In this document: positions 1 through 35,301 of the stretch, one piece after another
How positions within the stretch are numbered: position 1 is the stretch's first letter
Layout of the letters: each line of letters opens with the position of its first letter
Program-made: the position numbers and the translations under genes
The notes under the pieces: model-generated
The model's database searches: none
Told to the model about the DNA's origin: nothing
The model's input: only the letters and a program-made list of their open reading frames with translations
Assembly (NCBI GenBank): GCA_003153415.1
Contig: PLYQ01000117.1
Span: forward strand, 1 to 35,301
Reading direction: 5' to 3'
Origin: Rhodospirillales bacterium
Lineage (GTDB): Bacteria > Pseudomonadota > Alphaproteobacteria > Reyranellales > Reyranellaceae
Length of the DNA: 35,301 bases

Positions 1-532
1 CGAGCTGGAAGCATTGCGCCTCGGCCAGCGCGTCGAGCGATTCGATCTGGCGGCGATTGGCACCCCACAGATCGAGATTGTAGACGAGCGTGAGGCCAAG
101 AGAGAACAGGCCGAAGGTGTAACTGTTGCTGGCGGTCTGCGATGACAGGCTGCTCGGCGTTTGATTTTGCGATGCCCCGAAGCCGGCCTGCACGGTCGGG
201 AACAGGGTGGCGCGCTGGGCGCGGGCATTTTCCTGCGCGACCCTCAACGAAGCCGACGCGGCGCGGATGTCGGGATTGGCGCGCAAGGCACCCTCGATCA
301 GGCCGTTGAGCGGAGCCGACTGGAAGACGCCCCACCACTGGCCGGGAATATCGAGGCTCTGCACCACCGCCTGGGCCTCGCCACCGGGGATGCCGGCGGC
401 GATGAAGTCGGTCTTGGTGTCGGGGAGATAGGCCTCGGTCTTGGGCGCATCCGGGCGCAGGAAATCTGGGCCGAGCGTACAGCCGGCCGCACTAAGCATC
501 GCCGAGACAGCCAGTAGGCGGAGCTTGACCAT
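1..532 (-). CDS. RND efflux outer-membrane lipoprotein, NodT/TolC family (3' end beyond window)
   Basis: This is the outer-membrane channel of a tripartite RND pump. The reading frame opens with ATG at 532-530 and stays open to the window edge (about 177 residues), so the C-terminal part is missing. The N-terminus has a short hydrophobic signal ending in LSAAGC, a plausible lipobox with Cys18 as the lipidated residue. It continues with the family-typical sequences QWWGVFQSAPLNGLIEGAL, NPDIRAASASLRVAQENARA (coiled-coil tunnel helix) and LVYNLDLWG. The ATG shares one base with the TAA stop of the upstream pump gene (TAATG), so translation is probably coupled. Together with the two upstream genes it forms a complete adaptor-pump-channel set. 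Family assignment is firm; the substrate is unknown. Confidence 0.9.
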   Translation of the reverse strand, partial: MVKLRLLAVSAMLSAAGCTLGPDFLRPDAPKTEAYLPDTKTDFIAAGIPGGEAQAVVQSLDIPGQWWGVFQSAPLNGLIEGALRANPDIRAASASLRVAQENARAQRATLFPTVQAGFGASQNQTPSSLSSQTASNSYTFGLFSLGLTLVYNLDLWGANRRQIESLDALAEAQCFQL

Positions 533-3500
533 TACGGCGCCTTCGCAGTGGCGACTCGCGGCGCCGGTATCCTGGGCCGGCGGCGCGAAAACAGGCCGAT
601 CGCCGCCGGCAGCACTGTGAGGAAAAGAAAAGGCGCCAACAAGGTGCCTCCGACCACGACGATGGCGAGCGGGCGCTGGACCTGGCTGCCGATCGCGCTC
701 GAAAAGGCGGCGGGCAGCAGGCCGACGCAGGCCGCCACGCAGGTCATCAGCACCGGCCGCATCTGCAGCCCGCAGGTCTCGCGCAGCGCCGCCTCGCGCT
801 CGAGGCCAGAATCGATCAGCCGGTTGTAGCAGCTCAGCACCATGATGCCGTTCATGGCGGCGATGCCGAACAGGGCGACGAAACCGATGGCGGCGGAAAT
901 GCTGAAGGGCATGCCGGCAATGAAAAGGCCGAACAGGCCGCCGGTCAATGCCATGGGAATGGCGCTGCCCGCCAGCAGGGTATCGCGCAACGAGCCGAAG
1001 CTGACATAGAGCAGCAGCAGGATCAGCGCGATCGCCACCGGCACGGCGACCGCCAGCCGCTGCAGGGCGCTCTTGAGATTGCCAAATTCGCCGACCCATT
1101 CGACGCTATAGCCGCCCGGAATCTTGACCTTGTCGGCCACGCGCTGCTGGGCTTCGAGCACCGCGCTGCCGAGATCGCGGCCGCGCACGCTGAACTTTAC
1201 CGGCACGTAGCGCTGCTGCTGCTCGCGATAGATATAGAAGGCGCCCGATACCAGGCCGATCGTGGCGACTTCGGCGAGCGGCACCTGGGTCACGCTGTTG
1301 CTGCCCTGGACGCCGATCGGAATGCGCTTGATGGCTTCGAGGTTCTCGCGGTAACGCGGCGCCAGACGGACCACCATCGGAAAATGGCGGTCGCTGCCGT
1401 TCTCGTAAAGATCGCCCGCCGCCTGACCGCCGATCGCCGCCTGCACCGTGGCGTTGATATCGCCCGGCGCCAGGCCGTAACGGGCGGCCTTGTTGCGGTC
1501 GATGTCGATGCGAATGGTCGGCTGGCCGAGCGAGGCTGAAACGGCGAGATCCTCGATGCCGGGGACAGTCGCGATGGCGTTCTTGATGTCGTCCGCCACC
1601 TTGGCCAGGACCTCGAGGTCGTTGCCCGAGACTTTGACCGAATTTTCGCCCTTCACGCCTGAAGCCGCCTCCTGGACGTTGTCCTGGATGTACTGCGAGA
1701 AGGTGAACTCGACGCCGGGAAAGGCCTTCTGCAGCGCGTCGTTGATCTCGGCGATCAGGGAGTCCTTGTCGACGCCCTTGCGCCATTTGTCGAACGGCTT
1801 CAGCGGCACGAAGAACTCGGCGTTGAAGAAGCCGGTCGAGTCGGTGCCGTCGTCCGGCCGGCCGAGCTGCGAGATCACCGTCTCGGCCTCGGGAAAGCCC
1901 TTGATCAGCTTGCGCATGCGGTTAGCGTAGTCGTAGCCGGTCTCCAGCGAGATCGAGGCTGGCATGACCGCGCGGATCCACATGTTGCCTTCCTCGAGCT
2001 TGGGCAGGAATTCGAGCCCGATCGAGCTGCCTGCGAGAACGGCGAGGCCGGCCAGGCCGATACCGGCGGCGAGGGTGGTGCTGCGGCGCGCCAGGACGAA
2101 GTCGCGTACGCGCGCATAGAAGCGGCTGAGTGTCCGTACTGCGCGGGTTTCAGCGTGCGCCAATTGCTCGGGCAAGAGCAGGGCCGACAGCGCCGGCGAG
2201 ATCGTGAAAGTGGCGAGCAGGCCGCCCGACAGCGCATAGGCGTAGGTCTTGGCCATCGGTCCGAAGATGTGGCCCTCGACGCCCGACAGGGTAAAGAGCG
2301 GCAGGAAGCCCGCGATGATAATGGTGGCCGAAAAGAAGATCGCCTGCGTGACCTCCGTGGCGGCGTGGTAGATCAGCGCCACCTTGCCGGTAAGCCCCTC
2401 GGGCGTCGGCCGGCCGGTGCGCACCGCCACACCGCGGCTTGCCTCGGCGAGGTGGCGGAAGATGTTCTCCACGATGATCACGGTGGCGTCGACGATGATG
2501 CCGAAGTCGATGGCGCCCATCGACAGCAGGTTGGCCGACTCGCCGTTCAGCACCAGGACAATAACGGCGAACAGGAGCGCGAAGGGAATGGTCGCCGACA
2601 CGATCAGTGCGCTGCGCAGATCGCCGAGGAACAACCACTGGATCAGGAAGATGAGCGTCACGCCCATCAGCATGTTGTGCAGCACGGTGTGGGTGGTGAT
2701 GTCGACCAGCGCGCTGCGGTCGTAGATGCGTTCGATGTGCACGCCGGGTGGCAGGACATTGCCCGAATTGATCTTCTCCACCTCGTCCAGCACGCCGGTC
2801 AGGGTCGGCAGCGTCTCCGCGCCGCGCCGCATCAGCACGATGCCCTGGACGATGTCGTCGTCGTCATTTTGTCCGGCGATGCCGAGCCTCGGCTGATTGC
2901 CGACGGTTACGGTGGCGACGTCGGACACCAGCACCGGCGCGCCCTCGCGGGCTGACAGCATGGTGCCGCGGATCTCGTCCATCGAGCGGATCTGGCCGAC
3001 CGAGCGCACGATCGCCGATTGCGGCCCGATATTGACCGTATTGGCGCCGACATTGATGTTGGCATTGTTGAGGCCGTCCAGCACCTGCTTCAGCGTCAGG
3101 CCGTACGCCAGCAGCCGGTCGAGGTCGATGGTGATGTCGTAGGTCTTGGTCTTGCCGCCCCATCCGGTGACATCGATAACGCCCGGCACGGCCTTAAAGC
3201 GCCGCTGCAGGACCCAGTCCTGGAGGGTCTTCAGATCGAGCACTGTGTAGCCGGGCGGACCGACCACGCGATAGCGGTAGATCTCGCCGATCGGGCTAGT
3301 CGGCGACAGCGTCGGCTGCACGCCATTGGGCAGCGGCGGCAATTGCGACAGGCGGTTGATCACGTACTGCGAGGCCTGTTGGTAGGTCACGTCGTAGGTG
3401 AACTGGACCTTTACGTCGCTCAGGCCGAACAGCGAGATGGTACGGATCGCCTGCACATGCGGAATGCCCGCCATTTGCACTTCAATTGGCACGGTGATGT

Positions 3501-3687
3501 AGCGTTCGATCTCCTCGGAAGACTGCCCGGGATTCTGGGTGATGATGTCGACCAGCGGCGGCACCGGGTCGGGATAGGCCTCGATGTTCAGCGTCTTGTA
3601 GGCGAACAGGCCGGCGACGATCATCACGCCGCTCAGGATAATGACCAGGATGCGCTGCTTGAGGGCGGCGGCGACGATAGCATGCAT
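532..3687 (-). CDS. RND efflux pump inner-membrane permease, heavy-metal-efflux (CzcA/CusA) type
   Basis: A proton-driven inner-membrane pump of 1051 residues, the normal length for RND transporters (12 membrane helices and two large periplasmic loops). The first helix lies near residues 12-30. The helix-4 segment GAIDFGIIVDATVIIVEN carries three acidic residues, Asp394, Asp400 and Glu407, with the spacing of the proton-relay residues of CzcA-type pumps; multidrug (HAE) pumps have a different arrangement. The usual DG pair is DA here. Further family features are the N-terminal IEAYPDPVPP, the SQYIQDNVQEAASGVKGEN region of the second periplasmic loop, and a C-terminal FGIAAMNGIMVLS helix. It sits between the adaptor gene (38 nt gap) and the outer-membrane gene (1 nt overlap). 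Metal export is inferred from the subfamily; an organic substrate cannot be excluded. Confidence 0.93.
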   Translation of the reverse strand: MHAIVAAALKQRILVIILSGVMIVAGLFAYKTLNIEAYPDPVPPLVDIITQNPGQSSEEIERYITVPIEVQMAGIPHVQAIRTISLFGLSDVKVQFTYDVTYQQASQYVINRLSQLPPLPNGVQPTLSPTSPIGEIYRYRVVGPPGYTVLDLKTLQDWVLQRRFKAVPGVIDVTGWGGKTKTYDITIDLDRLLAYGLTLKQVLDGLNNANINVGANTVNIGPQSAIVRSVGQIRSMDEIRGTMLSAREGAPVLVSDVATVTVGNQPRLGIAGQNDDDDIVQGIVLMRRGAETLPTLTGVLDEVEKINSGNVLPPGVHIERIYDRSALVDITTHTVLHNMLMGVTLIFLIQWLFLGDLRSALIVSATIPFALLFAVIVLVLNGESANLLSMGAIDFGIIVDATVIIVENIFRHLAEASRGVAVRTGRPTPEGLTGKVALIYHAATEVTQAIFFSATIIIAGFLPLFTLSGVEGHIFGPMAKTYAYALSGGLLATFTISPALSALLLPEQLAHAETRAVRTLSRFYARVRDFVLARRSTTLAAGIGLAGLAVLAGSSIGLEFLPKLEEGNMWIRAVMPASISLETGYDYANRMRKLIKGFPEAETVISQLGRPDDGTDSTGFFNAEFFVPLKPFDKWRKGVDKDSLIAEINDALQKAFPGVEFTFSQYIQDNVQEAASGVKGENSVKVSGNDLEVLAKVADDIKNAIATVPGIEDLAVSASLGQPTIRIDIDRNKAARYGLAPGDINATVQAAIGGQAAGDLYENGSDRHFPMVVRLAPRYRENLEAIKRIPIGVQGSNSVTQVPLAEVATIGLVSGAFYIYREQQQRYVPVKFSVRGRDLGSAVLEAQQRVADKVKIPGGYSVEWVGEFGNLKSALQRLAVAVPVAIALILLLLYVSFGSLRDTLLAGSAIPMALTGGLFGLFIAGMPFSISAAIGFVALFGIAAMNGIMVLSCYNRLIDSGLEREAALRETCGLQMRPVLMTCVAACVGLLPAAFSSAIGSQVQRPLAIVVVGGTLLAPFLFLTVLPAAIGLFSRRRPRIPAPRVATAKAP

Positions 3688-3724
3688 GGTCTAAACGCTG
3701 AGCTGGGGAAGCGGTCGCCGGGGA

Positions 3725-4981
3725 TCAGTCGCGCGTCGCGGCTGCACGGTCGATGAACAAGGTGCCGCTGGCCACGACGGTTTCGCCGACCGACAGTCCC
3801 TTGCGCACCTCGACGAGGCCGTTGGTCGTGGCGCCGACGTCGATCGTCCGCGTGACGACGGATTTCGTTTCCGGCCGCGCCACCCAGACGCGGGCCTGCG
3901 CGCCCTCGTAGACCACGGCCTCCTGCGGCACCGCCGGCATCAGCCGGGTCTCGCCGGTAATGATGCGGAAGCTCGCGAACATCTCGGGCAGGAGCTCGCG
4001 GTCGGGGTTGTCGATCTGGGCGCGCGCCGGCAGGCGGCGCGTGTTGGGATCGAGCGCGGGCGCTACGTAGTCAAGGCGGGCGTTGAAGACGCGGCCCGGG
4101 TAGGCCAGCACCGAAACCTCAACGGGCGCTCCCACTTTCATCTTGGGGGCGTCGGACTCGCGCACGTTGGCGATCAGCCACACAGTGGTAAGACTGCCGA
4201 CCGTGAACACCGGGTCGGTGGCGCCTGTATTGATGTATTGCCCCAGGCCGACCTTGCGCTGGACCACCGTGCCGCCGATCGGCGAGTTGACGACGACCTC
4301 GGCACCGATGCGGTCGACCTTCTCGAGCTTGTCGATCTCCTCGTCGGTGCGGCCGAGAATGCGTAGCCGGTTGCGCGATGCCGCGAGCGCGATTTCCGCC
4401 GAGCGCAGGTCGCCCTGTGCGCCCACGAGATCGGACTGGGCTTGCTGGAGATCCTTCAGCGTGCCACCGCGGATCGCCAGCAGCTCGCGCTGGCGCGTTT
4501 CGCTGGTCTGCGCGAGGGCCAGCCGCGAGCGCGCCTTCTCGACGCCGGCGACGGCGGTGACGAGGTCGTTCTGGCCCTGCACGAACTCGCTCGCCTCGAT
4601 GGCAAACAGCGGTGCGCCGCGCTCGACGACGTCGCCGGGCTTGGCAATCAGTCGCGTGACCCGACCGGAGTAGGGCGAGAATACCGGCGTCGTGGTGTCT
4701 TCGTTGATGGCGATCTTGCCGTCGGTCGCACGCTCGTCGCGGAAGGCGACCTGGCGCACGGCGGCAAGCCTCATGCTCGCCCACTGGGTCTCGCTCGGCC
4801 GAAACGCGCCGTCGGCGTCGCCTTTGACCTTCTCGGGCCGTGCCACCGCGTTGCCGGGACCGCTGTCGAGCGCCCAAAAGCCGATCACAGCCACCGCGAT
4901 GGCCATGAGTCCACCGCCCGCCAGCCACAGGCGATTTCGCCGGAGACGGATGATCAGTGAAGGATTGGGATCGACAGGCAT
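3725..4981 (-). CDS. RND efflux periplasmic adaptor (membrane fusion protein, CzcB/HlyD type)
   Basis: The periplasmic adaptor linking pump and outer-membrane channel, 418 residues. One N-terminal membrane anchor (about residues 18-37) follows a basic stretch, RLRRNR. A split lipoyl domain occupies about 97-130 (VFSPYSGRVTRLIAKPGDVV) and 228-265 (VVNSPIGGTVVQRKVGLGQ), separated by an alpha-helical hairpin (about 132-222, rich in Gln, Ala, Leu and Arg). Beta-barrel and membrane-proximal domains follow. No histidine-rich metal-binding N-terminal extension of the kind seen in some CzcB proteins is present. It is first in the efflux operon and diverges from the two-component regulator gene across a 145-bp region. 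Family assignment is firm; the cargo is unknown. Confidence 0.92.
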   Translation of the reverse strand: MPVDPNPSLIIRLRRNRLWLAGGGLMAIAVAVIGFWALDSGPGNAVARPEKVKGDADGAFRPSETQWASMRLAAVRQVAFRDERATDGKIAINEDTTTPVFSPYSGRVTRLIAKPGDVVERGAPLFAIEASEFVQGQNDLVTAVAGVEKARSRLALAQTSETRQRELLAIRGGTLKDLQQAQSDLVGAQGDLRSAEIALAASRNRLRILGRTDEEIDKLEKVDRIGAEVVVNSPIGGTVVQRKVGLGQYINTGATDPVFTVGSLTTVWLIANVRESDAPKMKVGAPVEVSVLAYPGRVFNARLDYVAPALDPNTRRLPARAQIDNPDRELLPEMFASFRIITGETRLMPAVPQEAVVYEGAQARVWVARPETKSVVTRTIDVGATTNGLVEVRKGLSVGETVVASGTLFIDRAAATRD

Positions 4982-5126
4982 ATGAACGACGTTCCGGTGG
5001 CCGATGTGCTAGTGTTGAAGAGCAGGCAGACTAGTCTTTTCCTATTACGATAACCTGACGCGCCGGGTTTCACTCACCGTGCTAGAGTGGATGTAAGACT
5101 GCTGAAAGGGACGGAGGCGCATACCA
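4982..5126. promoter_or_regulatory. Divergent intergenic region between efflux operon and two-component system
   Basis: This 145-bp gap must hold the promoters for both the leftward efflux operon and the rightward regulator-kinase pair. A perfect 10-bp palindrome, AGACTAGTCT, lies at 5028-5037, and the surrounding DNA (about 5028-5055) is more AT-rich than the flanks. GGACGGAGG before the ATG at 5127 can serve as ribosome binding site. I could not place convincing -35/-10 pairs. The palindrome is a candidate operator, though no tandem half-sites of the usual OmpR-family type are obvious. Confidence 0.45.
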
Positions 5127-5810
5127 ATGCGGGTGCTTCTCGTCGAAGACAACCCAGAACTTGTGGCGCTCCTGATCAGGGGGCTTGCCCAAAGCAGCTT
5201 GGCGGCTGATTCGGTGGGTACAGTCGGCGACGCCCTTCACGTTCTCGCGACGATGAAGTATGCCGCCATCGTGCTCGATCTCGGCCTGCCCGATGAGGAT
5301 GGCCTCACGTTGCTGCGCGACATGCGCCGCCGCGGCGATGCGACGCCGGTTCTGGTGCTGACGGCGCGTGACGGCGTCATGGACCGCGTCACCGGCCTGC
5401 GCGAAGGCGCCGACGATTATCTCGCCAAGCCCTTCGCGATGGAGGAGTTGGTGGCTCGGCTGCAGGCTCTACTGCGTCGACCTGGCAACCTGCTCGGCCG
5501 TCTTCTCACCTTCGGCAACGTCTCGCTCGACACCGAAGGGCGCCAGGTGTTCGTCGCCGGCGCCCCACGGGCGTTCCCGGCGCGCGAGACCGCCGTGCTG
5601 GAAATCCTTTTGCGTCGCAGCGGCAACGTCGCGCCCAAGCGTCTCTTCGAAGATCACTTGTTCGGACTGTCGGGCGACGTCGGCTCGAATGCGGTCGAAG
5701 TCTATGTCCATCGCCTGCGCAAGATGCTGACCGACGCCGGCGCGACTGTGAAGATCCACACGGTGCGCGGCGTCGGCTATCTGATGGCCGAGGAAAAGGC
5801 CGCCGAGTGA
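5127..5810 (+). CDS. OmpR-family response regulator
   Basis: A cytoplasmic DNA-binding response regulator of 227 residues. The receiver domain (1-115) has the acidic pair Glu7/Asp8, the phosphoacceptor Asp51 in VLDLGLPDEDG, the switch Thr79 in VLTA and the conserved Lys101 in AKPF. The C-terminal winged helix (about 130-222) has the OmpR/PhoB signature, with NAVEVYVHRLRKML and IHTVRGVGYLM at the recognition helix and wing. It resembles the QseB/PmrA/TctD subgroup. The stop overlaps the kinase start (GTGA), so the two proteins are co-translated. Divergence from the efflux operon suggests that it controls that operon and itself; this is inference. Confidence 0.95.
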   Translation: MRVLLVEDNPELVALLIRGLAQSSLAADSVGTVGDALHVLATMKYAAIVLDLGLPDEDGLTLLRDMRRRGDATPVLVLTARDGVMDRVTGLREGADDYLAKPFAMEELVARLQALLRRPGNLLGRLLTFGNVSLDTEGRQVFVAGAPRAFPARETAVLEILLRRSGNVAPKRLFEDHLFGLSGDVGSNAVEVYVHRLRKMLTDAGATVKIHTVRGVGYLMAEEKAAE

Positions 5811-7189
5811 TTCGTGCGATCCGCTTCCGCTCGATCATCACGCGCATCGTGGTCCTGCACGTGGTGGCGATCGGCGTCACCTCCATCCTGATGCCGTTGG
5901 CCCTTTACTGGTTGCTCGACCAGGCAGCCAGCAGAGTTCACCGCGACGCACTGCGCAGCCAGGCCATTACCATAAGCAGCTTCCTGCGGCCGCGGCCCGA
6001 AGGCGGTCTCACGATGGATATTCCCTACGAAGTGCGGCCACTCTATTCGGCCGACTACGGCCTCTATGCCTATGCCGTGCTCGACACCGGTGGCCGCGTG
6101 CTGTTTACCTCGCGCCCCGACGGGACCGCCCTATTCACCCCCGACGAACAGTCGGTGAACGACTGGTTCGTACGCCGCCGCAGCACCGGCGGGGAGCTGT
6201 TCGGCGTCAACGTGGCGCGCCCGATCGGCGACCGTATGTACTGGATCCAGGTCGGCCAAGATCTCTCGCATCGCGACGTGATCATCGACGACGTGGTGGC
6301 GTCGTTCTTCCCGCGCGTCGCCTGGATCACCTTTCCGATCCTGATGTTTCTGCTGCTAATCGACATCCTGATCGTCCGGCGCGCCCTCGATCCAGTGCGC
6401 GAGGCCTCGACCACCGCAGCGGCGATTGGTCCGACGCGTACCGAGGTGCGACTGCCCGAGCAGTCGATGCCGAGCGAAATCGTGCCGCTGGTCCATGCCG
6501 TCAACCGGGCGCTCGACCGCCTCGAGGCGGGCTTTCGCGCCCAGCGCGACTTCACCGCCGACATGGCGCACGAGCTACGCACGCCGCTTGCCGTCGTGCG
6601 TGCCCGGGTCGATTCGCTCGATGCCAGCCCCGTCCGCGACGCGCTGCGGGCCGATCTCGTCGGCATGACGCGGACGGTCAACCAGGTGCTCGACATCGCC
6701 GAACTGGAAAGCTTCATCGTTAGTACCGATGCCAGGGCCGACCTCCACGAAGTCTGCGCCGACGCCGTAGGCTTCATGGCGCCGCTTGCCGTCGAGCTTG
6801 GCAAGACCATCGCGCTGACCGGTGCTGCCGGCCCGGTCTGGGTGTACGGCCATGCCGAGGCGCTGTTCCGCGCCGTACGCAACCTCATCGAAAACGCCAT
6901 TCGCCATACCCCGCCCGGCGTATCGATCGAGGTCGAAGTGTCGGCGGGCGGCACGGTGCGCGTGCTCGACGACGGTCCCGGCGTGCCCGAGGCCGACCGT
7001 GACTCGATCTTCCGCCGCTTTTGGCGTCGCGACCGTGCCAAAGGCGACAGCAGGGGCCTCGGCCTTGCCATCGTGGCCCGCGTTGCCGAGGCCCACGACG
7101 GTAGTGTCACCGTGGAGAACCGGCCAGGTGGAGGCGCTATCTTCACGCTACGCTTGCGACCAGTGGCTGGCTTGACCGCTCCGAACTAG
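5807..7189 (+). CDS. Sensor histidine kinase, two membrane helices
   Basis: Membrane-bound sensor kinase of 460 residues, partner of the regulator just upstream. The GTG start at 5807 overlaps the preceding TGA by four bases. Membrane helices lie at about 15-35 and 165-185 and enclose a periplasmic sensor region of about 130 residues resembling the two-component sensor N-terminal domain found in TctE/QseC-type kinases. A HAMP-like linker follows, then the dimerisation and phosphoacceptor box MAHELRTPL with His255. The ATPase domain has an N-box NLIENAIRH (Asn359-Asn363), a G1 box DDGPG (388-392) and a G2 box GLGLAIV near 415. All catalytic motifs are intact. The signal sensed is unknown; the neighbouring pump suggests a metal or toxic compound. 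Confidence 0.94.
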   Translation: MIRAIRFRSIITRIVVLHVVAIGVTSILMPLALYWLLDQAASRVHRDALRSQAITISSFLRPRPEGGLTMDIPYEVRPLYSADYGLYAYAVLDTGGRVLFTSRPDGTALFTPDEQSVNDWFVRRRSTGGELFGVNVARPIGDRMYWIQVGQDLSHRDVIIDDVVASFFPRVAWITFPILMFLLLIDILIVRRALDPVREASTTAAAIGPTRTEVRLPEQSMPSEIVPLVHAVNRALDRLEAGFRAQRDFTADMAHELRTPLAVVRARVDSLDASPVRDALRADLVGMTRTVNQVLDIAELESFIVSTDARADLHEVCADAVGFMAPLAVELGKTIALTGAAGPVWVYGHAEALFRAVRNLIENAIRHTPPGVSIEVEVSAGGTVRVLDDGPGVPEADRDSIFRRFWRRDRAKGDSRGLGLAIVARVAEAHDGSVTVENRPGGGAIFTLRLRPVAGLTAPN

Positions 7190-7281
7190 CTGTGGCTAGG
7201 TGCCGCTCGGCACCGCCTTACGAAACAAAGACGGGTAAACGACGGACCGGCATACCGGCCGCGAGGGAGTATGAGGCAGGG

Positions 7282-9264
7282 ATGACGACAGGGACGCCGG
7301 GCGGGGCAACACCAGCCAGCGGTACGCAGACGCGGGATACCTTTCCCAAGCTTCTAGCAGAGCTTGCCCGGACGCGTGCTGCCGCGCCTGCCTATCGGGA
7401 AAAGGAATACGGCATCTGGCAGACCTACGACTGGCGCCATGTTGCCGAACAGGTCCGGTTGTTGGCGGCGGGCTTGGCCGATCTCGGTTTCCGCCGTGCC
7501 GACCGGCTGATCGTGATCGGCGACAACCGCCCGCGCCTTTATTGGTCGATGTGTGCGGCGCAGTCATTGGGCGGCGTGCCGGTGCCGGTCTACCAGGACT
7601 CGGTGACCGAGGAGCTGGCCTACGTCGTCGAACATGCCGGCGCGCGTTTTGCCATTGCCGAGAACCAGGAGCAGGTCGACAAGCTGCTCGAGATCCAGAA
7701 GACGGTGCGCGCGCTGGAAGTCGTGATCTACGACGATCCGCGCGGCCTGCGGCATTACGAGAATTTGCTGTCCTACAGCGAGGTGCAGGAACGCGGCGCT
7801 GGGCGGCTGGCCGCCGCGCCGCAGATGGTGGCGGACGAAGTCGCCAAGGGTCGCGGCAGCGACGAAGCGATCATGCTCTACACTTCGGGCACCACGGGAC
7901 GTCCCAAGGGCGCGGTGCTGAGCTACGACAACCTCGTATGGGCGGCCACCGCTGGCGCCGAGTACGACGGGCTCAAGGCCGGCGACGAGCTGCTGTCCTA
8001 TCTGCCGATGGCCTGGGTGGGCGACCACATCTTCTCCTACGCCCAGGGCTACGTCGTCGGGCTGGTGGTCAATTGCCCCGAATCGGCGGCCACCGTGATG
8101 ACCGATCTGCGCGAGATCGGTCCGACTTATTACTTTGCGCCGCCGCGCGTGCTCGAGAACCTGATCACCCAGGTGACGATCCGCATGGAGGATGCCGGCC
8201 TCGTCAAGCGCAGGATCTTCCAGTATTTCATGACCCTGGCGCGCCGTGCCGGTCCGGCGCTGCTCGACGGCCGGCCGGTGTCGCTGCTCGACCGGCTGCT
8301 CTATCGGCTGGGCAACCTGCTGGTCTACGGACCGCTCAAGAACACATTGGGCATGAGCCGGGTGCGGGTGGCCTACACGGCCGGCGAGGCGGTAGGACCG
8401 GAGATCTTCAATTTCTACCGGGCACTTGGCGTCAACATGAAGCAGCTCTACGGCCAGACCGAGGCCTCGGTGTTCGTCACCATCCATCCCAACGGCGAGG
8501 TCTACCCCGACACGGTGGGCAAGCCCGTGTCGAAGGTGGAACTCAGGATCGACGAGTCGGGCGAGGTGCTCTACCGCAGCCCTGGCGTGTTCAAGGAGTA
8601 TTTCAAGAACCCGCAGGCGACCAACGACACCAAGACCGCCGACGGCTGGGTGCATACCGGAGACGCGGGCTACCTCGACGAGCGAGGCCACCTGCGCATC
8701 ATCGATCGCGCCAAGGACGTCGGCAAGCTGAACGACGGCACGCTGTTTGCGCCGAAATTCATCGAGAACAAGCTGAAGTTCTTTCCTCATATCAACGAGG
8801 CAGTGGCGTTCGGCCATGGTCGCGACTATGTCGCCGTGCTCGTCAACATCGACATGACCGCGGTCGGTGACTGGGCCGAGCGGCGCAACATCGCCTATGC
8901 GAGCTACCAGGAGCTGGCCGGCCGACCTGAGGTCTACGATCTGGTGCAAAGCGAAATCGAGCGGGTCAACCGCGACCTCGCCGGCGATCCGCGCATGGCG
9001 GGCGCCCAGATCCGCCGCTTCCTGATCCTGCACAAGGCGCTCGAGGCCGACGACGGCGAGCTCACGCGCACCAACAAGGTGCGCCGCAGCTTCATCGGCG
9101 AGCGCTACGGGCAACTTGTCGACGCGCTCTACGATGGCTCGAAGAGTATCTACATCAAGGTCGACATGACTTTCGAGGATGGCCGCAAGGGCACCATCGA
9201 GGGTACCGTGCAGATCCGCGATCTGGCGCCGCACCCGGCACCTGCTTTCCAGAAGGCGAGCTGA
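7282..9264 (+). CDS. AMP-dependent acyl-CoA synthetase, long-chain (FadD15-like) type
   Basis: Forms an acyl-CoA from a carboxylic acid, ATP and CoA in the cytoplasm; 660 residues from ATG 7282. The frame is open from a GTG at 7192, but the first 30 codons look like non-coding leader and GCAGG lies just before ATG 7282, so I take the later start. The adenylation motifs are complete: YTSGTTGRPKG from Tyr200 (P-loop), YGQTEAS at 390-396, HTGD ending at Asp461, and IDRAKDVGKL. The length and the DAGYLDERGHLRIIDR region fit the large long-chain subgroup rather than acetyl-CoA synthetase. It stands directly before livG with a 6-nt gap, an arrangement common in alphaproteobacterial branched-chain-type ABC clusters. 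The true substrate (fatty, aromatic or branched acid) is not decided by sequence. Confidence 0.92.
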   Translation: MTTGTPGGATPASGTQTRDTFPKLLAELARTRAAAPAYREKEYGIWQTYDWRHVAEQVRLLAAGLADLGFRRADRLIVIGDNRPRLYWSMCAAQSLGGVPVPVYQDSVTEELAYVVEHAGARFAIAENQEQVDKLLEIQKTVRALEVVIYDDPRGLRHYENLLSYSEVQERGAGRLAAAPQMVADEVAKGRGSDEAIMLYTSGTTGRPKGAVLSYDNLVWAATAGAEYDGLKAGDELLSYLPMAWVGDHIFSYAQGYVVGLVVNCPESAATVMTDLREIGPTYYFAPPRVLENLITQVTIRMEDAGLVKRRIFQYFMTLARRAGPALLDGRPVSLLDRLLYRLGNLLVYGPLKNTLGMSRVRVAYTAGEAVGPEIFNFYRALGVNMKQLYGQTEASVFVTIHPNGEVYPDTVGKPVSKVELRIDESGEVLYRSPGVFKEYFKNPQATNDTKTADGWVHTGDAGYLDERGHLRIIDRAKDVGKLNDGTLFAPKFIENKLKFFPHINEAVAFGHGRDYVAVLVNIDMTAVGDWAERRNIAYASYQELAGRPEVYDLVQSEIERVNRDLAGDPRMAGAQIRRFLILHKALEADDGELTRTNKVRRSFIGERYGQLVDALYDGSKSIYIKVDMTFEDGRKGTIEGTVQIRDLAPHPAPAFQKAS

Positions 9265-9270
9265 GACGCG

Positions 9271-10062
9271 ATGGCCGGCAGGCTTCGCTCCTTTCCCGAC
9301 GTGCTGCTGTCGGTCGAGAAGATCAGCCTGTCGTTCGGCGGCGTGAAGGCGCTCAGCGACATCAGCTTCGACATTGCCAAGGGTGAGATCCGCGCCATCA
9401 TCGGCCCCAACGGCGCCGGCAAGTCGTCGATGTTGAACTGCATCAACGGCTTCTACCATCCGCAGCAAGGCGCCATCACCTACAAGGGCGTCAGGCGCAG
9501 CCAGATGCGACCGCACGAGGCAGCCGAGCAGGGTATTGCCCGGACCTTCCAGAACATCGCGCTGTTTCGCGGTATGTCGACCCTCGACAACATCATGACC
9601 GGGCGCAATCTGCGCATGAAGACCGGTCTGTTCTGGCAGGCGCTGCGACTGGGGCCGGCGGCGCGCGAGGAGATCGAGCACCGCAAGGTGGTGGAGCGCA
9701 TCATCGACTTCCTCGAGATCCAGCACATTCGCAAGGCGCCGGTTGGGCAGCTGCCCTACGGCCTGCAGAAGCGGGTCGAGCTGGGACGTGCGCTCGCCGC
9801 CGAACCCGAACTCCTGCTGCTCGACGAGCCGATGGCCGGCATGAATCTCGAGGAGAAGCAGGACATGTGCCGCTTTATCCTCGACGTGAACGACGAGTTC
9901 GGCACCACGATCTGCCTGATCGAGCACGACATGGGCGTGGTCATGGATATTTCTGACCGTGTCGTCGTCCTCGACTACGGCCGCAAGATCGGCGACGGCG
10001 TGCCGAACGACGTCAGGAACGACCGGGCGGTGATCGACGCCTATCTCGGCGTCAGCCACTGA
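9271..10062 (+). CDS. livG: Branched-chain-type ABC transporter ATPase (LivG-like)
   Basis: One of two ATPases of a hydrophobic-amino-acid-type (HAAT) ABC importer, 263 residues. Walker A is GPNGAGKS (45-52), the Q-loop is RTFQN (91-95), the signature LPYGLQKR (161-168) replaces the usual LSYGQQRR, Walker B is LLLLDEP with Asp185/Glu186, and the switch histidine is His219. The C-terminal sequence VLDYGRKIGDGVPNDVRNDRAVIDAYLG is the LivG-type tail. It lies between the acyl-CoA ligase and the first permease with very short gaps. In this subfamily the substrate can be a branched-chain amino acid, an aromatic acid, urea or another small acid; only the family is certain. Confidence 0.93.
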   Translation: MAGRLRSFPDVLLSVEKISLSFGGVKALSDISFDIAKGEIRAIIGPNGAGKSSMLNCINGFYHPQQGAITYKGVRRSQMRPHEAAEQGIARTFQNIALFRGMSTLDNIMTGRNLRMKTGLFWQALRLGPAAREEIEHRKVVERIIDFLEIQHIRKAPVGQLPYGLQKRVELGRALAAEPELLLLDEPMAGMNLEEKQDMCRFILDVNDEFGTTICLIEHDMGVVMDISDRVVVLDYGRKIGDGVPNDVRNDRAVIDAYLGVSH

Positions 10063-10074
10063 GGGAAACGGACC

Positions 10075-11001
10075 ATGGGTTTCTTCCTGGAAGTTCTGTT
10101 CGGTGGCCTGCTGGCGGGCGTACTTTATTCGCTGGTCGCCCTGGGCTTTGTGCTGATTTTCAAGGCGTCGGGAGTGTTCAACTTCGCGCAGGGCGCGATG
10201 GTGCTGACGGCGGCACTGGCGCTGGTCCGCGCGCTCGATTTTCTGCAACAGGAATGGCATTGGCCGTTTGGCGTGGCCCTTGCCACCGCCTTCCTCTTTG
10301 CCGGCTTCATCATGGCGCTGGTGGCGTGGGCTGCCGAGAAGCTGGTGCTGCGCAAGCTCGTCAACCAGGAAGGCATCATCCTGTTCATGGCGACCATCGG
10401 CGTCACGTTCTTCCTCGAGGGCTTTGCCCAGACCGTTTTCGGCGCCGACGTCTATCCTCTCAATATTGGCCTGCCCAAGGAGCCGATCTTCCTGCTCGAG
10501 TCGCTGTTCGACGGCGGCATCCTGGTGAACGAGCTCGACATCTGGGCCGCGGTGATCGCCGGCCTTCTGGTGGCGGGGCTGGCGCTGTTCTTCCAGAGGA
10601 CGCGCATCGGCCGCGCGCTGCGCGCCGTGGCAGACGACCATGCCGCGGCCCAATCGGTCGGCATTCCGCTCAACCAGATCTGGTTCATCGTCTGGCTGGT
10701 CGCTGGTCTCGTGGCGTTGGTGGCGGGCGCGGTGTGGGGCAGCAAGCTCGGCGTCCAGTTCTCGCTCACGTTGCTCGCATTGAAGGCGCTGCCGGTCCTG
10801 ATACTTGGTGGCTTCACCTCGGTGCCGGGCGCGATCGTGGGCGGGCTGATCATCGGTGCAGGCGAGAAGCTCGCCGAGGTGTTCCTGGGTCCATCGATGG
10901 GCGGCGGCATCGAAATCTGGTTTGCCTATGTCGTGGCGCTGCTGTTCCTGCTGGTCAGGCCCCAAGGCCTGTTCGGCGAACGCATCATCGAACGCGTCTA
11001 A
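10075..11001 (+). CDS. livH: Branched-chain-type ABC transporter permease (LivH-like)
   Basis: Inner-membrane permease of 308 residues with about eight hydrophobic helices. The N-terminus FFLEVLFGGLLAGVLYSLVALGFVLIFKASGVFNFAQG is the typical LivH opening (GVFNFAQGA motif near residues 34-42). The cytoplasmic coupling segment is RTRIGRALRAVADDHAAAQSVGI. The C-terminal LVRPQGLFGERIIERV is also characteristic. A ribosome site, GAGGGAAACGG, precedes ATG 10075. It forms the membrane channel with the downstream LivM-like protein. Confidence 0.93.
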   Translation: MGFFLEVLFGGLLAGVLYSLVALGFVLIFKASGVFNFAQGAMVLTAALALVRALDFLQQEWHWPFGVALATAFLFAGFIMALVAWAAEKLVLRKLVNQEGIILFMATIGVTFFLEGFAQTVFGADVYPLNIGLPKEPIFLLESLFDGGILVNELDIWAAVIAGLLVAGLALFFQRTRIGRALRAVADDHAAAQSVGIPLNQIWFIVWLVAGLVALVAGAVWGSKLGVQFSLTLLALKALPVLILGGFTSVPGAIVGGLIIGAGEKLAEVFLGPSMGGGIEIWFAYVVALLFLLVRPQGLFGERIIERV

Positions 11002-11012
11002 GGGGGCAGCAG

Positions 11013-12089
11013 GTGATCTACCGCGAGGCCGGCCAATACAAGGTGAGCTACCAAGCCGACGAGGCGATCTTCCCGATCGCCCAGGACCGCGTTGTCATGC
11101 TGGCGCTGCTGGCGGTCGCCTTTTTTGTCGTGCCGCTGGTGGCCAGCGAATATGTTTATCGCGCCGTGCTGATCCCGACCGTGATCCTGGCGCTGGCGGC
11201 GATCGGGCTCAACGTGCTGATGGGCTACTGCGGCCAGGTCTCGCTGGGTTCCGGTGCCTTCATGGGCGTCGGCGCTTATGCCGCCTACAACCTCGCCATC
11301 CGCCTGCCGTTCCTCAATCCCTTCGTCTGCATCCTGCTGAGCGGCTTCTTCGCGGCGGCGGTCGGCATCGCCTTCGGCATTCCGAGTCTGCGTATCAAGG
11401 GCTTCTATCTCGCCGTCGCCACGCTCGCCGCGCAGTTCTTCGGCGACTGGGCGTTCCTGCGCATCAAGTGGCTGACCAACAACACGCCCTCGGGCTCGGT
11501 CAATGCGCCGCCTTTGCAGATCTTCGGCTACGACCTCTCCTCGCCCACGGCGAACTATCTGGTGGCGCTCGCCTTCACCTGCGTGCTGGGACTCGGCGTC
11601 AAGAACATCGTGCGCGGCCATGTCGGCCGGCAATGGATGGCGATCCGCGACATGGACATCGCCGCCGAGATCATCGGGGTGCGTCCGATGTACGCCAAGC
11701 TCACGGCCTTCGCCGTGTCCTCGTTCCTGATCGGGGTGTCGGGCGCGCTGTGGGCCTTCGTCTATCTCGGCTCGTGGGAGCCTGCGGCGTTCGACATCAA
11801 CCGCAGTTTCGAGCTGATGTTCATGGTCATCATCGGCGGCCTGGGTTCGATCCTGGGCAGCGTGCTCGGCGCCATCTTCATCGTGCTACTGCCGATCTTC
11901 CTCAATCAGGCGCTGCCGCCCTTGGGCGCGCTGTTCGGTTGGCACATCAGCACCGCCACCGTCTCGCATTCCGAATCGATGATCTTCGGCGCCTTGATCG
12001 TGTTTTTCCTGGTCGTCGAACCGCACGGGCTTGCCCGACTGTGGTCGGTCGCCAAGGAAAAGCTGCGGCTTTGGCCTTTTCCGCACTGA
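11013..12089 (+). CDS. livM: Branched-chain-type ABC transporter permease (LivM-like)
   Basis: Second permease of the importer, 358 residues from GTG 11013, which is preceded by the strong ribosome site AGGGGGCAG. The frame is open far upstream inside livH, but that part lacks coding character. Hydrophobic helices start near residue 27. NVLMGYCGQVSLGSGAFMGVGAYAAYNL is the LivM hallmark, and RDMDIAAEIIGVRPMYAKLTAFAVSSFLIGVSGALWA is the coupling-loop segment. The C-terminal VVEPHGLARLW closes the protein. It follows livH by 11 nt. Confidence 0.93.
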   Translation: MIYREAGQYKVSYQADEAIFPIAQDRVVMLALLAVAFFVVPLVASEYVYRAVLIPTVILALAAIGLNVLMGYCGQVSLGSGAFMGVGAYAAYNLAIRLPFLNPFVCILLSGFFAAAVGIAFGIPSLRIKGFYLAVATLAAQFFGDWAFLRIKWLTNNTPSGSVNAPPLQIFGYDLSSPTANYLVALAFTCVLGLGVKNIVRGHVGRQWMAIRDMDIAAEIIGVRPMYAKLTAFAVSSFLIGVSGALWAFVYLGSWEPAAFDINRSFELMFMVIIGGLGSILGSVLGAIFIVLLPIFLNQALPPLGALFGWHISTATVSHSESMIFGALIVFFLVVEPHGLARLWSVAKEKLRLWPFPH

Positions 12090-12110
12090 TTCGTGACTTT
12101 CGTCGGGGGT

Positions 12111-12123
12111 GGCCGAAGCGGCC
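12111..12123 (+). repeat. Small hairpin upstream of the substrate-binding protein gene
   Basis: GGCCG and CGGCC (5-bp arms, 3-nt loop) lie 22 nt after the livM stop, in the 98-bp gap before the substrate-binding protein. There is no T-run, so it is unlikely to be a strong terminator. It might stabilise a processed mRNA end, or it may be chance in GC-rich DNA. Confidence 0.25.
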
Positions 12124-12187
12124 GGAGCGGACTAGGGTTTCAATAAAGGTGGGCCGTCAGGATCTGCCGAACCGTGAGGAGGAAACT

Positions 12188-13513
12188 ATGGGAATTCGCA
12201 AAGCAGCGCTTTTAGGCGCGGCGATCGTGTCGGCCGGCGTCATCGCCGCCACGGCCGCTGAGGCCCAGAACGAACAATTCATTCCGGGATTGGTCTACCG
12301 TACCGGCGCCTATGCCCCGAACGGCGTTCCGTTCGCTGACGGCGCCGCCGACTACATCGCCATGCTGAACGCCCGCGACGGCGGCATTAACGGCGTCAAG
12401 CTGACGTTCGAGGAATGCGAGACCGGCTATGCCACCGACCGCGGCGTGGAATGCTACGAGCGGCTGAAGGGCAAGGGCCCGACGGGCGCCGCCTATTTCA
12501 GCCCGCTCAGCACCGGCATCACCTTCGCGCTCACCGAAAAGGCGCCGGGCGACAAGGTTCCGCTGATCACCATGGGCTACGGCCGTGCCGACAGCCGCGA
12601 CGGCGCCGTCTTCACCTGGAACTTCCCGCTGCTCGGCACTTACTGGACGGCTGCGAGTGTCGCGATCCAGTACATCGCCAAGGAGATGGGCGGCTTCGAC
12701 AAGCTCAAGGGCAAGAAGATCGCGCTGCTCTATCACGACTCGCCTTATGGCAAGGAGCCGATCGCGGCACTCGACGTCATGTCCAAGAAATACGGCTTCG
12801 AGTTCCTGCAGATCCCGGTGCCCGCGCCGGGCAGCGAACAGAAGTCGCAGTGGTTGCAGATCCGCCAGCAGAAGCCGGATTATGTCCTGCTGTGGGGCTG
12901 GGGCGTCATGAATTCCGCTGCCGTCACCGAGGCCGGCAACGTCAACTACCCGCGCGATCATATGATCGGTGTGTGGTGGTCGGGCGCCGAGCCGGATGTG
13001 ATCCCCGCCGGCGACAAGGCCGCCGGCTACAAGGCGCTGATGCTGCAGCATCCCGCCGGCAAGTTCGGCGTCCACGCCGACGTCGAGAAATATGTCATCT
13101 CGCAGGGCAAGTCGCTCGCCAAGCCCGACGAGTTCGGCCAGGTCCTCTACAACCGCGGCCTGGTCAACTCGATGCTGGGCACCGAGGCGATTCGCACGGC
13201 GATGGCCAAGTTCGGCAACAAGCCGATGACCGGCGAACAGGTGCGCTGGGGCATCGAGCATCTCGACCTCACCGCAGACCGCATCAAGAAACTCGGCTTC
13301 GAGGGCATGATCGGACCGATCAAGGTCTCGTGTGCCGACCATGAAGGCGCCCGACTCAGCCGCGTCCATCAATGGGACGGCAAGCAGTGGAAAGTGATTT
13401 CCGATTGGTTCACCGCCGACGATGCCATCATCGAACCGCTGGTGAAAGACACGGCCGGCAAGTATGCGGCGGAGAAGAAGATTACCGCGCGCGACTGCTC
13501 GAAGGAGAGCTGA
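12188..13513 (+). CDS. Exported ABC substrate-binding protein, HAAT/LivJ type
   Basis: Periplasmic binding protein of the LivGHMF importer, 441 residues. ATG 12188 follows an excellent ribosome site (GAGGAGGAAACT). The signal peptide has basic GIRK, a hydrophobic core to about residue 22, and a probable cleavage after AEA (residues 24-26). The mature part opens with GLVYRTGAYAPNGVPFADGAADYIAMLNARDGGING, typical of the type I periplasmic-binding (Peripla_BP_6) fold, in which a new ligand is met at the first loop. The 98-bp gap before it and the terminator after it suggest separately high expression, as is usual for binding proteins. The ligand is not predictable from the sequence. Confidence 0.92.
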   Translation: MGIRKAALLGAAIVSAGVIAATAAEAQNEQFIPGLVYRTGAYAPNGVPFADGAADYIAMLNARDGGINGVKLTFEECETGYATDRGVECYERLKGKGPTGAAYFSPLSTGITFALTEKAPGDKVPLITMGYGRADSRDGAVFTWNFPLLGTYWTAASVAIQYIAKEMGGFDKLKGKKIALLYHDSPYGKEPIAALDVMSKKYGFEFLQIPVPAPGSEQKSQWLQIRQQKPDYVLLWGWGVMNSAAVTEAGNVNYPRDHMIGVWWSGAEPDVIPAGDKAAGYKALMLQHPAGKFGVHADVEKYVISQGKSLAKPDEFGQVLYNRGLVNSMLGTEAIRTAMAKFGNKPMTGEQVRWGIEHLDLTADRIKKLGFEGMIGPIKVSCADHEGARLSRVHQWDGKQWKVISDWFTADDAIIEPLVKDTAGKYAAEKKITARDCSKES

Positions 13514-13527
13514 TCCTTCAACGAACC

Positions 13528-13568
13528 GCCCCTCGTCCTCCGACAAGGCGGACGAGGGGCTTCTTTTT
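13528..13568 (+). terminator. Intrinsic terminator inside the liv cluster
   Basis: A perfect 11-bp stem, GCCCCTCGTCC (13528-13538) and GGACGAGGGGC (13550-13560), with an 11-nt loop is followed directly by TTCTTTTT (13561-13568). It begins 14 nt after the stop of the binding-protein gene and ends 15 nt before the livF start. It should end most transcripts after the binding protein and allow partial read-through into livF and the genes beyond. Confidence 0.88.
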
Positions 13569-13583
13569 CATCGAGGACCGAAG

Positions 13584-14417
13584 ATGAGCGTCGCCAGCGC
13601 CACACCGGCAACCGCTGTCGCCAATGTCATCGACGTGGCCAATATCGAGGTGATTTACAACCACGTCATCCTCGTGCTGAAGGGCGTGTCGCTCAGCGTC
13701 CCGCCGGGCGCCATCGTGGCGTTGCTCGGCGCCAATGGCGCCGGCAAGTCGACGACGCTCAAGGCGATTTCCAACCTGCTGCGCACCGAGCGCGGCGAAG
13801 TCACCAAGGGCCAGATCAATTGCCGCGGCGAGCGGGTCGATGGGCTGACGCCCAACGAGCTGGTACGGCGTGGCGTCATCCAGGTGATGGAAGGCCGCCA
13901 CTGCTTCGGCCATCTCACGGTCGAGGAGAATCTGCTGACCGGTGCCTTCATCCAGGGCGGCAAGCGACGCCAGATCGCCGACGACCTGGAGAAAGTCTAC
14001 CACTACTTCCCGCGGCTCAAGGAGCGGCGCACCAGCCAGGCCGGCTACACGTCGGGCGGCGAGCAGCAGATGACGGCGATCGGCCGCGCGTTGATGAGCC
14101 GGCCCACCACCATCCTGCTCGACGAGCCATCGATGGGCCTGGCGCCGCAGCTCGTCGAGGAGATCTTCGAGATCGTGAAGAGCCTCAACGAACGCGAGAA
14201 GGTCTCGATCCTGCTGGCTGAGCAGAATACCAACGTGGCGCTGCGCTACGCCCACTACGGCTACATTCTCGAGAATGGCCGGGTCGTGCTCGACGGCGAC
14301 GCCGCAAGCTTGCGCGAAAACGAGGACGTGAAGGAATTCTACCTCGGCATCGGCGGCGAGGGCCGCCGCTCGTTCCGTGACGTCAAACACTACCGGCGGC
14401 GCAAGCGCTGGCTTTAG
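13584..14417 (+). CDS. livF: Branched-chain-type ABC transporter ATPase (LivF-like)
   Basis: Second ATPase of the importer, 277 residues from ATG 13584. The frame is open further upstream, but that stretch runs through the terminator and the end of the previous gene, so the later ATG is chosen. Walker A is GANGAGKST (49-57), the signature is TSGGEQQ (156-162) as in LivF, Walker B is ILLDEPSMGLAP with Asp180/Glu181, and the switch residue is Gln214 (LAEQN) as usual for LivF. The C-terminal basic tail RRSFRDVKHYRRRKRW is typical of the cluster subtype that includes a ligase. It lies immediately after an intrinsic terminator. Confidence 0.93.
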   Translation: MSVASATPATAVANVIDVANIEVIYNHVILVLKGVSLSVPPGAIVALLGANGAGKSTTLKAISNLLRTERGEVTKGQINCRGERVDGLTPNELVRRGVIQVMEGRHCFGHLTVEENLLTGAFIQGGKRRQIADDLEKVYHYFPRLKERRTSQAGYTSGGEQQMTAIGRALMSRPTTILLDEPSMGLAPQLVEEIFEIVKSLNEREKVSILLAEQNTNVALRYAHYGYILENGRVVLDGDAASLRENEDVKEFYLGIGGEGRRSFRDVKHYRRRKRWL

Positions 14418-14483
14418 GCGGCCGCTGACACCGCGGCCCCGCCCGGGCTACGGTGGACCGGCAAACCTCTGGGAAACGCACCG

Positions 14484-15719
14484 ATGTCCAAGCACTACGA
14501 CACGCTGGAAACCCGCTCGCCGGCCGAGCGCGAGAAGGCGCTGATGCAGGCCCTGCCGCTTCAGATCGCTCACGCCAAGGCCAATGCGCCGTTCTTCAAG
14601 GATTGGCTGAAGGACGTCGATCCGGCGTCGGTCACGTCGCGCGCGGCGCTGGCCAAATTGCCGGTGCTACGCAAGTCCATGCTGGGCGAGGTCCAGAAGA
14701 AGAACCCGCCGATGGGCGGGCTGATCGCCGTGCCGATGAGCAAGGCGCGCCACGTCTTCATGTCGCCCGGCCCGATCTTCGAGATCGACACCGATGAGCC
14801 GGACTATTTCCGCGGTGCGCGGGCGATGTATGCCGGCGGCTTTCGTGCCGGCGACGTGGTCTACAACACCTTCTCCTATCACCTGACCCCCGCCGGTATC
14901 ATGATGGAATCGGCGCTGCGTGCGCTGGGCTGCGCCGTGGTCCCGGGCGGCGTCGGCAACACCGAGCTGCAGCTCGACGCGATCGCTGCCATCAAGCCGA
15001 CCGGCTATGTCGGCACGCCGTCGTTCCTGAAAATCCTGATCGAGAAGGCAGCCGAGCTCGGCAAGGATATCTCGTCGATCAAGCACGCGTTCGTCGGCGC
15101 CGAGGCATTGCCGCCGTCGCTGCGCCAGATGTTCATCGATAAGGGCATGACCTGCCTGCAGAGCTACGGCACGGCCGATCTCGGCACCATCGCCTACGAG
15201 TCCGAAGCCATTCAGGGCATGACCATCGACGAGGGCGTCATCGTCGAGATCGTGCGCCCCGGCACCGGCGATCCTGTGCCCGAGGGCGATGTCGGCGAAG
15301 TGGTCGTGACGACATTCAACAAAGCCTATCCGCTGGTCCGCTTCGGCACCGGCGACATGTCGGCGGTGCTGGCAGGCCCCAGTTCGTGCGGACGCACCAA
15401 CATGCGCATCAAGGGCTGGATGGGCCGCGCCGACCAGCGCACCAAGGTGCGCGGCATGTTCGTTGATCCCGCGCAAATCGACGAGATCGCCAAGAAGCAC
15501 CCGGGCCTCGGTCGCCTGCGCCTGGTAATCGACTGGGTCAACCAGGCCGACGTCATGACCTTGAAGGCCGAGAGTGGTGACACCACGCCCGCGTTCGCCC
15601 AGGCGCTGGAGGCCACCATCCGCACCGTGTGCAAGGTCGGCGGCAAGGTCGAGTTTGCCAAGCTGGGCAGCCTGCCCAACGACGGCAAGGTGATCGACGA
15701 TATTCGTAAATATACATAA
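14484..15719 (+). CDS. PaaK-like (phenylacetate-CoA ligase family) protein with altered P-loop
   Basis: Adenylate-forming protein of the phenylacetate-CoA ligase family, 411 residues, close to the usual 430. Recognisable are the N-terminal NAPFFKDWL (about 35-42), YGTADLG at 228-234, RFGTGDMS with Asp291, GRADQRTKVRGMFVDP (314-329) and the C-terminal DGKVIDD. The glycine/serine-rich ATP P-loop expected near residue 93 (SSGTTG in the family) is replaced by FMSPGPIFE. This seems to be a feature of the liv-associated subgroup rather than a mutation, since the frame is otherwise intact. It follows livF after 66 nt, which contain a 6-bp GGCCGC/GCGGCC hairpin, and precedes an SDR gene. Ligase activity is likely but not assured. 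Confidence 0.83.
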   Translation: MSKHYDTLETRSPAEREKALMQALPLQIAHAKANAPFFKDWLKDVDPASVTSRAALAKLPVLRKSMLGEVQKKNPPMGGLIAVPMSKARHVFMSPGPIFEIDTDEPDYFRGARAMYAGGFRAGDVVYNTFSYHLTPAGIMMESALRALGCAVVPGGVGNTELQLDAIAAIKPTGYVGTPSFLKILIEKAAELGKDISSIKHAFVGAEALPPSLRQMFIDKGMTCLQSYGTADLGTIAYESEAIQGMTIDEGVIVEIVRPGTGDPVPEGDVGEVVVTTFNKAYPLVRFGTGDMSAVLAGPSSCGRTNMRIKGWMGRADQRTKVRGMFVDPAQIDEIAKKHPGLGRLRLVIDWVNQADVMTLKAESGDTTPAFAQALEATIRTVCKVGGKVEFAKLGSLPNDGKVIDDIRKYT

Positions 15720-15736
15720 GGGCGGAAGTACACCTG

Positions 15737-16531
15737 ATGGACCTGGGACTCGCCGGCAAACATGCACTGGTGACCGGCTCGACCGCCGGCATCGGCTACG
15801 CGTTAGCCAAGGGCCTGCTGGCCGAAGGCGCGAGCGTCGTGATCACGGCCCGTACGCAGGCCAGTGTCGCCTCGGCCTTAAAGCGCCTGAAGGATGCCGT
15901 GCCCGACGCCAAGGTGACCGCCATCGCCGCCGACTGTGCGACGGCGGCCGGCGCCAAGGCGGTGTTCGACCGCGTGCCCGAGCTAGACATCCTGGTGAAC
16001 AATCTCGGTATCTACGGCCGCAAGCCTGCCTTCGAGATCACCGACGAGGAGTGGCAGCGCTTCTTCGAGACCAACGTCATGAGCGGCATCCGCTTTGCCC
16101 GCCACTACGCGCCCGGCATGGCCCAGCGCGGCTGGGGCCGCGTCCTGTTCGTGTCGAGCGAGTCGGCGCTCAACATCCCCAAGGAAATGATCCACTACGG
16201 CATGACCAAGACCGCCCAGCTCGCGGTCTCGCGCGGCATGGCAATGGAACTGGCCGGCACGGGCGTCACCGTGAACGCCCTGCTGCCCGGCCCGACCCAC
16301 ACCGAGACCACCGACGAGTTGCGCGCCGAGCGGGCCAAGGCCTCGGGCAAGTCGGTGGCCGAGATCGAGGCCGATTTCTTCGTGAACTTCCGGCCGACCT
16401 CGCTGGTCCGCCGCTTCACCTCGGCCGACGAGGTCGCGGCGCTGGGCGTCTATCTCTGCAGCGAGGCTGCCTCGGGAACGTCCGGCGCGGCGATGCGGGT
16501 CGATGGCGGTGTGGTCAATCAGATCATGTAG
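15737..16531 (+). CDS. Short-chain dehydrogenase/reductase (SDR)
   Basis: NAD(P)-dependent oxidoreductase of 264 residues, classical SDR length. The nucleotide-binding motif is TGSTAGIG (13-20); NNLG (88-91) stands where NNAG is usual; Asn113, Ser141, Tyr154 and Lys158 form the catalytic tetrad (HYGMTK). The C-terminal end, YLCSEAASGTSGAAMRVDGGVV, is typical of FabG-like enzymes. Arg40 at the end of the second beta strand suggests a preference for NADP, though this is weak evidence. It is 17 nt after the PaaK-like gene and probably oxidises or reduces an intermediate of the compound imported by the liv system. The substrate is unknown. Confidence 0.92.
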   Translation: MDLGLAGKHALVTGSTAGIGYALAKGLLAEGASVVITARTQASVASALKRLKDAVPDAKVTAIAADCATAAGAKAVFDRVPELDILVNNLGIYGRKPAFEITDEEWQRFFETNVMSGIRFARHYAPGMAQRGWGRVLFVSSESALNIPKEMIHYGMTKTAQLAVSRGMAMELAGTGVTVNALLPGPTHTETTDELRAERAKASGKSVAEIEADFFVNFRPTSLVRRFTSADEVAALGVYLCSEAASGTSGAAMRVDGGVVNQIM

Positions 16532-16938
16532 GGCCACCCCCGGAATATGAGAAATAATCGCAGAAAAGCCCGCCACACCTGCTTTTTATGTTTCTCACCG
16601 AGGTGAGAAACAGGTGAGAAAGCGGTGAGAAACCGGCGATACCGCAGGGCTATCCGTTGGCCGGGCGCGGGCCTGTTGGCGGCCTCGAAGGCGGCCAGCC
16701 GGGCAGTAACTTACCCTCGGTCAGGCCGGCCGACGCGACGATCGAGGACGGCGGCGAAAGCCGCTTGGCGCTACAGGCGTGGGGTCGTCGTTTACTCAAG
16801 TGCCCGTTCACATTCGATCGCCCAAGGCCTGACGCGACCGTGCCACGCTGGCAAATTCGCCACATTTCCCGTATCTATTCGGCGTGCGGTCGCCCCGTTC
16901 CCCTCCCCCCAAAGGGGTCCGCGCCAAGGAGGAATATC
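16532..16938. promoter_or_regulatory. Long non-coding gap with regulatory repeat array
   Basis: This 407-bp stretch is the largest gene-free region in the window. Its first 100 bp are locally AT-richer and hold the 9-mer repeat array described separately. The remainder (about 16640-16900) shows no gene with a credible start or family resemblance; the open frames there are GC-driven. A C-run/G-run hairpin (CCCC at 16905-16910 region, AAA, GGGG at 16914-16917) lies just before the ribosome site of the next gene and could affect translation. Promoters for the downstream five-gene operon should lie here. Confidence 0.6.
16589..16632 (+). repeat. Four 9-mers at 11-bp period (one inverted, three direct): probable operator array
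   Basis: TTTCTCACC at 16591-16599 is followed by GGTGAGAAA at 16602-16610, 16613-16621 and 16624-16632. Starts are exactly 11 bp apart, so every copy lies on the same face of the helix. The first two form a perfect inverted repeat with 11-bp arms, TGTTTCTCACC and GGTGAGAAACA, around a 2-bp centre (16589-16612). A weaker fifth copy, TATGAGAAA, is at 16546-16554 (56 bp, close to five turns, upstream). The layout is that of cooperative binding by a dimeric regulator. The protein that binds is unknown. Confidence 0.8.
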
Positions 16939-17808
16939 TTGAAGAGACGCACTTTCGTCTCCGGTACGGCTGCGCTTGCGGCCGCCAGTGTGACCCCGCC
17001 GGCCTTCGCCGCGACCATCAAGCCCTATAGCTGGGATCTCAACCCGCCGACCGACAGCCGCGACAATTTCATCGCCTGGGGCAAGGGGCGCGGCGAGGAT
17101 CCGGTGTTTCTCGGCCAGCGCTGGGATCGTTTCCAGGCGCTCCTGAAGAACAAGGATATCTGGGGTGCCGCCACCATCCGTTCCTTCCTGCTGACGCCGC
17201 GCGAGGAATTCGCTTCGGTCAATCCCGCGATCCACAAGCGCGCCTACGAGCACGCCTTCCTCGACATCGGTTGGGGCGTCACCATGTCGGGCCCGCATCT
17301 GCAGGCGCGCATGACCAACGTCATCGATGTGAAGCGCGGCGAGAAGGTGCTCGAGATCGGCACCGGTTCGGGTGTGCAGTCGGCCTACATCGCCAACCTC
17401 ACCGAGAATTCCTACACGATCGAGATCATCAAGCCGCTGGGCGACCGCACGCGTGCGCTCTACGACAAGCTGATCGACAAGGGCTACACCGAGTACAAGC
17501 ACGTCAAAAGCAAGGTGGCCGACGGTTACTACGGCTGGGAAGAAGCGGGCCCCTTCGACAAGATCATCGTGACCTGCGGCATCGACCACGTGCCGCCGCC
17601 GCTCCTGCAGCAGCTCAAGGCGGGCGGCCTGATGGTGATCCCGGTCGGGCCTCCCGGCGCGCAGCGCGTGCTCAAGGTCGCCAAGACGCAAGGCGCCGAC
17701 GGATCGATCACCACCAGCCGCGAGGATATCTACGGCGGCAAGATCGTGCCCTTCGTGCCCTTCACCAAGCTCGACGGCGACAAGATCGTCGGCACGCACA
17801 ACCGCTAG
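16939..17808 (+). CDS. Exported (Tat-type signal) protein-L-isoaspartate methyltransferase-like protein
   Basis: A PIMT-family SAM-dependent methyltransferase fold with an export signal, 289 residues. TTG 16939 is chosen because AAGGAGGAATATC stands directly before it. The N-terminus KRRTFVSGTAALAAASVTPPAFA is a twin-arginine-like signal with cleavage near residue 24. The PIMT-type substrate loop is kept as TMSGPHLQARM (115-125; family form is TxSxPxxxAxM). SAM motif I is VLEIGTGSGV (137-146), the following acidic residue is Glu162, motif II is FDKIIVTCG (206-214) and motif III is LKAGGLMVIPVG (226-237). Canonical PIMT is cytosolic and shorter (about 210-220 residues); export of a SAM enzyme is unusual because SAM is cytosolic. 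It is first in a five-gene operon. The target is unknown, and non-catalytic use of the fold is possible. Confidence 0.82.
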   Translation: MKRRTFVSGTAALAAASVTPPAFAATIKPYSWDLNPPTDSRDNFIAWGKGRGEDPVFLGQRWDRFQALLKNKDIWGAATIRSFLLTPREEFASVNPAIHKRAYEHAFLDIGWGVTMSGPHLQARMTNVIDVKRGEKVLEIGTGSGVQSAYIANLTENSYTIEIIKPLGDRTRALYDKLIDKGYTEYKHVKSKVADGYYGWEEAGPFDKIIVTCGIDHVPPPLLQQLKAGGLMVIPVGPPGAQRVLKVAKTQGADGSITTSREDIYGGKIVPFVPFTKLDGDKIVGTHNR

Positions 17809-17836
17809 GCCGGGACGCTCCAGCAGGAATCACGCT

Positions 17837-20488
17837 TTGACCGTCTCGGTCGATCTCGACCATCGCCCGCCGCTCACCTTCTATCTGTCCGTCGGGCTGG
17901 TCGCCGGCAGCATCATCGCGCTGCAAATCGGCATCATGCGCGTGTTCTCCGTCGGCAGCTGGGCGCATTTCGGCTCGCTGGTCGTCAGTCTCGCCATGTT
18001 TGGCTTTGGGCTTACGTCGGCGGTGATGTGCGTGGGCAAGGGCTGGTTCGAGCGCCACTGGCAGGGCGCGGTCAAGGGCGCGCTGCTGGCCTTTGGGCCG
18101 CTGATGGTGGTGTGCAATCTCGCCGCCCAGCAGGTGCCGTTCAACGCCATCTTCCTGATCTCCGACCCGATGCAGAAGTGGCGGCTGCTCGCCAACTTCG
18201 TGCTCTACTTCCTGCCGTTCCTGGCCGGCGCGCTTTATCTCGGTGTGGTGTTCCTCAAGGCGCAGAAGACTTTCAATCGCGTCTACTTTGCCGATCTCGT
18301 CGGTTCCGGTTTGTGCGGGCTTTCCGTTCTGCTCGCCATGTACGTCTTCAACCCCGACGACCTCATCATGGCGCCGCTGCTGCTGTGGCTTGCGGGCGGC
18401 GTGTTGTGGTTCGTCTCGTTCGGCGACCGCCGCGGCCTCATCACCATCGTGGGTGTCGCCGTACTCGCCGCCGCCGTGCACTACGCTGCACCTCCGGTGC
18501 TCGGCATCCCCAAGCTCGCGGTGTCGGACTACAAGGGCGTGTCCTACGCGCGAAAGTTCCCTGACGCGCAGCGCACCTACGAACGCGCCTCGCCGTTCGG
18601 CTACATGGAGGTCTACTCCAGCTCCTACCTGCATTTCGCGCCGGGCCAGTCCGACAACGCCGCGTTCAACCTGAAGAACATGCCGGCCAACGCCTATCTC
18701 GGGCTCTACATCGATTCGGAAGGCCCGTCGGGCATCATCAAGGACCTGCCGGCCGAGGAGACGCCGTACTTCCGCTATCTGCCGATGTTCTATCCCTACG
18801 TGCTGAAGCCCGACCCCGAGACCTTCGTGGTGCAGTTCGGCGGTGGCCTCTCGACGGCCGTCGCGCTCAAATCGGGCTCGAGCCACGTCACCGTGGCCGA
18901 GGGCAACCCCGCGCTGTTGACGGCATTCCGAGAGGATGCAGGCTTGCGCGCCTTCACCGGTGACGTGCTACACAACTCCAAAGTCAGCGTCATCGACTAC
19001 GACGGTCGGCTCTACCTCGCCCACACCAGGAACCGCTACGACATCATCGACCTGTCGCTGGCCGACTCGGCGGGCCTGTCGAGCCCCGGCGGCTTCGCCA
19101 TCGTCGAGAAATATTCCTACACGCGCGAGGCGATGAGCGCCTACATGCGCGCGCTCAAGCCCGGCGGCCTCCTGTCGGTCACCTTGTGGAACAAGGAAGA
19201 GCCGCCCAAGTCGGTGCTGAAGCTCTACGCCACCATGGCTGCGGCGGCGCGCGACGTCGATGGCGGCAACATCGCCGACAAGTTCTATGTCGCCTCGTCC
19301 TATCTCTCGACGGCGACGGTGCTCTACAAGCGCGGCGGCTTCACGGCGGCGGAGATCGGCAAGCTCAACACCCACACCAAGGCGATGTCGTTCGACGAAA
19401 TCTACTATCCGGGTTTCAAGGTCGACGACTCCGACATTGCCCAGGTCCTGCAGGACTATCGCGACCAGTTCTTCTTCGAGGGCGAGGCGGCCGATCCGAC
19501 GGCGCCCTCCGAGAAGGAGCCCAACGACAAGCCGCCGCCGGGGATGACGCCGGCGGCGTCCGGCGCCGATGGGGCCAAGGACGCTGCTCCGCCGCCGCCG
19601 CGCATTCCGGCAACCGTGCTCGGCCGCATCGCCTGGCAGCGCCTCGTGAACGGCGGCTGGCAGAAGGTGGCGGAAGACTACGTCTTCGAGACCCGTATGC
19701 TGACCAACCACCAGCCCTACTTTGCCGCCTACATCAAGGTGAAGGACCTGCTGAAATTCACCGATCGCCTGGAGCTGGTGCAGGACGAGTGGGGCTACTT
19801 GCTGCTGTGGGCGACGCTCGGCATCGCGACATTGTTCGCGCTGACGCTGGTGCTGTTCCCGCTGATCTTCGGCTGGCGCACCATCTTCAGCCGCTATCCC
19901 GGCAAGGCGGGCACGATGGTCTATTTCCTTTGCCTGGGCCTGGGCTACATCATCGTCGAGGTGGGCATGATCTCCCACTTCATCCTGGCGCTCAGCAACG
20001 CCACGGTCTCGGCCTCGGTGCTGATCACCGGCATGCTGGTCTTCTCGGGTTGCGGCAGCTTCGTGTCGGAGCGCTACTACCCCCGCGCCCGCGCCATCAT
20101 GCCCCGGGTCTTTCTCGCGATCTTCGCCATCTTGGCGCTCTATGCCTTCACGATCGACTATGCGCTAGATTGGATCGGCACGCTGCCTTACGCGGTTCGC
20201 ATCGCCTGCTGCCTGCTCCTGATCATGCCGCCGGCCTTCCTGATGGGTTTCCCCATGCCGACGGCGATGACCACGCTCGGACGGCTGGGCAAGGACCACA
20301 TGTTCCTGTGGGCCTGGGGCATCAACGGCTGTTTCTCGGTGATCGGCGCCGCCCTGGCGCCGATCGTGGCCACCAGCTTCGGCTTACCGGGAGTCGTGCT
20401 GGTGGGCGCGGTCGCCTATCTCGTCGCCTTGCCCGCTTTCTTCTCCGTTCTGATGCCGCTTCCTGGAAAGCGGCCAGCAACGGCGTGA
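17837..20488 (+). CDS. Polytopic membrane protein with embedded spermidine-synthase-like domain
   Basis: An 883-residue inner-membrane protein from TTG 17837 (AGCAGGA upstream). About seven hydrophobic segments lie at 15-37, 42-65, 80-100, 117-140, 150-171, 176-195 and 201-222. A soluble domain (about 225-640) contains a Rossmann-like motif I, FVVQFGGGLSTA (330-341), the acidic Glu355 after it, YDIIDLSLAD (401-410) and LKPGGLLSVTLWN (440-452), resembling spermidine synthases. A Pro/Ala/Asp-rich linker (548-592) precedes an about six-helix C-terminal part (655-870) with MGFPMPTAM (803-811) and INGCFSVIGAALA (829-841), known from membrane-fused spermidine-synthase-like proteins. The usual aminopropyltransferase Asp residues are only partly kept, so spermidine synthesis is doubtful. 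If seven helices precede the domain, it lies on the other side of the membrane from the N-terminus. Confidence 0.8.
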   Translation: MTVSVDLDHRPPLTFYLSVGLVAGSIIALQIGIMRVFSVGSWAHFGSLVVSLAMFGFGLTSAVMCVGKGWFERHWQGAVKGALLAFGPLMVVCNLAAQQVPFNAIFLISDPMQKWRLLANFVLYFLPFLAGALYLGVVFLKAQKTFNRVYFADLVGSGLCGLSVLLAMYVFNPDDLIMAPLLLWLAGGVLWFVSFGDRRGLITIVGVAVLAAAVHYAAPPVLGIPKLAVSDYKGVSYARKFPDAQRTYERASPFGYMEVYSSSYLHFAPGQSDNAAFNLKNMPANAYLGLYIDSEGPSGIIKDLPAEETPYFRYLPMFYPYVLKPDPETFVVQFGGGLSTAVALKSGSSHVTVAEGNPALLTAFREDAGLRAFTGDVLHNSKVSVIDYDGRLYLAHTRNRYDIIDLSLADSAGLSSPGGFAIVEKYSYTREAMSAYMRALKPGGLLSVTLWNKEEPPKSVLKLYATMAAAARDVDGGNIADKFYVASSYLSTATVLYKRGGFTAAEIGKLNTHTKAMSFDEIYYPGFKVDDSDIAQVLQDYRDQFFFEGEAADPTAPSEKEPNDKPPPGMTPAASGADGAKDAAPPPPRIPATVLGRIAWQRLVNGGWQKVAEDYVFETRMLTNHQPYFAAYIKVKDLLKFTDRLELVQDEWGYLLLWATLGIATLFALTLVLFPLIFGWRTIFSRYPGKAGTMVYFLCLGLGYIIVEVGMISHFILALSNATVSASVLITGMLVFSGCGSFVSERYYPRARAIMPRVFLAIFAILALYAFTIDYALDWIGTLPYAVRIACCLLLIMPPAFLMGFPMPTAMTTLGRLGKDHMFLWAWGINGCFSVIGAALAPIVATSFGLPGVVLVGAVAYLVALPAFFSVLMPLPGKRPATA

Positions 20489-21501
20489 AGCGCCGCGCGC
20501 TGCTGTTGGGGGCCTTGCTGATGCCGACGGCTGCACATGCGCGGACGACAAAGCAGGCGGCGAAGAAACCCGCCCCGCCGCGTCCGCCATCCGGTCCGCA
20601 GCCGCTGAAGGAGGCCAAGACGCAGCTCATCGCGTTCAACGCCTCGGCCTTTCCCTATCGCGGCAACACTCCCGGCATCAACAAGCCGTTCCTCGACGCC
20701 CGCGACGGCAAACGGCGCGGCCACACCACCTTGCGCGGCGACGTGTGCTGGGAGGATACGACCTACAGCGATCGCCGGTCGCTGCTGTTCCTGCCGGCCG
20801 GATACAACCCCCAGCTTCCGGCACTGATCGTGCTCTATCTCCATGGCCAGGGTGCCACGCTCGAGCGTGACGTGCTGATGCGCCAGGCGGTGACGCGCCA
20901 GGTGGCCGAGTCCGGCCAGAACGTGGCGCTGGTGGCGCCGCAGCTTGCCTTCGATGCCGCCGACTCGAGCGCCGGGAATTTCTGGCGGCCCGGCCATTTC
21001 GCGACCTACATCGACGAGGCGGCGGAACGGCTGATGCGGCTCTATGGCGATCGCCGGGTCGGGCCGTCTTTCAACGCGGCGTCGGTCGTGATCGTGGCCT
21101 ATAGCGGCGGCTATCTCTCGGCGGCCTATGCGTTGGAACGCGGCGGGGCTACCCATCGCATCAAGGGCGTGATCCTGATGGATGCGCTCTATGGCGACGA
21201 AGACAAGTTCGCCGCCTGGGCCGCGTCGCGTCGCCGGCTCGCCTTTCTGTTCAGCGCCTATACCGACTCGACGCGCGAAGAAAATGCCACGCTGCAGGGG
21301 CTGCTCGCCAAACGGCGCATTCCCTATACGGTCAAGCTGCCCGCTTCGTTGACTCCCGGTACGATGGCGTTCGTGGCGACCGGTGGGCTCGATATGCATG
21401 GCGATTTCATGACACGCGCGTGGGCGCAGGATCCGCTCAAATCGGCCCTCGCCATGATTCCAGGATACCCGCGAATGGTTCGTGCTAAAAAGGCCGTATG
21501 A
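20485..21501 (+). CDS. Exported alpha/beta-hydrolase-like protein
   Basis: A 338-residue protein starting at GTG 20485, which overlaps the preceding stop (GTGA). The frame is open upstream, but only as an alternative frame of the membrane protein gene. Signal peptide: KRRALLLGALLMPTAAHA (cleavage near residue 19), then a Lys/Pro-rich linker (22-44). The hydrolase core has an oxyanion-type HGQG (120-123), the nucleophile elbow AYSGG with Ser207 (first Gly of GxSxG replaced by Ala), a candidate acid Asp233 in ILMDALYGDED, and His305 in LDMHGDF. It is probably an esterase or amidase of the periplasm. No named family is recognised. It ends in an ATGA overlap with the PhnZ-like gene. Confidence 0.75.
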   Translation: MKRRALLLGALLMPTAAHARTTKQAAKKPAPPRPPSGPQPLKEAKTQLIAFNASAFPYRGNTPGINKPFLDARDGKRRGHTTLRGDVCWEDTTYSDRRSLLFLPAGYNPQLPALIVLYLHGQGATLERDVLMRQAVTRQVAESGQNVALVAPQLAFDAADSSAGNFWRPGHFATYIDEAAERLMRLYGDRRVGPSFNAASVVIVAYSGGYLSAAYALERGGATHRIKGVILMDALYGDEDKFAAWAASRRRLAFLFSAYTDSTREENATLQGLLAKRRIPYTVKLPASLTPGTMAFVATGGLDMHGDFMTRAWAQDPLKSALAMIPGYPRMVRAKKAV

Positions 21502-22046
21502 GCGAACCTCTGCGCCAGGAACTTCTGGACATCTTCGTCGGCCGCGCCACCCGCCGCTATGGCTTGAGCGAGATCAATCAGCTTCAACATGCCCTGCAAG
21601 CGGCCACGCTGGCCGAAGCCGACGGTGCGCCGCCCGCGACCGTGCTGGCTGCGCTACTGCACGATGTCGGCCACATGGTTCATGATCTCGGCGAGGATCC
21701 GGCGGGCCGCGGTATCGACGACGTGCACGAGGAACTGGGCGCACGGTGGCTGGCCGAACGGTTCGGCCCCGAGGTCAGCGAGCCGGTCCGGCTGCATGTC
21801 GCGGCCAAGCGCTATCTCTGCGCCGTCGAGTCGGACTATTTCAGCAAGCTCTCGCCCGATTCCGTCCGAAGCCTTGGATTGCAGGGCGGGCCGATGTCGG
21901 CCGGCGAGATCGAGACGTTCCGGCGCCATCCGCAGCATGCCGAAGCGGTGCGCCTGCGCCGCTATGACGAGGCGGCGAAGGACCCTCGCGCCTCGACCCC
22001 CGACTTCGATCATTTCCTGCGCCACGTCGCCGCTTGCCGTCGATGA
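21498..22046 (+). CDS. PhnZ-like HD-domain mixed-valent diiron oxygenase (phosphonate-type)
   Basis: An HD-domain protein of 182 residues with the full pattern of the PhnZ/TmpB family, which oxidatively cleaves C-P bonds of hydroxylated phosphonates using a diiron centre. Predicted iron ligands are His31, His55, Asp56, His77, His100 and Asp157. Lys104 in HVAAKRYL and the block LGLQGGPMS (126-134) are family hallmarks. Tyr21 matches the gating Tyr24 of PhnZ, but the position equivalent to PhnZ Glu27 is Ser24, with Glu25 next to it, hinting at a different substrate. No PhnY-like hydroxylase or phosphonate transporter is in the window. The start ATG overlaps the previous stop (ATGA), and the end overlaps the next gene likewise. 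Family is well supported from remembered sequences; substrate is open. Confidence 0.82.
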   Translation: MSEPLRQELLDIFVGRATRRYGLSEINQLQHALQAATLAEADGAPPATVLAALLHDVGHMVHDLGEDPAGRGIDDVHEELGARWLAERFGPEVSEPVRLHVAAKRYLCAVESDYFSKLSPDSVRSLGLQGGPMSAGEIETFRRHPQHAEAVRLRRYDEAAKDPRASTPDFDHFLRHVAACRR

Positions 22047-22966
22047 TCGAGCGCCCGCAAGTCGAGGCGGCGTGGGATCGCATCCGGCCGCATGTCCGTC
22101 GCACGCCTGTCATCGAGCTGAAAGCCGGCAGCTTCGGCGTTTCTGCGCCTCTTGCGCTGAAGCTCGAGCAGATGCAGGTCAGCGGCTCGTTCAAGGGCCG
22201 CGGCGCCTTCCACAAGCTCCTGGCCTCGAAAGTGCCGACGGCCGGCGTGATCGCGGCTTCTGGCGGCAATCATGGCGCGGCCGTCGCCTATGCCGCCCGC
22301 GCGCTGGGCTACAAGGCCGAAATTTTCGTGCCGACCATCGCCTCTCCGGCCAAGGTGGAACGGCTGAAGAGCTATGGCGCAACGGTACATCAGGTCGGCG
22401 CGGTCTATGCCGAAGCGCGTGCCGCCTCGGAAAAGCGCGCCGGCGAAACCAGCGCGCTCGCCATCCCTGCCTATGAGGACCCTGTGGTGTTCGCCGGTGC
22501 TGGCAGCGTGGCGTTGGAGTTTGCCGAACAGGCGACCTTCGACACCTTGCTGGTCGCAGTCGGCGGCGGCGGCCTGATCGCGGGCTGTGCGGTGGCAATC
22601 GGTGCGGCGACAAAGATCGTCGCGGTCGAGACCGAAGGCACGCCGACACTTTACGAAGCACGCCGCGCAGGCAAGCCGGTCGAGGTGAAGATTTCCGGCA
22701 TTGCTGCCGACGCGCTGGGCGCCAGCCGCATCGGGGCGCCCAATTTCGAGGTCGCCCAGAAATTGGTGGCCGGATCGGTGCTGGTGAGCGACACCGCCGT
22801 GCGCGCCGCGCAACGCGCGCTGTGGGACGAGCTGAGACTGATCTCCGAGCCGGCCGGCGCCACCGGCCTTGCCGCGCTGATGGCCGGCGCCTATCGGCCG
22901 GCGTCGGGTGAGTGCGTCGGAGTGCTGATCTGTGGTGCCAATACGGAGCCGGCGTCCGCCGTCTAG
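22043..22966 (+). CDS. PLP-dependent threonine/serine dehydratase-like enzyme (fold type II)
   Basis: Cytoplasmic PLP enzyme of 307 residues; ATG 22043 overlaps the upstream stop (ATGA), better than the TTG nine bases earlier. The PLP lysine is Lys51 in SGSFKGRGAF, the substrate loop is SGGNHG (73-78), the phosphate-binding loop is GGGGLIAG (174-181), and AYEDPVVFAGAGSVALEF (143-160) corresponds to the dehydratase pattern. It lacks the C-terminal ACT regulatory domain of biosynthetic IlvA and resembles catabolic dehydratases, serine racemase and related ammonia lyases. As last gene of the five-gene operon beside a PhnZ-like oxygenase, it may process an amino acid or amino alcohol derivative made by that pathway. 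The reaction is inferred only at family level. Confidence 0.88.
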   Translation: MIERPQVEAAWDRIRPHVRRTPVIELKAGSFGVSAPLALKLEQMQVSGSFKGRGAFHKLLASKVPTAGVIAASGGNHGAAVAYAARALGYKAEIFVPTIASPAKVERLKSYGATVHQVGAVYAEARAASEKRAGETSALAIPAYEDPVVFAGAGSVALEFAEQATFDTLLVAVGGGGLIAGCAVAIGAATKIVAVETEGTPTLYEARRAGKPVEVKISGIAADALGASRIGAPNFEVAQKLVAGSVLVSDTAVRAAQRALWDELRLISEPAGATGLAALMAGAYRPASGECVGVLICGANTEPASAV

Positions 22967-22969
22967 GGT

Positions 22970-23018
22970 GATTCCACGACAAGCGGAATCGTTCACGCGC
23001 ATTCCGCCGCCGGCGGAA
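22970..23018. terminator. Two adjacent hairpins between convergent genes
   Basis: GATTCC (22970-22975) pairs with GGAATC (22985-22990) around a 9-nt loop. TTCCGCC (23002-23008) pairs with GGCGGAA (23012-23018) around GCC. They fill the 57-bp gap between the converging dehydratase gene and the small exported protein gene. Neither has a T-run, so they may act as a bidirectional transcription block or an mRNA end stabiliser. They also resemble the short palindromic intergenic repeats frequent in alphaproteobacterial genomes. Confidence 0.45.
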
Positions 23019-23023
23019 CCGCT

Positions 23024-23584
23024 CTAGCGCGTGACGGACGTCACGACGGCACGGTTGGCGCGGCCGGCACCGTCGCTGTAGTCGAAGCGGATGGCGAACT
23101 TGTCGGCGGGCGAGATCCACCAGCGTGAGATCGCGCGCTCGCCTTTGTCACCCTGCTCATTCATCTCGATCACGAACGTGTCGATCATGGCGTCGCCGGG
23201 GCCGGTGCGCCTCTCGTAGCGGGCGACCGTGAGTACGTAATGCCATTTGCGGCCGCCGGCGCTGTAGTCGGCCTCGATCTTCTTGCCGATCTGCAACGGC
23301 CACAGGCGTTCCGGCCTGAGCGCGGCGATGAAGGCCGAGGTGTCGCCGCCGTCGGCCGAGGGATTGTCGATCAGAAGCGCGCGGACCTTGGAGGGCTTAC
23401 CGCCCTGGACCTCCATTGTGCAATCCATGCCGTCGCGGCCGCGCGCCACCACCTTGGTGCCGCTGTCGTAGGTGAAGACCGTGCCCGAGTTGGGGCAGTC
23501 GAAGTCCATGGTCTGGGCGGCGGCAGGTCGGGCGAATGCGGCAACAACCAAGGCGAGGATGAACGGAAAAACAAATATCGGCAT
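23024..23584 (-). CDS. Small exported protein of unknown function
   Basis: A 186-residue protein with a clear signal peptide (FVFPFILALVVAAFARPAAAQ, cleavage near residue 23-24). The mature part has two cysteines (in DFDCPNSG and GMDCTMEV) that could form one disulfide, an otherwise soluble beta-rich composition, and aromatic segments RKWHYVLTVARY and RWWISPADKFAIRFDYSDG. I do not recognise the family. It faces the five-gene operon tail to tail and is downstream of the three-heme cytochrome gene, 49 nt away. No ribosome site precedes the ATG; a TATAAT box ends 7 bp before it, so a leaderless transcript is possible. Confidence 0.75.
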   Translation of the reverse strand: MPIFVFPFILALVVAAFARPAAAQTMDFDCPNSGTVFTYDSGTKVVARGRDGMDCTMEVQGGKPSKVRALLIDNPSADGGDTSAFIAALRPERLWPLQIGKKIEADYSAGGRKWHYVLTVARYERRTGPGDAMIDTFVIEMNEQGDKGERAISRWWISPADKFAIRFDYSDGAGRANRAVVTSVTR

Positions 23585-23591
23585 GGCGGCG

Positions 23592-23619
23592 ATTATAACG
23601 AAATCGCGCGAAATGGCAC
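23592..23619 (-). promoter_or_regulatory. Candidate leaderless promoter for the small exported protein
   Basis: On the minus strand a perfect -10 hexamer TATAAT lies at 23597-23592, and GTGCCA (four of six matches to TTGACA) at 23619-23614, 16 bp apart. Only seven bases (23591-23585) separate the -10 box from the ATG at 23584, so transcription should start at or next to the start codon. No ribosome site is present, which fits a leaderless mRNA. Confidence 0.5.
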
Positions 23620-23633
23620 GCCGTCGAGCATCG

Positions 23634-24932
23634 TCAACGGGCCCATGGCACCTCCTGTGGATTGGCGCGTACCTTCGCCGCCCAATTCTCGGATTCCAGC
23701 CAGTCCCGCTGGCTGGTGCGCGTTCGCCGCAGATAATTGCCGATGGCGGTGATGTCGGAATCGTTCAGGACGTCTCGAAAGGGCGGCATCATCGGACCCG
23801 GCGCATCGCGTTCGCTGCCGACCCCGTCGAGCACGGCGCGCAGGAAATTGTACGGCCAGTCGTACCAAAGCGCCGAACTCAACGCCAACTCGGCACGCCC
23901 CGGCTCGACATTGTCATGGCACGAACCGCAGGCAGCGATATAGAGCCGCGCACCTCGTTCGCGTTCGAGGCCGCTCTGCTGTTTCGACGCAGCCAAGGCC
24001 TTGGCGACCGCAGCGTCGGCGCTGGGACGGGCCGGTCTGTCGAATTCGACAAAATACGTGGCGATGGCCTGGATATCGGAGTCGGGCAGCTTGGCGAGGC
24101 CCTGGACGACGGTGCCCATCGGGCCGGTCGCCCGGCCCTGCACGGTCGTACCGCCGCGCAGATAGGTGACATAGTCGTCCTTGGTCCATCGCGCAGGAGA
24201 CGGGCTGACGTCGAGCGGCCAGGCGATCCAACCTTCGATCAATTCACCGGCATAGGGATGACCCGCCTGTTCGGCGCCGAACACGTTGCGACGCGTATGA
24301 CAGGCACCGCAATGGGCAATGCCTTCGACAAGATACGCGCCGCGGTTCCATTCCGCGCTCTTGGCCGGGTTGGGCCGGAAAGGGCCCTTATCGAGAAACA
24401 GCATCTTCCAGCCGGCCTGCAGGGCGCGGACATCGAGCGGGAACGGCAGGGTACTAGGCGTCGGCGTCGCCTTAACCGCTGGCACGGTCATGAGATAGGC
24501 ATAGAGCGCCTTGATGTCGTCGTCGGTGAGCTTGGTGAAGTGGTCGAACGGGAACGCCGGAAACAAGTTGGCGCCGTCGCGCCGAACGCCCTCTCGCATC
24601 GCCCGCATGAAGGCTGCCTCCGACCAGCGGCCGATGCCGGTTTCAGGATCGGGCGTGATGTTGGTCGAAAATACATAGCCGTATGGCGTTATGACGGAAT
24701 AGCCGCCGGCAAAGCGTCGGGTTGGCGTCGTGGTGTGGCAGAAGGCGCAATCGCCAGCGCTCGCCAGAATCTCGCCCTTGGCGACCAGCTCGGGCGCGAA
24801 CGACGACGGTGCAGGCGGATCGATGGGCGCGATGGCCGGCCGCCACGCCAACGCCAGGAGAGCCACCACGCAAACCGCACCAACGCCGGTAAGGCCGAGA
24901 AGCAGCCGCTTGGACAACACCCGTCTCCACAT
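23634..24932 (-). CDS. Membrane-anchored three-heme cytochrome c (alcohol/gluconate dehydrogenase subunit type)
   Basis: Electron-transfer protein of 432 residues facing the periplasm. A signal or anchor helix spans about residues 8-30. Three heme c sites are seen: CAFCH (Cys62, Cys65, His66), CGACH (Cys208, Cys211, His212) and CGSCH (Cys335, Cys338, His339). Sequences such as GGYSVITPYGYVFSTNITPDPETGIG and WNRGAYLVEGIAHCGACHTRRN are typical of cytochrome subunits that serve alcohol, gluconate or molybdenum dehydrogenases. No dehydrogenase partner is next to it in this window; upstream are ABC transporter genes and downstream a small exported protein. It probably passes electrons from an unlinked periplasmic dehydrogenase to the quinol pool or an oxidase. 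Confidence 0.92.
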   Translation of the reverse strand: MWRRVLSKRLLLGLTGVGAVCVVALLALAWRPAIAPIDPPAPSSFAPELVAKGEILASAGDCAFCHTTTPTRRFAGGYSVITPYGYVFSTNITPDPETGIGRWSEAAFMRAMREGVRRDGANLFPAFPFDHFTKLTDDDIKALYAYLMTVPAVKATPTPSTLPFPLDVRALQAGWKMLFLDKGPFRPNPAKSAEWNRGAYLVEGIAHCGACHTRRNVFGAEQAGHPYAGELIEGWIAWPLDVSPSPARWTKDDYVTYLRGGTTVQGRATGPMGTVVQGLAKLPDSDIQAIATYFVEFDRPARPSADAAVAKALAASKQQSGLERERGARLYIAACGSCHDNVEPGRAELALSSALWYDWPYNFLRAVLDGVGSERDAPGPMMPPFRDVLNDSDITAIGNYLRRTRTSQRDWLESENWAAKVRANPQEVPWAR

Positions 24933-25000
24933 CGTCAGAAGGCGGCCCCACCGTAGCGACCGTCACGGGCCGCTGCATCATGAGATTGCGCGCGAACCCC

Positions 25001-25945
25001 TCACACGAAGTGACAGGCTGCCAGCGCACCGCCACCGACCGGCCGTAGCGCCGGCTTGTCCATTTTGCAGCGATCCTGCGCGATCGGGCAGCGCGAATGG
25101 AACGGGCAGCCGGTTGGCGGATCGAGCGCGCTCGGCAGCTCGCCCTGCAGCACCGTTCGCTGACGCGCCCGCGCGGCCCTGGGATTGGCAATCGGTGCGG
25201 CCGCCAGCAGCGCCTTGGTGTAGGGGTGCTGCGGGCTGCGCCAGATCTGGTCGCGGCCTCCGGCCTCGACGATGGTGCCAAGATACATCACCGCCACGCG
25301 GTCGGCGATATGCTCGACCACCGACAGATCATGGCTGATGAAGAGGTAGGAGACGCCGAACTGCGTCTTGAGGTCCTCCAGGAGGTTGATCACCTGGGCG
25401 CGAACCGACACGTCGAGCGCCGACACGGGCTCGTCGCAAATGATCAATTTGGGACTGAGCGCGAGAGCGCGGGCGATGCCGATCCTCTGGCGCTGGCCGC
25501 CGGAGAATTCGTGGGGATAGCGCTGCTTGGCGTCGGCGGGTAGGCCGACCCAGCGCAACAGCGTCTCGACCCGTTCGGCCGTGGCGTCGGGCTTCCAACC
25601 AGCGATCACCAACGGTTGGGCGATGCTGCGACCCACCGTCGATCGCGGATTGAGCGAGCCGTAGGGGTCCTGGAAGATCATCTGCACCTTGCGGCGCATG
25701 TTGATGAGCTCGGTGCGATTGAGCGGCGCAATATCGACACCGTCGACGATGATCTCGCCACCGGCGATCGGCACCAGCTTCATGATCGCCTTGCCGAGGG
25801 TAGACTTGCCGCAGCCCGATTCGCCCACCAGCCCCACGGTCTCGCCGACTGCGAGATCGAGGCTGACGCCGCTCACCGCGCGCACCACGCCGGCGGCGGT
25901 GTTGAAGCGCACATGCACGTCATGCAGAGAGAGCAGCCGCGCCAT
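25001..25945 (-). CDS. dppF: Dipeptide/oligopeptide-type ABC transporter ATPase (DppF/OppF-like)
   Basis: ATPase of a peptide/nickel/opine-class importer, 314 residues. ATG 25945 shares one base with the upstream TGA (TGATG), and the frame upstream of it is not coding. Walker A is GESGCGKST (41-49), the Q-loop is FQDPYGSLNPR (91-101), the signature is FSGGQRQR (147-154), Walker B is LIICDEPVSALD with Asp171/Glu172, and the switch is His205. The C-terminal oligopeptide-transporter extension includes GCPFHSRCPIAQDRC, with the cysteine pattern often tied to an iron-sulfur or metal site in this family. It is last of the five transporter genes. Confidence 0.94.
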   Translation of the reverse strand: MARLLSLHDVHVRFNTAAGVVRAVSGVSLDLAVGETVGLVGESGCGKSTLGKAIMKLVPIAGGEIIVDGVDIAPLNRTELINMRRKVQMIFQDPYGSLNPRSTVGRSIAQPLVIAGWKPDATAERVETLLRWVGLPADAKQRYPHEFSGGQRQRIGIARALALSPKLIICDEPVSALDVSVRAQVINLLEDLKTQFGVSYLFISHDLSVVEHIADRVAVMYLGTIVEAGGRDQIWRSPQHPYTKALLAAAPIANPRAARARQRTVLQGELPSALDPPTGCPFHSRCPIAQDRCKMDKPALRPVGGGALAACHFV

Positions 25946-26940
25946 CACGCCCCGTCCTTTGGCGCGAAATCCTTCTCGGCGGCAAAGCAGGCGACCAGCC
26001 GGCCTGGCGTGGGCCGGCTGAGTTCCGGCCGCTCCCGGCGGCAGCGCTCCATCACTCTGGGGCAGCGCGGTGCGAAGGCGCAGCCAGCGGGCAAGGCATT
26101 GAGCGGCGGCACCATGCCAGGAATGTCGGCCAGCCGGGCAGCGCGGGCAGCCCCCGGGGTGGGCGTCGCGCCGATCAGGCCGGCGGTGTAGGGATGCAGC
26201 GGCGCGTCGAACAGATCGTCGACGCTGGCTTCCTCGACCTTGCGGCCGGCATACATTACCACCACGCGATCGGCGGTCTCGGCTACCACGCCGAGATCGT
26301 GGGTGATGAAGATCATCGCCATGCCGGCGTCGGTCTGCAGCTTTTTCAGGAGCGCCAGCACCTGCGCCTGCACCGTGACGTCGAGCGCCGTGGTCGGTTC
26401 GTCGGCGATCAGCACCGAAGGGCTGCAGGCGATTGCCATGGCGATCATGACGCGCTGGCACATGCCGCCCGAGAGCTGGTGCGGATAGGCGTCGAGCCGG
26501 CGGCCGGCGTCGGGCATGCCGACCAGCTCCAGCAACTCGCGCGCCCGCTCACGCGCCGCGGCGCGACCCAAGTCGGTGTGGGTTCGCAACACCTCGACGA
26601 TCTGCTTCTCGACTGTGGCCACCGGATTGAGTGAGCTCATCGGGTCCTGGAAGATCATGCCGATCTCCTGGCCGCGGATGTCGAGCATGGCTTCTTCGGT
26701 CAACGTCACGATGTCCCGACCATTGAGCTTGACCTCGCCACCCACCAGGCGAGCCGGCGGGTCGGGAAGCAGGCGCATGATCGACAGCGCCGATAAAGAC
26801 TTGCCGCAGCCCGATTCGCCCACCAGCGCCACCGTCTCGCCGGCGCCGACCGAAAGACTGAGGCCATCGACCGCCTTCATCTCGCCGCGGCGGGTGAAAA
26901 GCGTGGTGCTAAGTCCGCGCACCTCGAGGGGCAGCGCCAT
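25945..26940 (-). CDS. dppD: Dipeptide/oligopeptide-type ABC transporter ATPase (DppD/OppD-like)
   Basis: Partner ATPase of 331 residues. Walker A is GESGCGKS (41-48), the Q-loop is [10 protein letters not shown] (97-106), the signature reads LSGGMCQR (156-163) with Cys161 where Arg is almost universal in DppD/OppD, Walker B is [12 protein letters not shown] with Asp180/Glu181, and THDLG carries the switch His. The C-terminal extension has [20 protein letters not shown], the usual family tail. It begins 2 nt after the permease stop and overlaps the next ATPase gene by one base. The complete catalytic set suggests it is active despite the odd signature residue. Confidence 0.94.
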
Positions 26941-26942
26941 TC

Positions 26943-27782
26943 TCAGCGGTCCCTGAGCTTGGGGTTCAAAGCGTCGTTCAGCCCGTCGCCGATCAGGTTG
27001 AGGCAGAGCACGGTGATCATGATGGCCACGCCCGGAATGGCGCTGATGTACCAGGAACTGCGGATGAGCTGCCGGCCGTCGCCGACCAGCCGGCCCCAGC
27101 TCGCGACGTTGGGATCGCCCAGCCCGAGGAAGGATACGGCCGACTCGAACAGGATGGCGCCCGCGACCACCAGAGAGCTCAGCACGATCACCGGTGGCAG
27201 GGCATTGGGCAGGATCTCGGCCACGATGATCTTGAGATCGCCCATGCCCATGCTGCGGCAGGCTTGGACGAACTCGCGGTCCCGTAGCGCTAAAAACTCG
27301 GCGCGGGTCATGCGCGCGATCGACGTCCAGCTCACGATCCCGATGGCGATTACGATATTGGACAGCGTCGAGCCCAGAATGACCACGATGGTGAGCACGA
27401 AGATCAGGTTGGGGATGGTCTGGAACAACTCGGCCGCGCGCATCAGCCCTTCGTCGATCCAGCCGCCGAAATAGCCGGCGGTCGCGCCGACGCTGACGCC
27501 GATCACTGTGGCGACGGCCGAGGCGAACAGGCCGATCAGCAGGGTGGCGCGCGCGCCATGCACGATCATGGCGAGCATGTCGCGGCCGAGCGAATCGGTG
27601 CCGAGCGGGAAGGCAGGATCCTCGCCCGGCCACAGTTCGGGGGCGCCGACAATGCGCAGCGGATCGATCGGGAAGAACAGCGGCGCCAGCAGGGCGGCGA
27701 GCGCTACGACTAGGATCAGCAGGGCGCCGACCAGGGCACCACGGTTGCGGGCAAAGCGGCCGACAATGGCAAAGCGCTCCAT
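26943..27782 (-). CDS. dppC: Dipeptide/oligopeptide-type ABC transporter permease (DppC-like)
   Basis: Inner-membrane permease of 279 residues from ATG 27782, which overlaps the preceding TGA (TGATG). A longer frame from 27812 would enter the upstream gene by ten more codons and is less likely. It has the N-terminal OppC-type segment with a first helix at about 17-37, then LGTDSLGRDMLAMIVHGARATL, typical of DppC. The cytoplasmic coupling segment is REFVQACRSMGMGDLKIIVAEILPN. The C-terminal NLIGDGLNDALNPKLR is the classic DppC ending. It pairs with the upstream DppB-like protein. Confidence 0.94.
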   Translation of the reverse strand: MERFAIVGRFARNRGALVGALLILVVALAALLAPLFFPIDPLRIVGAPELWPGEDPAFPLGTDSLGRDMLAMIVHGARATLLIGLFASAVATVIGVSVGATAGYFGGWIDEGLMRAAELFQTIPNLIFVLTIVVILGSTLSNIVIAIGIVSWTSIARMTRAEFLALRDREFVQACRSMGMGDLKIIVAEILPNALPPVIVLSSLVVAGAILFESAVSFLGLGDPNVASWGRLVGDGRQLIRSSWYISAIPGVAIMITVLCLNLIGDGLNDALNPKLRDR

Positions 27783-28789
27783 CAGCGGATTTCGATGCGC
27801 GGGTCGAGCCACATATAGACGAGATCGACCGCGATATTGGCGCAGATCACCACCAGGGTGCCCAGCACCATGATGCCGAGCACCACCGGGTAGTTGCGCG
27901 ACGACACCGAATCGAACAGAAGCGAGCCCACGCCCGGCCAGCTGAACACGCTTTCGATCACCACGCTGCCGGCCAGCACGGTGCCCATCTGGACGCCCAG
28001 GATGGTGACCACCGGTAGGAGCGCGTTGCGCAGCACATGGCTCAACGTGACCTTGTTGCGACTAAGCCCCTTGGCCCGCGCCGTGCGCACGAAATCGAGC
28101 TGCGATACTTCCAGCATCGAGGAGCGCAGCACGCGCGCATAGATCGCGGCGTAGAACAGGCCGAGCGCCAGGGTCGGCAGCAGGAGATGGGCCAGAATAT
28201 CGAGAACGCTCGCCACGCCACCACCCGCGCCGCCGATGGTCATCATGCCGCCGACGGGCAGCCAGCCGAGCTTCACCGCGAACAGCACGATCATCATGAT
28301 GCCGAGCCAGAAACTGGGGGCAGCGAAGAAGAACATCGCGGCCACCGACACCAGTGTGTCCCAGAAAGTGCGGACTTTCACCGAGGCCACGACACCCGCC
28401 GCCACGCCGACGGCAAGCGCCAGCGCGATGCTGGAGATCATGAGCAGCAGCGTGGCCGGCAGGTTGATGGTGATGGCCTCGATCACCGGCATGTTCTGGC
28501 GGTAGGAGAAGCCGAAGTCGAAATGCAGCAGCGCCCAGATGTACTTCAGCAGCTGCAGCCATATCGGATCCGCGAGGCCGTAGGCTTTGCGCAGGAGCTC
28601 GACCGTCGCCGGGTCGCTCACCTGGTTCTCGGCCGTCATCAGCTCGAGAAAGCTGCCCGGTGCCAGGTGGATCAGGATGAAATTGATCACCACCACGCCC
28701 AGCATCAGCGGCACGGCCTGGAACAGTCTCCTGCGCAGCAGTCGAAGCGCCGCGACGCGCCGCGACGACGACGCTATGACGCCAGCCAT
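27782..28789 (-). CDS. dppB: Dipeptide/oligopeptide-type ABC transporter permease (DppB-like)
   Basis: Inner-membrane permease of 335 residues. The N-terminal helix (about 24-46) with VVVINFILIHLAPGSF, the coupling segment DFVRTARAKGLSRNKVTLSHVLRNALLPVV, and the conserved SVVIESVFSWPGVGSLLFDSV are DppB hallmarks. A Gly-rich insert, GGMMTIGGAGGGVAS, sits in a periplasmic loop. The start at 28789 overlaps the end of the binding-protein gene by 16 bases, a longer overlap than elsewhere in the operon; the N-terminal 20 residues are basic and could be partly artefactual. Confidence 0.93.
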   Translation of the reverse strand: MAGVIASSSRRVAALRLLRRRLFQAVPLMLGVVVINFILIHLAPGSFLELMTAENQVSDPATVELLRKAYGLADPIWLQLLKYIWALLHFDFGFSYRQNMPVIEAITINLPATLLLMISSIALALAVGVAAGVVASVKVRTFWDTLVSVAAMFFFAAPSFWLGIMMIVLFAVKLGWLPVGGMMTIGGAGGGVASVLDILAHLLLPTLALGLFYAAIYARVLRSSMLEVSQLDFVRTARAKGLSRNKVTLSHVLRNALLPVVTILGVQMGTVLAGSVVIESVFSWPGVGSLLFDSVSSRNYPVVLGIMVLGTLVVICANIAVDLVYMWLDPRIEIR

Positions 28790-30378
28790 ATGTCGTACCA
28801 GGTCGAGGCCAGGTAGTTGGGATCGTTGGAGTGGTTCTGTACCTTGATGCTGGCCACGGTAATGGATTCGATCTCGACCAACGGCAGGTTGGACGCTTCG
28901 CGGGTCGTGATCTTCTGGAATTCGACCACCAGCGTCTTGCGCTTGGTGGCGTCGGTCTCGACCTTGATCTTCTCGACCAGCACGTCGACCTCGTCAGTAT
29001 GGAAACCCGAGGCGTTGCGGAAGGGCACGCCCTTCTTGATGCCATCGCTGGTGTAGTATTGTGTCGTCGCCGGCACCGGCTCGGATGGGTTCGCCTGGTT
29101 GGAGATCGCCAGGTCGAAATCGTAGTCGGTGTAGATGCGCTTGATCGAGCTCGGCCGGTCAGGGACCGTGAGGTTGACGACGATGCCAACATCCTCGAGC
29201 CCCTGCTTGACGATGGCGCCGATCTTGCCGTTCTCGGTGAACCAACCGGCCGCCAGCAGGTTGACCGTGAAGCGCTTGCCGTCGGGCTTCTTTGGATATC
29301 CTGCTGTGTCGAGTAGCGCCGCGGCCTTCTTGGGATCGAACTCGGTCTTGTAGGTGTCGGCCGTGTAGAACTCTTTGTTCGGCGAAAAGATAGGGCTCGT
29401 GCCGGGCCGGGCGTAGCCGTAGTAGATCGTCCTGGCGATCAGGCTGCGGTCGACGGCATGGAACATCGCCTGGCGCACCTCGCGCTTGGCGAAGATCGGG
29501 TTGCGCGTGTTGCACTCGAACGAGGTCGACCACACGCTTTCCTCGTAGCCCTTGGGCGTGGCGACGAACTTGCCGGTGCCGGTCAGCCGCTTGATGTCGG
29601 GCGGCGCCACGGGATTGAACACGCCGATATGGATGTCGCCCGCCTCGAAGGCGGCGGCGCGGCCGGCGGGATCGCGCACGTAGCGGATGATCATGCGATC
29701 CATGTAGGGGAAACCCGGCCGCCAATAGGCGTCGTTCTTGACGTACTCGAAGTGGCTGCCGCGCACCCATTCCTTGAACTTCCACGGGCCGGTGGCGATC
29801 GGCGCGTTGTTGGCCGCGTTGGTGACGGGATCGGAGCCGGCATAGACGTGCTTGGGTACGATGTAGTTCACGCCACCGCACAGCAGCGAGGAGAAAAAGA
29901 ATTCCGGCACCGGCTTGCTGAACTTGACGATGACGGTGTCGCTGTCGGGCGATTCGCCGCCGACATAGTCGGTCATCGCCGCGGCAGCGGCGTACTTCTT
30001 CCAGATCTCGTCAATCGAATAGATGACGTCGTCGACAGTCATGTCCTTGCCGTCGTGGAACTTCACACCCTTACGGATCTTGATGGCGTAGGCCTTGAAG
30101 TCCGCTGCGGGCTTCCACGCTTCGGCCAGCTCGCCCTCGAAGGCGCCCTCCATGCTGCGCCGGCCCAGCCGTTCGAACAGCTTGGACGAGGAGAAGGTCG
30201 GGCTCGAGCCGCCGCCCGCCGGCACGTAACAGGCCTGCGGCTCGCCGCCACCCCAGGTCGCGACCAACGTGCCGCCACGCTTGGGTTCGCCTTGGGCGAA
30301 CGAAGATGCAGTCTTGCCGATCAAGCCGGTCGCCAAGGCGCCAGCGCCGAATACGCGACGGGAAACAGTGTTCGCCAT
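28774..30378 (-). CDS. Exported peptide-type ABC substrate-binding protein (SBP family 5), Tat-like signal
   Basis: Periplasmic binding protein of the Dpp-type importer, 534 residues. ATG 30378 is preceded by GGAGGGGCTC; the longer open frame upstream covers non-coding DNA and the neighbouring gene. The N-terminus has a twin-arginine-like SRRVFGAGALATGLIG signal with cleavage near residue 29. The mature protein shows the family 5 pattern: RGGTLVATWGGGEPQACYVP, KIRKGVKFHDGKDMTVDDVIYSID and NNAPIATGPWKFKEW. The family binds peptides, opines, nickel, glutathione or small amides, so the ligand is open. A short interlocking palindrome 22 nt upstream may be an operator. Confidence 0.93.
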   Translation of the reverse strand: MANTVSRRVFGAGALATGLIGKTASSFAQGEPKRGGTLVATWGGGEPQACYVPAGGGSSPTFSSSKLFERLGRRSMEGAFEGELAEAWKPAADFKAYAIKIRKGVKFHDGKDMTVDDVIYSIDEIWKKYAAAAAMTDYVGGESPDSDTVIVKFSKPVPEFFFSSLLCGGVNYIVPKHVYAGSDPVTNAANNAPIATGPWKFKEWVRGSHFEYVKNDAYWRPGFPYMDRMIIRYVRDPAGRAAAFEAGDIHIGVFNPVAPPDIKRLTGTGKFVATPKGYEESVWSTSFECNTRNPIFAKREVRQAMFHAVDRSLIARTIYYGYARPGTSPIFSPNKEFYTADTYKTEFDPKKAAALLDTAGYPKKPDGKRFTVNLLAAGWFTENGKIGAIVKQGLEDVGIVVNLTVPDRPSSIKRIYTDYDFDLAISNQANPSEPVPATTQYYTSDGIKKGVPFRNASGFHTDEVDVLVEKIKVETDATKRKTLVVEFQKITTREASNLPLVEIESITVASIKVQNHSNDPNYLASTWYDIWLAS

Positions 30379-30428
30379 GAGCCCCTCCGTTACCGTCCTG
30401 TTTGAAGCAAACTTCGTACCGTGTGCGA
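30379..30428 (-). promoter_or_regulatory. Gap before the Dpp operon with interlocking palindrome
   Basis: The 50-bp space between the thioesterase stop and the binding-protein ATG contains GTTTG AAG CAAAC (30400-30412) overlapping GAAG CAAA CTTC (30404-30415). This AT-richer element could be an operator or a weak internal promoter site allowing separate control of the transporter. The ribosome site GGAGGGG (about 30382-30388) is also in this gap. Confidence 0.35.
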
Positions 30429-30869
30429 TCAGCCCGTCAGCGTCGAATAGGTCGCGCGCCCGACGGCCAGCAGCACCTTCTGCTCGTTGAACACGTCGAC
30501 ATCCACGACGCCCACGCTCCTGCCGGCGCGGCGGACCTGCGCCGTTGTGATCAGCTTGGTCTTGATTGCGGGGCGCAGGTAGTCGACTCGGAAATTGATG
30601 GTCGGCAGGCCGCGACGCAGCGTCATGATCAACGCGTAGTCGCCGACCGTGTCGATGATCGCCGCGATCGGCCCGCCATGCCACTGGCCGGTGCCGCGGC
30701 CGCGCTCGAACTCAGGCTTCATCTCGCAGGTCATGGTGACCCGCTCGTTGGCCGGGTCGACCTCGGTGACCTTGAGCCCGAGGAAGGCGATGAACGGCGA
30801 GAAGTCGAGCATCGCCTGGAGCTGCGCGCTGTTGAGAGGCTGGGGCGCCTCGGCCTTGTCCACGCTCAT
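30429..30869 (-). CDS. Hotdog-fold acyl-CoA thioesterase (PaaI-like)
   Basis: Cytoplasmic thioesterase of 146 residues, the usual length of PaaI/YbgC-related hotdog enzymes. ATG 30869 overlaps the upstream stop (ATGA). The core helix motif is WHGGPIAAIIDTVGDYAL (63-80), with His64-Gly65-Gly66 and the probable catalytic Asp73; the beta strands INFRVDYLRPAIKTKLITTAQVRRAGRSVGVVDVDVF fit the fold. It probably hydrolyses a CoA ester made by the ligase two genes upstream or releases CoA from dead-end products. The acyl group is unknown. Confidence 0.88.
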   Translation of the reverse strand: MSVDKAEAPQPLNSAQLQAMLDFSPFIAFLGLKVTEVDPANERVTMTCEMKPEFERGRGTGQWHGGPIAAIIDTVGDYALIMTLRRGLPTINFRVDYLRPAIKTKLITTAQVRRAGRSVGVVDVDVFNEQKVLLAVGRATYSTLTG

Positions 30870-31879
30870 GGCGCCACCACGATCTTGCCGAACACTTCGC
30901 GGTCCTCGATGACGCGCAGCGCCTCGCGCGCGTCGGCGAGCTTGTAGACCTTGTCGACCAGGACCTTGAGCTTGCCCTGCTGCACCAGGTCGAGCAGCGT
31001 GATGATGTCGGAGCGCGCCCAGCCGTTGGAACCCAGCACCTTTAGCTCGAAGGTCCAGATGAAGCGGATATCCTCCTTGGGATCGAAGCCCGCCGTGGCG
31101 CCGCAGGTCAGCAGCCGGCCGCCGACCTTCAGCACCTTCATCGATTTCACCCAGGTGTCGCCGCCGGTGTAGTTCACCACCACGTCGACGCCGCGGTCGG
31201 TACCGCCGCCGCGCCGCGTCGGTTTGCCGTAGAGCTTGAACGTCTCCTCCATGAAGTCGTTCTTGACGTAGTTGATCGTCTTGTCGGCGCCGAGTTCCAT
31301 GAGACGCTGGGCCTTGGCGTCGGTGCCGGCGCAGGCGATCACTTCGGCGCCGGCGAGCTTGGCGAGCTGCAGGCAGCACACGCCGACGCCGCCCGAGGCA
31401 CCCAGGATCAGCACCTTCTCGCCTTTGCCGACATAGCCGTTGGTCCGCATCATGCGGATCGCCGTGCCGTAGGCGACAGGAAGGGCGGCGGCATTCGAGA
31501 AGCTGACGCCGTCGGGGATCTTGATCAGCTGGTGGGCGCGCGCCTTGCAGAGTTCGGCCAGGCCGCCGTGCACCGTTTCGCCCATCAGGCCGCCCTCGAC
31601 TCGGTTGATCGGATCGACCAGCACGCGATCGCCCTTCTTCCAGCCGGTGACGCCGGACCCGACTTCGGCGATCTCGCCCGCCACGTCGAGACCCATGATT
31701 GCCGGCATCGGCACCTTGATGCCGGGCATGCCGCGGCGGGTAAAGACGTCGTGGTAGTTCAGCGACGAGGCCTTGACCGCCACGATCACGTCGCCCTCGC
31801 CGGGCTTGGGATCGGGGAAGTTGGTCTCGAAGGCAAGGCGGTCCGGCCCGCCATGTTCGCGGACGACGGCGGCTTTCAT
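30866..31879 (-). CDS. Zinc-independent quinone-oxidoreductase-like MDR protein
   Basis: NAD(P)H-dependent oxidoreductase of the medium-chain family, 337 residues. It has the GroES-like N-terminal half with SSLNYHDVFTRRG (38-50), where Asn stands at the place of the catalytic zinc Cys, and no four-Cys structural zinc site; both point to the quinone oxidoreductase/enoyl reductase branch. The nucleotide motif is GASGGVG (160-166). It lies 1 nt from the acyl-CoA ligase gene and overlaps the thioesterase gene by four bases, so it may reduce an enoyl intermediate in the same route. The substrate is inferred only from context. Confidence 0.9.
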   Translation of the reverse strand: MKAAVVREHGGPDRLAFETNFPDPKPGEGDVIVAVKASSLNYHDVFTRRGMPGIKVPMPAIMGLDVAGEIAEVGSGVTGWKKGDRVLVDPINRVEGGLMGETVHGGLAELCKARAHQLIKIPDGVSFSNAAALPVAYGTAIRMMRTNGYVGKGEKVLILGASGGVGVCCLQLAKLAGAEVIACAGTDAKAQRLMELGADKTINYVKNDFMEETFKLYGKPTRRGGGTDRGVDVVVNYTGGDTWVKSMKVLKVGGRLLTCGATAGFDPKEDIRFIWTFELKVLGSNGWARSDIITLLDLVQQGKLKVLVDKVYKLADAREALRVIEDREVFGKIVVAP

Positions 31880-31880
31880 T

Positions 31881-33374
31881 CTAGTTGTCTCCTCCGGTTA
31901 GGATCTGTTGCGCCAGTACGCGCTTGTCGATCTTGTTGGTGCCGGCCAGCGGCATCTCGTCGATGAAGATCACGCGACGCGGATGCTGGTAGGCCGGCGC
32001 ATTGGCTAGCGCGTAGGTCTTGACCGCCTGCTCGTCGATGGCAGCACCGGTGGCGCGCACCACGAAGGCGATCGGCTTGTGGCCCTTCAGCTCGTCGGGC
32101 ACCGGGATGACGGCGGCCTGATGGATGCCGGGGTGTTTCTCCAGCATCTTCTCGACCTCGCCGGGATAGATGTTTTCGCCGCCGCACACAAACATGTCGT
32201 CGGCGCGACCGACGAAGAAGAAGAACCCGTTCTCGTCGCGGCGGAACACATCGCCGGTGCGGTAGAAACCGTCCGGCGCCATCACCTTGGCGGTGGCCTC
32301 GGGCAGCTTGTGATAGCGCGTCATCATGGCGCCGCAGTTCATCTCGAGAACGCCTTCGTCCTGCACTTCCTTGCCATCCCGCACCAGGCGCAGCTGGGCG
32401 GCGGCACTGGGATAGCCGGTCGAGAGCTCGGGCTGCTTGATGCCCTTGGGGTGCGGGCCGAACACGACGGGGCCGGCTTCGGTAGTGCCGTAGGCATTGG
32501 CGATCAGCGCTTTGGGAAACACCTTCCGCACCTGGTCGATCAGCGCCTGCGTCAGCGGCGCCGAGCCCATGCGCACGACGCTGACCGAGGAGAGGTCGGT
32601 CTTGGCCAACAGCTCCTGCTCGCGCAGCATCATGGCGATCATGGTCGGCACGGAGGTGAGGAAGTTCACTTTGTACTTGGCCGCTGCCTCGATGTAGCCC
32701 TTGGTCGTGAACTGCGGCAGTAGCACGATCGTGTCGCCCTGCGAGAAGGTCGCCTGGCAGGAGGCGAGCCCGTTCATGTGATAGAGCGGCGCCGCCACCA
32801 GCGAGCGTTGGCCAGGCGCGCCGGGCCAGCGGGTCCGCGCCGTCATCGCCCAGATGTGCGAGTAGTGCGACAGCACCACGCCCTTGGGCCGCCCCGTCGA
32901 GCCCGAGGTGTAGAGGAACAGCGCATCCTCGTCGGGCTGCATCTTGACCGGCGTGAACGGTCCCTCGTCGAGCAAGGAGGCGAAATCCTTGTCGAAGGAG
33001 ACTTTGGGCACGCTGTCCGGCGCCAGCGGCAGACGGGCATCGTCGCCGATCACCAGCTTGGCGTCGCTATCCTCGACGATGTAGGCCACGGTCTCGGCCG
33101 GCAGCTTCCAGTTCACCGGCACCGAGACCAGGCCCGCCTGCATGGTGCCGAGGAAGGTGAACAGGTATTCGGCTCTGTTGGCTGAGAGAATGGCCACGCG
33201 CTCACCGCGTTTCAGCCCGCGCTCCAGAAGCCCGCGCGCCACGGCGCCGGTGAGGCGGCGCAGGTCGGCGTAGGTGTAGGCCCGCTCCGAGGCGAGATCG
33301 AACAGCGCCACTCTATCGGCCGGGGCGTCGCGGGAGATGGCGTCTCCCTGATTGTCGAACTTCATGGTCACCAT
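31881..33374 (-). CDS. Class I adenylate-forming acyl-CoA synthetase
   Basis: Cytoplasmic acid-CoA ligase of 497 residues from ATG 33374. A nearby ATG at 33365 would give 494; the earlier one has CAGGA about 9 nt upstream and overlaps the preceding stop. Motifs are complete: YTSGSTGRPKG (155-165), YGTTEAG (295-301), YRTGD with Asp375, GRADDMFVCGGENIYPGEVE (389-408) and the catalytic lysine Lys481 in GTNKIDKR. It resembles medium-chain, cyclohexanecarboxylate or aromatic acid ligases, but the substrate cannot be assigned. The neighbours (a peptidase-like enzyme upstream, oxidoreductase and thioesterase downstream) suggest that it activates an acid released by hydrolysis. Confidence 0.92.
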   Translation of the reverse strand: MVTMKFDNQGDAISRDAPADRVALFDLASERAYTYADLRRLTGAVARGLLERGLKRGERVAILSANRAEYLFTFLGTMQAGLVSVPVNWKLPAETVAYIVEDSDAKLVIGDDARLPLAPDSVPKVSFDKDFASLLDEGPFTPVKMQPDEDALFLYTSGSTGRPKGVVLSHYSHIWAMTARTRWPGAPGQRSLVAAPLYHMNGLASCQATFSQGDTIVLLPQFTTKGYIEAAAKYKVNFLTSVPTMIAMMLREQELLAKTDLSSVSVVRMGSAPLTQALIDQVRKVFPKALIANAYGTTEAGPVVFGPHPKGIKQPELSTGYPSAAAQLRLVRDGKEVQDEGVLEMNCGAMMTRYHKLPEATAKVMAPDGFYRTGDVFRRDENGFFFFVGRADDMFVCGGENIYPGEVEKMLEKHPGIHQAAVIPVPDELKGHKPIAFVVRATGAAIDEQAVKTYALANAPAYQHPRRVIFIDEMPLAGTNKIDKRVLAQQILTGGDN

Positions 33375-34459
33375 GCCGCCAATCCTGCGAGTGCCTGGTC
33401 CGTGAGCTTCAGCCCCGAGTCGAGTGTGTCCTTGCGCCACTGGCCGTCGAACGGACAGAAGGCGTCCATCATGTCGGCCTGCAGGCCCGCGCGCATGTCG
33501 GGATCGAGACCGCTCTGGCGCCGCAGCCACTGGTCGAGCCTGAGCACGCGGCGCATGCCGATACCACGCGTGCCGAACTCGATCACCGCGCCGCACATCT
33601 GGCGATTGCCGAGCAAGCGCTGCACGCCATGGAAGACCAGGCCGGTGTAGTTCGGCCGCTCCATGCCGTGCGGCCGCACGCCGTCGACATTGTCCTTGCC
33701 CCACCAGTCGCAGGCCTTGGCGAACAGCGGGCTGCCGGCCTCGTTGAAGCACAGGAAGAACGGCTTGCCGTAGTCGCCGATGCCGGTGTGCCAGTCGATG
33801 AAGGCGACCTTGTCGGCGCCAACCAGCGTCTCCTTGACGATGGTCTCGAGCGTTTTATTGGACCATTCGCGGTCCTTGCCGCCATACATCAGCCCGTCTG
33901 GGTGCAGGTACTGGCCGCGCGCCAACGTGTCGAACAGCGCATCGCGGCCATGGGCTTCCGTGAACTTGCCCATGGCCGCGTCGACCCGCGCGTTCTCGGC
34001 GTCGGTCCAGTGCTGGATCTTCAGCGTGTCGTGCAGCGTCTCGTAGTGCGGATTAGCCGGTGCCGCGCCGGTCGTGCGGTCGATGAAATTGCGGTTGAGG
34101 TCGACGTTGTTCTCGGTGGTGCGGGTAAAATGCGCGAAGCCGTAGGGATTGAGCCCATGCACCAGCACGACGCCCATATCGGCCGGCAGCTTCGCCGGGC
34201 CGCCGTCGATCATCCAGCCGATCTGCACCGCCGAGCCGGAGAAACCCTCCTGGCCGTGCGTGCCCGATATGAACAGCGCCTGGCGGCCGGCCTTGCGGTC
34301 ACCGAAGCAGGCGACGTCGATGGCCAGCGGCTCGCCGTCGGGTGTCTTCTTGTCCGGATGGATGAACGAGCGCACGTCGCCCTTCGCGACGGCGGCAGCC
34401 TTCAGGAATTTCGCCCGCGCGCACGTATAGCTTCCCGAGAAGCAATTGAAATATTCCAT
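33368..34459 (-). CDS. DUF2817 family M14-type zinc metallopeptidase
   Basis: A zinc carboxypeptidase-like (M14 superfamily) enzyme of 363 residues, matching the DUF2817 subgroup. Zinc ligands are His68 and Glu71 in GTHGQEG and His224 in IDWHTG; the catalytic base is Glu294 in VIEFGTRG, and the substrate-binding pair is in DLNRNF (Asn122, Arg123). There is no signal peptide, so it works in the cytoplasm. The start at 34459 has GAAGGGGAAC just before it. It stands between a VOC protein gene and an acyl-CoA ligase gene and may cut a peptide or amide bond of the compound imported by the Dpp-like system. The substrate is unknown for the subgroup. Confidence 0.88.
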   Translation of the reverse strand: MEYFNCFSGSYTCARAKFLKAAAVAKGDVRSFIHPDKKTPDGEPLAIDVACFGDRKAGRQALFISGTHGQEGFSGSAVQIGWMIDGGPAKLPADMGVVLVHGLNPYGFAHFTRTTENNVDLNRNFIDRTTGAAPANPHYETLHDTLKIQHWTDAENARVDAAMGKFTEAHGRDALFDTLARGQYLHPDGLMYGGKDREWSNKTLETIVKETLVGADKVAFIDWHTGIGDYGKPFFLCFNEAGSPLFAKACDWWGKDNVDGVRPHGMERPNYTGLVFHGVQRLLGNRQMCGAVIEFGTRGIGMRRVLRLDQWLRRQSGLDPDMRAGLQADMMDAFCPFDGQWRKDTLDSGLKLTDQALAGLAAW

Positions 34460-34517
34460 GTTCCCCTTCGCGCCGTTCCCCCGTCGTCCCCTGAACAGCG
34501 CCCCGACGAATTAACCC

Positions 34518-35301
34518 CTATTCGATGAACTCCACCACCGCATTCATGGCCTGCTTGGCCGGCACCACCAGCCGTCCCGCGCTCTCTTTCACACCCGCGA
34601 TCTTGCCCGCCTGCAAGGCACGTGCCGCCTTGGCAACCGACGTGGTGCGGAAGGTGAGCCCGGCCATGTAGGCCTTGCGACCCTCGGCATCGGGTGCCGC
34701 GTCGCCGAACTCGGCCTTCAACGCCGCCTCGGTCACGATGTCGAAACGCGAATTGCCAATCACGACAGTCTTGCCGCCCTTGATGTCGCGCACCGAGTCG
34801 GGCCCGAACATGTCGGCATAGAGCTTGGAGGCCGCAGCGGGATCGGGCTCGACGATCAACGCGCGCTGGACGGCCACGGTGCCGTTGGCGTGGTGGCGCC
34901 ACTCGTCGCGCCACACCAGGTCGCGCGTGAAATGGTGGCAGTAGTAGACGCGGCCGTAGGGCACGACGCCAGCCTGCATGCGCACCGTGCGGAAGCGCGC
35001 ATCACCCTGGCCGCCGGCGAATTTCACCGGCCGGGTGAACTCGACCGGCGGCTCGACCGGCACGCCTGCCTTGGTGAGCTCGCTGTAGGTGACGCCGGAA
35101 TCCTCGGAGCCGAACACCAGGCCATTGAGGCCAAACGGGAACTGCAGCAGATCCATGCGACCGGTCGAGGCGCCCTTGGGGATGGCGATCAGCTCGAGAT
35201 AGTCGGTGCCGAACATGGCGAGATGGTTCATCGAGCCCAGCGAATGGTAGCCGCGCTCGGTGAGCGTGAAGCCCAGCCGCGTATAGATGTCGGCGGCGCG
35301 G
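34518..35301 (-). CDS. Glyoxalase-like VOC family protein (5' end beyond window)
   Basis: The frame runs from the window edge to the TAG at 34518, at least 260 residues; an internal ATG at 35231 is not the true start, because the upstream sequence AADIYTRLGFTLTERGYHSLGSMNHLAMFG continues the fold. The first vicinal-oxygen-chelate module has the metal-site His in NHLAMF and Glu in YLELIA; YYCHHFTRDLVWRDEW begins the second module, a hallmark of the Glyoxalase_3-type group. Such proteins act as isomerases, dioxygenases or hydrolases needing a divalent metal. It lies 58 nt upstream of the peptidase gene in the same direction. Function unknown. Confidence 0.82.
   Translation of the reverse strand, partial: RAADIYTRLGFTLTERGYHSLGSMNHLAMFGTDYLELIAIPKGASTGRMDLLQFPFGLNGLVFGSEDSGVTYSELTKAGVPVEPPVEFTRPVKFAGGQGDARFRTVRMQAGVVPYGRVYYCHHFTRDLVWRDEWRHHANGTVAVQRALIVEPDPAAASKLYADMFGPDSVRDIKGGKTVVIGNSRFDIVTEAALKAEFGDAAPDAEGRKAYMAGLTFRTTSVAKAARALQAGKIAGVKESAGRLVVPAKQAMNAVVEFIE

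Follow-up and report, generated by a model that had tools for sequence, protein, structure and literature searches.

A conserved gene trio predicted to encode an exported PIMT-like methyltransferase, a membrane protein with a spermidine-synthase fold and an exported esterase

In a 35,301-nucleotide stretch from a Rhodospirillales bacterium of the Reyranellaceae (contig PLYQ01000117.1; the window hereafter), a PIMT-like methyltransferase gene is followed by genes for an integral membrane protein, SPM, and for an alpha/beta-hydrolase, and gene neighbourhoods outside the genus support the view that these three form a coupled module of the envelope, as predicted from their sequences. We tentatively suggest, as a reading that may well prove wrong, that the trio is a conserved extracytoplasmic SAM-enzyme module for carboxyl-methylation or isoaspartate repair, in which SPM would supply SAM and the esterase would act on the ester. 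No description of such a PIMT-SPM-esterase trio was recognised in searches of the open-licence PMC literature.

Results

The trio opens a run of five genes, all on the + strand at 16939–22966, and both the coordinates and the compact, one-direction arrangement given in the initial annotation were reproduced. The genes encode the predicted exported PIMT-like methyltransferase (16939..17808, 289 aa, with a TTG start after AGGAGG), SPM (17837..20488, 883 aa, TTG start), a predicted exported CE1-like alpha/beta-hydrolase referred to here as the esterase (20485..21501, 338 aa), a PhnZ/TmpB-like HD oxygenase (21498..22046) and a fold-type II PLP serine/threonine dehydratase of the PRK08246 subfamily (22043..22966). 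A 28-nt gap separates the first two genes, and the remaining junctions are overlaps of GTGA (SPM/hydrolase), ATGA (hydrolase/PhnZ-like) and ATGA (PhnZ-like/PLP). With the genus taken as Reyranella in all counts, the five lie side by side at full length in 24 of the 28 other loci from the genus, SPM being frameshifted in one of the 24 (L058), and this adjacency exceeds chance.

An 11-nt repeat array (16590..16633, no strand assigned) of four GGTGAGAAAC units, one of them inverted, does precede the run as annotated, but it is a dispersed genomic repeat and not specific to the operon. None of the stretches of the 28 same-genus relatives has it, and its two-unit pattern is found again on four other contigs, on which grounds a role as operator was rejected. 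If one mismatch is allowed, single units are common enough for 8 of 100 shuffles to have equalled the window count. At the other end, two hairpins without a T-run lie downstream of the last gene (22967..23032, + strand; fold -31.3 kcal/mol, z -2.73); hairpins thus follow the PLP gene as had been noted, but no intrinsic terminator was detected at them in the scan, nor any sigma-70-type promoter-like site in 16500–23150.

A neighbourhood search with the 883-aa protein bore out its association with the genes on either side, as PIMT and hydrolase genes accompany SPM across Proteobacteria and in a few other phyla. The search was seeded with an alignment (A2) of SPMs that have PIMT neighbours, PIMT-less paralogues being excluded; a partial match (G488:C165) and matches below about 70 bits were left out of the fetched loci. 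Before counting, short flanks led to the removal of 7 core-type loci, 4 of the more distant loci and 1 low-scoring locus; three contig duplicates (L071, L074, L165; more may remain) and 24 named same-genus loci were also dropped. Of the 66 core-type loci counted outside the genus, defined by an SPM of at least 1000 bits, 65 have PIMT next to SPM and 51 have the esterase there, although these loci are not independent, many being from Mesorhizobium and some being near copies. Among more distant SPMs outside the genus (400–1000 bits, a bin that spans two separate tree branches and that, like the other, was set after the scores were known), PIMT is present in 12 of 13 loci and stands downstream of SPM in five. 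The esterase was undetected in 15 of the core-type loci and in all 13 of the more distant ones, and therefore appears dispensable for the PIMT-SPM pair. As PIMT is nearby in none of six loci whose SPM-like proteins score below 400 bits, the SPM type can apparently function without PIMT as well. In a draw from the class, 13 of the 15 fetched loci that reached 400 bits had PIMT no more than 2 kb away; in a draw from the phylum 18 of 18 did, and two more loci of that draw, below 400 bits, lacked it.

The PIMT-like protein matches Pfam PCMT (1e-38, 133.7 bits; curated cut-off 20.3) and, as a profile, the PIMT structures 4l7v (1.7e-63) and 3lbf (2.6e-60). Residues L138, E139, G141, T142, G143, S144, G145, E162, D195 and G196, which we take to be SAM-binding motif positions, are invariant in the 54 aligned rows. 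Because its scores lie below the NCBIfam PIMT equivalog cut-offs (153.6 vs 188, 130.1 vs 282 and 123.6 vs 159.05), we call it PIMT-like. PIMT (Pcm) is a cytoplasmic enzyme; the trio proteins share with it the entire catalytic domain and the SAM motifs, but most of them differ in having an export leader or membrane anchor, and in being paired with SPM. A hydrophobic N-terminal stretch, leader or anchor, is found in 41 of the 54 rows, the window included, with RR before it in 28, while 13 rows have no clear leader at the chosen threshold, on which, along with chosen start codons, these calls rest. Such N-termini suggest that the product is located in the envelope in most members. The window leader is twin-arginine-like (KRRTFVSG) and those of L061, L144 and L152 are Sec-like by eye, a variation that argues against SAM exit solely inside a Tat-folded enzyme. 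The window's genome also has a PIMT relative (L206), a 217-residue open frame whose start carries no leader.

The predicted model of SPM (pLDDT 88.6, pTM 0.88) has seven TM helices, a spermidine-synthase-fold domain (about residues 225–605) and seven further TM helices, giving 14 in all. In structure comparison the modelled domain aligns with 1uir_B (Z 19.8, rmsd 4.2, 273 residues aligned), and no known TM fold was among the matches of a search with the whole model, all of which centred on 229–604. SPM has no Pfam match at E 0.001, the best being Spermine_synth at 0.29, and weakly matches PRK03612 (5.4e-05 over residues 335–470); within the family, longer plasmid-borne members are named 'SAM-dependent methyltransferase' and one is a 'hypothetical protein'. 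Loops on one side of the membrane carry 0.145 K+R per residue vs 0.023 on the other, in the same sense in 54 of 54 sequences, and the SAM-fold domain is accordingly predicted to lie outside the cytoplasmic membrane, facing the periplasm. Common ancestry of PIMT and this domain is not claimed, the hhalign probability being 7.9%.

The earlier label 'spermidine-synthase-like' holds for the fold only. The first Asp of D-x-x-D-P is a functional residue of spermidine synthases; S407 of SPM aligns with it, and the position is never Asp in 54 rows. Columns 334–338, the counterpart of the acidic residue of the spermidine synthase GxG(D/E)G (PMC10349129), are without an acid residue in 54 of 54 rows, Asp occurring at 339 in six, and spermidine synthase activity was rejected on account of the acid residues missing at these two positions. 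Ile/Leu338 was considered as a substitute for the acidic residue and dropped, since HMMER alignments place Gly336 or a gap opposite. Compared with spermidine synthase (SpeE and PRK03612-type membrane forms), SPM therefore shares the fold of the soluble domain, with Z up to 19.8, but differs in the acids of the aminopropyltransferases, in its 7+7 TM flanks and in the predicted outer position of the domain. Other pocket positions are conserved, E355 in 51 of 54 rows and D/E389 in 50 of 54.

The model of the hydrolase (pLDDT 93.0) has an alpha/beta-hydrolase fold and aligns with 5vol_H (Z 16.5, rmsd 3.0, 209 residues aligned). S207, D233 and H305, the candidate triad, are invariant in 40 rows, as are H120 and G121, which form an HG at 120–121. 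It thus resembles CE1 esterases, esterase D and feruloyl esterases in fold and in its Ser-Asp-His residues, but differs from them in that the window protein has no Pfam match at E 10, and hence none to Pfam Esterase, and its profile no PDB match at 0.1; it was found as a neighbour of SPM. One of three distant members scanned reached 17.3 bits for Pfam Esterase (cut-off 22). A hydrophobic N-terminal stretch is present in 34 of 40 rows, with RR before it in 19, and six have no clear leader at the chosen threshold.

An assignment to the anti-phage systems was tried and rejected, PADLOC having given only partial mad2 matches, to both SAM-fold proteins (48.2 and 26.3 bits).

Discussion

In the module that we tentatively propose, the exported PIMT would methylate carboxyl groups of envelope proteins, isoaspartyl residues first; SPM would present or conduct SAM to the outer face, or act there as a second methyltransferase; and the esterase would remove or process the methyl ester, such that PIMT and esterase would be a writer/eraser pair. 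The Reyranella operon would also have taken in the PhnZ-like oxygenase and the PLP dehydratase. A fuller version is more doubtful: in several phyla, SPM would carry SAM through the inner membrane, or present it there, for use by an exported PIMT in the repair or marking of aged envelope proteins, and the exported esterase would reverse the reaction.

SPM could instead be where catalysis takes place, methylating exported proteins from within the membrane, with PIMT as an accessory or second modifier. The model for this is the fungal NHMT, an N-terminal-histidine methyltransferase described in PMC10349129 as joining a 7-TM anchor to a spermidine-synthase-like domain, residing in the ER and modifying secreted proteins; according to its authors the GxG(D/E)G motif of NHMT has lost its D/E, in the region where SPM columns 334–338 are acid-free. 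NHMT is, however, eukaryotic, and the paper places its 7-TM region in filamentous fungi only, except for one unclassified fungus, and in its sections consulted mentions no PIMT or esterase partner; it has a single TM block where SPM carries a second, and the likeness drawn here is one of described architecture. We consider this reading unlikely. Similarly improbable is a role of SPM in the transport or reception of a nucleoside-type ligand, be it SAM, MTA or a signal, with its SAM fold serving for binding only and PIMT and esterase processing the ligand rather than proteins: the 14 TM helices that surround a ligand-binding fold in the model, and the kept pocket positions E355 and D/E389, would suit it, but PIMT keeps its canonical family motifs beyond the apparent need of ligand processing.

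The two remaining genes of the run appear to be a local addition to the trio, found beside it within the genus alone among the loci examined. The PhnZ-like protein narrowly misses the curated cut-off of TIGR03276 (212.0 vs 214.6 bits), hence its name, and matches TmpB (6npa, 1.8e-36) and PhnZ (4.7e-26), while the PLP protein matches Pfam PALP (1.3e-65) and PRK08246 (393 bits; cut-off 331). Resemblance to the PhnZ/TmpB phosphonate oxygenases extends along nearly the whole protein, but is limited to this appended gene; no match to PhyH, the family of the PhnY/TmpA-type partner, lies on its contig, the 12 in the genome all being on other contigs. The initial annotation had inferred a single pathway for all five genes, perhaps one acting on an amine- or phosphonate-bearing envelope component or nutrient. 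Such a pathway would fit the adjacency within the genus, where the PhnZ-like gene is present in 37 of 41 genomes and the PLP gene lies within 400 bp of it in 25 of 28 loci, and in another family the gene for a PhnZ relative (67%) is directly flanked by genes for an HpnW-type oxidoreductase and a 2-AEP permease (L213). Outside the genus, however, neither gene had a match at E 1e-5 in 90 SPM loci (SPM above 400 bits; 82 with 1.5 kb or more of sequence downstream of it), and the trio is kept where the PhnZ-like gene is missing in G016 and G005. Of 289 class genomes, 61 have PhnZ relatives, and in the four non-genus genomes matching both PhnZ and SPM (G222, G184, G123 and G072, the last with a weak SPM match) the two are on separate contigs. 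As the additional genes do not accompany the trio beyond the genus, the five-gene pathway was rejected, and we regard it as very unlikely; an envelope location is supported for three of the five products. Because the genus keeps the five-gene order stably, the PhnZ/PLP genes may still have a local link to the trio there.

The placement of the trio genes themselves is variable. PIMT is convergent in L150 and divergent in L209, and in two genomes of the genus (G004, G006) there is a second SPM-PIMT pair, with the gene order reversed. On a Desulfarculales contig (L154), SPM and esterase share one open frame, and where they join lie a basic stretch and one additional hydrophobic helix, which would place the esterase outside; an SPM-esterase frame in L149, with a truncated and frame-broken SPM, was left out of the fusion count, and no PIMT-SPM fusion was found among the profile matches. 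Although Alphaproteobacteria make up much of the sample, which includes near-copy loci, it is scarcely credible that shared inheritance alone holds the trio together without joint function, given these rearrangements, the second pair and the fused frame. The other recurring neighbours also speak against it: an AMP-binding gene is present in six loci close to the genus, ABC-ATPase-like frames (25 loci) and SDR-like frames (10 loci) vary in distance and strand, and several of the 30 neighbour clusters listed are antisense frames or Mesorhizobium neighbours.

SAM-dependent enzymes are regarded as cytoplasmic, since their donor SAM is. The trio hints at methyl transfer on the far side of the cytoplasmic membrane, in a place not expected to contain the methyl donor, and an exported, motif-intact PIMT paired with SPM makes the existence of a periplasmic SAM supply directly testable, and likewise isoaspartate repair in long-lived envelope proteins. 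If the proposal is true, a family of membrane proteins without a Pfam model match would gain a function.

A conserved three-gene core

On reading the window, the arrangement of five forward-strand genes (16939–22966) described in the initial annotation was borne out, with the genes following in order after a 28-nt gap and then GTGA, ATGA and ATGA overlaps: an exported PIMT-like methyltransferase (PIMT, 16939–17808), an 883-residue membrane protein (SPM, 17837–20488), an exported CE1-like alpha/beta-hydrolase (the esterase, 20485–21501), a PhnZ-like HD oxygenase (21498–22046) and a PLP dehydratase (PALP, 22043–22966). SPM relatives were then sought by sequence alone. At E 1e-10, matches were present in 20/289 genomes of a class draw and 28/299 of a phylum draw, genus members included, and a scan of at least 535 named relatives retained at least 79 loci; among the matches listed are Mesorhizobium, Devosia, Bauldia, Methylocapsa, Prosthecomicrobium hirschii, Lichenibacterium, Burkholderiales and gammaproteobacterial MAGs, Riflebacteria, Desulfarculales and a Patescibacteria MAG.

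Neighbors were counted with profiles of PIMT, SPM and the esterase, with a 2-kb limit for PIMT, at loci with enough flank. A count of what accompanies the 883-residue protein, as had been proposed, supports the association: among core-type loci outside the genus (SPM at 1000 bits or more), 65 of 66 have PIMT no more than 2 kb away, the sole miss being L073, and 51 of 66 have the esterase. The more distant ones (400–1000 bits) have PIMT in 12 of 13 (L079 has it about 5 kb upstream) and no esterase match in any of the 13 by profile search, and six SPM-like proteins below 400 bits showed neither gene by the same search. Among fetched draw loci of at least 400 bits, PIMT accompanies SPM in 13/15 (class) and 18/18 (phylum); a small control of 18 PhnZ loci, with about 1.5 kb either side, gave no PIMT or esterase match.

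PIMT is mostly upstream of SPM. Five of the more distant loci have it downstream, and its placement is convergent in L150, divergent in L209. A quick tree built from 57 SPM rows gives the core type a single branch and the more distant loci two, one with PIMT upstream and the other with PIMT downstream; two branches are long and the deep joins unsure. In L154 (Desulfarculales), one frame of about 1180 residues unites SPM and esterase through a basic stretch and a hydrophobic helix. On a Microvirga plasmid, an annotated PIMT adjoins an SPM annotated as a SAM-dependent methyltransferase. Two tandem PIMT-like genes precede SPM in L146 (6080–7956), L147 (1639–3515) and L153 (6083–7956), and two lie downstream of it in L072.

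Genus-level additions

Within the genus, taken as Reyranella, SPM is present in 35/37 genomes searched. Gene order was examined in 28 with enough flank, excluding the window's own genome and six with short contigs; 24 named loci were counted as same-genus by SPM identity of at least 79%. PIMT–SPM and SPM–esterase distances are within 400 bp in all 28. The PhnZ-like gene comes next at full length in 26, is reduced to an 11% remnant in L051 and is missing from L054. In 25, L051 among them, PALP is no more than 400 bp from this gene; in L038 no PALP was seen, in L044 it stands 4.2 kb away and in L054 it directly follows the esterase. Full-length copies of all five genes stand side by side in 24 of 28, counting L058, whose SPM is frame-broken; the order of the five is therefore a stable feature of the genus. 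An SDR gene lies within 400 bp upstream in two of the 28, and no same-strand SDR match was seen in 14.

In two genomes, G004 and G006, the core pair is accompanied by another SPM–PIMT pair in reversed order. A further SPM-like subfamily, with no PIMT or esterase nearby, occurs in L064, L065 and L066 of the same genus, and close relatives of the genus (L101, L102, L157) have two esterase-like genes in tandem downstream of SPM.

The suggestion that all five genes serve one pathway was not supported, as PhnZ and PALP gave no match in 90 loci outside the genus (82 of them extending 1.5 kb or more downstream), and we take both genes as genus-level additions. The HD protein is PhnZ/TmpB-like, with PhnZ found in 37/41 genus genomes and relatives in 61/289 class genomes; one relative (67%, L213) adjoins an HpnW-type gene and the 2-AEP permease PhnU2, the setting expected of a phosphonate oxygenase. 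A search within 1.5 kb of the two nearest relatives from beyond the genus (73% and 72%) gave no PALP match. PhyH, the family of the usual partner of PhnZ-type oxygenases, has 12 matches in the window's genome, all on contigs other than that of the PhnZ-like gene. The PLP enzyme belongs to the PRK08246 dehydratases.

The flanking elements held up in part. The repeat array noted upstream of the operon is present (11-nt GGTGAGAAAC units, 16590–16633) and proves to be a dispersed element: in the window's genome, a 5.6-Mb draft of 367 contigs, a two-unit pattern, one mismatch allowed, gave eight matches spread over five contigs, its reversed control gave zero, and the stretches of 28 relatives contained none. 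Overlapping two-unit matches occur on contigs C141 and C243. Compared with shuffled sequence, the hairpins downstream fold more stably (z −2.73), but no intrinsic terminator was found at the site.

Proteins of the core and a possible mechanism

PIMT family motifs are invariant in 54/54 alignment rows, and the best PDB matches are 4l7v and 3lbf, which we take to be the V. cholerae and E. coli proteins; the products of the family are methyl esters. By our threshold, 41/54 rows have a hydrophobic N-terminal stretch, preceded by RR in 28, and the G044 member has an N-terminal anchor. The profile also matched chain t of PDB 8qby, PIMT-named, which from its label may sit in a large complex. The esterase model (pLDDT 93.0) has CE1-type structural neighbors, and Ser207, Asp233 and His305 are invariant in 40/40 rows; a search against PDB sequences gave no match at 0.1.

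The SPM model (pLDDT 88.6, pTM 0.88) reads, from its helix list, as seven helices, a domain and seven helices, the domain having a spermidine-synthase fold by structure comparison. Unlike spermidine synthases, with their D-x-x-D-P motif, SPM has Ser at the column of the first Asp (407) in 45/54 rows and Asp in none; columns 334–338 hold an acid residue in 0/54, and Asp stands at 339 in six. Lys plus Arg amount to 0.145 per residue on one membrane side vs 0.023 on the other (loops widened by three residues, 54/54 rows), which places the domain outside by prediction.

According to one report (PMC10349129), exported proteins can be methylated by a 7-TM, spermidine-synthase-like enzyme, the fungal NHMT, for whose compartment the authors raise limited SAM. 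A periplasmic location of both PIMT and the SPM domain, if each also keeps its nucleotide-binding features, would require SAM or a related compound in that compartment. By the Tat route, each enzyme could take a single bound SAM out with it, a path closed to members with Sec-like leaders; SPM, with 14 helices, would then be the natural candidate for bringing or presenting the donor.

We found no description of this module in the literature searched. PIMT, SPM and esterase, all of familiar folds, form a conserved module of the envelope. As to its function, we hypothesize that SPM brings or presents the methyl donor and that the serine esterase, adjoining a PIMT that makes methyl esters, would be the natural eraser.
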